From positions 1,302,001 through 1,366,000 of the forward strand of contig BPKI01000001.1 of NCBI GenBank assembly GCA_026005055.1: DNA of 64,000 nt, read 5' to 3'. The number at the start of each line of letters is the position of its first letter. Position 1 is the stretch's first letter. The DNA comes from Lysobacterales bacterium. Lineage in GTDB: Bacteria > Pseudomonadota > Gammaproteobacteria > Xanthomonadales > BPKI01. This document shows positions 1 to 64,000 of the stretch, piece by piece. The translations under genes and the position numbers were made by a program. The notes under the pieces are model-generated. The model was given only the letters and a program-made list of their open reading frames with translations. It was not told where the DNA came from and did no database searches.

Positions 1-390
1 CTGCGCATCCACGAGGACGAAGGCGAACATACCGGCGAGGTCGTTCAGGAACGTCGCGCCGCGTTCGCGATAGAGCGGCAGGATCACCTCGCAGTCGGAG
101 CCGGTGCGAAAGGCGTAGCGTCCGGCGTACTGACGACGGAACTGCTGGTGGTTGTAGATCTCGCCGTTGACCGCGAGCACGTGACGCCCATCCGGGCTGA
201 GCAAAGGCTGAGCGCCATCCTCGACGCCGACGATGGCGAGCCGCTCATGGGCGAGGATGGCGCGCTCGCCCTCCCAGATCCCCGACCAGTCGGGGCCGCG
301 ATGACGCATTCGCCGCGAGAGTTCGAGGGCGCGCCGGCGCATCGCGGCGCGGTCGAGTCGAAGCTCCAGGAGGGCGAGGATCGAGCACAT
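1..390 (-). CDS. asnB: Asparagine synthase B, 5' part (runs off the left edge)
   Basis: This is the first 130 codons of a glutamine-hydrolysing asparagine synthetase, which amidates aspartate using ATP and glutamine in the cytoplasm. The protein starts MCSI, so Cys2 becomes the N-terminal nucleophile of the class II glutaminase domain. The glutaminase pocket motifs RHRGPDWSG (about 29-37), the LAHERL arginine (R50), NGEIYNH (75-81) and TGSDCEV (about 97-103) are all present and lie one residue from their E. coli AsnB positions. The C-terminal ATP-pyrophosphatase synthetase domain lies outside the window. The gene diverges from the binding-protein operon at 457, leaving 66 bases for both promoters. 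Confidence 0.95.
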   Translation of the reverse strand, partial: MCSILALLELRLDRAAMRRRALELSRRMRHRGPDWSGIWEGERAILAHERLAIVGVEDGAQPLLSPDGRHVLAVNGEIYNHQQFRRQYAGRYAFRTGSDCEVILPLYRERGATFLNDLAGMFAFVLVDAQ

Positions 391-456
391 CGGGGCGAGT
401 GGAAGATGAACGCTGCGATTCTAATTCGCGCGCACGGCGGCTTCACTGTCCCTAGA

Positions 457-1401
457 ATGGTCGAAACCCGAGCGGACATCCGCGTGCGCCTTTGCCTCGC
501 CGCCGTAATCGCACTCTGCGGCCTCTCCGTCGCAGCGGCGCAACCGCGTGGAACGAGCCGCGACCCGAGTATCCTGGTCATCGGTCGGATCAGTGAAGAT
601 CCGCGAGCCTCCCATCTCTCGCTCAAGCCGCTGCTCGACTACGTCGTCGCGCGCATGGCCGACCTTGGCATCCGCGCGGGCGAGGTGCTGATGGCGCCGA
701 GCGATGCCGTGATGCGCTCTTATCTTCGGACCGGCCTGGTCGACTGGGTGAGCGAGACCTCGGCGCAGGCGCTGCGGCTGGAGCCCGCCGGGGCCCGGCC
801 GATCCTGGTCACCGAGCGTCAGGGACGCTCCACCTATCGAACGGTCTTCTTCACTCGCGCGGAAAGCGGGATCCGCTCCCTCGCCGACCTCAGGGGCCGG
901 CGTCTGGCCGTTCAGCACGAGTTTTCCACCAGCGCCTACGTGGTGCCGCTCGGTTTGTTGCTGGAGGAGGGGCTTAAGCTGGCTCTGCTGCCGTCGCCGC
1001 GCATGCCGGTGCCGGAAGGCATGGTGGGTTACGCCCTGGCACGGAGCGAGCACAACATCGCCATGTGGGTGCACATGGGGCTTGCCGATGCCGGTGCCTT
1101 CAGCGACGTCGACCTCGCCGATCTTCAGCGTTCATCGCCGGGTGTTCACGAGGCCCTCGTGGTCCTGCGCGAGGGCCCGCTCATGCCGCGAGCGCTCGAA
1201 CTCATCCGCGCCGACCTCCGCCCGGAAGTCGCACGCAGGCTCGAGGCGCTGCTCCTCGCGGCCGCCGATGATCCGGAAGCGGCCTCGGCGCTCGCCGCCT
1301 TTGGCGGGGTGACCCGGTTCTACCCTTACGACGATCGTTCCCGAAGGCAACTGGAGGAGCTCCGGCGTCTGCTCGCTCGGGTCAGGGATCTCGAGCGATG
1401 A
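457..1401 (+). CDS. Periplasmic PhnD-like phosphate/phosphonate-type binding protein
   Basis: A 314-residue exported binding protein. A hydrophobic signal peptide (about residues 10-30, ending AAAQ) is followed by one PhnD-type periplasmic binding domain. Family features are the run RTVFFTRAESGIRSLADLRGRRLAV (split here by eye into beta-alpha units) and the FSTSAYVVP ligand-loop segment. No permease or ATPase gene lies nearby. Instead the gene overlaps the following GGDEF-EAL gene by four bases (ATGA), which suggests it feeds a signal to that protein rather than importing a ligand. The ATG at 457 has no clear ribosome site; a GTG at 484, preceded by gagcgga, is an alternative start. The ligand is unknown. 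Confidence 0.8.
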   Translation: MVETRADIRVRLCLAAVIALCGLSVAAAQPRGTSRDPSILVIGRISEDPRASHLSLKPLLDYVVARMADLGIRAGEVLMAPSDAVMRSYLRTGLVDWVSETSAQALRLEPAGARPILVTERQGRSTYRTVFFTRAESGIRSLADLRGRRLAVQHEFSTSAYVVPLGLLLEEGLKLALLPSPRMPVPEGMVGYALARSEHNIAMWVHMGLADAGAFSDVDLADLQRSSPGVHEALVVLREGPLMPRALELIRADLRPEVARRLEALLLAAADDPEAASALAAFGGVTRFYPYDDRSRRQLEELRRLLARVRDLER

Positions 1402-3533
1402 GCACGGCCGGCGTCGGTCTCGGTCGGCGGATCCTGCTCGCCTTCGCCGTCGCCGTTTCGCTCCTGCTGCTGATGGTCGGCGTGACCCTCGGCCTGCTGG
1501 ATCGGAGTGGCCGCGACCTGATCCAGAAGAGCACGGCCGCCCTCGAACGCTTGGGCCGTCAGGGCTTGGAAACCGATGCCCGCCAGCTCGCGGTGCTGCT
1601 CGGCGAGACGCTGGTGAACCCTCTTTACTACCTCGACCTCAAGTCCATCCGAGATCTGGCGCGTTCGGCGCTCAGCCGGTCCGAGGTGCGTTCGATCCGC
1701 ATCTTCGACCCGCATGGGATGCTGCTCGACGACGGCTCCGGTGGGATCGCGACCTTCGGCCAACGGATCGAGGATCCGCTGGTCCAAAAAGTTTTGGCCG
1801 ATGGCGGCGACGCATCCGCCTGGCGCGGTGAGACGCTGGCCTGGGCGCATGGGATTCGGCTCGGGGAGGCTCCGATCGGTGGACTCTTGCTCGAGATGAG
1901 CGCGAGCACCTTTCCCGCGATCGTCGCCGAGACCCAAGCCGAGCTCCGCGACACGCTCGATCGCTCGCGGCGGGAACAGCAAAGCGCCGTCCTTCTGCGC
2001 CTGCTCATCTTCCTCGTCTTCGCGCCTCTTGCCTTCTTCTGGGTCTCGCGGCGAGTGATCGCGCCCATCCGGCGCATGGCGGATCGCGCGAGGGCCATCG
2101 AACTCGGCCACCCGCTTCCCGAGCTCGGTTCGCGGCCGCCGGATGAACTCGGCGTCCTGGCCGATGCCCTCGAGTCCATGCGCATCGGAATCGAGAGGCA
2201 ACAACGGGTGATCCGAGAGCTCGCGTCGACCGATCGGCTCACCGGGATGCCCAACCGCCGAGGCTTCGAGGAACGGGCGCGGGTCATGCTGGAGCAGGCG
2301 CGTGATGGGGGAGAGCGGATGGCCCTGGTGTTCATCGACCTCGATGGTTTCAAGCGCGTCAACGACCTCTACGGCCACGAGGCGGGTGACCGAACGCTCG
2401 CCGAGGTGGCGCGAAGGATCGGTGCCGTGATCGCGACGATGGCCGCTTACGAGGATTCGAGTCCAGTGGTGGCCCGGATGGGCGGCGATGAGTTCGTCGT
2501 CGCGCTTGCGAGCGAGGACGCGGCGGCGGCCGCGGAGGCGCTCGCGCGCGCGATCCTCGATGAGCTTGGTCGTGCGATTCCGATCGGACCGGTCTACGCC
2601 CAACTCGGTGCATCGGTCGGAATCGCCGTCTTTCCCGACGATGCCGGCAGCTTGACCGATCTCCTGCGCTGCGCGGATCTCGCGATGTATGAGGCCAAGA
2701 TGGCGGGCAAGAACGGGTTGCGCCGGTACGATCTCCGGATGAGGCTTGCGGTCGAGAGCCGGGCGGGACTGGAGCTCGAGCTCGGGGCGGCTTTCGAGCG
2801 GGGCGAGCTCTTGCTCGACTTCCAGCCGATCCTCGCGCTCCGCAGCCGCCGGCCGATCGGGGCGGAGGCGCGGCTTGGCTGGAACCACCGCGAGCGCGGC
2901 CTCCTTCCCGAGGAACGTTTCTGGAGCGCGATCGAAGACGGGAGGCTGCGGCGCGAGCTCACGCGGTGGCTTCTGCGAGAAGCCTGTCGCGCGGCGCAAT
3001 CGTGGCCGGCGGCTTCGGATGGGGTCTTGCCGTTCGTCGCGGTGAACATCGCCGGGAGGCAGATCCTGCACGGCGATCTGGAGCAAGACCTCCACACCGC
3101 GCTCGCGGCGAGCGGGTTGCCGCCCGCGCGGTTTCACCTCGAGATCTCCGAGCGCGCGTTGTTCGCCGACGAGCCACAGATGCACGCCCGCTTCCGGGCC
3201 CTCAAAGACCTCGGTGTCCAGATTTGGCTGAGCGAATTCGGCACCGGATGTTCGGGCTTGTCTCGTCTGCGCGAGCTGCCGCTCGACGGGCTCAAGATCG
3301 ACCGCAGTTTCATCGCCGATCTCCTGTCCGATCCGGACGATCGGGCGATCACTGAGGCGATCATCGCGATGAGTCGTGCATTCGATCTTCGCGTCATCGC
3401 CGATGGAGTCGAGAGCGAGGGCCAGGTCCAAGCCTTGCTCGAGAGGCGCTGCCTGCTCGGCCAAGGTCGATGGCTCGGGGCACCCTCCTCCCCCGCCGCC
3501 ATGCGCGAGCGATTCGCAGGCGATGCGCGCTGA
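1398..3533 (+). CDS. Membrane-bound GGDEF-EAL cyclic-di-GMP protein with eroded EAL site
   Basis: A 711-residue inner-membrane signalling protein. Layout: transmembrane helix (about 11-33), periplasmic sensor (about 35-195), second helix (about 198-216), HAMP linker, GGDEF domain (about 275-445) and EAL domain (about 455-700). GGDEF is intact at 362-366, so diguanylate cyclase activity is plausible. The inhibitory RxxD site upstream is missing (DxxP at the matching place). In the EAL half the signature reads EAR (490-492), the metal-binding DDFG reads SEFG (612-615) and the general-base AEGVE reads ADGVE (668-672). E490, N550 and the lysine of LKIDRSF remain. Phosphodiesterase activity is therefore doubtful. 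It overlaps both neighbours. Confidence 0.9.
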   Translation: MSTAGVGLGRRILLAFAVAVSLLLLMVGVTLGLLDRSGRDLIQKSTAALERLGRQGLETDARQLAVLLGETLVNPLYYLDLKSIRDLARSALSRSEVRSIRIFDPHGMLLDDGSGGIATFGQRIEDPLVQKVLADGGDASAWRGETLAWAHGIRLGEAPIGGLLLEMSASTFPAIVAETQAELRDTLDRSRREQQSAVLLRLLIFLVFAPLAFFWVSRRVIAPIRRMADRARAIELGHPLPELGSRPPDELGVLADALESMRIGIERQQRVIRELASTDRLTGMPNRRGFEERARVMLEQARDGGERMALVFIDLDGFKRVNDLYGHEAGDRTLAEVARRIGAVIATMAAYEDSSPVVARMGGDEFVVALASEDAAAAAEALARAILDELGRAIPIGPVYAQLGASVGIAVFPDDAGSLTDLLRCADLAMYEAKMAGKNGLRRYDLRMRLAVESRAGLELELGAAFERGELLLDFQPILALRSRRPIGAEARLGWNHRERGLLPEERFWSAIEDGRLRRELTRWLLREACRAAQSWPAASDGVLPFVAVNIAGRQILHGDLEQDLHTALAASGLPPARFHLEISERALFADEPQMHARFRALKDLGVQIWLSEFGTGCSGLSRLRELPLDGLKIDRSFIADLLSDPDDRAITEAIIAMSRAFDLRVIADGVESEGQVQALLERRCLLGQGRWLGAPSSPAAMRERFAGDAR

Positions 3534-4839
3534 CGCGCGGATTTGCAAGGCGCCGCCCGTTCGCAGGCGCGAGATCCTCGGCTGGGCGATGTACGACTTC
3601 GCCGGGCAGGCCTACACCCTGCTCATCATCACCGTGATCTTCGGTGACTACTACACCCGGATCGTGGTGGGCGATGCCGAGGAGGGTTTCCGAACCGGCA
3701 ACCTGCTGTGGAGCCTGGCGTTGGCCTTGGGCTATCTCCTGGCGGCCCTCGCCGCGCCCGTTCTCGGCGCGGTGATGGACGCGAAAGCCGCGCGCAAGAC
3801 GTTCCTCTTCGCCGCCTTCCTCCTCACCGTGGCGAGTACGGCCGCGCTTTACTTCGTGGGTGTCGGCGCGGTGTGGCTCGGCTTCGCATTGATCGCTCTT
3901 TCCAACGCCGCCTATGCGCTCGGCGAGAGCGTCATCGCCGCCTTCCTGCCGCAACTCTCGGGGCGGGAGCAGATGGGACGGATTTCCGGCTTCGGCTGGG
4001 CGCTGGGTTATTTCGGCGGCCTCGTCGCGACTGCGTTCGCGCTGCTCTTCCTCGGCGAGGTCAGCCACGAAAACGCCGAGCGCATCCGCTGGGTCGGGCC
4101 CTTCGCCGCCGCCTTCTTTCTCCTGGCCGCGATCCCGACCTTTCTTTTCCTTCGCGAACGCGGTCGGCCGCGGCGGCTTCCTTCCGGGAGCTGGCTCCGC
4201 TTCGGACTGCGGCGCAGCATCGCCACCCTCACCGGACTGCTCCGTCATGGCCGCTGGCCGGCCCTGCTCGCCTCGGTGTTCTTCTCGATGAGCGGCATCG
4301 CGATCGTGATCTCCTTCACCTTCATCTATGGCGCGCAGGTGATCGGCTGGAGCGAGGAGGTGCGAACCGCGATGTTCGTCATCGTGCAGATTTCGGCCGC
4401 GCTCGGTGCGCTGTTCTTCGGTTGGCTTCAGGACCGGCTCGGGCCTTGGCGGATCTACGCCGGCACGATCGCGCTCTGGATCGTGTCGGTGCTCGCGGTA
4501 TGGGCGACGCCGGCCCTGGCATCGGCGCTGAGCGCGCTGAGCGGTCGCGCGATCGAGGCGCAGCATCTCTTCCTGGCGGTGGGCGTGCTCGCGGGGTCTT
4601 GCCTCGGAGCCACCCAATCCGCAGGCCGGGCTCTGGTGGGCTTGCTCGCCCCCGCGCACCGGGCGGCCGAGCTCTTCGGCTTCTGGGGGCTCATGGTCAA
4701 ACTCGCCTCGATCGTGGGGCTGCTCGGGATCGGTACCCTGCAGCGCGTGTTGGGTCTCGCGGATGCGATCCTTTTTTGCGCCGTGTTGTTCGCCTTGGCG
4801 CTGGCGGCACTCAGGCCGGCTTTGTCGCGGCGTTCGTGA
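3523..4839 (+). CDS. UMF1-family MFS transporter
   Basis: A 438-residue integral membrane protein with about twelve hydrophobic segments. Residues 19-32 read GWAMYDFAGQAYTL, the W-x-x-YDxA type signature of the UMF1/ATG22-like branch of the major facilitator superfamily. A charged loop with RERGRPRRLPSG separates the two halves. Substrates of bacterial UMF1 proteins are mostly unknown, so none is assigned. The ATG at 3523 was chosen because it overlaps the GGDEF-EAL stop by 11 bases; the open frame extends further upstream, but that part is proline/serine-rich and lies inside the upstream gene. The stop overlaps the next gene (GTGA). Confidence 0.85.
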   Translation: MRADARICKAPPVRRREILGWAMYDFAGQAYTLLIITVIFGDYYTRIVVGDAEEGFRTGNLLWSLALALGYLLAALAAPVLGAVMDAKAARKTFLFAAFLLTVASTAALYFVGVGAVWLGFALIALSNAAYALGESVIAAFLPQLSGREQMGRISGFGWALGYFGGLVATAFALLFLGEVSHENAERIRWVGPFAAAFFLLAAIPTFLFLRERGRPRRLPSGSWLRFGLRRSIATLTGLLRHGRWPALLASVFFSMSGIAIVISFTFIYGAQVIGWSEEVRTAMFVIVQISAALGALFFGWLQDRLGPWRIYAGTIALWIVSVLAVWATPALASALSALSGRAIEAQHLFLAVGVLAGSCLGATQSAGRALVGLLAPAHRAAELFGFWGLMVKLASIVGLLGIGTLQRVLGLADAILFCAVLFALALAALRPALSRRS

Positions 4840-5438
4840 TCGACTCGCTCGCCAAGCTCGCGTATTCGCTGCTCGCGCTCGTGGTGCTCGTGGTTTACTG
4901 GCGGCACTACGGCGCCAGGAATTTTCTGTGGCTCTCTGATGTGGCCCTGTTCGGGCTGGTCCTCTCCTGGTGGCTTCGGTCGAGCCTGCTCGCGAGCATG
5001 ATCGCGGTCGGAACCCTTGCCGTCGAGCTGTTTTGGGTGCTCTCCCTCGGCCTGCGTCTCCTCGTCGGTCGCAGTCCGGGGGGTCTCGTCGAGTATCTCT
5101 TCGACCGCCGTCGGCCGCGCGCGCTGCGGGCGCTGTCGCTGTTCCATCTCGCCTTGCCGGCGGTGATGCTCCATCAGCTTGCCGCCTTCGGCTACGACCC
5201 GCGCGCACCGATCTTCTGGGTCCCCGTCGCGCTGCTCTTGCTGTTCCTCAGTCGACGGTATGCCTCGCGCGAAGAGAATCTCAACTGGGCCCTCGGGCCC
5301 GGTCGCGTCGAGGAGCGCCTGCCCGCGCCGCTCTATCTCGGCCTGTGGCTGATGGTTTACCTGCTGGCGCTGGTCCTACCGACCCACTTTCTGCTGGGGG
5401 CGATCTTCCCGCCCCCGGGGCTCCCTCAGTCCTCGTAG
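4836..5438 (+). CDS. Small polytopic membrane protein of unknown function
   Basis: A 200-residue protein that I do not recognise. It has about five hydrophobic segments: residues 5-20, 30-65, a stretch near 100-115, 125-140 and 165-190. Short basic loops include the [11 protein letters not shown] segment. The GTG at 4836 overlaps the MFS stop as GTGA, so translation is probably coupled to the transporter. It is the last gene of the four-gene run starting at 457, and its 3' end overlaps the convergent greB by 13 bases. It could be an accessory subunit of the transporter, but the sequence does not prove this. Confidence 0.65.
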
Positions 5439-5926
5439 CGCACGTCGACGAGGACGATCCGCACCCGTCCGGAGGGGAGCTCCACTTCGAGCTCCTCCTC
5501 GACCCGTCGCCCGAGCAGGGCGCGGGCGAGCGGCGAATCCACGCTGATCCATCCGCGACGGGCATCCGTTTCGTCCGGACCCACGATCCGGTGTCGTCGC
5601 GTTTGGCCGTCTTCGAATTCGATCGTCACCCAGGCGCCGAAGAAGACCACTTCGCGCTCGGCTGGGGGCGCCTCGACGATGCGAAGCTCGGCGAGTCGCT
5701 TGTCGAGGTAGCGGATGCGGCGATCGATCTCGGCGAGCTGCTTCTTGCGGTAGATGTATTCGGCGTTCTCGGAGCGGTCGCCCTCGGCGGCGGCCGCGGC
5801 CAGCGCGGGCACCACCTCGGTTCGGCGCCGATGCCACAGCTCCTCGAGCTCGCGGCGAAGCGCCTCGTAGCCCTCGCGGGTGATCAGCGCAGTGCCCTTG
5901 GGCGGAGGTGGACGCCAGCGAGCCAT
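5426..5926 (-). CDS. greB: Transcript cleavage factor GreB
   Basis: A 166-residue transcription elongation factor that enters the RNA polymerase secondary channel and stimulates cleavage of backtracked RNA. The N-terminal coiled-coil hairpin carries the acidic tip [10 protein letters not shown], with D50 and E53 as the Mg-binding pair. The C-terminal FKBP-like domain follows, with [10 protein letters not shown] and [10 protein letters not shown] as in E. coli GreB rather than GreA. The ATG at 5926 gives [11 protein letters not shown]; a TTG at 5938 overlapping the upstream ATPase stop is possible. It probably shares a transcript with the HerA-like gene. Confidence 0.92.
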
Positions 5927-5934
5927 GTGGGATC

Positions 5935-7410
5935 TCAACGGCGACGTCCGCCGAGCAGCGAACCGAGGACGCCCCGCACCAGGCTGCGGCCGAGGGCGCT
6001 TCCGATGGAGCGCAAGGTGGACTGCACGAAGGCTTCGCCGACGCCCTGCCGGCTGCGGCGCGGTGGAGACGGCGCGCGCGTCTCAGGTCGCGGGATCGCG
6101 ACCGGCGGGGGGCTGCTCCGCGGGAATGCGGCTTCGCGCGCTCGCTCGGTCAGGGCCTCGTAGGCGGAATGCCGATCGAGGAGGTGGTCGTAACGCGCGC
6201 CGATCGGGCTGGCCGCGCGCAGGACGCCCCGCTCCTCGGCTGTCAGCGGGCCGAGGCGGCAGCGCGGGGGGGCCATCACGACCCGGTCCACCGGCTGCGG
6301 GATGCCGCGTTCGCCGAGCACCGACACCAGCGCCTCGCCGATCCCCAGCGTGGTGAGGGTCGCGCGCACGTCGATCGCGGGGTTGGGCACGAAGGTCTCG
6401 GCCACGAGCTTGAGGGCCTTCTGATCGCGCGGGGTGAAGGCGCGCAGGCCATGCTGGATGCGAAGCCCGAGCTGGGCGAGGATCTCTTGCGGCACGTCGT
6501 CGGGAAGCTGCGAGCAGAAGTAGACGCCCACACCTTTCGAGCGGATCAGCCTGACCACCTGCTCGATCTTCTGCCTCAGGGCGGAGGGGCAATCGCCGAA
6601 GAGCAGATGGGCCTCGTCGAAGAAGAACACGAGCTTGGGCAAGGGCGGGTCGCCCACCTCGGGGAGCTGCTCGAAGAGCTCGGAGAGCAGCCAGAGCAGG
6701 AAGCTCGAGTAGAGCCGCGGCGAACGGATCAGGCGCTCCGCGGCGAGAATGTGGATCGGGCCGCGTCCCTCGGCCGTCGGCGCGAGCAGATCGCTCAGGC
6801 GCAGGCTCGGCTCGCCGAAAAAACGCTCCCCGCCTTCGTTCTCGATACGCAGCAGAGCGCGCTGCACCGCCGCCAGGCTGTTCGCGCTGAGCAGCCCGTA
6901 ACGGGTGCCGATCTCCTGACGGCGCTCGCCGACGTGGCTTAGGAGCGCTCTCAGATCCTTGAGGTCGAGCAGCAGGAGCCCTTCCTCGTCGGCGTAGCGG
7001 AAGGCGATGTCGAGCACCGCCGATTGGGCGTCGCTGAGCTCAAAGATCCGAGCGAGCAGCACCGGCCCCATCTCGCTCACCGTCACCCGCAAGGGGTGTC
7101 CCTGCTCGCCCCAGAGATCCCAGAGCACGACGGGGTTGCCCTCGGGGCGGAAGTCCTCGAGGCCGAGGATGCCGACCCGCTCGGCGATGCGACCGGAGAG
7201 CGAGCCCGGCATCGCCAGCCCGGCCATGTCGCCTTTGACGTCGGCGAGGAAAACCGGCACGCCGAGGCGCGAGAAGCCCTCGGCGAGCAGCATGAGCGAA
7301 ACGCTCTTGCCGGTCCCTGTGGCACCCGCCACCAGCCCGTGACGGTTGCCGTAGCGGGGATCGAAGTGCACGAGGCCGGAGAGGCCCTTGCCGAGCAGGA
7401 TTCGGTGCAT
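5935..7410 (-). CDS. HerA-like ATPase of the YjgR/DUF853 family
   Basis: A 491-residue cytoplasmic P-loop ATPase. Walker A is GATGTGKS (29-36). Walker B is FFFDEAH near residue 265. An arginine-finger-like segment [13 protein letters not shown] follows, as in HerA/FtsK-type motors. The C-terminal tail (about 430-491) is proline- and arginine-rich and ends in a hydrophobic glycine stretch, typical of the E. coli YjgR group. The cellular role of this family is not established. The gene lies immediately upstream of greB and its ATG at 7410 opens a long non-coding gap. Confidence 0.88.
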
Positions 7411-8059
7411 GGCGAAGCGAGCGTGGGATGCCGATCATGATAACGATCACCGCGCATGGATCCGCTCGCCCTCGACCGGCCTCCGCGGTCGGGGCGAGGC
7501 GAGCTCCGTCGCCTGCCGAGCGCACGGGGTTGCGAGATCGCCGTTTTCGCCGATCCTCGGGCGAGCTGCCGATCGCCACAGCGAGCGCCTTCCTGCAGCG
7601 TAGGCTGACCTCCGGCAACCCTTCCGCCGCATTCCGTCTTCGGGGCTTCGGAGCGTGATCGGGATCGCTCCGTGGCGATGGAGTCGAAGCGCGCCGGCTC
7701 GAGAAAAAGGGCTTCGCTCTCTGAGCTCCAGCTTCGAGGCTCGAAGGCCATGCTCACCCCGGCACCGGTCGGGGACGCGCACCAAGATTCGCTTCGCGGC
7801 TTTTCGCGGGTGCGTGGCATGGGCCCGCGAGTGGCGAGGGCGAAAAGCCGATCCGGCAAGGCTGGTGCTGGCGGGATGCACCTGGGCTCGGGCGGGGCCG
7901 GGAGGGCTGTGCTGGATGCGAGGCTGGAGGGGGCGGGTCGTGTGCTTGAGCGGTTGTGGAGCGCGCGGATTTGTGCGCGAAGCCTTGACGGTGGCGGAGG
8001 GTGCGTCCTAGAGTGCCGGAAGGCCCCGCAGAGGCTCGAGAGCGAAGGGGAGCGCGGCG
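7411..8059. other. Intergenic region with no supported gene
   Basis: This 649-base gap separates the minus-strand ATPase gene from the first beta-helix gene. Open frames exist on both strands, but they are arginine- and serine-rich and look like by-products of high GC. One plus-strand frame reaches 8011 and shares its last 40 or so residues with a frame upstream of the second beta-helix gene, only because the DNA itself is duplicated. The last 190 bases hold the duplicated promoter and leader. The first 450 bases show a small inverted repeat (ggagcg...cgctcc near 7660) and nothing else I can name. Confidence 0.6.
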
Positions 8060-8207
8060 ATGGTGGTGAACGAGGCGGGGCCCGTTTCGCGGCGTTGGGT
8101 TGGAGGGTGCAAGGCGCTGGCGGGGGTGCTGGGGTTGGCCTTGGCGGTGCTGGCGAGCCCGGCGGGGGCGGTGACCTACACGGTGACCACGGCGAGCGAT
8201 ACGGTCG
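7867..8207 (+). repeat. Long direct repeat, copy A (promoter, leader and signal peptide)
   Basis: About 340 bases that recur at 10525-10865 with a constant 2658-base offset and no gaps. From 7899 to 8089 I see one mismatch only; the outer parts are slightly more diverged. The repeat covers upstream sequence, a promoter, the ribosome site, the start codon and the first 49 codons of the beta-helix gene. Confidence 0.95.
7985..8014 (+). promoter_or_regulatory. Sigma-70-type promoter for the first beta-helix gene
   Basis: TTGACG at 7985-7990 and TAGAGT at 8009-8014 are separated by 18 bases. An imperfect dyad (gcgcgc...gtgcgc) lies just upstream of the -35 box, near 7961-7979, and could be an operator. 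The leader ends in an aaggggag ribosome site about 7 bases before the ATG at 8060. Confidence 0.65.
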
Positions 8208-10186
8208 CGGCGAATGGCGCCTGCTCCCTGCGCGAGGCGATCTTGGCGGCGAACAATACGCCGGCCAACGGCGACTGCGGCGGAGGGAGTAACGGCAACG
8301 ACACCATCGTTTTTAGCTTCACCGGGCCCACGACGATCACGCTCGGCTCGTCGCTGCCCCCGATCGTGAGCGGGCAGGGGACGCTGACGATCGACGGTGG
8401 CGGGAACGTCACCATCAGCGGGAACAACAGCGTGCGGGTGATGGTGGTCAACAGCGGCGCCGACCTCACGCTGCGGAACCTCACCATCGAGCGCGGGAAT
8501 GCGAGTCCTGGGGGCGGGGCGTTGAACGACGGCACGCTCAGGATCGAGAACAGCACCTTCCGGCAGAACACGGCGAGCTTGTTCGGCGGCGGGGTGCGGA
8601 ACAACGGCACCCTCACGATCACGAACAGCATCTTCTCGGAGAACACCGCCGGCGCCGTCGGCGGCGGGGCGGAGAACCACGGCACGCTCACCATCACCGG
8701 CAGCACCTTCGCGGGCAACAGCGCCAGCGACTTCGGCGGCGGGGTCGCGAACGGCGGCACGCTCACGATCACCGGCAGCACCTTCTCCGTCAACAGCGCC
8801 GACGGGGACGGCGGCGGGGTCGCGAACGGCGGCACGCTCACGATCACCGGCAGCACCTTCTCGGGCAACAGCGCCGGCTTCGACGGCGGCGGGGTACGGA
8901 ACCGAAGCGGCACGCTCACGATCGCGAACAGCACCTTCTCGGGGAACGGCGCCGGCAGGGACGGCGGTGGGGTGTGGAGCGGCCGCCTTAACCCCTTCTC
9001 GTCTCCTACTGTCGCGGTCTACAACAGCACCTTTTCGGAGAACCAGGCGGGTGGGAGTGGCGGGGGGCTCCGGATCGTGGAGGGCGATGCCACGCTCAAG
9101 AACACGATCATGGCCAACAGCACGGGGGGCGGGGATTGCGTGGGGACGCTCACCGGCTCCAACCTCAACAACCTGATCGAAGACACGGGGGCCAATGCCT
9201 GTGGCCTCACGGATGGGGTCGACGGCAACATCATCGGCCAGGACCCGCAGCTCGACCCGCTCTTCGGCTCTCCGGCCTATTTCCCGCTGCGGCTGGGAAG
9301 CCCGGCGCGGGATGCGGGCGATCCGACGACCTGCCAGGACCCGCCGGTGAACAACCGATCGCAGAACGGGATCCCCCGCCCGCAGGACGGGGACGGCAAC
9401 GGGGTGCCGGTGTGCGACATCGGGTCTTTCGAGGCGCTGGGTCTTCTGGCCGACATGAGGGCTCTCGGCGGCATGGTGCCTGCCGTCCTGGCGCCCGGGG
9501 GGAGCTACAGCCTGTCGTTCAGCTGCGAGAACCTCGGACTGGACCCAGCGAGCCAGGCCACCTGCGGGGTATCGGTGTCGGCGGGGAGCGTGAGCGCTGT
9601 GAACTGCATGCCGTCGGTGCCGACGAGCAGCCCTCTGATTCCGAGGTGGTTCATCAGCTGCACGTTCACGTACACCGCGCCGGGCATGCCTGGGGGCTCG
9701 GATACGCCGCAGACAGGTGCTGTCTTCACTTTCACGGCCGGCTCGGTCACCAGCGATCCGAACACGAACAACAACACGCTCACGAGCGCCACGGTGCCGC
9801 TGGTGGATGCCTTGGACGATGCGGTGAGTTTGCCGGGGGGCATCATCGGTGCGACCTTCGATGTGGGGGCGAACGATCAGTTGGGCGCGTCCTCGCCGCC
9901 TGCGGGGGCGAGTTACAGCCTGCTTGCGGAGACGACCTGTAGCGGGGCGAGCATCGGTGCGACGAGCGGGGTGGCGACCTTCAATGTGCCGGCGTTGGCG
10001 ACCTGCGTGGTGGTCTATCAGGTGTGCGTGAGCGAGGCGTGCGATACGGCGCAGTTGGTGGTGACGGGGCTGTTGCCGCCGCCGCGTTCGATTCCGATGC
10101 TGGGTCCCTTCGGTTTGTTGGTGTTGCTGGCGGGCTTGCTGGGTCTGGGCCGGTGGGGGATGCGGCGGGGACTGGCGTCGATCTGA
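8060..10186 (+). CDS. CSLREA / parallel beta-helix surface protein with IPTL-like tail
   Basis: A 708-residue exported protein. A signal peptide (about 1-37, ending SPAGA) is followed by the CSLREAI motif near residue 56, as in the CSLREA N-terminal domain. About eight beta-helix rungs of 24-25 residues follow (about 145-360), each with a GGG turn, a GTLTI strand and an N-S-TF-S-N ladder. A choice-of-anchor Q-like segment ends in CDIGSFE. Next is one cysteine-containing beta-sandwich-like module (about 465-670). The tail RSIPML (676-681), a hydrophobic stretch and basic residues resemble IPTL-CTERM exosortase-type sorting signals, but the motif is not canonical. The role may be adhesion or surface display; this is inference. 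The gene has its own promoter and a tandem paralogue at 10718. Confidence 0.85.
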   Translation: MVVNEAGPVSRRWVGGCKALAGVLGLALAVLASPAGAVTYTVTTASDTVAANGACSLREAILAANNTPANGDCGGGSNGNDTIVFSFTGPTTITLGSSLPPIVSGQGTLTIDGGGNVTISGNNSVRVMVVNSGADLTLRNLTIERGNASPGGGALNDGTLRIENSTFRQNTASLFGGGVRNNGTLTITNSIFSENTAGAVGGGAENHGTLTITGSTFAGNSASDFGGGVANGGTLTITGSTFSVNSADGDGGGVANGGTLTITGSTFSGNSAGFDGGGVRNRSGTLTIANSTFSGNGAGRDGGGVWSGRLNPFSSPTVAVYNSTFSENQAGGSGGGLRIVEGDATLKNTIMANSTGGGDCVGTLTGSNLNNLIEDTGANACGLTDGVDGNIIGQDPQLDPLFGSPAYFPLRLGSPARDAGDPTTCQDPPVNNRSQNGIPRPQDGDGNGVPVCDIGSFEALGLLADMRALGGMVPAVLAPGGSYSLSFSCENLGLDPASQATCGVSVSAGSVSAVNCMPSVPTSSPLIPRWFISCTFTYTAPGMPGGSDTPQTGAVFTFTAGSVTSDPNTNNNTLTSATVPLVDALDDAVSLPGGIIGATFDVGANDQLGASSPPAGASYSLLAETTCSGASIGATSGVATFNVPALATCVVVYQVCVSEACDTAQLVVTGLLPPPRSIPMLGPFGLLVLLAGLLGLGRWGMRRGLASI
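8329..8481 (+). repeat. Identical 153-base block shared by the two beta-helix genes, copy A
   Basis: By eye this block is identical to 10984-11136 (offset 2655). It encodes the segment from TTITLGSSLPP to LTLRNL just before the variable rungs. Sequence on both sides is clearly diverged between the two genes, so the block is an island of identity. Confidence 0.9.
8734..8862 (+). repeat. 75-base tandem repeat unit inside the beta-helix
   Basis: A 54-base stretch at 8734-8787 recurs unchanged at 8809-8862, giving a 75-base period equal to one 25-residue helix rung. Neighbouring rungs are more diverged copies. Such in-frame repeats can gain or lose rungs by slippage or recombination. Confidence 0.85.
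9801..10105 (+). repeat. 305-base near-identical block at gene 3' ends, copy A
   Basis: Matches 13125-13429 (offset 3324) with two mismatches that I could find: an A/G in the GAGACGACC region and an A/G in the TATCAGGTG region. It encodes the last beta-sandwich module and the PPPRSIPML motif. Identity stops right after IPML, where the hydrophobic tails diverge. Confidence 0.93.
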
Positions 10187-10717
10187 GGAGCGGGCGGGGT
10201 TTTCTGCGCGAGCGTTGCGGCGGCCGAGGGGTGGTGGGGCTTTTGGGGGCCTCGGTCGGCTGTTCGTCGCGTGACCGGGCCGTTGCCGCCTGCGCGGTGG
10301 TGATCGAGAGGGGGTCGGCCGCGCGCGTTGCGAGAGCGGCGGCTCCGGAAGAGAAAGGGCCGCGCGCGGCGGCTTGGATCATCGCGTTCGAGCCCATTCC
10401 AAGGGGCGATTGAAGGTTGCATCGGATCGATTCATCGCCGGGTTGCTGCTCGGGGTTGGGGTCCTTGGGTGCGGAGGTCCTTGGGCGATGGCGGCGCGAT
10501 GGGGGAGGTTTTCGGTGGCGGGGTGCCGGCGGGATGCGCCCGGGCTTGGGCGGGGCCTGGAGGGCTGTGCTGGATGCGAGGCTGGAGGGGGCGGGTCGTG
10601 TGCTTGAGCGGTTGTGGAGCGCGCGGATTTGTGCGCGAAGCCTTGACGGTGGCGGAGGGTGCGTCCTAGAGTGCCGGAAGGCCCCGCAGAGGCTCGAGAG
10701 CGAAGGGGAGAGCGGCG
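10187..10717. other. Intergenic region between the beta-helix paralogues
   Basis: These 531 bases have no supported gene. The first 330 bases are unique to this gap and contain a possible hairpin (ccgagg...cctcgg near 10220-10255) that lacks a T-tract. The last 190 bases are the second copy of the duplicated promoter and leader. Open frames here are glycine/arginine-rich artefacts of the G-rich plus strand. Confidence 0.6.
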
Positions 10718-10865
10718 ATGGTGGTGAACGAGGCGGGGCCCGTTTCGGGGCGTCGGGGTGGAGGGTGCAAGGCGCTGGCGGGGGTGCTGGGCTTGGCCTT
10801 GGCGGTGCTGGCGAGCCCGGCGGGGGCGGTGACGTATACGGTGACCACGGCGAGCGATACGGTGT
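10525..10865 (+). repeat. Long direct repeat, copy B (promoter, leader and signal peptide)
   Basis: The second copy of 7867-8207. It carries the same promoter, ribosome site and signal-peptide codons at the same spacing. Coding identity ends just after the GDTV-like codons near 10865, where the two genes diverge before the CSLREAI motif. Confidence 0.95.
10643..10672 (+). promoter_or_regulatory. Sigma-70-type promoter for the second beta-helix gene
   Basis: TTGACG at 10643-10648 and TAGAGT at 10667-10672, 18 bases apart, are an exact copy of the promoter at 7985. The ribosome site cgaaggggag ends 7 bases before the ATG at 10718. Confidence 0.65.
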
Positions 10866-13519
10866 CGTCAGACTCTCAGTGTTCGCTGCGCGAGGCGATC
10901 CAGGAGGCCAACAACGGTAGCGACACCGACTGTGGCGGCTCACCGAATTCGGGCAACGACCTCATCGTCTTTCACCCCAGCGTCACGACGATCACGCTCG
11001 GCTCGTCGCTGCCCCCGATCGTGAGCGGGCAGGGGACGCTGACGATCGACGGTGGCGGGAACGTCACCATCAGCGGGAACAACAGCGTGCGGGTGATGGT
11101 GGTCAACAGCGGCGCCGACCTCACGCTGCGGAACCTGACCGTTGCCAATGGCAATGCCATTGGCAGTCCCGGTGCTGATTTCGGCGGCGGCGTAAGAAAC
11201 GCTGGCAGATTGACCATCACGGGGAGCACGTTTTCCAGCAATGCCGCGTTCGACGGCGGCGGAGGGGTGGCGAATGCTGGCACCCTGAGCATCAGCAACA
11301 GCACCTTCTCGGACAACCGTGCCACCTCCAGCAGCGGGATCGGGGGTGGGCTGCTCAATGTCGGCAGCGCGACGGTCATCGGCAGCACGTTCCAGCAAAA
11401 CAGCGCCGGAGACGAGGGCGGCGGGGTGTTCAACTCGAGTGGTGCCACGCTGACGATTACGGGGAGCACCTTTTCCGACAACCTTACCGTGAGCGGCGGC
11501 GCGGTGTACAACGTCGGAAGCCTGCAGATCACCGACAGCACCTTCTCCGACAATCAGGTCACCGGAAACGGCGGAGGGGCGTACAACACTGGCATGCTGA
11601 CCATTACTGCAAGCACCTTTTCCGGAAACAATGTCACTTCCCTTAGCAGCGGGGATGGGGGCGGTGGGGTGTTCAATGCCAGCGGCGGCACGCTGATCAT
11701 CACCAACAGCACCTTCTCCGGCAACAGGGCCAACCTTGGCGGCGGCGGGGGGATCCGCGTGGCTGCCGGCAACGCCACGCTCAAGAACACCATCATCGCC
11801 AACAGCCCGAGCGGCGGGGATTGCGTGGGGACGCTCACCGGTTCCAACCTCCACAATCTGATCGAGGACAGCGCCAACGCCTGCGGTCTGACCGACGGCC
11901 TCGACGGCAACATCATCGGCCAGGACCCGCAGCTCGACCCGCTCACCGGCTCGCCGGCCTATTTCCCGCTGCAGCTGGGGAGCCCGGCGCGGGATGCGGG
12001 TCATCCGGGCACTTGCCAGAACCCGCCGGTGAGCAACCGATCGCAGAACGGGATCCCCCGCCCGCAGGACGGGGACGGCAACGGGGTGCCGGTGTGCGAC
12101 ATCGGGTCTTTCGAGGCGCTGGGTCTTGAGGCGGATATGATGGCCTTGGGCGGCACGGTGCCTGCCGTCCTGGAACCCGGGGGGAGCTACAGCCTGTTGT
12201 CGTTCAGGTGCCGGAACCTCGGAGCCGACGCAGCGAGCCAGGCCACCTGCGGGGTATCGGTGTCGGCGGGGAGCGTGAGTGGTGTCTCGTGTACGCCGTC
12301 GGTGCCGACGACGAGCCCTCTGCCGGCGGGGGAGATCATCGACTGCACGTTCACGTACACCGCGCCGGGCACGCCTGGGGGCTCGGATACGGCGCCGACG
12401 GGCGCCGTGTTCACCTTCACGGCTGGCTCGGTGACCAGCGATCCCATTCCCGGCAACAACACCGCCACCAGCGGGGCGACGCCGATTCCGCTGGTGGACG
12501 CCCTGGACGACGCGGCGAGCTTCCCGGCCAGCACCGTGGGGGCGACCTACAACGTGGGCGCCAACGACCAGTACGGGACGGGATCGCTGCCGGGGACGGC
12601 GAGCTTCACCCTTCTGCCGGCCACGACCTGCACCGGGGCGAGCATCAACGCCACGACAGGCGTGGCCACCTTCAACGTGCCGGCCTCCGGCACCTGCGTG
12701 GTGGCGTACCAGGTGTGCGTGAGCTCAGCCTGCGACACGGCACAACTCACCGTCACCGCCCAGCACAGCGACATGAGCGTGGCCTTCGGGAGCCTGCCCT
12801 CGGTGGTGAGCCCGGGGGGATCCTACCCGGGTCTGATCTTCACCTGTACCAACGATGGGCCCGGTGCTGCGGTCAACGCCACCTGCGGGGTATCGGTGTC
12901 GGCGGGGAGCGTGAGCGCTGTGAACTGCATGCCGTCGGTGCCGACGACGAGCCCTCTGCCCTTGTTCGGCGTGATCAGCTGCACCTACACCTTCACTGCT
13001 CCCGGCAGCCAGGGAGGGGGTGACACCCTGGAGACCGGTGTCAGCTTCACGTTCACCACCGATGCCACCAACGACTCCAATGCGACGAACAACACGGTGA
13101 GCAGCGGGGCGACGCCGATTCCTTTGGTGGATGCCTTGGACGATGCGGTGAGTTTGCCGGGGGGCATCATCGGTGCGACCTTCGATGTGGGGGCGAACGA
13201 TCAGTTGGGCGCGTCCTCGCCGCCTGCGGGGGCGAGTTACAGCCTGCTTGCGGGGACGACCTGTAGCGGGGCGAGCATCGGTGCGACGAGCGGGGTGGCG
13301 ACCTTCAATGTGCCGGCGTTGGCGACCTGCGTGGTGGTCTATCGGGTGTGCGTGAGCGAGGCGTGCGATACGGCGCAGTTGGTGGTGACGGGGCTGTTGC
13401 CGCCGCCGCGTTCGATTCCGATGCTGGGTGGCTGGGCGCTGATCGCACTCGGCTTCTGGGCCGTCCTGCTCGGATGGTGGGCGCTGAAGAGGCATCCATC
13501 GCCCGCCTCGGTGCGGTAA
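10718..13519 (+). CDS. Second CSLREA / beta-helix surface protein with doubled C-terminal module
   Basis: A 933-residue paralogue of the protein encoded at 8060. It has the same signal peptide, CSLREAI motif, beta-helix rungs with GGG turns, and choice-of-anchor Q-like segment ending CDIGSFEALGL. It then has two cysteine-containing beta-sandwich modules (encoded at about 12131-12760 and 12768-13400) where the first gene has one; each ends in an ACDTAQL motif. The C-terminus is RSIPML (898-903), a tryptophan-rich hydrophobic stretch and basic residues. The helix rungs differ from those of the first protein, while the N-terminus and last module are nearly identical in DNA. This pattern suggests duplication followed by gene conversion or selective divergence of the helix. 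No sorting enzyme gene is seen nearby. Confidence 0.85.
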   Translation: MVVNEAGPVSGRRGGGCKALAGVLGLALAVLASPAGAVTYTVTTASDTVSSDSQCSLREAIQEANNGSDTDCGGSPNSGNDLIVFHPSVTTITLGSSLPPIVSGQGTLTIDGGGNVTISGNNSVRVMVVNSGADLTLRNLTVANGNAIGSPGADFGGGVRNAGRLTITGSTFSSNAAFDGGGGVANAGTLSISNSTFSDNRATSSSGIGGGLLNVGSATVIGSTFQQNSAGDEGGGVFNSSGATLTITGSTFSDNLTVSGGAVYNVGSLQITDSTFSDNQVTGNGGGAYNTGMLTITASTFSGNNVTSLSSGDGGGGVFNASGGTLIITNSTFSGNRANLGGGGGIRVAAGNATLKNTIIANSPSGGDCVGTLTGSNLHNLIEDSANACGLTDGLDGNIIGQDPQLDPLTGSPAYFPLQLGSPARDAGHPGTCQNPPVSNRSQNGIPRPQDGDGNGVPVCDIGSFEALGLEADMMALGGTVPAVLEPGGSYSLLSFRCRNLGADAASQATCGVSVSAGSVSGVSCTPSVPTTSPLPAGEIIDCTFTYTAPGTPGGSDTAPTGAVFTFTAGSVTSDPIPGNNTATSGATPIPLVDALDDAASFPASTVGATYNVGANDQYGTGSLPGTASFTLLPATTCTGASINATTGVATFNVPASGTCVVAYQVCVSSACDTAQLTVTAQHSDMSVAFGSLPSVVSPGGSYPGLIFTCTNDGPGAAVNATCGVSVSAGSVSAVNCMPSVPTTSPLPLFGVISCTYTFTAPGSQGGGDTLETGVSFTFTTDATNDSNATNNTVSSGATPIPLVDALDDAVSLPGGIIGATFDVGANDQLGASSPPAGASYSLLAGTTCSGASIGATSGVATFNVPALATCVVVYRVCVSEACDTAQLVVTGLLPPPRSIPMLGGWALIALGFWAVLLGWWALKRHPSPASVR
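10984..11136 (+). repeat. Identical 153-base block, copy B
   Basis: The partner of 8329-8481. It begins at the first CACGACGATCAC and ends at the codon after GCGGAAC, after which the two genes encode different residues. Confidence 0.9.
13125..13429 (+). repeat. 305-base near-identical block at gene 3' ends, copy B
   Basis: The partner of 9801-10105, encoding the last module and the IPML motif of the second protein. Confidence 0.93.
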
Positions 13520-13759
13520 GGCCCGGGCGGAACCGAGCCCCGCGCGCGCTTGCGTGTCTCGCGGATCGCAGGCGGCGCGGCAAGCGTTGGCTGAGCGCGA
13601 TCGGGAGCGCGGGTCTTCGTGTGAGCATCCGTCGCGGGGTCTTCGCGCATGGTGGCGGGTGTCGGGGGTGTGTCGGTGGGCGTCGGCACGCCGCTTTCGC
13701 GGCCTCCTATTCCCACGTGGCGGTTGTCGCGCCGAAGCGAAGTGGCTACCCTCCCGCGC

Positions 13760-15217
13760 ATGCCCCGATGCCTTGCGCCGCTCTTTGTCGTCTTGCTCGT
13801 CCTCGTCGGCTGCGCGTCACCGCCCCTGAAGACGGCGGCGCGGGCGGATGAGGCGGTGATCAACGAGCTCTACGGGGCCATCGAGCCGGCCGTGGCCCGT
13901 TACGAGGAAGGGCTGGCCAAGCTGCGCGAAGGCGATGCCGAAGGCGGCCGCGCGGACATGGAGGCGGCGGTGGAGGCCTTGCTGCGTGCGGGAAGCATCT
14001 GTGCCGACACCGCCGGCTGCGAGTCGCAGCGCTTCTTCGCCGCTTACGGCAATCTGCTCACGCTGCGCGCCGAGGTATTGCTCGGTGAGCAGGAAGGCTT
14101 CGTCGAGGTCGAACCCGCACTGGCCAGCGAGTCGCCGATCGTCGCGCACCTGCCCGAAGCCGGTCGCACCATCCAGCTGCTCGACGGCAAGTCCCTTTCC
14201 GAGATCATCGAGCTCAATGGTCCGGTCAAGGCCGCGCTCTTCGACTGGCTCACCTGGATGCGCCCGCTCCTGCTCGAGGCCTGGGAGAACTATCAGCACA
14301 TGCGCCATCTCATGTGGCCGGCCTACGAGGAAGCGGGGCTCCCGGAGGCGCTGCTCTTCGGCATCCTCGCCAAGGAATCGGGCGGCCGCGTGCATGCCGT
14401 CTCGCGCGCGGGCGCCGCCGGGCCGCTTCAGTTCATGCCGCACACCGGCCGGCGCTTCGGCTTGGGCATCGACCAGGGCTTCGATCTGCGCTTCGATCCG
14501 GCGGCCTCGGCGCGCGCCAACGTCGCTTATCTCAATGAGCAGTTCGCGGTGCTCAATCGCAATCTCGAGCTGGTTCTCGCCGCCTACAACGGGGGCGAGG
14601 GCCGGGTTCAGCGTCTGCTCCGGCAATCGCGCGACAAGCGCTTCTGGAGCCCCGAGATTTACAACCGCCTGCCGCGCGAGACCCAGGAATACGTACCTTA
14701 CGTCCTCGCTGCGGCGTGGCTGTTCATGCACCCCGAGGCCTATGGGCTCGAGTTCCCGCCCGTCGAAGGCGGACAAATCGAGGTGACCCTCGATCGCAGC
14801 ATGAGCCTGAGCGAGCTCGCGATCTGTCTTGGCCAGGAAGGCAGCCGCAATGGCTGGTTCAGGGTTTTGCGCAACCTCAACCCGCGCCACGATCCGCATC
14901 GCCGGCTGCCGCCGGGCACGGCAATCGCGTTGCCGCAAAAGCTGGCGGCAAGCTACCAGGCGCGTTGTACCGCGGAGGCGGCACCGGTGCTGTTGGCGGC
15001 CGAGCTCTACGCGGCGCGGCGGCCCGGCGCCGTCAATCCTGGTCCGGCGGCGCACGCGGGGACCTATGTGGTCCAGCGCGGCGACTCCCTCTTCAGCATC
15101 GCGCGGCGCTTCGGTTGCCGCGACCTTCAAGCGCTGGCGCGGACGAACGACATTCGCGCACCCCAGTATCTGATCAGGCCGGGACAACGCCTCAGCCTCG
15201 CCGGCTGCCGCGGCTGA
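13760..15217 (+). CDS. mltD: MltD-like membrane-bound lytic murein transglycosylase
   Basis: A 485-residue lipoprotein that cleaves peptidoglycan glycan strands with 1,6-anhydro product formation. The lipobox LVGC places the lipidated cysteine at residue 18. The SLT domain (about 190-320) has AKESGG with catalytic E206, then AAGPLQFMP, NVAYL and AAYNGGEGRV, all classical family motifs. A LysM peptidoglycan-binding domain (about 437-482) begins TYVVQRGDSLFSIA. The ATG at 13760 was chosen because it puts the signal peptide at the N-terminus; the open frame extends upstream to 13649. The 240 bases between the beta-helix gene and this start contain no recognised element. It converges with the next gene. 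Confidence 0.9.
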   Translation: MPRCLAPLFVVLLVLVGCASPPLKTAARADEAVINELYGAIEPAVARYEEGLAKLREGDAEGGRADMEAAVEALLRAGSICADTAGCESQRFFAAYGNLLTLRAEVLLGEQEGFVEVEPALASESPIVAHLPEAGRTIQLLDGKSLSEIIELNGPVKAALFDWLTWMRPLLLEAWENYQHMRHLMWPAYEEAGLPEALLFGILAKESGGRVHAVSRAGAAGPLQFMPHTGRRFGLGIDQGFDLRFDPAASARANVAYLNEQFAVLNRNLELVLAAYNGGEGRVQRLLRQSRDKRFWSPEIYNRLPRETQEYVPYVLAAAWLFMHPEAYGLEFPPVEGGQIEVTLDRSMSLSELAICLGQEGSRNGWFRVLRNLNPRHDPHRRLPPGTAIALPQKLAASYQARCTAEAAPVLLAAELYAARRPGAVNPGPAAHAGTYVVQRGDSLFSIARRFGCRDLQALARTNDIRAPQYLIRPGQRLSLAGCRG

Positions 15218-15228
15218 GCCGCCCGCGG

Positions 15229-16794
15229 TCAGCCCTCGGAGAGCCGAATCAGCACGATTCCCGCCTCGCGGGCGATCGCGTGGTTCCTGCCGAGGTCTTG
15301 CGGCTCCAGGCGCGCCCGCACCGTGAAGGTCGGCGGCTGGGCGCCGACATAGGTCCCCCAAGGCGGGGAGGACTCGTAGGCCAGCTCGCAAGCACTCTCC
15401 GCCGGGAGCGGGCAGCGCAGGGTGCCGGCCTCGCGCGGTCCGCTCGGGCCATCCTCCCAGAAAAGCGTCCACACCCGCTCCCCGCCCTCGCTTCGCGCCG
15501 GGCCGATCCGGACGAGGCGCGGCCAGTCCGCGACCTCGATGGGTCCATCGGCGCTCTCCCGGAGAGGCAGCAGGGCGTAGCGACCCTCGAACCGGGGGAG
15601 GTGGAAGATCTGTCCGTCTTGGACCAGCGCGAGGTCGGAGTAGCCCGAGCCGAAGGCGAAGCGTTGGAGTCGCCGGTCTCCACTGCCATCGATCGCGAGT
15701 CGGGCAGCGCGAACCGAGGAAAAGCCCAGGCTCAGCGTCTCGCCCTCGGCCGTGCCCGGCGGTGGCCGCGTGCGGGCGGCACGGAAGAGGCCGCTTCGGT
15801 CGAGCTTGCCCGTCGCGAGCCACCAGCTCGGACGCGAGAGGGCGTCGAAGCCGACTTCGAGGACTGCGAAGTTTTCACCGGCGCGATCGATGAGCCATCC
15901 GGTGCCCGGCCGCTCCGGATCGAGCCAGAAGCCGGCTTCGGGAAGTGCGATGCGCGGCGGCATTCTCAGCATGGCGAAAGCAGGCGGCAGGCTGAGACCC
16001 GCGAGATCGACCGAGACGGTGCCGAAACGCAGCGGCGAGAGGTCGCGGAATACGGTCGTGAGCGGGGTCGCGTCGCTTTCTCGGAGCAGCTCGCAGCTCG
16101 CACCGCCGGGCCGCTCCTGACAGCCGAACCGATAGCGATAGCGCACCGGCGGACCCGGATCGGGCAGCACCAGCGGCCACCAGGCGCGATCGAGAGTGCC
16201 GTGGCCGGTCGCGGCGATGCCTTGGGGCGGATCGCCGAGGAGGTCGGCGCCGCCGAAGTCGATGCGATCGGAGAACCAGCGGGGCAGTCCGCCGCGCCAT
16301 TCGAGCGCGAAGACGATCCAGGACCCCAGCGGCTCCGGTAGGCGGGCGGGCGCCAGGCCGCGACCGGCGAAGACTCGCGGCCCCCGATAGGACCCGCCGA
16401 GATCCGCGCGCTCGATTTCCTGCACCCCTTGGCTGCCGATGCGCATGAAGCCCCGCACGGGCGTCACGAATTCGAGGCGGAGCTCGACCCCCGAGTCGCG
16501 CAACTGCGTGGGCAGCGGAGCACACGTGAGGCAGCTCCCGCGCTCGGCTTCCATGAGGGAGGCGCGGAACCCTTGCGCGGAGAACGGCCCCGACGCGATC
16601 TGCCAGCGGGGGTTCCCGCTCGGCTCGACGTCGGCCAAGACCGCGAGCAGGGTGTCGCCGCTCGACTCGATGAAGAGCATCGGCCCCGGTGCGTTCACGA
16701 TCTGCCAAAAGCCCACCTCGGGCCGCGATGCGGGAAGAGCAGCCACGGGGGCGAGCGAGAAAAGCGCCAAGAGCGGAAACGCGCGACTGGCCAT
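15229..16794 (-). CDS. Exported protein with two GFW-type repeats, unknown function
   Basis: A 521-residue secreted protein. A short signal peptide (about 1-19) precedes two related units, one beginning EVGFWQIVNAPGPM (about 26) and the other EAGFWLDPERPGTGW (about 285). Each continues into a run ending in W-x-(I/L)ASGP or WWLATGK. This glycine-aromatic pattern with P-G-x-G resembles a beta-rich repeat common in exported proteins of Xanthomonadales-type bacteria, whose function I do not know. Paired cysteines (SCLTC, CQERPGGASC) suggest disulfides. It is probably last in the sco1-psd run. The frame stays open upstream, but the ATG at 16794 gives the signal peptide. Confidence 0.7.
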   Translation of the reverse strand: MASRAFPLLALFSLAPVAALPASRPEVGFWQIVNAPGPMLFIESSGDTLLAVLADVEPSGNPRWQIASGPFSAQGFRASLMEAERGSCLTCAPLPTQLRDSGVELRLEFVTPVRGFMRIGSQGVQEIERADLGGSYRGPRVFAGRGLAPARLPEPLGSWIVFALEWRGGLPRWFSDRIDFGGADLLGDPPQGIAATGHGTLDRAWWPLVLPDPGPPVRYRYRFGCQERPGGASCELLRESDATPLTTVFRDLSPLRFGTVSVDLAGLSLPPAFAMLRMPPRIALPEAGFWLDPERPGTGWLIDRAGENFAVLEVGFDALSRPSWWLATGKLDRSGLFRAARTRPPPGTAEGETLSLGFSSVRAARLAIDGSGDRRLQRFAFGSGYSDLALVQDGQIFHLPRFEGRYALLPLRESADGPIEVADWPRLVRIGPARSEGGERVWTLFWEDGPSGPREAGTLRCPLPAESACELAYESSPPWGTYVGAQPPTFTVRARLEPQDLGRNHAIAREAGIVLIRLSEG

Positions 16795-16829
16795 GGCAGC
16801 AGCGCTCCGAGATGCGGATGCGCCCGATT

Positions 16830-17507
16830 TTACTCCCCTGCTCGCGTCTCGGCGGGCCTCGTCTCGCGAGGCCGACGATGGGGCGGCGGGGGCAGGCCAT
16901 CGGGGAAGATGTGCGGTCGAATGACGGTCAGGCGGATGCCCTGGGTGAAGCGGAAGCGGCCATCCGGCAGCATCTCGGCAGGCCAGCGTGCAAGCGCGTC
17001 CTCCAGCGCCGAGGGCGCGAGTCGGGCGGGATCCAGATGGGCGGCCCGGTCGGCGAAGAGGAGCGGCTCGCCGGCGACCTCGGGCGGCAGCTTGACCCCC
17101 TCGAGCGGCCAGCGCAAAGCATATTCCCCATCGGCGGCGACGACGTGGACGGGCAGGCGGCAGTAAGGCGCTTCGCCCTCGTACTGTCCGTCGCCTCGCC
17201 GTCGAAGGAAGACGAGGTAGCGCTCGTCGGCATCGGGCTCGACGGGGTAGAAACAGGCCGCCGGCTGCCCGCGTTCGGCGTACACGGCCACCACGTCCTG
17301 CGAATCGGGGCGTTTGTAGGGGATGAGCAATCGCAGGAGCGCGAAGCCGGCCTCGGGCGTGCCCTCGCGCGGACGATACTCGGTGTGCACGAGCTGGGCG
17401 ATGGCCACCAGATCGGCGCGGGAGGCGAGCTCGGCGAGCGTCGGCGGGGCCGGCTCCGCGGCGATGTTCGGGCCGAACGCGAGAAGACCGAGCAGGATCG
17501 GGCTCAT
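16830..17507 (-). CDS. Exported hypothetical protein
   Basis: A 225-residue protein that I cannot assign. It begins with a hydrophobic leader MSPILLGLLAFG and a likely cleavage site near residue 17. The middle reads LASRADLVAIAQL then LLIPYKRPD and DERYLVFLRRR, giving a beta-strand-rich profile. Three cysteines are scattered. The C-terminus is basic and proline-rich. The ATG overlaps the psd stop as ATGA, so it is very likely translated with psd. The next gene starts 36 bases downstream of its stop. Confidence 0.65.
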   Translation of the reverse strand: MSPILLGLLAFGPNIAAEPAPPTLAELASRADLVAIAQLVHTEYRPREGTPEAGFALLRLLIPYKRPDSQDVVAVYAERGQPAACFYPVEPDADERYLVFLRRRGDGQYEGEAPYCRLPVHVVAADGEYALRWPLEGVKLPPEVAGEPLLFADRAAHLDPARLAPSALEDALARWPAEMLPDGRFRFTQGIRLTVIRPHIFPDGLPPPPHRRPRETRPAETRAGE

Positions 17508-18376
17508 GCTGAGGACTCTCCTCGGAGGGGGGCCAGAGATGAGGGGCGGGCGACCGCCATCCCCACCCGGATGTCGGCATCGACCGTCGCTGCGGGCAGA
17601 AGTTCGGTTCCGGGCGGGAGCAGGAGGATCACCGTCGAGCCGTAGTGGAAGCGGCCGAGTTCCGCGAAGCGCGGCAGCCTGAGCGGCTCGGCCGGGGTGA
17701 GATCGAGGATGCGGCGCGGATGCGGCGGAATGATGCGACCGGCGAAGACGGTTTCGATGCCTCCCACCAGCAGGGCCGCGACCAGTACGATCGCGAAGGG
17801 ACCGAATGCGCCTTCGAAGAGGGCGATCAGCCGCTCGTTGCGGACGAACAGCCGCGGGATGGAATCGGTGCTCGCTCGGTTGACCGAGAACAGCCGGCCG
17901 GGAAGATGCAGGGCGCTTCGCAGCTCGCCCGCGGCCGGCATGTGCACCCGGTGGTAGTCGCGTGGCGAGAGATAGATGGTGAGCTGCTGCCCGCCCTCGA
18001 ATCGGAGCGCCAAGGCCTCGTCGGCGAGGAGCTCGGAAAGCGGGTAATGCTGTCCCTTGGCCTGCAAAAGCGACCCGCGATGGACGGGTCCGACCGAGAC
18101 AATGCGCCCATCCGCCGGCGCCAGGATGGCGTCAGGATCGGGATCGGGCTGGCGCGCTCCCGTCTTGAGCGCGCGCGTAAAGAAGGCATCGAAGCTGGGA
18201 TAGGCGGCGGGGTCGGAATGCTCGGCTTCGCTCAGGTCGATGCCGAAACGTCGGATCGCCAAACGGATCAATCGGTCCTTGAGCCAGGGCCATCGGCTCC
18301 GAGCGATGCGGCCGGCGAGCCGCGAGAGCAGGTGTTGCGGCAGGAATCGCTGAGCTTGAGCGATCAGGGCGGGCAC
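17504..18376 (-). CDS. psd: Phosphatidylserine decarboxylase proenzyme
   Basis: A 290-residue inner-membrane enzyme that makes phosphatidylethanolamine from phosphatidylserine. The self-cleavage site is GST at 246-248 within RFHYGSTVIL; S247 becomes the pyruvoyl group. The other two members of the autoprocessing triad are visible as D89 (APADG) and H145 (YHRVHMP). The length fits the bacterial type I enzyme. It starts with GTG directly after the sco1 stop, and its stop overlaps the start of the exported hypothetical protein. No pssA gene is in view. Confidence 0.95.
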   Translation of the reverse strand: MPALIAQAQRFLPQHLLSRLAGRIARSRWPWLKDRLIRLAIRRFGIDLSEAEHSDPAAYPSFDAFFTRALKTGARQPDPDPDAILAPADGRIVSVGPVHRGSLLQAKGQHYPLSELLADEALALRFEGGQQLTIYLSPRDYHRVHMPAAGELRSALHLPGRLFSVNRASTDSIPRLFVRNERLIALFEGAFGPFAIVLVAALLVGGIETVFAGRIIPPHPRRILDLTPAEPLRLPRFAELGRFHYGSTVILLLPPGTELLPAATVDADIRVGMAVARPSSLAPLRGESSA

Positions 18377-18994
18377 TCAGCCGCCCATCAGCCGTGCGAG
18401 GTCGGCGGCCACCACCGCCGGATCGTGCGGAGGCGGGACGGCGCCGACCAATCGCCCTTGCGGATCGACGATGACGATGCTCGCGGAATGATCCACCTCG
18501 TATCCGTCCTCGGTCGGGCGGTGCAGGTAGACCAATCCGAGCGCGCGGGTGAGCCTTTGCAGCGAATCGTGATCGCCGGTCGCCGCGAGGAAGCGGGGAT
18601 TGAAAAAGCCGACGTAGCGTTCGAGCGTTTCGCCCCGGTCGCGCTCTGGATCTACCGATATGAAAGTCACCTGTGGCGCGCGCTCGGGCGGGAAGCGGCG
18701 CTCGATGTCGCGCAGGGTGCCCAAGGCCACCGGACAGATGTCCGGGCAATGGGTGAAGCCGATGAAGACCAGATTCCAGCGCCCACGCCAGTCGGCCAGG
18801 GTGAGCGGGCGGCCATCGGGCCTCTCCAGGGTGAACTCGGGCAGCGGTCTCGGAGTGGGGTAGAGCCGAGTCGCCTTCAGACCCTCGGGGGTGAGGCTCG
18901 CCCCCGGGCCCAAACGGCCGCCGCCCGCGAGAAAAAAGCCGATGGCGGCTGCCGCAGCAGCGGCCAAGATCACGGCGATGATCCGAATGCTCAT
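18377..18994 (-). CDS. SCO1/SenC family copper chaperone
   Basis: A 205-residue membrane-anchored thioredoxin-fold protein that delivers copper to cytochrome oxidase CuA or acts as a periplasmic redox protein. It has an N-terminal helix (about 4-24), the copper-binding CPDIC motif (C83 and C87) and the distal histidine near residue 169 in YEVDHSAS. All three copper ligands are present. No cytochrome oxidase gene is nearby; instead the gene leads a run with psd. It diverges from prmB with 24 bases between starts. Confidence 0.92.
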   Translation of the reverse strand: MSIRIIAVILAAAAAAAIGFFLAGGGRLGPGASLTPEGLKATRLYPTPRPLPEFTLERPDGRPLTLADWRGRWNLVFIGFTHCPDICPVALGTLRDIERRFPPERAPQVTFISVDPERDRGETLERYVGFFNPRFLAATGDHDSLQRLTRALGLVYLHRPTEDGYEVDHSASIVIVDPQGRLVGAVPPPHDPAVVAADLARLMGG

Positions 18995-19018
18995 GCCGGC
19001 GATTATAGTTTCGGGCGC

Positions 19019-19981
19019 ATGAGCGCATCCTTCGACCCCTCAGAGGCCAAGGAGCTGAAGACCATCGCCGACATGGTGCGGTGGGCGGCAAGCGCCTTCG
19101 AGCAGGCAGGCTTGGTCTTCGGCCACGGGTATGACAATGCCCTCGACGAGGCCGCGCATCTGGTGCTCGCCGCGCTCGGCCTGCCGAGCGAGCTGCCACC
19201 GGCCTATGCGCAAGCGCGGCTGACTCGCCGTGAGCGGGACGCGCTGGTCGAGCTCATCGGCCGGCGCATCCGGGAGCGCGTGCCGACCGCCTACTTGATC
19301 GGGGAGGCTTGGTTTTGCGGTTTGGCTTTCAGCGTGGATCCCTCCGTGCTGGTGCCGCGTTCGCCGATCGCGGAGCTGATCAGGGAGGGATTCCAGCCCT
19401 GGCTCGGCGCGCTCGAGGTGCGCCGGGCGCTGGACCTCTGCTGCGGCTCGGGCTGCATCGGCATCGCGATGGCGGTGAACTTCCCCGATTGGGCGGTGGA
19501 TCTCGCCGATGCCAGCGACTCGGCGCTCGCGCTGGCGCGGCGCAACGCCGAGCAGCACGGGGTGCTCGGCCGGGTGCGGCTGATTCAGGGCGATCTGTTC
19601 GATGCCGAGGGTCTTGCCGAGCGCTACGAGCTCATCGTCTGCAATCCGCCCTATGTGCCGAGCGCGGCGGTGGAGGCTCTGCCGCCGGAGTATCGGCACG
19701 AGCCCCGGCTCGGTCTCGATGGCGGACACGACGGTCTCGAGTTCGCGGCGCGGGTGTTGCTCGAGGCCCCTTCTCGCCTGGGGCCTGAAGGCTTGCTGGT
19801 GCTGGAGCTCGGCGACAGCGCCGAGACCTTGGCCTCGGCCTTGCCGGAGATCCCCTTCACCTGGGCGGAGTTCTCGACCGGCGACATGGGGGTCCTCATC
19901 GCGCGGCGCGAGGAGCTGCTCGACTGGCGCGAAGCGATCGCCCGCTGGGCGGAGCGACGCCGTGCGCGGGGAGCGAGTTGA
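19019..19981 (+). CDS. prmB: Ribosomal protein L3 glutamine N5-methyltransferase
   Basis: A 320-residue SAM-dependent enzyme that methylates a glutamine of ribosomal protein L3. It has an N-terminal helical domain, the SAM loop [14 protein letters not shown], and the catalytic NPPY at 209-212. The following segment [18 protein letters not shown] matches PrmB rather than PrmC. A TATAGT box at 19004-19009 lies 10 bases before the ATG without a convincing -35 partner. The frame is open far upstream, but that part is antisense to psd and sco1. The stop overlaps the aroC start. Confidence 0.93.
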
Positions 19982-21099
19982 GGGTGGGCGCGAATACCTT
20001 TGGCAAGCTCTTTTCGGTCACCACCTTCGGCGAGAGCCATGGGCCTGCCATCGGCTGCGTCGTGGACGGTTGCCCGCCGGGGATCGCGCTCGCGCCGGAG
20101 GATTTCCGGAGCGATCTGGCTCGTCGTGCGACTGGGCGCAGCCGGCATGTGTCGCAGCGCCGGGAGGCGGATGAGGTGGAGATCCTCTCGGGGGTCTTCG
20201 CCGGCCGCACGACCGGCCATCCGATCGCGCTCCTCATTCGCAACACCGATGCGCGTAGCCGCGATTACGACGAACTCGCGGAGGTGTTCCGTCCGGGCCA
20301 TGCCGACCTCGTCTATGAGCTCAAATACGGATTTCGGGATCACCGTGGGGGCGGTCGGTCTTCGGCCCGCGAGACGGCGGCGCGGGTGGCGGCGGCGGTG
20401 ATCGCCAAGAAGTGGCTCGCCGAACGCTACGGCGTTCGGGTGCGCGCCTTCTTGTCTCGCCTGGGGGCATTGAGGCCGCGCCGCCACGACTGGAGCGCGG
20501 TCGAGGAAAACCCCTTTTTCTGGCCCGATGCGGAGATGGTGGGCGAGCTCGAGGCTTTCATGGACCGTCTGCGCAAGGAGGGCGATTCGATCGGTGCGGA
20601 GGTGACGGTCGTGGCCGAGGGCGTCCCGCCCGGATGGGGCGAGCCGATCTACGGCAAACTCGATGCGGAGCTCGCCTCCGCGCTGATGGGCATCAATGCC
20701 GCCAAGGGCGTGGAGATCGGCGCCGGCTTCGCCGCGGTCGAGCAGCGCGGCAGCGAGCACCGCGATCCGCTTACGCCCGAGGGTTTCCTGTCCAATCATG
20801 CCGGCGGCATCCTCGGCGGGATCTCGACGGGGCAGCCGATCCTCGCACGGGTCGCCTTCAAGCCGACCTCGAGTATCCGCCTGCCGGTGAGGAGCGTCGA
20901 TCGCAGTGGGCGGGCGGTGGAAGTCGCGGTGAAAGGTCGGCACGATCCCTGCGTGGGCATTCGCGCGGTGCCCATCGTCGAGGCGATGGTGGCGTTGGTG
21001 CTGATGGATCAAGCGCTCCGACATCGCGCACAGTGCGCCGAGGTCGAGCCGCGCGCGGGTCTGCTCGATCTCGCCCGAATGAAGGAGGAGACGCGGTGA
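19978..21099 (+). CDS. aroC: Chorismate synthase
   Basis: A 373-residue (or 371) enzyme that makes chorismate from EPSP using reduced FMN. The start is either TTG at 19978 (TTGA overlap with prmB, with ggggag 5 bases upstream) or GTG at 19984, which gives MGANTFG and fits the usual MSGNTFG spacing better. Family motifs include [37 protein letters not shown] and [14 protein letters not shown]. The prmB-aroC-asd chain is tightly overlapped. Confidence 0.95.
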
Positions 21100-22118
21100 G
21101 CGAAGGTTTCGTCGTGGCCGTGGTCGGCGCGACCGGCGCGGTCGGTGAATGTCTGCTTTCGATCCTCGAAGAGCGGCGATTTCCGATCCGCCGTTTAGTG
21201 CCGCTGGCGAGCGAGCGATCGCGCGGTATTAGGCTTCGTTTTCGGGGTGAGGACATTCCGGTCCAATCGCTCGACGAATTCGATTTCTCCGGCGTGGACA
21301 TCGCCTTCTTCTCCGCCGGCGGTGCGGTCTCGGCGGTGCACGCCCCGCGCGCGGCCGCCGCCGGCGCTGCGGTCATCGACAACACCTCCCACTTCCGGTT
21401 GGATCCGGATGTGCCTCTGGTCGTACCCGAGGTCAATGCCGATGCCCTCGCCTCATGGCGGCGGAAGCGCATCATCGCCAATCCCAATTGCTCCACCGCG
21501 CAGTTGATGGTCGTCTTGGCCCCGCTGCATCGGGCCGCAGGGATCGAGCGCATCCAGGTCGCCACTTACCAGTCGGTTTCGGGCGCGGGCCGCTCGGCTT
21601 TGGAGGAGCTCGGTCAGCAGACCGCGGCGCTGCTCAATTTTCGCGAGATCGCGCCGAAGCGATTCCCCGTTCAGATCGCCTTCAATCTCATCCCGCATAT
21701 CGATGCCTTCGAGGACAACGGCTATACCCGCGAAGAGATGAAGATGGTTTGGGAGTCGCGCAAGATCCTTTCCGCGCCTGAGCTTCGCGTGAGCGCGACC
21801 TGTGTTCGGGTTCCGGTGTTCTATGGCCACTCCGAGGCGGTGGCGATCGAGACCAAAAGGGCGCTGAGCGTGAGGGAAGCGCGCGAAATCTTGGCGCGGG
21901 CGCCGGGTGTGGAGCTGGTCGATGAGGCGCGCGATGGCGGTTATCCCACGCCGGTGACCCACGCCTCGGGCAAGGATCCGGTCTTTGTCGGCCGATTGCG
22001 CCAAGACCTCTCCCACCCGCGGGGCCTGATGCTCTGGGTGGTTGCCGACAACATCCGCAAGGGCGCCGCACTCAATGCGGTGCAAATCGCCGAGGTCTTG
22101 GTGAAATCGTACTGGTGA
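21096..22118 (+). CDS. asd: Aspartate-semialdehyde dehydrogenase
   Basis: A 340-residue NADPH enzyme that makes aspartate semialdehyde for lysine, methionine, threonine and diaminopimelate synthesis. It has the GATGAVGE dinucleotide loop near the N-terminus and the catalytic cysteine C132 in [20 protein letters not shown] and GHSEAVAIE place it in the short Asd branch found in Pseudomonas and Xanthomonas. It starts with GTG overlapping the aroC stop (GTGA), with a strong gaaggagg ribosome site 5 or 6 bases upstream. Its last codons contain a likely fimV promoter. Confidence 0.95.
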
Positions 22119-22126
22119 ACTATAGT
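22098..22126 (+). promoter_or_regulatory. Likely promoter for fimV
   Basis: TTGGTG at 22098-22103 and TATAGT at 22121-22126 are 17 bases apart. The -35 box lies inside the last codons of asd and the -10 box just after its stop. This gives a leader of about 75 bases before fimV. Confidence 0.5.
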
Positions 22127-22207
22127 TATTGCCCAATCGTCACGTCGATGTGAGCTTTGCGGGGGAGGCTCGCGCTTCGGGGAACGATCGCTCTTGCGGG
22201 GAACGAC

Positions 22208-24610
22208 ATGATGCGTCTGCGGCAACTGTCCATCGCTTTGGCTCTGGCGCTGTCGGCGACGGAGGCGGGTGCGCTCGGCTTCGGGGAGATCGAGGTCCGT
22301 TCGCGGCTCAACGAGCCGCTCGATGCGTGGATCCGCATCGCCTCGGCGGACGAGGAGGAGCTTGCGACGCTCTCGGTGCGCCTCGCGACGGCGGAGGATT
22401 ATTCGCGCATGGGGCTGCGGCAGCGGGCGGTGCCGGTCGCCGTGGAGTTCTCCGTGGAGCGCGATCGGCAGGGGCGCCCCGCGATTCGCGTGCGCTCTCG
22501 CCAGCCGGTTCGCGAGCCGCTCCTTCCGCTGCTCGTCGAGGCGCAGTGGAGCAAGGGGCGGATGTTCCGCGAATTCGTGGTGCTGCTCGATCCGCCCTTG
22601 ACCGTGCCGGCGGTGGCCAAGGCGCCGGCCGTGAGACCCGCGCGGGTCGAGGATCAGCCCGCTCCCGCCCCCCGCGAGAGAGTCCCCGCCCGTCCTGAAG
22701 AAGCCCCGTCGCCGGCGGAACCGGCCCCCTCTGCGCCCGTCCTCGCCGAGCCGGCAGAGCCTGCGCCCCGCGCTCCAGCGCCCGAGAGACCGGCCGCCGC
22801 ACCCGCAGGCGGCGAATCCCGTACGCCCGCCTTCGCCGGCGGCGAGTATGGTCCGGTGGCTTCGGGGGAGACGCTCTGGCAGATCGCGCTCGCCACCCGG
22901 CCGGCGGAGGTCGATGTCCAGCAGATGCTGGTGGCGATTTTCGACGCCAACCCGGGAGCGTTCATCGACGGCAATGTGAATCTGTTGCGCCGCGGTGCGG
23001 TTTTGCGCATCCCCGGGGCGGAGGAGGTCAGGGCCATCGATCGCGCCGAGGCGCGGCGGCGCCTGGCCGAGCACAGCGAGGCCTGGCTCGCGCGTCGTGG
23101 GGCGGTCGCGCCCGCGCGGATCGCGGCACCGCCCGAGCCGCCGCCGGTGCTCGCTGCGCGCGAGGAGCGCGTGGCACCACCGCGCGAGGATCGTCCCCGC
23201 CGCGAGGATCGCTTGGCGATCCTGCCCCCGGCTGGGGAGGAGACGCGGTCGCGGACGGCCGCCGGTGGCGGTGCGCCGGCCCGCGATGCGGAGGTGGAGG
23301 CTTTGCGCGCCGACCTGCAGCGCAGCCGTGAAAGCCTGGCCGCGGCCGAGCAGGAGCTCGGTGAATTGAGAAGCCGGGTGCGCGAACTGGAGGCGATCGA
23401 GTCCGATCAGCAACGTCTGATCGCGCTCAAGGACACGGAACTGGCGAATCTGCGACAGCGTCTCGCCGAACTCGAGGAGCGTCTGCGCGCGGCCGAGGCT
23501 GCGTCAACTGCGCCGCAGGAGGCTCCGCATGCGGCCGTGGCGGAGCCGGTCGAGCCCCGCCCGACCGAGGCACCGCCCCCGTCCGAGCCCGTCCAGGCCG
23601 CGCCGCCCGCTCCGCAACGGCCGGTGGCGAGCGCCCCGCCGCCGGCGGCGGCGCCTCCCGCGGCGCCGGCTCCGTCCCCGCCAAGTGAGGAGGCGACGCC
23701 TTGGTATTCGAATCCGGCGGTGATCGGTGGCGGCGTCGCGGTGTTGCTGCTCGCGCTCGCCCTCGCCTGGCTGATGCGCCGTCGTGCTTCGCAGGCCACG
23801 GGCGAGAAGTCGCTCGCGAGCCGCCTGGTCGCGGCCGCTCCGCCGCAACAGGCCCAGGCCGAGGATCGGCTCAAGGAGCTTCGGGCGGCGGTGGAGGCCA
23901 ACCCGACCGATCTACAAGCGCACCTGGCCTTGCTGCGTTTGCTCTACAACCGCGAGGATCCGGTCGCCTTCGAGATCGCGGCCGAATCCATGGCAGGCTA
24001 CGTCGGCGAGGGCCCCTCGCCGGAATGGGAGGAGGTGCTCGCGATGGGTAGGGAAATCGCGCCGGAGCATCCGCTGTTCCGCCGGGCACCCGCGACGCCC
24101 TCCGCCTCGCCGGATGCGGCCGATCTCTTCGCGCCGAGCGTGGAGGCTGCCGTGCCCGAGGAGCAGGAACCATTCCAAGGCGCGCCCGAGGAAACGCTGG
24201 CGGCGCCGACGCCCCTGCCCGAGCTCGAACTTCCCGCATGGCAGCCGGAGGCGGAGGAAGAGAAGCCCGCACCTCCGGCCGAGACGGCCCCGGCTCCCGA
24301 GGTCTTCGCCGATCCGCTGACGACGCAGCGTATGCAGCGTCCAGAGCTCGACCTCTCCAGGGAGTGGGATACCCAGCGTATTTCCCAGGCCGACGTGGAT
24401 CGGGCGATGGCCGATCGGACGCCGGCGGCGAGCGGGGTCTCTCTCGGCGAAAGCGAGGACGACGTGGTGGCGACCAAGCTCGACTTGGCGCGCGAGTATC
24501 TGGATCTCGGCGATGCCGACGGCGCCCGCGGTCTGCTCGAGGAAGTGCTGAGCGAGGGCACCCCCAAGCAGAAGGCGGAGGCGCAGCGCCTGCTCGCTCA
24601 GATTCGCTGA
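22208..24610 (+). CDS. fimV: FimV-type pilus assembly / polar hub protein
   Basis: An 800-residue inner-membrane protein linked in other species to type IV pilus assembly and polar organisation. It has a signal peptide (1-22), the FimV N-terminal domain from GFGEIEVRSRLNEPLDA, a LysM-like domain (YGPVASGETLWQIA, near residue 217), a coiled coil (about 360-430), proline/alanine-rich linkers and one transmembrane helix (AVIGGGVAVLLLALALAW, near 505). The cytoplasmic part ends in the FimV C-terminal motif LDLAREYLDLGDADGAR with a TPR-like repeat. The ATG at 22208 was chosen over upstream codons because it starts the signal peptide; ggggaa lies upstream. Confidence 0.92.
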   Translation: MMRLRQLSIALALALSATEAGALGFGEIEVRSRLNEPLDAWIRIASADEEELATLSVRLATAEDYSRMGLRQRAVPVAVEFSVERDRQGRPAIRVRSRQPVREPLLPLLVEAQWSKGRMFREFVVLLDPPLTVPAVAKAPAVRPARVEDQPAPAPRERVPARPEEAPSPAEPAPSAPVLAEPAEPAPRAPAPERPAAAPAGGESRTPAFAGGEYGPVASGETLWQIALATRPAEVDVQQMLVAIFDANPGAFIDGNVNLLRRGAVLRIPGAEEVRAIDRAEARRRLAEHSEAWLARRGAVAPARIAAPPEPPPVLAAREERVAPPREDRPRREDRLAILPPAGEETRSRTAAGGGAPARDAEVEALRADLQRSRESLAAAEQELGELRSRVRELEAIESDQQRLIALKDTELANLRQRLAELEERLRAAEAASTAPQEAPHAAVAEPVEPRPTEAPPPSEPVQAAPPAPQRPVASAPPPAAAPPAAPAPSPPSEEATPWYSNPAVIGGGVAVLLLALALAWLMRRRASQATGEKSLASRLVAAAPPQQAQAEDRLKELRAAVEANPTDLQAHLALLRLLYNREDPVAFEIAAESMAGYVGEGPSPEWEEVLAMGREIAPEHPLFRRAPATPSASPDAADLFAPSVEAAVPEEQEPFQGAPEETLAAPTPLPELELPAWQPEAEEEKPAPPAETAPAPEVFADPLTTQRMQRPELDLSREWDTQRISQADVDRAMADRTPAASGVSLGESEDDVVATKLDLAREYLDLGDADGARGLLEEVLSEGTPKQKAEAQRLLAQIR

Positions 24611-24627
24611 TCGGCCGCAGGCCGGGA

Positions 24628-24644
24628 CCGACCCGAACGGTCGG
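24628..24644 (+). other. Small hairpin at the truA start
   Basis: ccgacc at 24628-24633 pairs perfectly with ggtcgg at 24639-24644 around a 5-base loop, ending 2 bases before the truA ATG. There is no T-tract, so it is not a terminator. It could mask the ribosome site. It may also be chance in GC-rich DNA. Confidence 0.35.
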
Positions 24645-24646
24645 GG

Positions 24647-25459
24647 ATGCGGATCGCCATCGGCATCGAGTACGACGGCAGCGCCTTCCTCGGCTGGCAG
24701 CGACTCGCGCATGGGCCGACCCTGCAGGCCGCGGTCGAGGAGGCGCTCTCCACAGTCGCGGCGCATCCAGTGCGTGTCGTCGCCGCCGGTCGGACCGATT
24801 CCGGCGTGCATGCGCGATGCCAGGTGGCGCATTTCGACACCACCGCCGAGCGCAGCGAGCGCGCTTGGATGCTCGGCGGGACCGCCGCGCTTCCTGAGGG
24901 CATCGCGATTCGCTGGGCGCGGCGGGTGAGCGAGCGCTTCCACGCCCGCCGTTCGGCCATCCGGCGCTGCTACCGCTACCGGCTCTGCAACCGTCCCGTG
25001 CGGCCTGCGCTTTCTGCGAGCGAGCTGGCGTGGGAGCGCGTTCCGCTCGACGTCGAGGCGATGCGAGCGGGCGCGGCGCTCTTGCTCGGCGAGCACGATT
25101 TCTCGGCGTTCCGAAGCCTCGCCTGTCAGGCGCTCCACCCGCGGCGCCGACTCTACCGCTTGGACATCGCCCGCCATGGCGAGGAAGTGATCTTCGAGTT
25201 CGAAGGCAACGCCTTCCTCCACCACATGGTGCGCAACATCGTCGGCAGCCTGCTGCTCGTGGGTCGGGGGGAGCGCTCCTCGCAATGGATCGGGGAGGTC
25301 CTCGCCAGCCGGGATCGCAGACTGGCGGGACCGACCGCCGAGGCTCGCGGTCTCGTCTTCCTCGGTCCGCGCTATCCTCCTGGCTTCGGCTTGCCGGAAG
25401 AAGTAGAGTGGCGCGTTGATCCGCACCCGAGTGAAATTCTGCGGGATCACCCGAGCTGA
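24647..25459 (+). CDS. truA: tRNA pseudouridine(38-40) synthase
   Basis: A 270-residue enzyme that isomerises uridines 38-40 in the tRNA anticodon arm. The catalytic aspartate is D51 in [26 protein letters not shown] and DFSAFRS are further TruA motifs. The length is normal for the family. Its 3' end overlaps trpF by 44 bases, an unusually long overlap that keeps truA and trpF in one transcript, as in other gammaproteobacteria. Confidence 0.95.
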
Positions 25460-26054
25460 GGATGCGCGCCTCGCCGCGTCGCTCGGCGTCGATGCGGTGG
25501 GCGTCGTTCTGGTACCCGAGAGCCCGCGTGCCTTGCGGATCGAGGCCGGGGCCGCAATCCGCGCCGCGCTGCCGCCCTTCGTCGCGTTCGTCGCGCTCTT
25601 CCGCGATCCCACGCCGGCATTCGTGGAGAGGGCCATCGAGGCGCTCGACCCGACGCTGCTTCAGTTTCACGGCAGCGAGGACGGCAGCTTCTGTGCCGCC
25701 TTCGGCGTGCCCTACCTCAAGGCGATTCCCGCGGCGGATGGCATCGATTGGCTGCATTGGCGGCGCGAGCACCCGCAGGCGCTTGGGTTCGTCGCCGACA
25801 GCCATCGGCCCGGCGGGCTCGGAGGCAGCGGTCAGGCCTTCGATTGGTCGCGAATCCCGCCGCCTCATCCCGCCCCGCTCGTTCTCGCCGGCGGCCTGAA
25901 CTGCGAGAATGTCGGCGCGGCGATCCGCGCGGTGCGGCCCTATGCGGTGGACGTGGCGAGCGGAATCGAGCGAGCGCCGGGCATCAAGTGTCCCGAGCGG
26001 ATGAAGGCTTTCCTGAGCGAGGTCCGACGTGTCGACGCAAGTCTTGGCGCCTGA
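25416..26054 (+). CDS. trpF: Phosphoribosylanthranilate isomerase
   Basis: A 212-residue TIM-barrel enzyme for the third step of tryptophan synthesis. It starts with TTG as [17 protein letters not shown], with the catalytic cysteine at residue 9. LLQFHGSED and [10 protein letters not shown] form the substrate and phosphate loops, and VDVASGIE the last strand. The TTG lies 44 bases inside truA. No tryptophan leader peptide or attenuator is apparent, so control probably comes from upstream. Confidence 0.95.
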
Positions 26055-27252
26055 GCGCGCCGAATCCACCTCCGGCGAGAGCGGCCGTTTCGGGCCCTAC
26101 GGTGGACGTTACGTGGCCGAGACACTCATCGCTCCGCTCGAGGAGCTTTGGGAAGCCTACCTTCGGTTCCGAGACGATCCATCGTTCCGTGCCGAGCTCG
26201 AGCGCGATCTCGCCGACTACGTCGGCCGTCCGAGCCCGCTCTACCACGCCGAGCGGTTGTCGCGGGAGAACGGCGGCGCCCAGATCCTGCTCAAGCGCGA
26301 GGACCTCAACCACACGGGCGCACACAAGATCAACAACACCGTCGGACAGGCGCTGCTCGCGAAGCGCATGGGCAAACGCCGGATCATCGCCGAGACCGGT
26401 GCCGGCCAGCACGGCGTGGCCACCGCCACCGTGGCCGCTCGCCTGGGTCTTCGCTGCGTGGTGTACATGGGCGCGCTCGACGTCGAACGGCAGAAACCGA
26501 ACGTGTATCGGATGCGTCTGCTCGGTGCCGAAGTGGTTCCGGTCGAGAGCGGTTCGAAGACGCTCAAGGACGCGCTCAACGAAGCCCTGCGGGACTGGGT
26601 CAGCAACGTCTCGGATACGTTCTACCTGATCGGGACGGTCGCCGGTCCTCATCCCTATCCGACCATCGTGCGCGATTTCAACGCGGTGATCGGACGCGAG
26701 GCACGGGCGCAGATGCTGGCGCGCTTCCAGCGTTTACCGGATGCCGTGGTGGCCTGCGTGGGCGGCGGTTCGAACGCGATCGGCATCTTCCACGCCTTTC
26801 TCGCAGACGAAGGCGTCGCCCTCTACGGTGCGGAGGCGGCCGGCGAGGGGCTCTCGACCGGGCGCCACGCCGCCAGCCTCGTGGCTGGGCGGCCCGGCGT
26901 CCTGCATGGGGCGATGAGCTACCTGCTCTGCGATGAGGATGGTCAGGTGAAGGAGACCCACTCGATCTCGGCCGGCCTCGACTATCCCGGGGTCGGTCCC
27001 GAACATGCCTGGCTCAAGGACTCGGGGCGGGCGCAGTACCTGGGCGTGAGCGATGAGGAGGCGCTCGAGGCCTTTCACCGCCTCGCGCGAACCGAAGGAA
27101 TCCTCGCCGCGCTCGAATCGAGTCATGCCGTCGCGCTCGCCTTGAGGCTCGCGCGGGAGCTGCCACGCGATGCGATGATCCTGGTCAACCTCTCAGGCCG
27201 CGGCGACAAGGACGTGAACACCATCGCGAGGCTGGAGGGTCTGGTGCTGTGA
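26029..27252 (+). CDS. trpB: Tryptophan synthase beta chain
   Basis: A 407-residue PLP enzyme that joins indole with serine. The PLP lysine is K100 in [10 protein letters not shown]. The phosphate-binding loop [10 protein letters not shown] and the LSGRGDKD segment near the C-terminus are present, as is the EDLNHTG substrate loop. It starts with GTG, overlapping trpF by 26 bases. It forms an alpha2-beta2 channelled complex with the next gene product. Confidence 0.97.
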
Positions 27253-28079
27253 AGGGCGATCAACGGATCGACCGGCGCTTCGCCGAGCTCGCTGCCGCCG
27301 GCCGCAAAGCGCTCATTCCGTTCGTCACCGCGGGGGATCCCGATCCCGAGCAGGTCGTGCCGCTGCTTCATGCCCTCGTCGGCGCTGGCGCGGACCTGAT
27401 CGAGCTCGGCGTGCCCTTCTCCGATCCGATGGCCGACGGTCCGGTGATCCAACGTTCGAGCGAACGCGCGCTGGCGCGGGGCGTCAACCTTGCCCAGGTT
27501 CTCGAGTGGGTTCGAGTCTTTCGGGAGGGCGATCAGGAGACGCCGATCGTGCTCATGGGTTATCTCAATCCGGTCGAGTGTTTCGGTGCCGCCCGTTTCG
27601 CACGAGCGTGCGCATCCGCCGGAGTCGACGGGGTGCTGCTCGTCGATTGCCCGCTCGAGGAGTCCGCGCCGTACCGCTCGGCGCTGGATGCCGTGGGGGT
27701 GCATCAGATCCTGCTCGCCGCGCCGACGACGCGAGGCGCGCGGCGAGAAGCCCTCGCGCGCGCGGCGCGAGGCTTCCTCTACTACGTGGCCTTCGCCGGC
27801 GTCACCGGCGCGGACCGGCTCGATCCGGTCGCCCTGGCCGAGGAGCTCGCGGACTGGCGGCGGCTGCTTGCGGTTCCGCTCGCCGTGGGATTCGGGATCA
27901 AGACGGCGGGAGATGCGGCCGCGGTCGCGGCCCACGCCGATGCGGTGGTGGTGGGTAGTGCCCTGGTCGAGACGCTCAGCCGGGCGGATGAACCGGTGGC
28001 GGCCGCCGCGGCTTTTCTGAGGCCGCTGCGCGCCGCCCTCGATGCACGCTCGGATGCTGCCGCGGGTCTGCCGGCATGA
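27249..28079 (+). CDS. trpA: Tryptophan synthase alpha chain
   Basis: A 276-residue TIM-barrel subunit that releases indole from indole-3-glycerol phosphate. The catalytic pair is E52 ([11 protein letters not shown]) and D63 (MADGP). The usual VDLPPEE and VSLKGVTG segments appear as VDCPLEES and VAFAGVTG, which are mild changes. The GTG start overlaps the trpB stop (GTGA) and the stop overlaps accD (ATGA). Confidence 0.96.
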
Positions 28080-28987
28080 GTTGGCTCACCCGGCTCATGT
28101 TCGGCCGCATCCGCACCGAGGGCGGCCGCAAGAAGTCGATCCCCGAGGGTCTGTGGGAGAAATGCGAGAGCTGCGCCGCGGTGCTCTACCGTCCCGAGCT
28201 CGAGCGCAACCTCAACGTCTGCCCGAAATGCGGTTTCCATCGGCCGCTTCGCGCCCGACAGCGCCTGAGCTGGTTCCTCGATCGCGAAGGGATGGAGGAG
28301 ATCGGCGCTGCGGTCGAGCCCACCGATCCGCTCAAATTCAAAGATAGCAAGCGTTATCGGGACCGCCTTCTGCAGGCCCAGAAGGAGACCGGCGAGAAGG
28401 ACGCACTGGTCGCCATGTTCGGGCGCCTCAAAGGCGAGCCGACGGTGGCGATGGCCTTCGAGTTCGCCTTCATGGGCGGATCGATGGGCTCGGTCGTCGG
28501 GGAGCGCTTCGTGCTCGCCTGCGAGCGGGCGATCCGCGAGCGCGCGCCGGTGGTGTGCTTCACCGCCTCGGGCGGGGCGCGGATGCAGGAGAGCCTGTTC
28601 TCGCTGATGCAGATGGCCAAGACCGCCGCCGCCGTCGGTGCCCTGCGCGAGGCGCGGCTTCCCTACATCGTGGTGCTCGGGCACCCCACGACTGGCGGCG
28701 TGTCGGCGAGTCTGGGGATGCTCGGCGACGTGCACATCGCCGAGCCGCAGGCCTTGATCGGATTCGCCGGGCCGCGGGTGATCCAGCAGACTGTGCGCGA
28801 AACCTTGCCCGAGGGCTTCCAGCGGGCGGAGTTCCTCCTGGAGCATGGCGCCGTGGACCTCATCATCGACCGGCGGGAGCAGCGGGATCGGATCGCTTCC
28901 CTGATCGCCCTCCTTCTGCGCCGACCCAAGCCCGCGCCCGATCCCGAGCGACCCCCCCTCGCCGTGCCCGCACCTCCCGACGCTTGA
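28076..28987 (+). CDS. accD: Acetyl-CoA carboxylase carboxyltransferase beta subunit
   Basis: A 303-residue subunit of the carboxyltransferase that makes malonyl-CoA for fatty acid synthesis. The N-terminal zinc ribbon has C30, C33, C49 and C52. The crotonase-fold body contains SGGARMQES and [14 protein letters not shown]. It is translationally coupled to trpA and is followed 4 bases later by folC. The accA partner is not in the window. Confidence 0.97.
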
Positions 28988-28991
28988 GCGC

Positions 28992-30326
28992 ATGGCAGGA
29001 CGACCGCGCACCCTCTCCGGCTGGCTGCGCCACGCCGAGCGCCTCGCGCCCCAGCCCATCGTCCTCGGCCTTGATCGGGTGGCCGAGGTGTGGGCCCGTC
29101 TCGGCTCGCCGCGGGTGGCGCAGCGGGTGTTCACCGTCGCCGGAACCAACGGCAAGGGCTCGACGGCGACCATCCTCGCCGCCTTGCTGCAAGCCGGAGG
29201 GTACCGGGTGGGCCTTTACACCTCGCCGCATCTCTTGCGCTACAACGAGCGGATTCGCATCGCCGGCGCGGAGGTCGAGGACGAGGCGCTCGCCAGCGCC
29301 TTCGCCCGCGTCGAGGGAGCGAGGCGCGGTGTACCGCTGACCTATTTCGAATTCGGCACCCTCGCGGCCTTCCTGCTCTTCGCCGAAGCCGGACTCGACG
29401 CGGCGGTGCTCGAAGTGGGCCTCGGCGGACGATTGGATGCCGTGAACCTCATCGATCCCGACGTCGCCCTGCTCACGACGGTGGATCTCGACCACCGCGA
29501 GTGGCTGGGGCCGGACCGCGAGGCCATCGGCCGGGAGAAGGCGGGCATCTTCAGGAGGCAAAGACCGGCGCTCGTCGGTGAAGCGGACCCACCGGCCAGC
29601 GTTCTCGCCCACGCCCGCGCGATCGGCGCGGAGCTCTGGCTCAGGGATCGCGATTTCCGCTTCCGCGACGAGGGCGAGCGCTGGATCTGGCAGGGACGGC
29701 GGAGCGGGCCGCTCGTGCTGCCGCCACCGGCCTTGCAGGCACCGCCGCAGAGGGCCAATGCCGCCCTCGCTCTCGCCGCCCTCGAGGCCGCCGGCGAAGA
29801 GGCGCTCCTGGCCTCGGAGGCGCCGCTGCGGGCCCTGCCGGCGTTGCGCCTGCGCGGCCGGCTGGAACGCTTGGCCGAGGAGCCGGAGATCGTGCTCGAT
29901 GTCGCCCACAATCCGCAGGCGGCCCGGGTCCTCGCGTGCTGGCTCGAGCGCGATGCGCAGCCGCGGACCACCTTCGTCCTCTTCGGCGCGTTGCGCGAAA
30001 AGGATGTCGCAGGGATGGTGGCGCCGCTGCTTCCCCACGTCGCCGAGTGGCATTTCTGCGGCCTGTCGCGGCTGAGCCCGCGCGGGCTGAGCGCGGCGGA
30101 AGCCTACGCGCGGGCGCGGGATCTGCTCGGCGGTCGGATCGCGGCCCTCCATCCCGACCCCGGGACCGCCATCCGGCGGCTCTGCGCGAGCGTTCCCAAG
30201 GATGGACGCATCCTCGCCTTCGGATCGTTTCACCTCGGCGAGGGGTTGCTCGCCGCGCTCGAGAGCGAGGGCCGCCGCAAGCGCGCGACCGGTTTGCCTC
30301 GGACCTCGGTCAGTCCGCGCAGCTGA
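28992..30326 (+). CDS. folC: Folylpolyglutamate / dihydrofolate synthase
   Basis: A 444-residue ATP-dependent ligase that adds glutamate to (dihydro)folate. The P-loop is GTNGKGST at 51-58, followed by LYTSPHLLRYNERI and EVGLGGRLDAVN, all FolC signatures. The C-terminal domain has LDVAHNPQA. The length is slightly above E. coli FolC. It continues the trp-accD transcript. Confidence 0.96.
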   Translation: MAGRPRTLSGWLRHAERLAPQPIVLGLDRVAEVWARLGSPRVAQRVFTVAGTNGKGSTATILAALLQAGGYRVGLYTSPHLLRYNERIRIAGAEVEDEALASAFARVEGARRGVPLTYFEFGTLAAFLLFAEAGLDAAVLEVGLGGRLDAVNLIDPDVALLTTVDLDHREWLGPDREAIGREKAGIFRRQRPALVGEADPPASVLAHARAIGAELWLRDRDFRFRDEGERWIWQGRRSGPLVLPPPALQAPPQRANAALALAALEAAGEEALLASEAPLRALPALRLRGRLERLAEEPEIVLDVAHNPQAARVLACWLERDAQPRTTFVLFGALREKDVAGMVAPLLPHVAEWHFCGLSRLSPRGLSAAEAYARARDLLGGRIAALHPDPGTAIRRLCASVPKDGRILAFGSFHLGEGLLAALESEGRRKRATGLPRTSVSPRS

Positions 30327-30364
30327 GCCTATACTGCGCGCAATCGCTCGCTCCTTCGACGTCG

Positions 30365-31303
30365 ATGGACCCTGCGCTCAAGCAACGCCTGATCGGTGCC
30401 GCCGTGATCGTGGCGCTGGTCGTGATCTTCGTACCGATGCTGCTCGATCGGCCGCGCGAGCCGGAGCCGCGCGCGCTGCCGCTGACGGTTCCTCAGCCGC
30501 CGGATCGGAGGCTCGAGACGCGAGTGATCGAGGTCGAGCGCGATGCGCGCCGCGATCCCGGGCCCTTGCCGGTGGTGCCCGCCGCGCGCGAGGAGCCGGT
30601 GGTAGGCGAGCAGGCCGCCGTCTTGCCGCGCGTCGATGCCCTGACCGGCGAGGACACTGCCGGACGGGGTGCGCCCGCAGAGGGGAGCACCCCCGAGGCG
30701 AGGCCCTCGGCGCAGGGCAAGGCGGCACCGGCGCTTCCGCCTCCGCCTCCGCCTGTCCGAAGCGAGGGTGTGCGCGCGGAGCCGGCACCGCCGCCGGTCG
30801 CGGATGGCCGATGGATGGTGAGCTTCGGAAGCTTCGCGCAGCGGGCCAATGCCGAGAAGCTCGTGAGCGAGCTTCGGCGTCAGGGCATCGAGCCTCAGCT
30901 GGACGAGATCGAAAGCGGCGGCCGCCGGCTCACTCGGGTTCGGGCGGGTCCCTTCGCTCTGCGTGCCGATGCCGAGCGCGTCCGGCTCGCCGCTCGCGCG
31001 ATCCCCGGGGTTCAGCCTGGCATTCAGGAGTTGGCCGAGCCCGCGCCGGCGGTCGGGAAGAGCGCGCCGGCATCCGGTTTCGCGGTTCAGGTCGGCGTGT
31101 TTTCGCGCGAGGAGAACGCGAACGCGCTGCGCGACCGTCTGCGCGGGGCGGGATTCAGCGCCTGGGTCGAGAAGGTGAGCGGGGACAGCCCGGCCTGGCG
31201 GGTGCGGGTCGGCCCCGAGGCCGACCGGGCCGCCGCCGAGCGTCTTCGCCGCGCCCTGAGCGAGCGGATGGCGCTTCAGGGCATGATCGTCGCCCATCCC
31301 TGA
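30365..31303 (+). CDS. Membrane protein with two SPOR domains (DedD-like position)
   Basis: A 312-residue protein with an N-terminal transmembrane helix (about 11-27), a proline-rich periplasmic linker and two SPOR-type repeats: RWMVSFGSFAQRANAEKL (about 150-225) and GFAVQVGVFSREENANAL (about 240-312). SPOR domains bind denuded septal peptidoglycan. Its position between folC and cvpA matches DedD in enterobacteria, though DedD has one SPOR domain. TATACT at 30330-30335 may be a weak extra promoter. The ATG at 30365 was chosen by the membrane anchor. Confidence 0.85.
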   Translation: MDPALKQRLIGAAVIVALVVIFVPMLLDRPREPEPRALPLTVPQPPDRRLETRVIEVERDARRDPGPLPVVPAAREEPVVGEQAAVLPRVDALTGEDTAGRGAPAEGSTPEARPSAQGKAAPALPPPPPPVRSEGVRAEPAPPPVADGRWMVSFGSFAQRANAEKLVSELRRQGIEPQLDEIESGGRRLTRVRAGPFALRADAERVRLAARAIPGVQPGIQELAEPAPAVGKSAPASGFAVQVGVFSREENANALRDRLRGAGFSAWVEKVSGDSPAWRVRVGPEADRAAAERLRRALSERMALQGMIVAHP

Positions 31304-31309
31304 GCGAGC

Positions 31310-31840
31310 GTGAACCTCGCCGATTGGCTGATCCTCGCGGTGCTCGTGGTCTCGATGCTCATCGGCTTCGTGCGCGGCTTCATCGCCGAGGCGGTGGCGC
31401 TGCTCAGTTGGGTGGCGGCGGTGGTCGGCGCCTTGCATCTGGGGCCTTGGGTGGCGGATGCGTTCGCGGCCGAGATCGCGCTGCCCTCCGCGCGGCTGAT
31501 CCTCGGCTACGCGCTGGTGTTCTTCGCGCTGCTCATCGCCGGGACGCTCGCGGGCTGGCTGTTGCGGCATCTCGCCCATTCCTCGGGATTGAGCGGAACC
31601 GATCGCCTGCTCGGACTGCTCTTCGGTCTCGCCCGTGGCGTGGCGATCGCCGCATTGGCCGTGTTCCTGGCGGCTTTCACCCCGCTCGCCCGCGATCCCT
31701 GGTGGCAGCAGTCGCGTCTGATTCCCCCACTCGAACGGATCGCCCGCTGGATGGCGGGCTTCCTTCCGGCTTCGGGAGAGGGGACTCTCGCCTGGCCCGC
31801 CGAGGAGGGTCCTCCGGCGGGGACGGAGCCGAAGCCTTGA
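31310..31840 (+). CDS. cvpA: Colicin V production protein homologue
   Basis: A 176-residue inner-membrane protein with four hydrophobic helices (about 5-30, 35-50, 62-85 and 103-122). The opening NLADWLILAVLVVSMLIGF and the LGLLFGLARG segment are typical of CvpA. It starts with GTG, 6 bases after the SPOR protein stop, and is followed by purF as in E. coli. Confidence 0.93.
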   Translation: MNLADWLILAVLVVSMLIGFVRGFIAEAVALLSWVAAVVGALHLGPWVADAFAAEIALPSARLILGYALVFFALLIAGTLAGWLLRHLAHSSGLSGTDRLLGLLFGLARGVAIAALAVFLAAFTPLARDPWWQQSRLIPPLERIARWMAGFLPASGEGTLAWPAEEGPPAGTEPKP

Positions 31841-31850
31841 GGGTCGGGTC

Positions 31851-33320
31851 ATGTGCGGCGTGATCGGGATCGTCAGTTTCCGGGACGTGGCGGCGAGCCT
31901 CTACGATGGGCTCACCGTGCTCCAACATCGTGGACAGGATGCGGCGGGGATTGCGGTGGCCGACGGGCCCCGCCTGCGCTTGCACAAGGGCAATGGCCTG
32001 GTCCGGGAGGTGTTCGGTGAGGCCGAGATCCGCGCCATGAGCGGGCGCGTGGGGATCGGCCATTGCCGCTATCCCACGGCCGGGTCCGAAGGCGGCGACG
32101 AGGCGCAGCCTTTCTACGTCAACTCTCCCTATGGCATCGCGCTCGCCCACAATGGCAACCTGATCAACACCGAGCGCCTGCGGCGCGAGGTCTTCGAGCA
32201 GGACCGGCGCAACGTCAACACCGAGTCCGATTCCGAAGTCCTGCTCAACGTCTTCGCTCACGAACTGTCCCGACAAGCCGGGCTGTCGCCGAAGGAGGTC
32301 TTCCGCGCGGTCGCGGCGGTGCACCGCCGCTGCCGTGGCGCCTACGCGGTCGTCTGCCTGGTCCTGGGCTTGGGCTTGGTCGCCTTCCGCGATCCGCACG
32401 GCATCCGGCCGCTGGTGCTCGGGCGCAGGCACGCCGAGCAGGGTCCGGAGTGGGCGGTGGCATCGGAAAGCGTCGCCCTGGACATGCTCGGCTTCGAGCG
32501 CGTGCGCGACGTCGCTCCCGGCGAATGCATCGTGATCACCGCGCGCGGAGAGTTCCACGCGGAGATCTGCGCCGAACCCGCCACCCACGCGCCCTGTCTC
32601 TTCGAGTTCGTCTATTTCGCGCGTCCGGACTCGATGATCGAGGAGGTCTCGGTGCACAAGGCCCGGATGCGCATGGGACGCAAGCTCGGCGAGAAGATCC
32701 TGCGCCTCTGGCCGGAGCACGACATCGACACCGTGATCCCGATCCCGGACACCTCGCGCAGCGCCGCGCTCGAACTGGCCAACGTGCTCGGCGTGAAGTA
32801 TCGCGAGGGCTTCATCAAGAACCGCTACATCGGGCGGACTTTCATCATGCCCGAGCAGCGCGAGCGGCAGCTTTCGGTGCGGCGCAAGCTCAATCCCATC
32901 ACCTTGGAGTTTCGCAATCGCGTGGTGCTCTTGGTCGATGACTCGATCGTGCGCGGCACCACGAGCCAGCAGATCATTCAAATGGCCCGAGACGCCGGCG
33001 CGCGCAAGGTGTACTTCGCTTCGGCCGCGCCGCCGGTGCGATACCCCAACATCTACGGTATCGACATGCCTGCCGCCGAGGAGCTCATCGCGCACGGGCG
33101 CAGCGAAGAGGAGGTGGCGCGACTGCTCGGCTGCGACTGGCTGGTGTATCAGGACCTCGCCGATCTCGAGGAGGCGGTCGCGGGTCCGAAGCGGCGTCTA
33201 AAGAGCTTCGACGCCTCCTGCTTCACCGGCGAATACGTGACGGGCGTCGAGGAAGGCTACTTCGAGCGCCTCCGCCTGCTCAGGAGCGACGAGGCCAAAC
33301 GGCGCCGTCGCGCCGGCTGA
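31851..33320 (+). CDS. purF: Amidophosphoribosyltransferase
   Basis: A 489-residue enzyme for the first committed step of purine synthesis, making phosphoribosylamine from PRPP and glutamine. It starts MCGVIGIV, so Cys2 is the glutaminase nucleophile with no long propeptide. The PRPP loop LVDDSIVRGTTS lies near residue 362. The PDSMIEEVSVHKAR linker matches the proteobacterial PurF type. A TATAAT box (33349-33354) just downstream of the stop may serve rsfS. Confidence 0.97.
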   Translation: MCGVIGIVSFRDVAASLYDGLTVLQHRGQDAAGIAVADGPRLRLHKGNGLVREVFGEAEIRAMSGRVGIGHCRYPTAGSEGGDEAQPFYVNSPYGIALAHNGNLINTERLRREVFEQDRRNVNTESDSEVLLNVFAHELSRQAGLSPKEVFRAVAAVHRRCRGAYAVVCLVLGLGLVAFRDPHGIRPLVLGRRHAEQGPEWAVASESVALDMLGFERVRDVAPGECIVITARGEFHAEICAEPATHAPCLFEFVYFARPDSMIEEVSVHKARMRMGRKLGEKILRLWPEHDIDTVIPIPDTSRSAALELANVLGVKYREGFIKNRYIGRTFIMPEQRERQLSVRRKLNPITLEFRNRVVLLVDDSIVRGTTSQQIIQMARDAGARKVYFASAAPPVRYPNIYGIDMPAAEELIAHGRSEEEVARLLGCDWLVYQDLADLEEAVAGPKRRLKSFDASCFTGEYVTGVEEGYFERLRLLRSDEAKRRRRAG

Positions 33321-33383
33321 ACGGCGATCTGCGGCGTGCCGGCTCGCGTATAATCGCTCCCACTTTCGGTCCCCGATCGAGCT

Positions 33384-33761
33384 TTGGAACGCATCACCGG
33401 CTCTCCTCCGACTCCGAACCTACGTGAGCGCGTGCTCTCCGCGCTCGATGACCTCAAGGCGAAGGACGTCCGGCTGCTCGACGTCCGCGGCAAAACCGAA
33501 ATCACGGACTACATCATCGTCTCGAGCGGAACCTCGACTCGGCACGTCAAATCGATCGCCGAGGAAGTGGTCCGCGCCGCCAAGCAAGGCGGCGCGGTGC
33601 CGCTCGGCGTCGAGGGCGAGCGGGATGGCGAGTGGATCCTCGTCGATCTCGGCGACATCATCGTCCACGTCATGCTCCCGCGGGTCCGCGAGTATTACGG
33701 CCTCGAGCGGCTCTGGGGCCATGGCGAGCGGACCGCCGAATCGGTCGCCGCCGCGCGCTGA
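33384..33761 (+). CDS. rsfS: Ribosome silencing factor RsfS
   Basis: A 125-residue protein that binds L14 and prevents 30S-50S joining in starvation. It starts with TTG and has a 20-residue N-terminal extension before the conserved SALDDLKAKDV segment. Core motifs are ITDYIIVSSGTSTRHVKSIAEEV (shortened here to its first half: ITDYIIVSSGTS) and WILVDLGDIIVHVM. It is followed 3 bases later by rlmH, the usual arrangement. Confidence 0.93.
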   Translation: MERITGSPPTPNLRERVLSALDDLKAKDVRLLDVRGKTEITDYIIVSSGTSTRHVKSIAEEVVRAAKQGGAVPLGVEGERDGEWILVDLGDIIVHVMLPRVREYYGLERLWGHGERTAESVAAAR

Positions 33762-33764
33762 GCC

Positions 33765-34232
33765 GTGCGCATCCACTTGATCGCGGTCGGCGAGCGGCTG
33801 CCGCGCTGGGCTGCCGAGGCGTTGGCCGAGTATCGCCGTCGCCTGCCGCGGGAGCTCACGCTCGTGGAGCAAACGGTGGCCGGCGGCGCGGGCGCGACTG
33901 CCCCTGCCGAGCGTCGCCGGGCGGAGGAGGGGCGGCGTCTGCGCGGGGCGATTCCGCCGTGGGCGTGGCGGGTGGCGCTCGATCCGCGGGGCGAGGCCTG
34001 GAGCAGCGAGGCGCTCGCCCGGCGACTCGAGCGGTGGCGGATGGAGGGTCGTCCGGTCGCGATGCTCATCGGCGGTGCGGAGGGGCTCGATCCGGCCCTT
34101 CGCGCCGAGTCGGAGGAGGTCTGGAGCCTGGGGCCGCTCACCCTGCCCCATGCGCTGGTGCGGGTGATCGTCGTCGAACAGCTCTACCGCGCCGCGACCA
34201 TGCTCTCAGGCCATCCTTATCATCGCGGCTGA
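33765..34232 (+). CDS. rlmH: 23S rRNA pseudouridine(1915) N3-methyltransferase
   Basis: A 155-residue SPOUT-fold methyltransferase that modifies pseudouridine 1915 in helix 69 of 23S rRNA. The GTG start gives MRIHLIAVGERLPRWA. The knotted SAM-binding region is MLIGGAEGLDP, followed by SLGPLTLPHALVRVIVVEQLYRA (last half quoted: HALVRVIVVEQLYRA). The length equals that of E. coli RlmH. Confidence 0.95.
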   Translation: MRIHLIAVGERLPRWAAEALAEYRRRLPRELTLVEQTVAGGAGATAPAERRRAEEGRRLRGAIPPWAWRVALDPRGEAWSSEALARRLERWRMEGRPVAMLIGGAEGLDPALRAESEEVWSLGPLTLPHALVRVIVVEQLYRAATMLSGHPYHRG

Positions 34233-34263
34233 GCTCCGCGGCGGCTTTGCTAATCTTCTCCCT

Positions 34264-34881
34264 ATGTGGATCGTCCCGGCCTATCCGCTGTTTCTCGCCT
34301 CGCGCTCGCCGCGGCGGCGGCAGCTGCTGGAACAGCTGGGTCTGAGCTTCACCACCCTCGATGTCGAGGTGGCGGAACGGCAACGGTCGGGTGAGCGAGC
34401 CGAGGATTACGTGCGTCGGGTGGCGCGCGAGAAGGCGCTCGCCGGGCGCGAGCGCTGCGGGGAGGCAGCGGCGCTGGTGATCGGAGGTGATACCGAGGTC
34501 GTGCTCGATGGCGAGGTCATCGGCAAGCCCGAAGATGTCGCCGATGCGCGGCGCATTCTGCGTGCACTCTCCGGCCGCAGCCACCGGGTCCTCTCGGCAG
34601 TGTGCGTGGCCGGACCGCGCGGCCTGCGCGAGGCGCTCAGCGAGAGCACGGTCTGGTTCGCTGCCCTCGACGAGGATCGGATCGAGCGGTATCTCGCCAC
34701 CGGCGAGTGGCGCGATCGGGCCGGGGGCTATGCCATCCAGGGCTACGCCGCGAGCTTCATCGCTCGTCTCGATGGCAGCTTCAGCGGCGTGATGGGGCTG
34801 CCGCTCTACGAGACGGCGCGACTGTTGGAGCAGGCCGATCTGCCCGTCGCGGTCGACATTCCGGCCCCGTCGGCCGACTGA
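34264..34881 (+). CDS. maf: Maf family nucleotide pyrophosphatase
   Basis: A 205-residue house-cleaning enzyme. The opening LFLASRSPRRRQLLEQLG is the Maf substrate loop, and VIGGDTEVVLDGEVIGKP contains the catalytic aspartate. The pattern GYAIQGYAASFI fits the YhdE-type dTTP/UTP pyrophosphatase subgroup. TAATCT shortly before the ATG could be a weak -10 box. It lies between rlmH and rng, as in other gammaproteobacteria. Confidence 0.93.
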   Translation: MWIVPAYPLFLASRSPRRRQLLEQLGLSFTTLDVEVAERQRSGERAEDYVRRVAREKALAGRERCGEAAALVIGGDTEVVLDGEVIGKPEDVADARRILRALSGRSHRVLSAVCVAGPRGLREALSESTVWFAALDEDRIERYLATGEWRDRAGGYAIQGYAASFIARLDGSFSGVMGLPLYETARLLEQADLPVAVDIPAPSAD

Positions 34882-34887
34882 GCCCGG

Positions 34888-36357
34888 ATGTCCGCGAGCG
34901 AGATTCTCATCAACGTCACGCCCCGGGAGACGCGGGTGGCGCTCGTCGAGAGCGGGATGCTCCAAGAGCTTCACATCGAACGCGCTTCGCGACGGGGCAT
35001 GGTGGGCAACATCTACAAGGGACGGGTGAAACGGGTGATGCCCGGGATGCAGGCGGCCTTCGTCGATCTCGGGATGGAGCGCGCCGCCTTTCTCCACGTC
35101 GCCGACGTCCTCCGGCCGCCTGCCGCCGAAGGGCTCTCGGGTGAGGAGCCGGAGGCACCGAAGGCGATCGGCGAGCTGCTCCGGGAAGGTCAGGAAATCG
35201 TCGTTCAAGTGATCAGGGATCCGATCGGGGGCAAGGGGCCGCGGCTCACCACCCATCTGAGCATCGCCTCTCGCTACCTGGTGCTGCTGCCTCATGGCCG
35301 CACGCTGGGGGTGTCGGCGCGAATCGAGGACGAGGGCGAGCGCCAGCGCTTGAAGCAGCTCGTGGCCCAGGCCGCCTCAGGATGCGGCTACATCGTGCGG
35401 ACCAACGCCGAGGGCGTGGGCGAGGAAGCCCTGCGCGAGGACATCGCCTTCTTGGCCAAGGTCTGGGGCGACCTCAACGAACGCCTCGCGGACGCACGAG
35501 TGGGCGAGAAGCTCTACGAGGAGCCGACCCTGGCCCTGCGGGCGCTGCGCGACCTGGTCCGCAGCGGAGTCGAGCGGGTAAGGATCGATTCGCAGGAGAC
35601 TTTCGAGAAAGCGCGAGCCTTCGCCCGGCGCTTCATTCCCGAGCTCGTGGAGCGGATCGAGCTCTATCGCGGCGATCGGCCGATCTTTGACTGCTATGGG
35701 GTGGAGGACGAGATCACCCGAGCCCTCAGGCGCGAGGTACCGCTCAAGTCCGGAGGGCACTTGGTCATCGACCAAACCGAGGCGATGACGACCATCGACG
35801 TGAACACCGGGGCCTATCTCGGGCATCGGAACCTCGAGGAGACCGCCTTCCGCACCAATCTGGAGGCCGCCCAGGCCGTGGCCCGGCAGCTCAGGCTGCG
35901 CAACCTGGGGGGCATCATCATCATCGACTTCATCGACATGGAAGATGCGGAGCACCGGGCCCAGGTGCTTCGCACCCTGGAGAGGGCCTTGCAGCGCGAC
36001 CACGCGCGCACGCGGGTCTTCGACATCTCGCCGCTCGGTTTGGTGCAGATGACCCGCAAGCGCACCACCGAGAGTCTCCAGCGGCAACTGTGCGAGCCGT
36101 GCGCCGCCTGCGAGGGGCGGGGCTATCTCAAGAGCGTGGAGACCGTTTGCTACGAGATCTTCCGCGAGCTCACCCGCACGGCGCGGATGTACGACGCCGG
36201 CAAGCTGATGGTGCTCGCCGCCCCGCGCGTGGTTTCGCGGATCCTCGAAGAGGAGCAGGCGGCGGTGGCCGAGCTCGAGGAATTCCTCGGGCGCAGCATC
36301 GGCTTCCAGGCGATCGAACAGTATCCCCAGGAGCAGTTCGACGTGGTGCCGTTGTGA
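34888..36357 (+). CDS. rng: Ribonuclease G
   Basis: A 489-residue endoribonuclease that processes the 16S rRNA 5' end and degrades mRNAs. An S1 RNA-binding domain (about 38-105) begins GNIYKGRVKRV. Catalytic aspartates sit in TTIDVNTG and IIIDFIDMED. The zinc-link cysteines are in CEPCAACEG near residue 405. The membrane-binding and scaffold tail of RNase E is absent, which supports RNase G. The stop overlaps the yhdP GTG. Confidence 0.96.
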   Translation: MSASEILINVTPRETRVALVESGMLQELHIERASRRGMVGNIYKGRVKRVMPGMQAAFVDLGMERAAFLHVADVLRPPAAEGLSGEEPEAPKAIGELLREGQEIVVQVIRDPIGGKGPRLTTHLSIASRYLVLLPHGRTLGVSARIEDEGERQRLKQLVAQAASGCGYIVRTNAEGVGEEALREDIAFLAKVWGDLNERLADARVGEKLYEEPTLALRALRDLVRSGVERVRIDSQETFEKARAFARRFIPELVERIELYRGDRPIFDCYGVEDEITRALRREVPLKSGGHLVIDQTEAMTTIDVNTGAYLGHRNLEETAFRTNLEAAQAVARQLRLRNLGGIIIIDFIDMEDAEHRAQVLRTLERALQRDHARTRVFDISPLGLVQMTRKRTTESLQRQLCEPCAACEGRGYLKSVETVCYEIFRELTRTARMYDAGKLMVLAAPRVVSRILEEEQAAVAELEEFLGRSIGFQAIEQYPQEQFDVVPL

Positions 36358-39300
36358 GCGCCGCAACGCGAGGCGATCCGGTGGGTTCTGCGCGGGGGAT
36401 TCTCCGGCGCTCGCTCGCTCTCGGTCTGCGCCTGCTCGCCCTTTTCCTGATCGCGCTCGCTTCGCTGCTCGCGCTGCTGCAACTCGCCTGGCCTTGGTTC
36501 GCGGCGGATACGACTCGCGTGGAGCGGGCGCTCTCCTCGCTGCTCGGAACACCGATCCGCATCGAACGCTCGCAGGCGGAATGGCGGGGTCGCGAGGCGG
36601 TGCTGCGACTGGACGGTCTGGTTATCGGCGGCGATCGACGGCTTGCGGTCGAGCGTGCGGAGCTCAGCCTCGATCCCTTGCGCCTCATCGCCCGGATGCA
36701 CGATGCGGCGGAGCTTCGCCTGTATGGTCTCGCGGTGGCGGCCGAATGGGATGGGAATGCGCTGCGCTTCTCGGGGTTGCCGGAACGGACCGATCGTTCC
36801 GGGTGGCCCGGTCTGATGCGCTTCACGGTGGAAGGCGGGCGCCTCGCGGTGCGCGGTCTGCCCTCCTGGCCCGCGATCGAGCTCGATCAGGTGGCCCTCG
36901 CCAGCCATCCCGAGCGAGATGGCGAGCGTTGGGGGGGGCGCGCGCGGCTCCCCGGCCAGGGGGGCTCGCTCGCCTTCGTGTGGTTGCGGGAGGCGAGGGG
37001 GCAGCGCGGCTATCTCCGAATCGAGGCCGCCGACCTCGGCCGCATCCTCGCTGGGCTCGATGGGGCGGGGATTGGGATTCGCGGGGGCAGGGGCTCGATC
37101 GAGCTCTGGCTCGAACTGCGGCCGGACGGGGGCGGCTCGCTCGCCACCGAGTTCAGCCTCTCCCGGGTGGGTCTCTTCGGTCGCGGAATGGTTCCGCTTG
37201 CGGGTACCGCGGTCGAGCCGCGCCGGAGCATCGCGCTGCTGTCCGGCTGGCTGCGGGCGGAGCGCATCGGCGGACGGTGGCGATCATGGCTCGGGGATCT
37301 CAGCGTCGATGGGTTCCGGGGTGCGCAGGCGCTGCTCGAGACCGGCGAGGAGGACGGCTACCGGCTCTACGTACGTGGGTTTCCTTTGGGCCCGCTGGCG
37401 GCTGGCCTGGCACTCGCCGATGGCTTGCCCTCGAGCCTGCGCGCCTGGCTTTTCGCGAGCGCTCCGGAGGGAGTCCTCGAAAGCCTCGAGCTCGAGTTCG
37501 ATCGGCGCGGCTTGACCGCGCTCCGCGGCGAGGCGCGCGGCCTGCGCCTGCGACCGGCGCTCGGGCTGCCCGGTCTCGGATCGCTCGATGCCTCCTTCCG
37601 CGGCGATGGGGAAGGCGTGGTCGCGGAGCTCGGAGCGGAGGCCGCGGCGTTGGAGTGGCCGGCGGTGTTTCCCGAGCCGCTCTCGTTCACTGCCGAAAGG
37701 CTTGCGCTTACCGCCGCTCGCGATCGAATCGAATTGAGCGGAGAGGGAATCGAGCTCGGCGGCCTGCCTGCGGATCTCCGCCTCGAGTTTGACCCTCAAA
37801 GCCCGGAGCGGGGGGTGGGGGCCGCCGTGGTGATCGGCGAAGCCCACATCGCACCCCTGGTCGCGCGATTGCCTTACGGGGTGATTCCGCCGCGCACCGC
37901 CGCTTGGCTCCGCCGCGCCTTACAGTCCGGTGTGCTCCGCTCCGGGCGCGCGGTTTTCCAAGGCCGACCGGAGCGGTGGCCCTTCCTCGGCGGCGAGGGC
38001 GGCCTCAGAGTCGATCTCGAGCTGCGGGACAGTGCGCTCGCTTTCCATTCGCGCTGGCCGGTCGCCGAGATCGGCGCTGCAAGGCTCCATTTTCGTGACC
38101 GCGCTCTGCGCTTCGTCGCCTCCGCTGGTCAGGTGGGGGGGCTTGGTGTTCCCGCGGCGGAAGGCGAGATTCCCGATCTCGACCGCGCGGAGCTGTCGCT
38201 GCGCGCGGCCGCGGTCGGACGCGGCGAAGACCTCGTCGGATTCCTGCGCGCATCTCCGCTCGTCCATCGTTACGGCCCATGGCTGATCGGGCAAAGGCTC
38301 GAAGGAATGCTCGATGGGGAGGTCGAGCTGTTGCTGCGCGTGCACGACCCTGCGGCGCCGGATGAGGTGCGCGGGCGGATCCGCCTGCATGAGATGGATC
38401 TGGCGGACGTGCGATGGGGTTTCGAGCTGCGGGCGCTCACAGGAGAGTTGCGTTTCGACCAGGATGGGCTGCGCACCGATGGACTCTCGGCGCGGCTCGG
38501 CCAATCGCCGATTCGTCTCGCCTTCGCTTCGGGTTCCGCTTGCGCCGATCCGGGTCACGCCTTCGAGGCCGAGCTTCGGGGGCGTCTCGGCCTCGAGGAA
38601 GTGTTGAGCCTCTCGGGCATGGCCGGACGCCTTCCCGTGCAGGGCTCCGGCAGCGCGGAGTGGCTCTTCTCCCTGAGCGTCGCCCGCGGAGAGGCCGGGG
38701 TGATGAAGGCGCGCTTATCGTCTTCGCTCAACGGCATCGCTCTCGCCGGCCCGGCGCCTTTCGTCAAGGAAGCGGGCGAGGACTGGCTGCTGTCGCTCGA
38801 TTTCCGGCGCTCTGGCGAGGGATCCGGCGAAGGAAGTCTGAGAATCGGCTCCTTGCTCGCCGCGGCCTGGCGCGCCTCGGCAGGGGCTCACGCCATGCTC
38901 CTTCGCCTCGGCGAGCTCGGGACGGGGCTCGCACCGCCCGCCGCGGGGCTGCGCATCGAGGGGCGGGTGCCTGCCCTCGACCTCGATCCCTGGATCACCG
39001 GGACGGCCGCCCCGCGCGGTCCGCTCGAGCTCCAGCTCGAGCTCGGCACCGAGGCGCTACGGCTGTTCGGCATGGAGCTGGGTGCGGTCTCGCTGAGGAT
39101 GAGCAGCGAAGGGCAGGATCTTCGGATCGTCCTCGACGGCGAGCGGGTGGCCGGTGAGCTGCGCTGGATCGGCGGTCAGGCCCCGCGATTGGTGCTCGAT
39201 CTCGAGCGGCTGCACGGCGCCCTCGAGGGCGATTCCGATCCTCTGCCGTCGCTCGATCCGAGGCGACTGCCCGAAATCACCGCCCGGATCGCGTCGTTGA

Positions 39301-40094
39301 GGCTCGGAGATGCGGATCTCGGCGAGTTCCGGCTGGAGACGCGGGCGGATCCTGAAGGGGTTCGCCTCGTGGCGGTGGAGGCGCGTACGGCGGCGTTTTC
39401 GCTGCATGGACGGGGCACTTGGCTAAAGCGTGGCGATGGACCGCGCACTCGGCTGGCCCTCGAACTGACGGCGACAGAGCTCGCCCGCGCCCTCGGCGCG
39501 TTCGGTTTCGCCCCGGGGGTGGCCGACGGTCCGATCCTCGCCGAGGCCGAGCTCGAGTGGCCGGGCTCACCCCTGGACATGGCCTTGGAGCGCCTCAGCG
39601 GCCGCTTGCGCGTGCAAAGCGGCCCGGGGCGCGTGCTCGCACTCGAGCCGGGAGCGGGGCGCTTGTTGGGGCTGATCAGTCTGGAGAGCCTGCCGAAGCG
39701 GATGATGCTCGACTTCCGGGACGTTCTCGCACCCGGGATGAGCTTCGACGGCTTCAGCGGCTCCTTCGTCTTTGCCGAGGGCGAGGCGCGAACCGACGAT
39801 TTCGAGATCCAGGCCCCGGGCGTGCGCATCGAGATTCGCGGCGCGACCGATCTGCGCACGCGCGAATACGATCAGAGGGTGGAGGTCCGTCCCGAGGTCG
39901 GCAGCGCCTTGCCCCTGATCGGCGCTCTGGCGGCTGGTGCGCCGGGCGTCGCCGCGGGCATGTTGGCCCGAAACGTTCTCGCCGGACCGCTGGGCGCGAT
40001 CGGGCGGGTCGAGTACCATCTGAGCGGTCCCTGGGAGCGGCCCGTTCTCACTCGGCTGGCCGTCCTTCCCCGCCCGCCTTCAGAGTCGCGCTGA
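36354..40094 (+). CDS. yhdP: YhdP-family AsmA-like envelope lipid-transport protein
   Basis: A 1246-residue protein with one N-terminal transmembrane helix (about 18-42) and a very long periplasmic region made of repeated beta-strand grooves, ending in an AsmA-like C-terminal domain (about 1090-1230). YhdP, TamB and YdbH carry phospholipids between membranes in E. coli. The GTG start overlaps the rng stop (GTGA). The rng-yhdP-tldD order matches E. coli, which is why the symbol is given despite low similarity by eye. Confidence 0.87.
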   Translation: MSAATRGDPVGSARGILRRSLALGLRLLALFLIALASLLALLQLAWPWFAADTTRVERALSSLLGTPIRIERSQAEWRGREAVLRLDGLVIGGDRRLAVERAELSLDPLRLIARMHDAAELRLYGLAVAAEWDGNALRFSGLPERTDRSGWPGLMRFTVEGGRLAVRGLPSWPAIELDQVALASHPERDGERWGGRARLPGQGGSLAFVWLREARGQRGYLRIEAADLGRILAGLDGAGIGIRGGRGSIELWLELRPDGGGSLATEFSLSRVGLFGRGMVPLAGTAVEPRRSIALLSGWLRAERIGGRWRSWLGDLSVDGFRGAQALLETGEEDGYRLYVRGFPLGPLAAGLALADGLPSSLRAWLFASAPEGVLESLELEFDRRGLTALRGEARGLRLRPALGLPGLGSLDASFRGDGEGVVAELGAEAAALEWPAVFPEPLSFTAERLALTAARDRIELSGEGIELGGLPADLRLEFDPQSPERGVGAAVVIGEAHIAPLVARLPYGVIPPRTAAWLRRALQSGVLRSGRAVFQGRPERWPFLGGEGGLRVDLELRDSALAFHSRWPVAEIGAARLHFRDRALRFVASAGQVGGLGVPAAEGEIPDLDRAELSLRAAAVGRGEDLVGFLRASPLVHRYGPWLIGQRLEGMLDGEVELLLRVHDPAAPDEVRGRIRLHEMDLADVRWGFELRALTGELRFDQDGLRTDGLSARLGQSPIRLAFASGSACADPGHAFEAELRGRLGLEEVLSLSGMAGRLPVQGSGSAEWLFSLSVARGEAGVMKARLSSSLNGIALAGPAPFVKEAGEDWLLSLDFRRSGEGSGEGSLRIGSLLAAAWRASAGAHAMLLRLGELGTGLAPPAAGLRIEGRVPALDLDPWITGTAAPRGPLELQLELGTEALRLFGMELGAVSLRMSSEGQDLRIVLDGERVAGELRWIGGQAPRLVLDLERLHGALEGDSDPLPSLDPRRLPEITARIASLRLGDADLGEFRLETRADPEGVRLVAVEARTAAFSLHGRGTWLKRGDGPRTRLALELTATELARALGAFGFAPGVADGPILAEAELEWPGSPLDMALERLSGRLRVQSGPGRVLALEPGAGRLLGLISLESLPKRMMLDFRDVLAPGMSFDGFSGSFVFAEGEARTDDFEIQAPGVRIEIRGATDLRTREYDQRVEVRPEVGSALPLIGALAAGAPGVAAGMLARNVLAGPLGAIGRVEYHLSGPWERPVLTRLAVLPRPPSESR

Positions 40095-40137
40095 ATCCGC
40101 GGATTCCTGCTCGCGAGACCCCTTCCTCGAACCGCTC

Positions 40138-41607
40138 ATGTCCGCCATCGTCGAAAGCCCTGTGGATCGCGTCCGTCTCGCCGCCGAGTCGATCCTCCGC
40201 CCGGTCGGCCTCGCTGTCTCGGATCTGGAGCGAGTGCTGGCCGAGCTCGCGGGTAGCGGCGTCGATCATGGTGATGTCTTCCTGCAGCGGCGCATCGCTC
40301 GCGAATGGCTGCTCGAAGAGGGGATCGTGAAAGCGGGCAGCCACGAGCTCAGCCTCGGCGCGGGGCTGAGGGCGGTGCGCGGTGCGCGCTGCGGCTTCGC
40401 TTTCACCGAACGGCTGGAGCTCGAGGAGCTGCGTCGGGCTGCGCGCCTGGCGCGGGCGGCGACCGGGGACTCCGCCTCGCATTCGGCCCAGCGGCTCGAT
40501 CGCGCGAATCGGCTTGCCGATCTCTACGATGGGCGCGACCCTTTCGCGGAGATCGAGCCCTCCCGCCAGGTCGGTCTGTTGCGCGATCTCGACCGCTTCG
40601 CGCGCGGTCTGGACCCACGGGTGCGCGAAGTCATCGTGCGGCTCAGCGGCGAGTGGGAGGCGATTCTCATCGCCCGCGCCGATGGGATCCTGGTGGGCGA
40701 TCTGCGGCCGCTGGTCCGCCTCGACGTTCGGGTCATCGTCGAGCGCGGCGATCGGCGGGAGCAGGGTCACGGCGGTGGGGGTGGTCGCTTCGGTCTCGAT
40801 GAATTGATCGCTCGCGGACTTCCCGAACGCTTCGCGCGCGAGGCGGTCAGACGGGCGCTCACTAACCTCGAGGCGATTCCCGCCCCTGCCGGAGAAATGC
40901 CCGTCGTGCTCGGACCGGGCTGGCCGGGCGTGCTGTTGCATGAGGCGGTCGGTCATGGGCTCGAAGGAGATTTCAATCGCAAGGGAACGAGCGCCTACAG
41001 CGGACGCATCGGCGAGCGCGTGGCCGCACCCGGGGTGACGGTCGTCGACGACGGCACCCTGGCCTCGCGCCGAGGCTCGCTCAACGTGGACGATGAAGGC
41101 ACGCCTTCTTCCTGCACGGTGTTGATCGAGGACGGCGTGCTCAGGGGTTACATGCAGGATCTTCAGAACGCGCGGCTGATGGGGATGGCGCCCACCGGCA
41201 ACGGTCGGCGCGAGAGCTACGCCCATCTGCCGATGCCGCGCATGACCAACACTTATATGCTCCCCGGGCCCTACGCGCCGGAAGAGATCATTGCTTCGGT
41301 CGAGCGCGGCATCTATGCCGTCAACTTCGGCGGTGGCCAAGTGGACATCACCAGCGGCCAGTTCGTGTTCTCGGCCAATGAGGCCTATCTCATCGAGCGC
41401 GGCCGGATCGGACCGCCGATCAAGGGCGCGACTCTGATCGGCTGTGGACCCGAGGTTCTGTGCCGGGTGAGCATGGTGGGCCATGATCTCGCTTTGGATG
41501 AGGGCGTGGGGGTCTGCGGCAAGGATGGCCAGAGCGTGCCGGTCGGGGTGGGCCAGCCCACGCTCAAGGTGGACGTCCTGACCGTGGGCGGCACCGAAGG
41601 CCACTGA
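40138..41607 (+). CDS. tldD: TldD metalloprotease subunit
   Basis: A 489-residue subunit of the TldD-PmbA(TldE) heterodimeric protease, which degrades unfolded peptides and matures microcin B17-like peptides. The zinc motif HEAVGHGLEGD has H268 and H273 as ligands and E269 as catalyst; the later IGCGPEVLCRV segment should carry the cysteine ligand. YMLPGPYAPEEII and GGGQVD-like turns also fit. Its partner pmbA lies 1.6 kb downstream. Confidence 0.96.
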   Translation: MSAIVESPVDRVRLAAESILRPVGLAVSDLERVLAELAGSGVDHGDVFLQRRIAREWLLEEGIVKAGSHELSLGAGLRAVRGARCGFAFTERLELEELRRAARLARAATGDSASHSAQRLDRANRLADLYDGRDPFAEIEPSRQVGLLRDLDRFARGLDPRVREVIVRLSGEWEAILIARADGILVGDLRPLVRLDVRVIVERGDRREQGHGGGGGRFGLDELIARGLPERFAREAVRRALTNLEAIPAPAGEMPVVLGPGWPGVLLHEAVGHGLEGDFNRKGTSAYSGRIGERVAAPGVTVVDDGTLASRRGSLNVDDEGTPSSCTVLIEDGVLRGYMQDLQNARLMGMAPTGNGRRESYAHLPMPRMTNTYMLPGPYAPEEIIASVERGIYAVNFGGGQVDITSGQFVFSANEAYLIERGRIGPPIKGATLIGCGPEVLCRVSMVGHDLALDEGVGVCGKDGQSVPVGVGQPTLKVDVLTVGGTEGH

Positions 41608-41636
41608 GCGACCGGGCGAAGTATCGTTTTCTCCCC

Positions 41637-42587
41637 ATGGCCATCCATCTGCTCATGATCGCCCTCGCCTTGGCTGTGCTCGTGGCGGGGGCGGAGAGCG
41701 TGGTGCGGGGTGCTTCGGCGCTTGCGCTTCGCCTCGGGCTGAGCCGTCTCGCCATCGGCCTGACCGTGGTCGCTTTCGGCACCAGCGCCCCGGAGCTGGT
41801 GGTGAGCCTGAAGGCGGCGCTCGATGGCGCGGGCGACATCGCGGTCGGCAACGTCATCGGCTCGAACATCTTCAACATTGCGGTGATCCTCGGGCTTGCT
41901 GCGCTGATCTGCCCGATCCCGGTCCATGAGCAGGTGGTGCGCCTCGATGCCCCTATCGCCTTCGCGGTGGCTTTGCTCCTTCTGCCCCTCCTCGGCGATG
42001 GTGTCATCACCCGGAGCGAGGGCGTGCTGCTGCTCCTCGGGCTCATTGCTTACACCGCCCTCAACCTGGTGCTCGCGCGGCGCCGGATGCGCGCGGGGCT
42101 TCAGGACTGGCCGGATGCGCCCTTCGCCGGGGGGGCGACGCGTCGCCTTTGGCGCGAGCTTCTCTTGATCGCTGCCGGTCTTGGGCTGCTGGTGGTCGGT
42201 GCCGGGCTACTGGTCAGCCATGCGGCGTCCTTGGCGCGCGCGCTCGGCGTGCAGGAGGCGGTGATCGGGCTGACCATCGTCGCGGCGGGCACCAGCCTGC
42301 CGGAACTCGCGACCTCGCTGGTCGCCGCCTGGCGAAGACAAGCCGACATCGCGGTCGGCAACGTGGTCGGCTCCAATGTTTTCAATGTCCTTGGCATTCT
42401 GGGCGCATCGAGCGCCCTCCGCCCGATCACCAGCGCCGGGATCGGTAGCCTCGACCTGCTGGCGATGTCGCTCTTGAGCCTTCTCCTCCTCCCGTTGCTC
42501 TATACCGGCCGCACGCTCCACCGCCTCGAGGGGCTGCTCCTGCTCGTGCTCTATGGCGGCTACCTCGCTTGGCGATGGCCCGCTTGA
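41637..42587 (+). CDS. Calcium/sodium exchanger of the CaCA family (YrbG-like)
   Basis: A 316-residue inner-membrane antiporter. Ten hydrophobic segments form two inverted halves. Each half carries the ion-binding repeat: GTSAPELVVS with GNVIGSNIFNI in the first, GTSLPELATS with GNVVGSNVFNV in the second. Acidic residues of both repeats are kept, so it is likely active. It sits between tldD and the convergent yjgA gene. Confidence 0.93.
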   Translation: MAIHLLMIALALAVLVAGAESVVRGASALALRLGLSRLAIGLTVVAFGTSAPELVVSLKAALDGAGDIAVGNVIGSNIFNIAVILGLAALICPIPVHEQVVRLDAPIAFAVALLLLPLLGDGVITRSEGVLLLLGLIAYTALNLVLARRRMRAGLQDWPDAPFAGGATRRLWRELLLIAAGLGLLVVGAGLLVSHAASLARALGVQEAVIGLTIVAAGTSLPELATSLVAAWRRQADIAVGNVVGSNVFNVLGILGASSALRPITSAGIGSLDLLAMSLLSLLLLPLLYTGRTLHRLEGLLLLVLYGGYLAWRWPA

Positions 42588-42613
42588 GGCGAGGAACGAT
42601 GCCGCCGGCTACG

Positions 42614-43156
42614 TCACTCCTCTTCAAGTTCAGGGTCGCTTGCGAACAGCGCGGCGAGCGTCTGGCGCAGGCGTTGGAGGGCGTCTCGGCCTCTTTCCTC
42701 CTGCGGGTCGGCTTGTCGCCGCGCGGCCAGGAGCAGCGGTTTCAGAGGGAGCGAGCGCGCTCGCGGATGGGCAGCGCAGAGCCTGGCGAGCGCGGTTTCT
42801 CCCTCGCGGATCAGGCGTTCCACCCACCGCTGTGCTCGGAGAGCGTTCGTCGGGCGTCCGATCGAGGCATGCCGGCCTCGTGCGGTGATCGCGCTCTGCA
42901 AGGACGCGGCGGCCTCGGGGTCGGCGCGCAGCAACTTGGCCAGGTAGGCGGTTTCGCGTTTGCGCGCGATGTGCGAGGTGATGCGGCGCGCTCGTTCGAT
43001 GGTCTGGCGGATGGGATCGGGGAGGGATGTCTTGGCCAGAAGGCGCGAGGGCGCCTCGAGCGCGGCGCGGGCGAGCTCGAGCACCGCCAAGGCCTCGCGC
43101 CGCCGTTGACTACGGCTCGGTACTGGCGCCGTGATGCTTTCTTCTTCGCGATTCAA
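42614..43156 (-). CDS. yjgA: YjgA family ribosome-associated protein (DUF615)
   Basis: A 180-residue basic helical protein. YjgA associates with late 50S particles in E. coli. Motifs include SRSQRRREALAVLELA and the RRQADPQEERGRDALQ-type C-terminal region. I placed the start at a TTG (43156), preceded by agagga at good spacing; the longer frame upstream is antisense to pmbA and serine-rich. It is transcribed away from pmbA, with 28 bases between the starts. yjgA next to pmbA is a known gammaproteobacterial arrangement. Confidence 0.85.
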   Translation of the reverse strand: MNREEESITAPVPSRSQRRREALAVLELARAALEAPSRLLAKTSLPDPIRQTIERARRITSHIARKRETAYLAKLLRADPEAAASLQSAITARGRHASIGRPTNALRAQRWVERLIREGETALARLCAAHPRARSLPLKPLLLAARRQADPQEERGRDALQRLRQTLAALFASDPELEEE

Positions 43157-43184
43157 CCCACGATTCCTCTGCTCGTTCGTCGCT

Positions 43185-44537
43185 ATGCAGTCTAGCCCTC
43201 GCAACCCCGACGTGGAGCTGCGGCTTTCGCTCTTCGCGGAGCTGGCCGAATCCGCACTCGCCCAGGCGCGTGCCGCAGGAGCGGACCAGGCCGAGGTGAG
43301 CCTCTCCGAGGGCCGCTCGCTCGCGGTCGGCGTCCGGCTCGGGGAGCTCGAGCGCTTCGAGTCCGGTACGAGCGTCGATTTCTCCATCACGGTCTACCTT
43401 CGAGGGCGGACCGGTAGTGCTTCGAGCAACGATCTCTCGCGGGAGTCGCTCGCGGCGTGCATCGCCCGAGCACTCGACATCGCCCGCGCGACCGAGCCCG
43501 ACCCCGCGGCCGGCCTGCCCGATCCCGAGGATTTGGCGCGCGACTGGCCTGAGCTGGATCTGTGGCATCCCTGGGCGCTCGAGCCGGAGGAGGCGATCGC
43601 AATCGCGCGCCGTTGCGAGCAGGCGGGGCTCTCCCAAGGTGGGATCCGCAACTCAGAGGGTGCTCAACTGGACAGCGCCGAGGTTTTCGGTGTTCACGCC
43701 AACACGCATGGCTTCCTCGCACCCTTTCGTGGCACACAGCATTCGCTCGCCTGCTCGCTGCTCGCGGGGGAGGGGGAGCGGATGCAGCGCGATGCCCATT
43801 ACACCGCTGCGCGCCGCCCCGAGGACCTCGAGGATGCCGAGAGCGTCGGACGACGGGCGGCTGAGCGCGCCCTGCAGCGAGTCGGAGCGCGTCCCATTCC
43901 CACGGGGCGTCATCCGGTGCTCTTCGATGCGGAGGTGGCCGCTTCGCTGATCGCTCACCTGGTGCATGCGGCGAGCGGCGCCGCGCTCTACAAGAAGGCC
44001 TCGTTCTTGGTCGGCGCCCTCGATCGGGCGCTTTTTCCGGGCTGGTTGTCTCTGGTCGAACGTCCGCATCGGCGCCGCGGGGCGGCTTCGGCCGCCTTCG
44101 ATGCCGAGGGTGTGGCCACCCGCGAGCAGCCGCTGATCGAGAACGGTCGACTGGTGCGCTACCTGCTGAGCAGCTACACCGCGCGCAAACTGGGGATGAG
44201 GACCACCGGCAATGCAGGCGGCGTTTTCAATCTCGAACTCGTCGGTGGGCAGGGCGATCGGGAGAGCCTGATGCGCTCGATGGGTCGGGGACTGCTGGTG
44301 ACGGAGCTCATGGGGCAGGGCGTCAACTTGGTAACCGGTGATTACTCGCGTGGCGCGGCCGGCTTTTGGGTGGAGGACGGCGCGATCGCATTTCCGGTCG
44401 AGGAGGTCACGGTCGCGGGCCACCTGCCGGCGATCTTCGCGGGCGTGGCGGCGGCCGGGGCGGATCTCGACCGTCGCGGCAGCATCCAGGTCGGGAGTCT
44501 GTTGGTCGAAGGGATGACCATCGCCGGTCGAGACTGA
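43185..44537 (+). CDS. pmbA: PmbA/TldE subunit of the TldD-PmbA protease
   Basis: A 450-residue partner of TldD. Like other PmbA proteins it lacks the HExxxH zinc motif. It keeps the family segments GSASSNDLS, HGFLAPFRGTQHSLACSLL (first part) and TTGNAGGVFNL. The ATG at 43185 gives a normal N-terminus; codons at 43131-43134 would overlap yjgA. No ribosome site is clear upstream. Confidence 0.94.
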   Translation: MQSSPRNPDVELRLSLFAELAESALAQARAAGADQAEVSLSEGRSLAVGVRLGELERFESGTSVDFSITVYLRGRTGSASSNDLSRESLAACIARALDIARATEPDPAAGLPDPEDLARDWPELDLWHPWALEPEEAIAIARRCEQAGLSQGGIRNSEGAQLDSAEVFGVHANTHGFLAPFRGTQHSLACSLLAGEGERMQRDAHYTAARRPEDLEDAESVGRRAAERALQRVGARPIPTGRHPVLFDAEVAASLIAHLVHAASGAALYKKASFLVGALDRALFPGWLSLVERPHRRRGAASAAFDAEGVATREQPLIENGRLVRYLLSSYTARKLGMRTTGNAGGVFNLELVGGQGDRESLMRSMGRGLLVTELMGQGVNLVTGDYSRGAAGFWVEDGAIAFPVEEVTVAGHLPAIFAGVAAAGADLDRRGSIQVGSLLVEGMTIAGRD

Positions 44538-44701
44538 GGCCGGGAACCTCGGTTGCCCTGCGCGGTCATCGAGGGCGATCTTGAAAAGCGGGCGCTGTGT
44601 CCCAAAAATGCGCGCCGCCGCTCGCCTCCCCGAGTCAGCGCGGGCTTCCGCGCCGGGCCGAGGCCGTTTCAGAAGAACCAGCAAACGCTCTGCGAGGATC
44701 C

Positions 44702-45634
44702 ATGATCGAGGTTCGTGCGCTCAGCAAACGTTACGGAGACATCCTCGCCGTCGACCAGGTGAGTTTCACGGTGGAGACCGGCGAGGTACTCGGCTTCCTC
44801 GGTCCGAACGGCGCAGGCAAGTCGACCACGATGAAGATGATCGCAGGCTTTCTCGCCCCGACCTCGGGTTCGGCGCGGGTCTGCGGTTTCGACGTCGAGG
44901 AGCAGCCGCTCGAGGCCAAGCGGCGCCTCGGCTATCTGCCGGAGGGCGCTCCGAGTTACGGGGAGATGACGCCGCTTCGCTTCCTCAAGTTCATCGCCGA
45001 CGTGCGCGGTCTGAGCGAGTCCGAAGGCCGCAAGCGGATCGCAGCGGTGATCGAGCAACTGCATCTCGGCGCGGTGCTGCATCAGCCGATCGAGACCCTC
45101 TCCAAAGGCTTCCGCCGCCGAGTGGGATTGGCGCAGGCGATTCTCCACGATCCGCCGGTGCTGATCTTGGACGAGCCCACCGACGGGCTCGATCCGAATC
45201 AGAAGCACGAGGTGCGCGAGCTCATCCGGAGCATGGCCAAGGACAAGACGATCATCGTCTCGACCCACATCCTCGAAGAGGTCCATGCCGTTTGCACGCG
45301 CGCCATCATCATCGCGAAGGGTCGGCTGCTCGCCGACGATGCGCCCGCGCGGCTCGAGGCGCGCTCGCGCTATCACGGCGCGGTATCGGTCAGCGCCGAA
45401 GATCTGGTGGCGGTCGAGGCGGCCTTGCGCACCTTGCCGGAGGTGGCGAGGGTCGAGATCGATGCGACCCAGCGGCGTGTCACGGCCTTTCCGCGGGATG
45501 GCAAGGCGATCTTCGAGCCGGTGACCCGCAGCCTGCGCGAGCGCGGGATCGCCTTTGCGGGCATCGAGCTCGAGCGCGGGCGGCTCGATGAGGTCTTCCG
45601 CACGATCACCACCGCCGAAGGAGTGCGCACATGA
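44702..45634 (+). CDS. Gld-type ABC transporter ATP-binding protein
   Basis: A 310-residue ATPase. Walker A is GPNGAGKS (34-41), the signature is LSKGFRRRVGLAQA, Walker B is LILDEPTDGLDP and the switch histidine is in VSTHILEEV. The LSKGF variant is typical of GldA-like ABC-2 ATPases. The ATG at 44702 has a gagga site upstream. The preceding 164 bases (44538-44701) show no gene. It leads a four-gene operon through 49430. Confidence 0.92.
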   Translation: MIEVRALSKRYGDILAVDQVSFTVETGEVLGFLGPNGAGKSTTMKMIAGFLAPTSGSARVCGFDVEEQPLEAKRRLGYLPEGAPSYGEMTPLRFLKFIADVRGLSESEGRKRIAAVIEQLHLGAVLHQPIETLSKGFRRRVGLAQAILHDPPVLILDEPTDGLDPNQKHEVRELIRSMAKDKTIIVSTHILEEVHAVCTRAIIIAKGRLLADDAPARLEARSRYHGAVSVSAEDLVAVEAALRTLPEVARVEIDATQRRVTAFPRDGKAIFEPVTRSLRERGIAFAGIELERGRLDEVFRTITTAEGVRT

Positions 45635-46368
45635 GCAGTCCCCTCTGGACGGTTTACCGCCGGGAGCTGGCGAGTTACTTCGCCACGCCGGTGGCCTACG
45701 TCTTCATTGTCATCTTCATGGTGCTTTCGGCCGCGCTGACCTTCTACCTCGGCAACTTCTACGAGCGCGGCCAAGCCGACCTCCTGCCTTTCTTCAGTTT
45801 CCATCCTTGGCTGTATCTCTTCCTCGTGCCGGCGGTCTCGATGCGGCTCTGGGCAGAGGAGCGCAAGAGCGGCACCATCGAGCTGCTGCTCACGCTACCG
45901 ATCAGCATGTTGCAGGCGGTGATCGGCAAATTCCTCGCCGCCTGGACCTTCATCGCGCTCGCGCTCCTCCTCACCGTCCCGATGTGGTTGACGGTGAGCT
46001 ATCTCGGGGAGCCGGATCACGGCGCCATCCTCGCCGGCTATCTCGGAAGTCTGCTGATGGCGGGCGGCTTCCTCGCGATCGGATCGTGCATCTCGGCGGC
46101 GACCAAGAGCCAGGTGGTGGCCTTCATCCTGACGGTGGTGATCTGCTTCGCGTTCCTCCTCGCCGGCTTTCCGTTGGTGCTCGATTTCTTCAGGGCCTTC
46201 GCGCCGCAAGGCCTGCTCGACGCCATCGCCTCGCTCAGTTTCCTCACCCATTTCGCGAGTCTGAGCAAGGGGGTGGTGGATCTGCGCGACATCGTTTATT
46301 TCGCGCTGATGATCGGTTTCTGGCTCTACGCCAACGCCGTGATCATCGATCTCAAGAAGGCCGACTGA
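45631..46368 (+). CDS. Gld-type ABC transporter permease
   Basis: A 245-residue ABC-2-type permease with six hydrophobic helices. TVYRRELASYFATPVAYVF at the N-terminus and the FFSFHPWLYLFLVPAVSMR segment (first 14 residues diagnostic) match GldF-like permeases. It overlaps the ATPase stop as ATGA and is followed 4 bases later by the GldG-like gene, so the subunits are probably made together. Confidence 0.9.
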   Translation: MSSPLWTVYRRELASYFATPVAYVFIVIFMVLSAALTFYLGNFYERGQADLLPFFSFHPWLYLFLVPAVSMRLWAEERKSGTIELLLTLPISMLQAVIGKFLAAWTFIALALLLTVPMWLTVSYLGEPDHGAILAGYLGSLLMAGGFLAIGSCISAATKSQVVAFILTVVICFAFLLAGFPLVLDFFRAFAPQGLLDAIASLSFLTHFASLSKGVVDLRDIVYFALMIGFWLYANAVIIDLKKAD

Positions 46369-46372
46369 AGCC

Positions 46373-48247
46373 ATGAACGCCCGAACCAAGCGTCATCTCA
46401 CTTTCGGCAGTCTGATCGTGCTCGCCGTCCTCTTCGTGGCGGCAGTGGTGATCTCCAATGCCCTCTTGCGCGGTATCCGGCTCGATCTCACCGAGAACCG
46501 GCTCTACACCCTTTCCTCCGGTACGCGCCAGGTGCTCGCCGAGATCGACGAGCCGCTCAATCTCTATTTCTTCTTTTCCGACCGAGCCACGACCAACCTC
46601 CCTTTCCTGCGCAACTACGCGCAACGAGTGCGCGAATTCCTCGAGGAGGTGCAGGCGGCATCGCGCGGGAGGATCAGGCTGAGCGTGATCGATCCGCTGC
46701 CGTTCTCCGAGGAGGAGGATCGTGCGGCGGCCTTCGGCTTGCAGGCCGTTCCCCTCGGGCCGAGCGGGGAGACGGTCTATTTCGGTCTGGCCGGCACCAA
46801 TGCGCTGGATGGACAGGCCGTGATTCCCTTCTTCCAGCCGGACAAAGAGACCTTCCTCGAGTACGACGTGGCCAAGCTGATCCAGAGCCTGGCGAAGCCG
46901 AAGCGCCCGGTGGTGGGCTTGCTCTCACAACTGCCGATCGGCGCGAGCTTCGACCCGGCGACGCGGCAGATGCGCGAGCCGCAGCTCATCGTCGAGGAAC
47001 TGCGCCAGCTCTTCGATCTGCGCGAGCTCAATCAGGGGATCACCGAGATTCCCGAGGACGTGCAGGTGCTGATGCTCGTCCACCCGAAGAACCTCGGAGA
47101 CGATACGCTCTACGCCATTGACCAGTTCGTGCTGCGCGGCGGTCGCCTGGCGATCTTCGTCGATCCCTACGCGGAGCTCGACGATGGTGGGGCCAACCCC
47201 GATGATCCGATGTCCGCGATGTTCGCGAGCCGCGCCTCCAACCTCAGTAAGCTCTTCGATGCCTGGGGCATCAAGTTCAATGCCGATCAGGTGCTCATCG
47301 ACCGCGGCGCCGCGCTTCAGGTCTCGATCGGCCCTGGCCAGCTGCGCCGTCACGCGGGCATCGTCGGCTACGGCCGCGAGTACCTCAACGCCCGCGACGT
47401 GGTCACGGCCCAACTCTCGGTGATCAACTTCGCCAGTCCGGGCCATCTCGCGCTCGCCGAGGGCAGTACGCTCACCCTCGAACCGCTCGTCCACAGCACC
47501 CGCGAGGCGATGCTCATCCCGAGCGAGCGGATGCGCTTCATCGGCGGGGATCCGAGCAGCCTCCTCGCCGATTACGCACCGGGCAACGAACACTTGGTCC
47601 TCGCCGGTCGCTTCGCTGGGAAGCTCAAGAGCGCCTTCCCCGATCGGTCCGGGGAGAAACACCGCACCGAGTCCGCGGGCGATGTGCAGATGATCGTGGT
47701 GGCCGACACCGACATCCTCACCAACCGCCTCTGGGTGCAGCTGGGTCAGTTCTTCGGTCAGAGAGTCGCGAACGCCTTCGCCGCCAACGGGGATTTCATC
47801 GTCAACGCGGTGGACAACCTGACCGGCACCGGTGCGCTGATCTCGATCCGCGGGCGCGCACTTTCGGTCCGGCCCTTCACCAGGGTGGAGGCGCTGCGGC
47901 GGCAGGCCGATGAGCGCTTCCGCGCCAAGGAGCGCGAATTGCAGCAGCAGCTTGCCGACACCGAGCGGCGGCTCAACGAGCTGCAGCAGCAGAAGGGCGA
48001 GCAACAGGCGCTCGTGCTCTCTCCGGAGCAGCGCGCCGAGCTCGCCCGATTCCAGCAGGAGAAGCTCAGGATCCGCAAGGAGCTGCGTGAGGTGAGGCGC
48101 CAGCTCGATGCGGATATCGAAGCCCTCGGCGCTCGCCTGAAGTTCATCAACATCGTCCTCTTCCCGGCGCTGGTGACGGTGGCGGCGGTCCTGCTCGCCG
48201 CCTGGCGCGTCCGGCGCCGTCGTTTCGCTGCTGCGGCGGGAGTTTGA
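46373..48247 (+). CDS. GldG-like ABC transporter auxiliary protein
   Basis: A 624-residue protein anchored by helices near residues 14-34 and 595-613. Between them lies a GldG/ABC_transp_aux domain starting RLDLTENRLYTLS, a typical family motif, and a long coiled coil (about 505-585) rich in glutamine and glutamate. In Bacteroidetes GldAFG is linked to gliding; in proteobacteria the substrate is unknown. It is flanked by the permease and a DUF4340 gene, the usual companion. Confidence 0.88.
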   Translation: MNARTKRHLTFGSLIVLAVLFVAAVVISNALLRGIRLDLTENRLYTLSSGTRQVLAEIDEPLNLYFFFSDRATTNLPFLRNYAQRVREFLEEVQAASRGRIRLSVIDPLPFSEEEDRAAAFGLQAVPLGPSGETVYFGLAGTNALDGQAVIPFFQPDKETFLEYDVAKLIQSLAKPKRPVVGLLSQLPIGASFDPATRQMREPQLIVEELRQLFDLRELNQGITEIPEDVQVLMLVHPKNLGDDTLYAIDQFVLRGGRLAIFVDPYAELDDGGANPDDPMSAMFASRASNLSKLFDAWGIKFNADQVLIDRGAALQVSIGPGQLRRHAGIVGYGREYLNARDVVTAQLSVINFASPGHLALAEGSTLTLEPLVHSTREAMLIPSERMRFIGGDPSSLLADYAPGNEHLVLAGRFAGKLKSAFPDRSGEKHRTESAGDVQMIVVADTDILTNRLWVQLGQFFGQRVANAFAANGDFIVNAVDNLTGTGALISIRGRALSVRPFTRVEALRRQADERFRAKERELQQQLADTERRLNELQQQKGEQQALVLSPEQRAELARFQQEKLRIRKELREVRRQLDADIEALGARLKFINIVLFPALVTVAAVLLAAWRVRRRRFAAAAGV

Positions 48248-48248
48248 G

Positions 48249-49430
48249 ATGAATGCGAAAACCCTCAGGCTGCTGATCGTTATCGCCGTCTTCGCCGCGC
48301 TCCTCGCCTGGTGGCTCAATCTCGGCGATCCGCGACGCGGCGTACCGCCCGAGGTCGGGCAGCCCGTCTTCCCCGGTCTTTCGGATCGGCTCGAGCGGCT
48401 CCAGGCTTTTCGCCTGAGTGCGAGGGAGCCGCTCCTCACCATCGAACGCGGCCGAGAGGATGGCGCTTTCGTGGTGCGCGAGCGGCACGGCTATCCCGCC
48501 GATCTCGGCAAGCTTCGGGGTTATCTGCTGCGCCTGAGCGAGGCCCGTCTGCTCGAGCCCAAGACCAGCAACCCCGAGCGCTTTGGCGAACTCGGTCTCG
48601 CCGAGCCGGATGCGGCGGAGGGCGCCGCCACGCGCCTCGAACTCGTCTTCAGCGACGGCGAGCAGAGCCTTCTCATCGGACGCTACAACGGTCAGGGGAG
48701 CGGCACCTTCATCCGGCGCGCTGGCGAAAACCAGAGCTGGCTCGCGAGTGGGGATCTCACCCTCGAGCGCGAACCAGCGCGCTGGATCGCCCGCGATCTC
48801 ATCGATGTGCCAAGCGCCAAAGTGAAGCGGCTCGAACTCAAGCGCCCCGACGGCGAGAGCATTCGCGCCGCGAAGAGCAAGGAGGAGGATGCGCATTTCA
48901 CGGTCGAGAACCTGCCGGTGGGGCGCGAGCTCACCGGCGAGTGGGCGCCGAGCGGCTTGGCGGGATTGCTCTCCTCGTTACAGGCCGACGACGTTCTGCC
49001 CGCCGCCGAGCAGCCGGTGCCGGAAGATGCGCTCGCCTTGAGCTATGAGACCTTCGATGGCCGCCGCTTCGCGATGCGCTTGTGGAAGAAAGACGATGCG
49101 CATTTCTTGACCCTTTCGGCGGAGCTTCTGCCCGAAGAGGCTCTGGCCGCGACCTCCCCTGCGGACTCCGAAGCTGCGGGCAAGGCGAGCGATGAAGCCG
49201 AAGAAAAGCCAGCGCAGCCGGAGGGTGAAAAGAGCGCGGCTGCGCCGGCGAGCGAGGCGCCTGATCGAGCCAGCGCTGAGCAACAAGAGAAGCCTACGCG
49301 CGAGGCTTTGGCGCGCGAGGTCGAGCGTTTCAACGCCCAGGTGCGGGACTGGGTGTACCGCATTCCGGCATGGAAATACAGCGCCGTCGATAAGCGTATG
49401 GAGGACCTGCTCAAGCCGAAGGAGGGATGA
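48249..49430 (+). CDS. DUF4340 family protein
   Basis: A 393-residue membrane-anchored protein. One N-terminal helix (about 6-24) is followed by repeated alpha/beta units and a region rich in alanine, glutamate and proline (about 300-355), which is probably disordered. It begins 1 base after the GldG-like stop and closes the ABC operon. DUF4340 proteins regularly accompany GldG-like genes, so it is likely an accessory periplasmic part. Its end overlaps the convergent pseudouridine synthase by 20 bases. Confidence 0.85.
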   Translation: MNAKTLRLLIVIAVFAALLAWWLNLGDPRRGVPPEVGQPVFPGLSDRLERLQAFRLSAREPLLTIERGREDGAFVVRERHGYPADLGKLRGYLLRLSEARLLEPKTSNPERFGELGLAEPDAAEGAATRLELVFSDGEQSLLIGRYNGQGSGTFIRRAGENQSWLASGDLTLEREPARWIARDLIDVPSAKVKRLELKRPDGESIRAAKSKEEDAHFTVENLPVGRELTGEWAPSGLAGLLSSLQADDVLPAAEQPVPEDALALSYETFDGRRFAMRLWKKDDAHFLTLSAELLPEEALAATSPADSEAAGKASDEAEEKPAQPEGEKSAAAPASEAPDRASAEQQEKPTREALAREVERFNAQVRDWVYRIPAWKYSAVDKRMEDLLKPKEG

Positions 49431-50172
49431 GCGGCGGCGGCTTCGCGAAGAGGAGCGCGAGCTCCTCCTCCTCGCGCAACCGCCGCCAAGCGCCCTTGCC
49501 GAGAGGACCGAGAGAGAGTCCACCGATCGCCACCCGGATCAGCCGCTCGACTTCGTGGCCGCTTGCCGCCGCCATGCGGCGGAGCTGCCGGTTGCGCCCG
49601 CCTTTCAAGCGCACGGCGAGCCAGAAGGAGCGCGGCCCCTGCCGCAGCAGGGCGAGTTCGAAAGCACGGAGAAGCTCGCCCCCATCCTCGATGCCTTCTT
49701 CCCAACGCCGAAGCAGCAGAGGGTCGAAGCGGCCGCGGAGCTTGAGGTGGTAAGTCTTGGGCGGCCCTCGCTCCGGATCGAGGATGCGGGCGGAAAGCGC
49801 CGTGTCGTTGCTGAGCAGGATCAGCCCTTCGCTCGCGCGATCGAGTCGGCCGACCGGGAACAGCCACGGTAAGTCCGGGGCTTGCGCTAGGGCTTCGTAA
49901 ATCGTCGCCCGCCCTTTCTCGTCGGAAGCGGTGCACACCCATCCGCGCCGCTTGTTGAGGGCGAGCACGATGCGCTCGACCGGTTCCACCCGCTCCCCAT
50001 CGAGCGTGATCGTGGCATCGAGGGCCGTGGGCGCCTCCGGGTCGCGGACCACTCGGCCTTCGACACGGACCCGGCCTGCGCGGATGCATTCGGCGGCGCG
50101 TCGGCGCGAGAGCGCGCCGCGTTTGGAAAGCACCCGCGCGAGCCCGTAGCGCGGTTGCTCATGGCGCTTCAT
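49411..50172 (-). CDS. RsuA/RluB/E/F-family rRNA pseudouridine synthase
   Basis: A 253-residue enzyme with an N-terminal S4 RNA-binding domain (about 9-65) and the catalytic motif GRLDRASEGL (aspartate near residue 111). GRNRQLRRM and the LGPLGKGAWRRL end fit the RsuA superfamily. Which rRNA site it modifies cannot be told; the size is closest to RluE/RluF-like enzymes. The ATG at 50172 overlaps the end of the upstream hydrolase gene by 14 bases. Confidence 0.88.
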   Translation of the reverse strand: MKRHEQPRYGLARVLSKRGALSRRRAAECIRAGRVRVEGRVVRDPEAPTALDATITLDGERVEPVERIVLALNKRRGWVCTASDEKGRATIYEALAQAPDLPWLFPVGRLDRASEGLILLSNDTALSARILDPERGPPKTYHLKLRGRFDPLLLRRWEEGIEDGGELLRAFELALLRQGPRSFWLAVRLKGGRNRQLRRMAAASGHEVERLIRVAIGGLSLGPLGKGAWRRLREEEELALLFAKPPPLIPPSA

Positions 50173-51319
50173 CGGCCGGACAGAGGATGAGATCGAGCCA
50201 GACCAGCCGATGATCGCTCGCCTCCACCCACTCCGATCCCGGCTCCCCGGGCTTCGGCCAAAACACGCCGCCATCCACGGCGCAGAGCCCGCGGCTCGGG
50301 AGGACATAGTCCACGCGCAGATTGCCGACCTCGGGCGAAAACTCGGCGGTATCGGCAGCGGGATCGCCGCGCTGCTCGAGGTTCGCGCCGCCGCGGCGTT
50401 GGGCCGATGCCACGGCCCCTTGGCTGCGGGGCACGAAGTCGGTCTGCAAGCGGGGATGTTCGAGGAGCTGGGCGATGGCTCCCGGCCAGGACGCGCCATC
50501 CACGGGATCGGCGTTGAGATCGCCGAGCACGACCGCGAGCGCCTCGGCGGGGAGGGCGCCAGTGCGACCGCGGTCGTCGACGAGATAGGCGCCCCGCTCA
50601 GGATCGATCAGCTCGGCGATCAGCCGGATTTCGTCGTGGTTGCGGCGGGCGTTTCGCCGCTCGGGACCGTCGAAAACAGGCGGCGTGGGATGGGCGGCGA
50701 TCACATCGATCCGACCAAGGGGTGTTGCGACCGGCACGACCCAATGGCTTTTCGACGAGAGGGGGAGCTGCTCCCAAATCCAGTCCGGCCAAAACCAGCC
50801 CTCACCCGAGGCCGCGGGTGGGCGGAGCGCTCCGGGCATCGCCGCCCAGCGGAAATGGCGAAAGGTCCTGGCCTCGTCGTGCAGGATGGGAAAGCGGCTG
50901 AGGAGCAGCATGCCGTAATGCCCGGGGTGATGACCGAAGCCGAGGGCGTCGGCTGCACCGCCGGGCTTGCCATCGCCGTCGAGGTCGAAGCCGCTTTGCA
51001 CCCCGGTGTTGACCGGCGCGAGGAAGCGGTGGGGGTAGCGGATCGGCGCCTGACCATACTGTGGGCGTTCGAGGTAGCCGAGGAAAAGCTCGGCCGCCTC
51101 ACCCTCGGGATCGAAGTCGAGCTCGTTGATGAGAAGGATGTCCGGCCTGACGGTCTGGATGATCGCCGCGATCTGCACTGCCCGCGCATCGCCTGCGCTC
51201 AGGCGCTCGATCATGCCGCGGGCTTCCGCGCTTTCCAAAGCGACGTTGAACGTGGCGATGCGGATGCTCGGAGGCGCAGCGCACATCAGGGCGAGGCTCA
51301 GCAGGAGCGCGGAAATCAT
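50159..51319 (-). CDS. Exported endonuclease/exonuclease/phosphatase-family hydrolase
   Basis: A 386-residue exported protein with a short signal peptide (1-14, ending MCAAP). The EEP-fold metal-binding set is visible: INELDFDPEG, LGDLNADPVDG, and a C-terminal ASDHRLVWL. These keep the usual catalytic asparagine, aspartate and histidine. It could act on nucleic acid, sugar phosphate or lipid. Its ATG overlaps the bpt stop (ATGA), so it is co-translated with a cytosolic tRNA-transferase, an odd pairing. Confidence 0.82.
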   Translation of the reverse strand: MISALLLSLALMCAAPPSIRIATFNVALESAEARGMIERLSAGDARAVQIAAIIQTVRPDILLINELDFDPEGEAAELFLGYLERPQYGQAPIRYPHRFLAPVNTGVQSGFDLDGDGKPGGAADALGFGHHPGHYGMLLLSRFPILHDEARTFRHFRWAAMPGALRPPAASGEGWFWPDWIWEQLPLSSKSHWVVPVATPLGRIDVIAAHPTPPVFDGPERRNARRNHDEIRLIAELIDPERGAYLVDDRGRTGALPAEALAVVLGDLNADPVDGASWPGAIAQLLEHPRLQTDFVPRSQGAVASAQRRGGANLEQRGDPAADTAEFSPEVGNLRVDYVLPSRGLCAVDGGVFWPKPGEPGSEWVEASDHRLVWLDLILCPADEAP

Positions 51320-52047
51320 GATGCCTCTTCGAATCGCTGCCACATATCGGCGATCCGCCGCTCGTGCGGGCGAAAGCGGATCTTGTAGTGCATCTTGGGG
51401 TGGTCCTTGAGCCAGAAGCCGAGGTACACCCATTCCCGGCCAAGGCTTCGCGCCAGGCGGATGAGGTTGAGGATGCTCGCAGTGCCGAGTCCCAGCCGCG
51501 ATGCTTCTGGCTCGTAGAAGGCATAGACCGCAGAGGCCGAGACCTCGCCCCAGTCCACGACCATCGCCGCGAGCAGCGCTGAACCCCGCCTCAGCTCGAG
51601 CATGGCGCTTGCCGCGCCTTCGGCGAGAAGCCCGCGCGCGGTCTCATCGGGTTGGGAATCGAGCTGGTGGCGGTGCTCGAGATACCGGGCGAGCAAAGCC
51701 GAATGCCCTGCGCTCCAGGCGCTTGCGGGTCTCAGCTCGCAGCTCAGTTCGCTGGTGCGCGCAAGACAGCGCCGCTGCGAGCGCGATGGCCGGAACTCGG
51801 CCGCTGGCACCCGAAGCGCAATGCAGGCCGAGCATCCGCGGCATTCGGGCCGGTAGAACCATGACCCCTGCCGGCGGTAGCCTGCGGCGAAGAGCCGATC
51901 GAGCGTTGGGCCGGCCACCGGCGTTTCGGCCACGAGGATGCGCCAATTGGCGGTCAAGTCCGGAAGATAAGGGCAGGCAAGGGTCGCGAGCGCACTCCGG
52001 GCACCCTTTGCCAGCGAGAGTTCCGAGTCGCCCAGTCGCTCTGGCAT
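51316..52047 (-). CDS. bpt: Aspartate/glutamate leucyltransferase (N-end rule)
   Basis: A 243-residue enzyme that attaches leucine from Leu-tRNA to proteins with N-terminal Asp or Glu, marking them for ClpS/ClpAP. The cysteine cluster YRPECRGCSACIALRVP and the C-terminal YLGFWLKDHPKMHYK and RFRPHE motifs are diagnostic. The ATG at 52047 was chosen over an arginine-rich upstream extension. clpS and clpA are not in the window. Confidence 0.95.
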   Translation of the reverse strand: MPERLGDSELSLAKGARSALATLACPYLPDLTANWRILVAETPVAGPTLDRLFAAGYRRQGSWFYRPECRGCSACIALRVPAAEFRPSRSQRRCLARTSELSCELRPASAWSAGHSALLARYLEHRHQLDSQPDETARGLLAEGAASAMLELRRGSALLAAMVVDWGEVSASAVYAFYEPEASRLGLGTASILNLIRLARSLGREWVYLGFWLKDHPKMHYKIRFRPHERRIADMWQRFEEAS

Positions 52048-52052
52048 CGCGC

Positions 52053-52916
52053 CTAGCTTTCGCGCACCCGAACGAGGCCTTCCTGGGCGCTGGCCGCGAC
52101 CAGGCGACCGGTGCGGTCGAAGATCAAGCCGCGCGCGAGGCCGCGCGCGCCGGCGGCGCTCGGGCTGTCGCAGGCGTAAAGCAGCCAATCGTCGGTCCGG
52201 AACGGGCGGTGGAACCACAGGGCGTGATCGAGGCTGGCCATCATCACGCTGCGCGAGAGGTAGCTGATCCCGTGCGGGAAGGTGATGGTGCCGATGAGAT
52301 GGAAGTCGGAGGCGTAGGCAAGCAGGGCGCGGTGCAAGGAGGGATCATCGCCGATCGGCTCGCGCAGGCGAAACCACACTTGCTGATAGGGCGGGCGCTT
52401 GGGCGGCTTGAGCTCATCGCGAGGATACACGTGGCGGAACTCGAAAGGCCCTTCCTGCGCGAGCCAGCGCTGGATCTTGGGCGGCAGGCTCGCGAGCAGC
52501 TCGGGATCGTAGCGCATCGGCTCCAGGTCCTCTGGCGGCGGCACCTCCGGCATGTTCATCTGGTGGCTGAAGCCGGGTTCCTGCTCGTGGAACGAGGCGG
52601 CGAAGACCAGGATCGGTTGACCGTGCTGGATCGCCTGCACGCGGCGCACGGAAAAACTCTTCCCATCGCGCGAGCGATCGACGTCGTAGACGATCGGGGC
52701 CTCGATGTCGCCCGGCCTGAGGAAATAGGCATGGAGCGAATGCGCCTGCCGCTCGGGCGGTACCGTGCGCTGGGCAGCGGAAAGCGCCTGGCCGAGCACT
52801 TGGCCGCCGAAGACGTAGCGCGTGCCGATGTCGCGGCTCTGGCCGCGGAAGAGGTTTTCCTCGAGCCGTTCGAGGCTCAGCAAATCGAGCAGTTCGGCGA
52901 CGGGGCTTGGCGGCAT
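52053..52916 (-). CDS. tesB: Acyl-CoA thioesterase II
   Basis: A 287-residue double-hotdog thioesterase. N-terminal LEENLFRGQSRDIG and FGGQVLGQALSAAQ, then YASDFHLIGT (catalytic aspartate) and LDHALWFHRPFRTDDWLLY, are all TesB features. It hydrolyses medium and long acyl-CoA. It lies just upstream of bpt and 40 bases downstream of a second, unrelated thioesterase gene. Confidence 0.95.
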   Translation of the reverse strand: MPPSPVAELLDLLSLERLEENLFRGQSRDIGTRYVFGGQVLGQALSAAQRTVPPERQAHSLHAYFLRPGDIEAPIVYDVDRSRDGKSFSVRRVQAIQHGQPILVFAASFHEQEPGFSHQMNMPEVPPPEDLEPMRYDPELLASLPPKIQRWLAQEGPFEFRHVYPRDELKPPKRPPYQQVWFRLREPIGDDPSLHRALLAYASDFHLIGTITFPHGISYLSRSVMMASLDHALWFHRPFRTDDWLLYACDSPSAAGARGLARGLIFDRTGRLVAASAQEGLVRVRES

Positions 52917-52956
52917 GGCAGGGTTTGGAGGAAGGAGGCGCCAGTATAGGCGGCGT

Positions 52957-53360
52957 TCAGCTGGCCTCGCGTTCGAGCCATTCGATGAGCGCCTGCGGGA
53001 TGGGCACCGGGCGTCCGCTGCTGCGATCGATCCACACGAGCACCGCCAGCGCCTCGCAAACCGTCTCTTCCGGCGCTTCCGGCCGCCACATCCGGTGCGC
53101 GAGGGTGAGACTGCTGGTGCCGAGACGCGCCAAGGCGAGCGCGATGCGCACCCGCCCCGGCCAGATGAGCGGTCGGCGGAAATCGATCTCGATCCGCGCC
53201 ACCACCGGCCCTTGACGCTCATCGAACCAAGGCACGGGCAGGCGGCGAAGCCAGGCGAGGCGCGCCTCCTCGAGGTAGGTCAGGAAAACCGCATTGTTGA
53301 CGTGATCGAGGGCGTCGTGGTCGCGCCAGCGAAGCTCGATCTCGTGCTCGTGGAGATGCT

Positions 53361-53364
<4 letters not shown>
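52957..53364 (-). CDS. 4HBT-type hotdog thioesterase (YbgC/FadM-like)
   Basis: A 135-residue single-hotdog protein. The catalytic region is [24 protein letters not shown] (active-site aspartate in DALDHVN). [14 protein letters not shown] and [12 protein letters not shown] follow as in FadM/YbgC proteins. The ATG overlaps the uvrA stop (ATGA). Together with tesB it could trim acyl-CoA, but its preferred substrate is unknown. Confidence 0.88.
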
Positions 53365-56204
<2,840 letters not shown>

Positions 56205-56284
56205 GGGCACGGACGGAGATCGAGTCACGGAAAGGATGGTACGCGAAGAGCCGTGCTCGCTCCGTGAGCGATCGGGATGGTACC

Positions 56285-56314
56285 TTGACCGGGCGGCGTT
56301 GCCATCATTAGAAT
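56285..56314 (+). promoter_or_regulatory. Promoter for the rplU-rpmA operon
   Basis: TTGACC at 56285-56290 and TAGAAT at 56309-56314 are 18 bases apart. The -10 box ends 51 bases before the rplU ATG, a normal leader for a ribosomal protein operon. Confidence 0.65.
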
Positions 56315-56365
56315 CCGGTGTTTCGACTGCTACGGCGCAGAAAGAATCGACCGAGGATGCCAGCG

Positions 56366-56677
56366 ATGTACGCGATCTTCGAGACCGGTGGCAAGCAATA
56401 CCGCGCTTCTCCGGGCGACGTCCTGAGGGTAGAGCGGATCGAAGCCGAGCCCGGTAGCACCGTGACCATCGATTCGGTCCTTCTCGTGAAGGACGGCGAG
56501 TCGCTCTCCGTGGGCGCGCCGCATCTCGCGGGCGCGAAGGTGCTGGCGCGGGTGCGGGGACACGGCCGGCTACCCAAGGTGCGGATCATTCACTTCAAGC
56601 GGCGCAAGCATCACATGAAGCGGATGGGTCACCGTCAGCACTACACCGAGATCGAGATCGCCGGTATCGAGTGCTGA
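56366..56677 (+). CDS. rplU: Ribosomal protein L21
   Basis: A 103-residue 50S protein, the same length as in E. coli. It opens [18 protein letters not shown] and has the basic [13 protein letters not shown] segment followed by the [11 protein letters not shown] end. The ATG at 56366 has gagga about 10 bases upstream. rpmA follows after 18 bases. Confidence 0.97.
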
Positions 56678-56695
56678 TCCGAGGAGGCTTTCGAC

Positions 56696-58098
<1,403 letters not shown>

Positions 58099-58104
58099 GC
58101 CGGA

Positions 58105-58389
58105 TCAGGCCGCGGCCTGGGGCGCGGACGCCGCGTGATGGATTCGCTGCATCAGGCGGCTCTTGTGCCTCGCCGCCTTGTTGCGATGGATCAAGCCGCG
58201 CGCGGCGTAGCGATCGAGCACCGGCTCGGCTTTGGCGTAGGCCGCCTTCGCGCCGTCGAGGTCACCGGCCTCGATCGCCTTGATCACCTTCTTGATCGCG
58301 GTACGCAGCATCGAACGGGCGCTCGCATTGCGCTGGCGGCGCTTTTCCGATTGGCGAGCACGCTTCTTGGCAGACTTGGTGTTGGCCAC
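58105..58389 (-). CDS. rpsT: Ribosomal protein S20
   Basis: A 94-residue basic helical 30S protein. The GTG start gives [19 protein letters not shown], the expected N-terminus, and the [15 protein letters not shown] end is conserved. E. coli rpsT also has a non-ATG start (UUG), which takes part in its autogenous control, so the GTG here may matter for regulation. The tail carries an alanine/histidine-rich extension. Confidence 0.95.
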
Positions 58390-58422
58390 GGTGATGGACA
58401 GGGATGAAAAGACAAGCCAAGC

Positions 58423-58451
58423 ATTTTCGCGATGGCTCGCTGCGATCGTCA
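58423..58451 (-). promoter_or_regulatory. Promoter for rpsT
   Basis: On the minus strand TTGACG (58451-58446) and GAAAAT (58428-58423) are 17 bases apart. The -10 box is 33 bases before the GTG start. The -35 box is good and the -10 box matches four of six positions. Confidence 0.5.
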
Positions 58452-58641
58452 AGAGCCGCTCTCAAGCTGCGTCGAGCAGTCGCGAGGGATGGAGCAGCAT
58501 CGCTCTGGCTTTCGAACATGAAGACCGGGATGGCTCGCAGGAGGAATCCTCGCGCACGGCTTTGCTCGGCTCAAAGTGCTCCGTTCGCTCAGGCGCTTCG
58601 TGCGTGCCTTGCTTGCGGCGCGGTGCGCTCGGCCTGGCGCG

Positions 58642-58683
58642 GCCGACCATGGTCGGCAGAGGGCGACGGCGGAAAGCCGTCGC
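58642..58683. repeat. Palindrome plus hairpin (REP-like pair)
   Basis: gccgaccatggtcggc at 58642-58657 is its own reverse complement. Five bases later gcgacggc (58663-58670) pairs with gccgtcgc (58676-58683). No T-run follows on either strand, so it is not a simple terminator. The layout recalls REP/BIME-type elements. I see no second copy in the window. Confidence 0.5.
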
Positions 58684-58780
58684 GCGATGTCTTTCCGCGC
58701 GGGGGGGCGTGAAACGCGCATCGCGCTCGGCCCGCCAAGGGCGATGTCGTTTCCCGGGCCTCGCCGCGCCGCTTCAGAGC

Positions 58781-61177
58781 TCAGGGCCAAGTCTGGCTGT
58801 AGCGCAGGTACCAGGCCGCGCCGCTCAGCCCGAACTGGACGCTCTCGAAGATATGGCCGTTATCGGTCTCGTCCGGATTCTGGCGGGTGGGAAACTTGTC
58901 GAAGACGTTCACTCCGCCGACGGTGATTAGCCCTCCTGTGCCGATCTTCCACGAGAGCGAGACGTCGGCCGAGGTCTTGTCGGCATAGCGCTGATTGGGC
59001 ACGCCAGCGGCGGTGCCGGAGAAGGTCCCGAGGGTGAGTGGGCCGAAATGGACGATCCTGAGCTCGTAGAGCGCGGGATCGGCCTCGTACTGGAAACCGA
59101 GAATGGCCTTCCGTCTCGGCAGCGCGTTTTCGACGAACAGCCGATCGCGCTCACCGAGAACCACTTCCTCGCGTCCGCGAAGTGCGGCGGGGACGTTGAC
59201 GCGGGTGACTTTGGTCCGGTTGAAATTGGCCGCGAGACTGGTGCGGAAGGGATTTCCCGCGAGCTCGCGCTCGTGGGTGAAGACCACATCGAGACCGACC
59301 GTCCGGGTGTCCACCGAGTTGACGAAGAAGCGCGCCAGACCGACGTTGCGCTGGATGAGGACGTCGCCGATGTTGGGATCGCTCTGGTCGAACTCCCCGG
59401 AGAGCACGACGCGGTCATCGACTTCGATGTGATAGGCATCGACCGTCATCTGCCAGTCCTGGCCTGGGGAGAACACCAAGCCGAGCGTGAAGTTGCGCGC
59501 ATCCTCGTTGCGCAGGTTGGGGATTCCCGCTGCGCGCGCGAGCTCGCTGCCATTGGCGGCGATCACGACGTCCACCGGCACGCCGCTGATGAAGTCGGTG
59601 ATGGTCGATGAGAAGAACTTCTGCTGCAGTGCCGGCGCGCGAAACCCGGTGCTCGCCGAAGCGCGCACGCTGAGCGCATCGGTCAGGCGAAGACGGGTGG
59701 TGACCTTGCCGTCGAGGGTCGAGCCGAAGTCGCTGTAGTCCTCGAAGCGTAGGGCTCCACCCAGCCGCAGGCGCTCGTTGAGGTCGCTTTCGACATCGAG
59801 ATAGACCGCGTGGCTGCGCCGGCCGACGTTGGTCACGTCCCCAGGCTGGAAGCCGGGGAAGCCTTGGCTTCCGGGGTTGCCCCCGCCGGGTCCATCAGCG
59901 TCGATCCACGAGCCGGGCTCCCCATCGCGAATCCAGTAGCGTTCGCGCCGATGTTCGAAGCCGAAAGCGATGTTGGTCCCTTCGAGCCAGTCGGGAAAGA
60001 AGCGGACGAAATCGAGGTTCGTCGTCGCCTGCTGGAACTTCAGGCCGCCCGCATCGAAGCGGGTGGGGCTGATGCCGCGACCGCCGCGAATGAGATCGAG
60101 GTTGGCGATCGAGGCGTTGAGGGTGTTGGTGATGTCGTAATCGAGACGGTTGTAGCCGTAGGCGATGGACAGATCGGCGTTCCACTCACCGACTGCACCG
60201 CGCAGCCCCAGCGTGGCGGAATGATCGACCACGTCGCCATTGATGAAAGGCACGAAGCCGTTGGGATACATCGCCGCCGAGTTGCGCGAGGGAATGTCAT
60301 CGCTGCCGATACCGCCGCGGGCGAAGGCGGCGGCGGAGGCGTCGCGGCTTTGCGAGCCGGCGAAGAAATAAGCGGTGAAATCGGCCACGGGGTACTCGCC
60401 GTTGAGGAAGAAGGTGCGGTTGAGCACCTTGCTGTCGCCGATGATCCGCGGATTTCCGGGGGGCTCGGAGCGATCGGAACGACCGCGGTCTTGGACTTCC
60501 GCGGTCAGGCCGAGGAAGCCTCCCTCCCCGAGGGAAAAGCCGCAGTAGGCCGAGCCCAGATAGTTCCAACCGTCGCCGCGGGTGTAGGCGCCGGTTCCGC
60601 CGAGTCCGCGGCAGCCGATGTCGCGGCGTAGGACGATGTTCATCACCCCGGCGATGGCATCCGATCCGTACTGCGCGGCGGCACCGTCGCGCAGAACTTC
60701 GATGCGATCGATCGCGAGCAGGGGGAAGGTGTTGAAATCGGTGCCCGTCGCGCCGCGGTCGCGCGATCCGAAGATGTTCACCAAGGCGACTTGGTGGTGG
60801 CGTTTGCCGTTGACGAGCACGAGGGTTCGATCCGATCCCAGCCCGCGCAGGGCGGCGCCATCGATCAGATCGGCCCCATCGGCACCGTTCTGCCGGGTCG
60901 AGTTGAAGGAGGGAAGCTGGTAGTGCAGTGTCTGAGCGACGTCGAACGGGCCGGCGCGGGCGACCAGATCGCCGAAGGGCAGCAAATCCACGGCGACCGG
61001 GGTATCGGTGGCCGAGGCGCGATCGACGATCCGGCGCGAGCCCACCACCTGGATCGTGTCGAGGATTCGCTCGTCATCCGCTTCTTCCTGCGCGCTTGAA
61101 CGATCTTGCCCTTCCTGGGCCAATAACGCAGACGGCAACAAGGAAAGCAAAGCGAGTAGCCGGATGAGAACGACCAT
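58781..61177 (-). CDS. TonB-dependent outer-membrane receptor
   Basis: A 798-residue receptor. It has a signal peptide (1-20, ending LLAQ), a TonB-box-like segment (DTIQVVGS, about 40-47) and a plug domain with the motifs ALRGLGSDRTLVLVNGKR and IEVLRDGAAAQYGSDAIAGV (plug end quoted in part). A long beta-barrel region follows. The C-terminus is YLRYSQTWP rather than ending in an aromatic, which is unusual for the barrel assembly signal. ggggag lies 8 bases before the ATG. The ligand is not indicated; no transport or regulator gene is adjacent. Confidence 0.9.
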   Translation of the reverse strand: MVVLIRLLALLSLLPSALLAQEGQDRSSAQEEADDERILDTIQVVGSRRIVDRASATDTPVAVDLLPFGDLVARAGPFDVAQTLHYQLPSFNSTRQNGADGADLIDGAALRGLGSDRTLVLVNGKRHHQVALVNIFGSRDRGATGTDFNTFPLLAIDRIEVLRDGAAAQYGSDAIAGVMNIVLRRDIGCRGLGGTGAYTRGDGWNYLGSAYCGFSLGEGGFLGLTAEVQDRGRSDRSEPPGNPRIIGDSKVLNRTFFLNGEYPVADFTAYFFAGSQSRDASAAAFARGGIGSDDIPSRNSAAMYPNGFVPFINGDVVDHSATLGLRGAVGEWNADLSIAYGYNRLDYDITNTLNASIANLDLIRGGRGISPTRFDAGGLKFQQATTNLDFVRFFPDWLEGTNIAFGFEHRRERYWIRDGEPGSWIDADGPGGGNPGSQGFPGFQPGDVTNVGRRSHAVYLDVESDLNERLRLGGALRFEDYSDFGSTLDGKVTTRLRLTDALSVRASASTGFRAPALQQKFFSSTITDFISGVPVDVVIAANGSELARAAGIPNLRNEDARNFTLGLVFSPGQDWQMTVDAYHIEVDDRVVLSGEFDQSDPNIGDVLIQRNVGLARFFVNSVDTRTVGLDVVFTHERELAGNPFRTSLAANFNRTKVTRVNVPAALRGREEVVLGERDRLFVENALPRRKAILGFQYEADPALYELRIVHFGPLTLGTFSGTAAGVPNQRYADKTSADVSLSWKIGTGGLITVGGVNVFDKFPTRQNPDETDNGHIFESVQFGLSGAAWYLRYSQTWP

Positions 61178-61230
61178 GTGATGCTCCCCTGATGCAAAAA
61201 CCCCGACCCGTCGAAATCCGGGCGATGAGG

Positions 61231-61285
61231 ATTCTAAACGAGCGAGAAGAGGACGGCGCAGCCCGAAGCCGCGCTGCTCGTCCTC
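61231..61285. promoter_or_regulatory. Divergent control region between the receptor and murJ
   Basis: On the minus strand TAGAAT (61236-61231) is a possible -10 box for the receptor, without a clear -35 partner. Next to it, arms gaggacg (61249-61255) and cgtcctc (61279-61285), continued by gcagc/gctgc, form a long imperfect hairpin. No T-run follows. It could be an operator or a leader structure. Confidence 0.35.
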
Positions 61286-61342
61286 CTCGGATGGTGCCGA
61301 ACCGGTAATCTTCCCCCGTTTCCGCCCGCCCCCTCGATCGTC

Positions 61343-62884
61343 TTGGCTTTGCTTCGCGCAGCACTGAGCTTTTCCGCGATGACGCTGCTGTCGCGGCTCT
61401 CGGGCTTCGCCCGCGACGTGTTGCAGGCGGCCTTGTTCGGGGCGAATGCGGCGACCGACGCCTTCACCATCGCCTATCGGGTGCCGAATTTCCTCCGCCG
61501 GATCTTCGCCGAGGGCAGTTTCGCGATGGCTTTCGTGCCCACGCTCGCGGCGGTGCGAGCCCGCGGGGACCGCGCCGAGCTCAGGAGCTTCCTCGATCAC
61601 GTGGCCGGGATGCTCATCCTCGCGGTTTCGCTGGTGACCATCCTCGGCATCCTGGCCGCGCCTTGGATCGTGGCGGCCATCGCCCCCGGGACGCTGGCCG
61701 ACCCGGAGCGTTTCGCCCTGACGGGCGAGATGCTGCGAGTGGTCTTTCCCTACCTCTGGTTCATCGCCCTGGTCGCCTTCGCGGGAGGCGTCCTCAACAG
61801 CCGGGGTCGGTTCGCGCTCGCGGCCTTCGCACCGGTGTTGCACAACCTCGCCCTGATCGCGGCGATGCTTTTTCTGGCCCGGTATTTCGAGGTCCCGGAA
61901 AAGGCCTTGGCTTACGGCGTCCTGCTCGCCGGGGTCGCCCAGCTTCTGCTGCTCTGGCCCGCGCTGGCCGGAAGCGGAGAAATGCCTCGGCCCCGCCTCG
62001 ATCCAACCCACCCGGGCGTGCGCGAAGTGCTGCGCCGCATGGGTCCGACGGTCTTCGCCGCCTCAGTGGCGCAGATCAACCTGATCGTGGGCACGGCTTG
62101 CGCCTCGCTGCTGATGGTCGGGGCGCAGAGCTGGCTTTGGTACGCGGATCGGCTGCTCGAGCTGCCGCTCGGGCTGTTCGGGGTGGCGCTCGGAACGGTG
62201 TTGCTGCCTCGGCTCGCCGAAGGCCATGCCCGCGACCGGGGCGAGGATTTCCGCGATTCGCTCTCATGGGGCATCCGGACCTGCCTGCTCATCGCCCTGC
62301 CCGCCGCGGTCGGGCTCGCCCTCTTGGCCGAGCCGCTCGTGGGCGCGATCTACCAGCGCGCCGCCTTCTCGGTGTACGACGCCCGAATGACCGCTGCGGC
62401 CCTATCGCTGCTCGCATGGGGGCTGCCTGGGTTCATGCTCGCCAAGATTCTGCTCTCGGCGTTCTACGCCCGAGGCGAGACGCGTCAGCCCATGCGGATC
62501 GCCCTCGCGACGGTCGCGGTCAATCTCCTCCTGCTCGGCGTGTTGCTGCCGCTCATGCTCTGGCTGGAGGATGCTGCCCCCCACGCAGCGATTGCCGGAG
62601 CCACGGCGGTGGCCGGCAATGCACAAGCGCTGTTCCTGCTTCGCGCTCTGCGTCGCGAGGCGCTGCTTCCGCCGAAGGAGGGCCGCGCCGGCTGGCGTCC
62701 CCTGCTCGCCTCGGCCGTCATGAGTCTCGCCCTGGCATGGATTCTGGCCGTGCTTCCTTCCTGGACCGTCTTGGGCACAGCCGGCCGTTGGGCCTTGATC
62801 GGGGCGGCGATCGCCGCGGGTGCGGCCGTGTACGCGGCGGCCTTGCTTCTGCTCGGCTGGCGTCCCCGCGAGCTTTTGCGCTGA
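61343..62884 (+). CDS. murJ: Lipid II flippase MurJ
   Basis: A 513-residue inner-membrane flippase with about 14 hydrophobic segments. It moves lipid II across the membrane for peptidoglycan synthesis. The opening ALLRAALSFSAMTLLSRLSGFARD and RRIFAEGSFAMAFVP are MviN/MurJ hallmarks. The TTG start at 61343 fits the usual N-terminal spacing; ATG at 61379 would cut the first helix. ribF follows 31 bases after its stop. Confidence 0.95.
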   Translation: MALLRAALSFSAMTLLSRLSGFARDVLQAALFGANAATDAFTIAYRVPNFLRRIFAEGSFAMAFVPTLAAVRARGDRAELRSFLDHVAGMLILAVSLVTILGILAAPWIVAAIAPGTLADPERFALTGEMLRVVFPYLWFIALVAFAGGVLNSRGRFALAAFAPVLHNLALIAAMLFLARYFEVPEKALAYGVLLAGVAQLLLLWPALAGSGEMPRPRLDPTHPGVREVLRRMGPTVFAASVAQINLIVGTACASLLMVGAQSWLWYADRLLELPLGLFGVALGTVLLPRLAEGHARDRGEDFRDSLSWGIRTCLLIALPAAVGLALLAEPLVGAIYQRAAFSVYDARMTAAALSLLAWGLPGFMLAKILLSAFYARGETRQPMRIALATVAVNLLLLGVLLPLMLWLEDAAPHAAIAGATAVAGNAQALFLLRALRREALLPPKEGRAGWRPLLASAVMSLALAWILAVLPSWTVLGTAGRWALIGAAIAAGAAVYAAALLLLGWRPRELLR

Positions 62885-62915
62885 GCTTCCGCGGGGCAGA
62901 TCGTATACTCGCGCC

Positions 62916-63839
62916 ATGCTACCAGTCTTTCGTGCGCCTCCCTCGCGCTCAGGGGGCGGATCTTCGCTTTGCATCGGTGCCTTCGATGGTCTGCACCGGG
63001 GGCACCTCGCGCTGATCGAGCGGACGGTCGCGTGGGCTGCCGCCGATGGGCTCGAGCCGCTCGCCCTGACCATGGATCCGCTGCCGAGGGAGTTTTTCCT
63101 GGGCGAGCTCGCCCCGCCGCGCATCCAACCCCTCGGCGAGCGGCTGCGCGGTTTGCTCGCGGCGGGTGTGCACCGGGTCGGGCTGATGCGCTTCGATCAG
63201 CGGGTCGCGGGGCTATCCGCGGAGGCGTTCGCAGCCTCCTGGCTGGCACGGGGGCTGGCTGCGCGGCGGGTGGTGGTGGGCGTCGACTTCCGCTTCGGGA
63301 AGGAGCGTGAGGGCGATGTCGGCCGCCTGGCGGAGCTGGGCCGTCGTTTCGGCTTCGCGGTGGAGGTGGTCGAGGCCGTTCTCGAGGGCGGGGAGCCGGT
63401 GTCGAGCACCCGCCTGCGCGCGGCCCTTCAGGCGGGCGATTTCGCGCTGGCCGAGCGGCTTCTCGGGCGTCGCTTCGCGCTTTCGGGACGGGTGCGGCCC
63501 GGCCGCCGGCTCGGGCGCGTGCTCGGCTTTCCCACCGCCAATCTCCCGCTCGGTCGGAGACGCTATGCCTGCGAGGGCATCCACGCCGTCCGGGTGGATG
63601 GCGAGGGTCTTCAGCGTTGGCCCGGGGTGGCGAGCATCGGACAGCGGCCCACGGTAGGCGGCGGCGAGACCTGGCTCGAGGTCCATCTCTTCGACTTCGC
63701 GGGCGATCTCTACGGAAAACAGCTGCGGGTGGAGTTTTGCGCCCGGCTGCGCGAGGAAAGGCGGTTCCCGAGCCTGGAGGCCATGATCGAGGAGATGCGT
63801 CACGATGCCGAACGGGCGCGCGCGGCATTGGCCGCTTGA
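62916..63839 (+). CDS. ribF: Bifunctional riboflavin kinase / FAD synthetase
   Basis: A 307-residue cytoplasmic enzyme that makes FMN and then FAD. The N-terminal adenylyltransferase domain has GAFDGLHRGH and the C-terminal kinase domain GFPTANL, with the conserved GVASIGQRPTVGG segment. TATACT lies only 7 bases before the ATG and is probably not a working -10 box. It continues into ileS with 48 bases between. Confidence 0.96.
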   Translation: MLPVFRAPPSRSGGGSSLCIGAFDGLHRGHLALIERTVAWAAADGLEPLALTMDPLPREFFLGELAPPRIQPLGERLRGLLAAGVHRVGLMRFDQRVAGLSAEAFAASWLARGLAARRVVVGVDFRFGKEREGDVGRLAELGRRFGFAVEVVEAVLEGGEPVSSTRLRAALQAGDFALAERLLGRRFALSGRVRPGRRLGRVLGFPTANLPLGRRRYACEGIHAVRVDGEGLQRWPGVASIGQRPTVGGGETWLEVHLFDFAGDLYGKQLRVEFCARLREERRFPSLEAMIEEMRHDAERARAALAA

Positions 63840-63887
63840 GGCGCTACACTGGCGCGCTTCGCGCCTCGATCCGCGATCGGCCGAACC

Positions 63888-64000
63888 ATGAGCCAGGAAT
63901 ACAAGAACACCGTCCTGTTGCCCGCGACCGACTTCCCGATGCGTGCCGAGCTTCCGCGCAGGGAGCCGCAATGGGTGCAACGTTGGGCGGAGGAGCGGCG
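63888..64000 (+). CDS. ileS: Isoleucyl-tRNA synthetase, first 37 codons (runs off the right edge)
   Basis: The start [27 protein letters not shown] (first half diagnostic: [15 protein letters not shown]) matches the N-terminus of proteobacterial IleS. The ribF-ileS order supports it. The catalytic domain lies outside the window. A short hairpin (ggcgcgcttcgcgcc) sits in the 48-base gap upstream. Confidence 0.93.

Follow-up and report, generated by a model that had tools for sequence, protein, structure and literature searches.

Two genes, here named A and B, lie head to tail on the forward strand of the window, which is the whole 64,000-nucleotide stretch of a Lysobacterales bacterium analysed here. 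They are flanked by a HerA-like ATPase gene on the left and an SLT/LysM transglycosylase gene on the right, and the features of the locus are collected in Table 1. Both open reading frames were found where a sequence-only reading had placed two head-to-tail paralogous beta-helix genes, and A and B are a real tandem pair of paralogues. Their products share a CSLREA region (TIGR04214; 32.4 bits in A and 34.9 bits in B) and a choice-of-anchor Q domain (NF041518; 27.4 and 27.2 bits), all above the curated cut-off of 25 that applies to either model.

Table 1. Features of the A-B locus, with positions counted from the first letter of the window.
Feature	Position	Strand	Basis or remark
Upstream repeat, copy 1 (promoter-like site, 5' leader, ribosome site)	7864-8059	+	96.9% identity to 10522-10717, gapless
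Sigma-70-like site TTGACG-18-TAGAGT upstream of A	7985-8014	+	Consensus scan
Gene A (708 aa)	8060-10186	+	Signal peptide, CSLREA, beta-helix, choice-of-anchor Q, one Ig-like module, IPML-type C-terminal tail
Divergent patch (CSLREA segment)	8171-8328	+	A 67-68% against B, C and D; B, C and D mutually 98-99%
CSLREA motif region of A (residues 40-65)	8177-8254	+	TIGR04214, 32.4 bits against cut-off 25
Homogenised patch	8329-8480	+	A = B at 152/152; C = D; 97.4% between arrays
Beta-helix rungs of A, about seven of 25 aa, with FxxN and GGG motifs	8510-9079	+	AlphaFold2 model; 75-nt repeats
C-terminal sorting-like tail of A: RSIPMLG, hydrophobic helix, basic end	10085-10183	+	Sequence; modelled helix 683-702; tail type recurs in other proteins of the genome
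3' flank of A, present also after D	10187-10373	+	80% over 187 bases at G000:C1:2434498-2434698
Relic of the ctaB 3' end (most likely), encoding ...AWIIAFEPIPRGD and a stop	10360-10413	+	Junction in CGCGGCGGC-type microhomology; tail comparable to ctaB of related genomes
Upstream repeat, copy 2	10522-10717	+	196 bp, 96.9% identity to copy 1
Sigma-70-like site upstream of B	10643-10672	+	Identical to that of A; consensus scan
Gene B (933 aa)	10718-13519	+	Plan as gene A; rungs differ, two Ig-like modules, terminal helix differs
Rung region of B	11159-11741	+	DNA matches to C or D short and partial; about 61-64% identity to other copies
Patch of B matching the end of A at about 98% identity	13116-13429	+	Abrupt stop after the IPMLG codons
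C-terminal tail of B, hydrophobic then basic	13430-13516	+	Plan common with tails of A, C and D; sequence unrelated

The fold of A was modelled with AlphaFold2, and as the mean pLDDT was 51.9, use of the model was limited to its rung region and C-terminal helix. The rung region (residues 161-310, pLDDT about 80-96) contained three short strands in each 25-residue rung, and the closest solved structure to this beta-helix was Rhombotarget A (RbtA, 9cdu; E 2.2e-3). RbtA of Acinetobacter (TIGR04212, PDB 9CDU) is a cell-surface protein (PMC12643943), and the products of A and B resemble it in their N-terminal CSLREA region, in their beta-helix, for which it is the best structural match, and in a partial NCBIfam match over residues 24-200. 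However, the scores against that model (17.4 bits for A and 28.9 bits for B) are far under its equivalog cut-off of 295, the tails of A and B are IPTL-like whereas that of RbtA is GlyGly-CTERM as judged from the name of the NCBIfam model, and A and B carry extra Ig-like modules, one in A and two in B. The Pmp proteins of Chlamydia form another multi-gene surface family with FxxN and GG(A/G)x motifs in beta-helix rungs of about 25 residues (PMC11166332). Membership in the Pmp family was rejected: the repeat match was 19.3 bits in A and 13.6 bits in B against the Pfam cut-off of 20.6, the core spacing was absent from A and occurred twice in B, the Pfam search returned no autotransporter hit, and the model of A has a single C-terminal helix at residues 683-702. 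The products of A and B are probably cell-surface beta-helix proteins.

The near-identical upstream DNA with promoter-like boxes that had been described before each gene was confirmed as one gapless block with the same sigma-70-like site in both copies. Two such sites were found against 0.4 (sd 0.7) in shuffled sequences, a consensus match being no proof of activity. The leader occurs in four copies in the genome, which is a single contig of 2.44 Mb. A second array, composed of genes C and D, is located on the minus strand at about 2434700-2438900, approximately 1.1 Mb from A-B and immediately 3' of ctaB, the gene for heme O synthase. An ISL3 transposase gene lies on the other side of ctaB, one gene away from this array, whereas no mobile-element genes stand beside the A-B array in the window, as had been noted earlier. 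Gene C (G000:C1:2437379-2438872; L017:15380-16873; 497 aa) is an in-frame deletion form without the Ig-like module, FEALGL being joined straight to PRSIPMLG. Gene D (G000:C1:2434702-2436845, in L017) is frameshifted and has several single-base insertions relative to C. Its local sequence appears to be a blend of A-like and C-like versions, so that D is either a copy in decay or the product of a consensus error within a repeat. One lineage-specific surface-protein gene is represented four times, by A and B in one tandem array and by C and D in the other, and these copies are sequence mosaics.

The mosaic is seen when A and B are compared segment by segment. Their identity was 96.9% upstream, 96.4% in the signal peptide, 67.1% in the CSLREA segment and 100% in the next 152 bases; further 3' it was 60.7% in the rungs, 91.1% in the post-helix region, and 82.6% and 97.9% in the first and second halves of the Ig-like module region. 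In 1000 column shuffles, neither such strong clustering nor an identical run as long as the longest one seen (153 sites) ever arose. The helix regions do differ between the genes, as had been read from the sequence, but the companion claim that both ends are almost identical did not survive, since the CSLREA segment is among the divergent stretches and the C-termini are unrelated past the SIPMLG codons (B from 13430). The homogenised patch at 8329-8480 is identical within the arrays and different between them, which is the mark of local gene conversion.

Silent divergence varied along the genes in the same manner. The A-B dS in successive coding segments was 0.10, 0.75, 0.02, 1.09 and 0.25, a range of about 45-fold, with values of 0.02-0.10 in those 5' coding blocks that are not part of the CSLREA segment. 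In the divergent stretches, dS of 0.75 and 1.09 went with dN/dS of 0.59 and 0.40, and dN/dS was at most 0.59 in all the coding segments. Because silent divergence is high and dN/dS is below 1, these stretches seem to have diverged long ago rather than under diversifying selection. For the helix, dN/dS values of 0.40-0.53 led to the rejection of positive selection.

Because the near-identity reaches non-coding DNA and silent sites, the pattern is the one expected of recent copying or gene conversion. Judged from these comparisons of sequence, the conserved ends and variable middle are explained by duplication with gene conversion and not by a special cassette design. Thus, the earlier proposal of a duplicated surface-protein cassette stands, but its idea that the exposed helix varies by design while the delivery parts are kept the same does not, given the near-identity of silent and non-coding positions and the divergent CSLREA patch. 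A related possibility is that selection keeps the promoter, signal peptide, CSLREA region and sorting tail alike and leaves the helix free to vary. The signal peptide and the upstream block are indeed among the most alike parts; however, the likeness is just as great at silent sites and in non-coding DNA, and the CSLREA segment and sorting tail are among the divergent parts, which such selection does not predict, and we therefore regard it as unlikely.

The spacer between the genes carries information on where the arrays originated. The A-B and C-D spacers are 97% identical and both hold the last bases of ctaB. The 3' end of A with the spacer and the 5' end of B is 96.7% identical to the end of C with its spacer and the start of D, and the spacer with the start of B is 96.8% identical to the end of ctaB with the start of C. 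In both spacers, bases from the ctaB side are joined to bases from the post-D side at microhomology of the CGCGGCGGC type. Among the CtaB proteins of related genomes in the order, a comparable tail (DHYL, a variable stretch of about ten residues, and an IxFxP-like end) was found in many, so the relic end in the spacer most likely belongs to ctaB. Since this relic lies in the A-B spacer, ctaB is the most likely place of origin of the tandem duplication, and the array in the window would be a derived copy, an order of events read from four copies in one genome. Under this scheme, a tandem duplication at ctaB, at short CGGCGGC-type microhomology, probably trapped the last ctaB bases in the spacer; the ctaB-side array was then probably copied to the window locus with the relic carried along; and the right end of the window array probably merged with a gene that bore its own terminal helix. 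Gene conversion would afterwards have held the promoter, the leader and parts of the coding sequence alike, and the older divergence would be what is left in the rungs and the CSLREA segment.

Four copies at two loci could also be viewed as a recombination-driven repertoire for antigenic or phase variation, in which helix segments are swapped between the loci and cells show different rungs. The mosaic patches among the copies, the near-identical flanks that are able to recombine and the broken, donor-like copy D agree with such a repertoire, which we nevertheless find improbable, as A and B have least in common in the helix and most of their shared patches at the ends, dN/dS is below 1, promoter-like sites before both A and B leave no single expression site evident, and no invertible element was seen in the array. 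It is equally doubtful that the two dispersed arrays are recombining actively at present, with inter-array conversion at the leader and module ends reshuffling rungs, CSLREA segments and sorting tails; if they were, the arrays would give cells different surface stalks. No switching mechanism was found, and the one genome of the family that was examined gave no positive evidence of population variation. A false duplication of one or both arrays in the assembly is very unlikely: C equals D over up to 670 aligned sites and the frameshifts of D resemble blended reads, but A and B differ by 19% overall and in their tails, they sit on one contig between ordinary single genes, and an assembler does not create 40% rung divergence, so that the doubt falls mainly on D.

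The genome has one match to exosortase XrtH (G000:C1:26493-27044; 180.5 bits against a cut-off of 86), in which Cys86, Arg127 and His146 are present in the GCDG, NLVR and FH motifs; these we take to be the exosortase catalytic residues. The tails of A and B were unmatched by the IPTL-CTERM model (TIGR04174) at E 0.1 and in the genome scan. A 512-aa protein of the same genome passes the cut-off of this model and has a C-terminal module in common with A, and R-x-[IV]-P-x-L followed by a hydrophobic helix and a basic end is the tail type of several other proteins of the genome. On the strength of this common module and motif, A and B were assigned IPTL-like tails. The XrtH gene, the R-x-[IV]-P-x-L tails and the IPTL-CTERM-passing protein with the module of A together make export by Sec and then processing by XrtH the best inference on function. 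The proteins would be exported via Sec and cleaved by XrtH at the predicted IPML site, and each would then stay at the cell surface, or be set free from it, as a beta-helix stalk. A role of the stalk in adhesion, as cell-cell or matrix contact, is a guess from fold and location.

As in known exosortase/PEP-CTERM sorting of the IPTL-CTERM and XrtH type (TIGR04174, TIGR04177), XrtH is present in the genome and the tail consists of a motif, a hydrophobic helix and a basic end, but most of the proteins here have IPML, VPML or VPAL instead of IPTL, and A and B are under the curated cut-off. Expansion of paralogues is known among PEP-CTERM proteins (PMC1569441). A literature search for exosortase with IPTL-CTERM, or for exosortase H, found nothing, and one for CSLREA gave passing mentions only. 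A 1410-aa protein (G000:C1:452331-456563; L066:4332-8564) with an N-terminal DUF7948 domain, three copies of the C-terminal module of A, and an end of RPVPMLG and a hydrophobic helix is, by its domain plan, another probable XrtH substrate. Tails with R-x-[IV]-P-x-L or near it, below the IPTL-CTERM cut-off, were also noticed at G000:C1:424053, 473630, 2085590 and 399557 (L067, L071, L069 and L068, respectively). In this lineage, many XrtH substrates may go unrecognised by the curated IPTL-CTERM model.

Homologues were found in 37 of the 69 genera sampled of the order, and further genomes of the order also have CSLREA/beta-helix genes in neighbouring copies; the matches from the named genome collection were all distant and came from MAGs of Chloroflexi and Nitrospirae. 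Another member of the order (L074; G127:C145:6500-12399) has three CSLREA-like beta-helix genes in tandem, and the 67-bp repeats between these genes reach 97% identity. With at least one other genome of the order having such genes and repeats, the A-B arrangement is not unique. A-B is an instructive but ordinary surface-gene duplication. As a whole, the explanation by duplication at ctaB, copying, gene conversion, Sec export and XrtH processing is the best we can offer and is likely to be right. The locus indicates that conserved ends with a variable middle can come from duplication and gene conversion alone, and that the origin of an array can be traced through a piece of ctaB taken up in it. 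It also brings out a set of probable XrtH substrates whose relaxed IPTL motifs (R-x-[IV]-P-x-L) escape the current IPTL-CTERM model.
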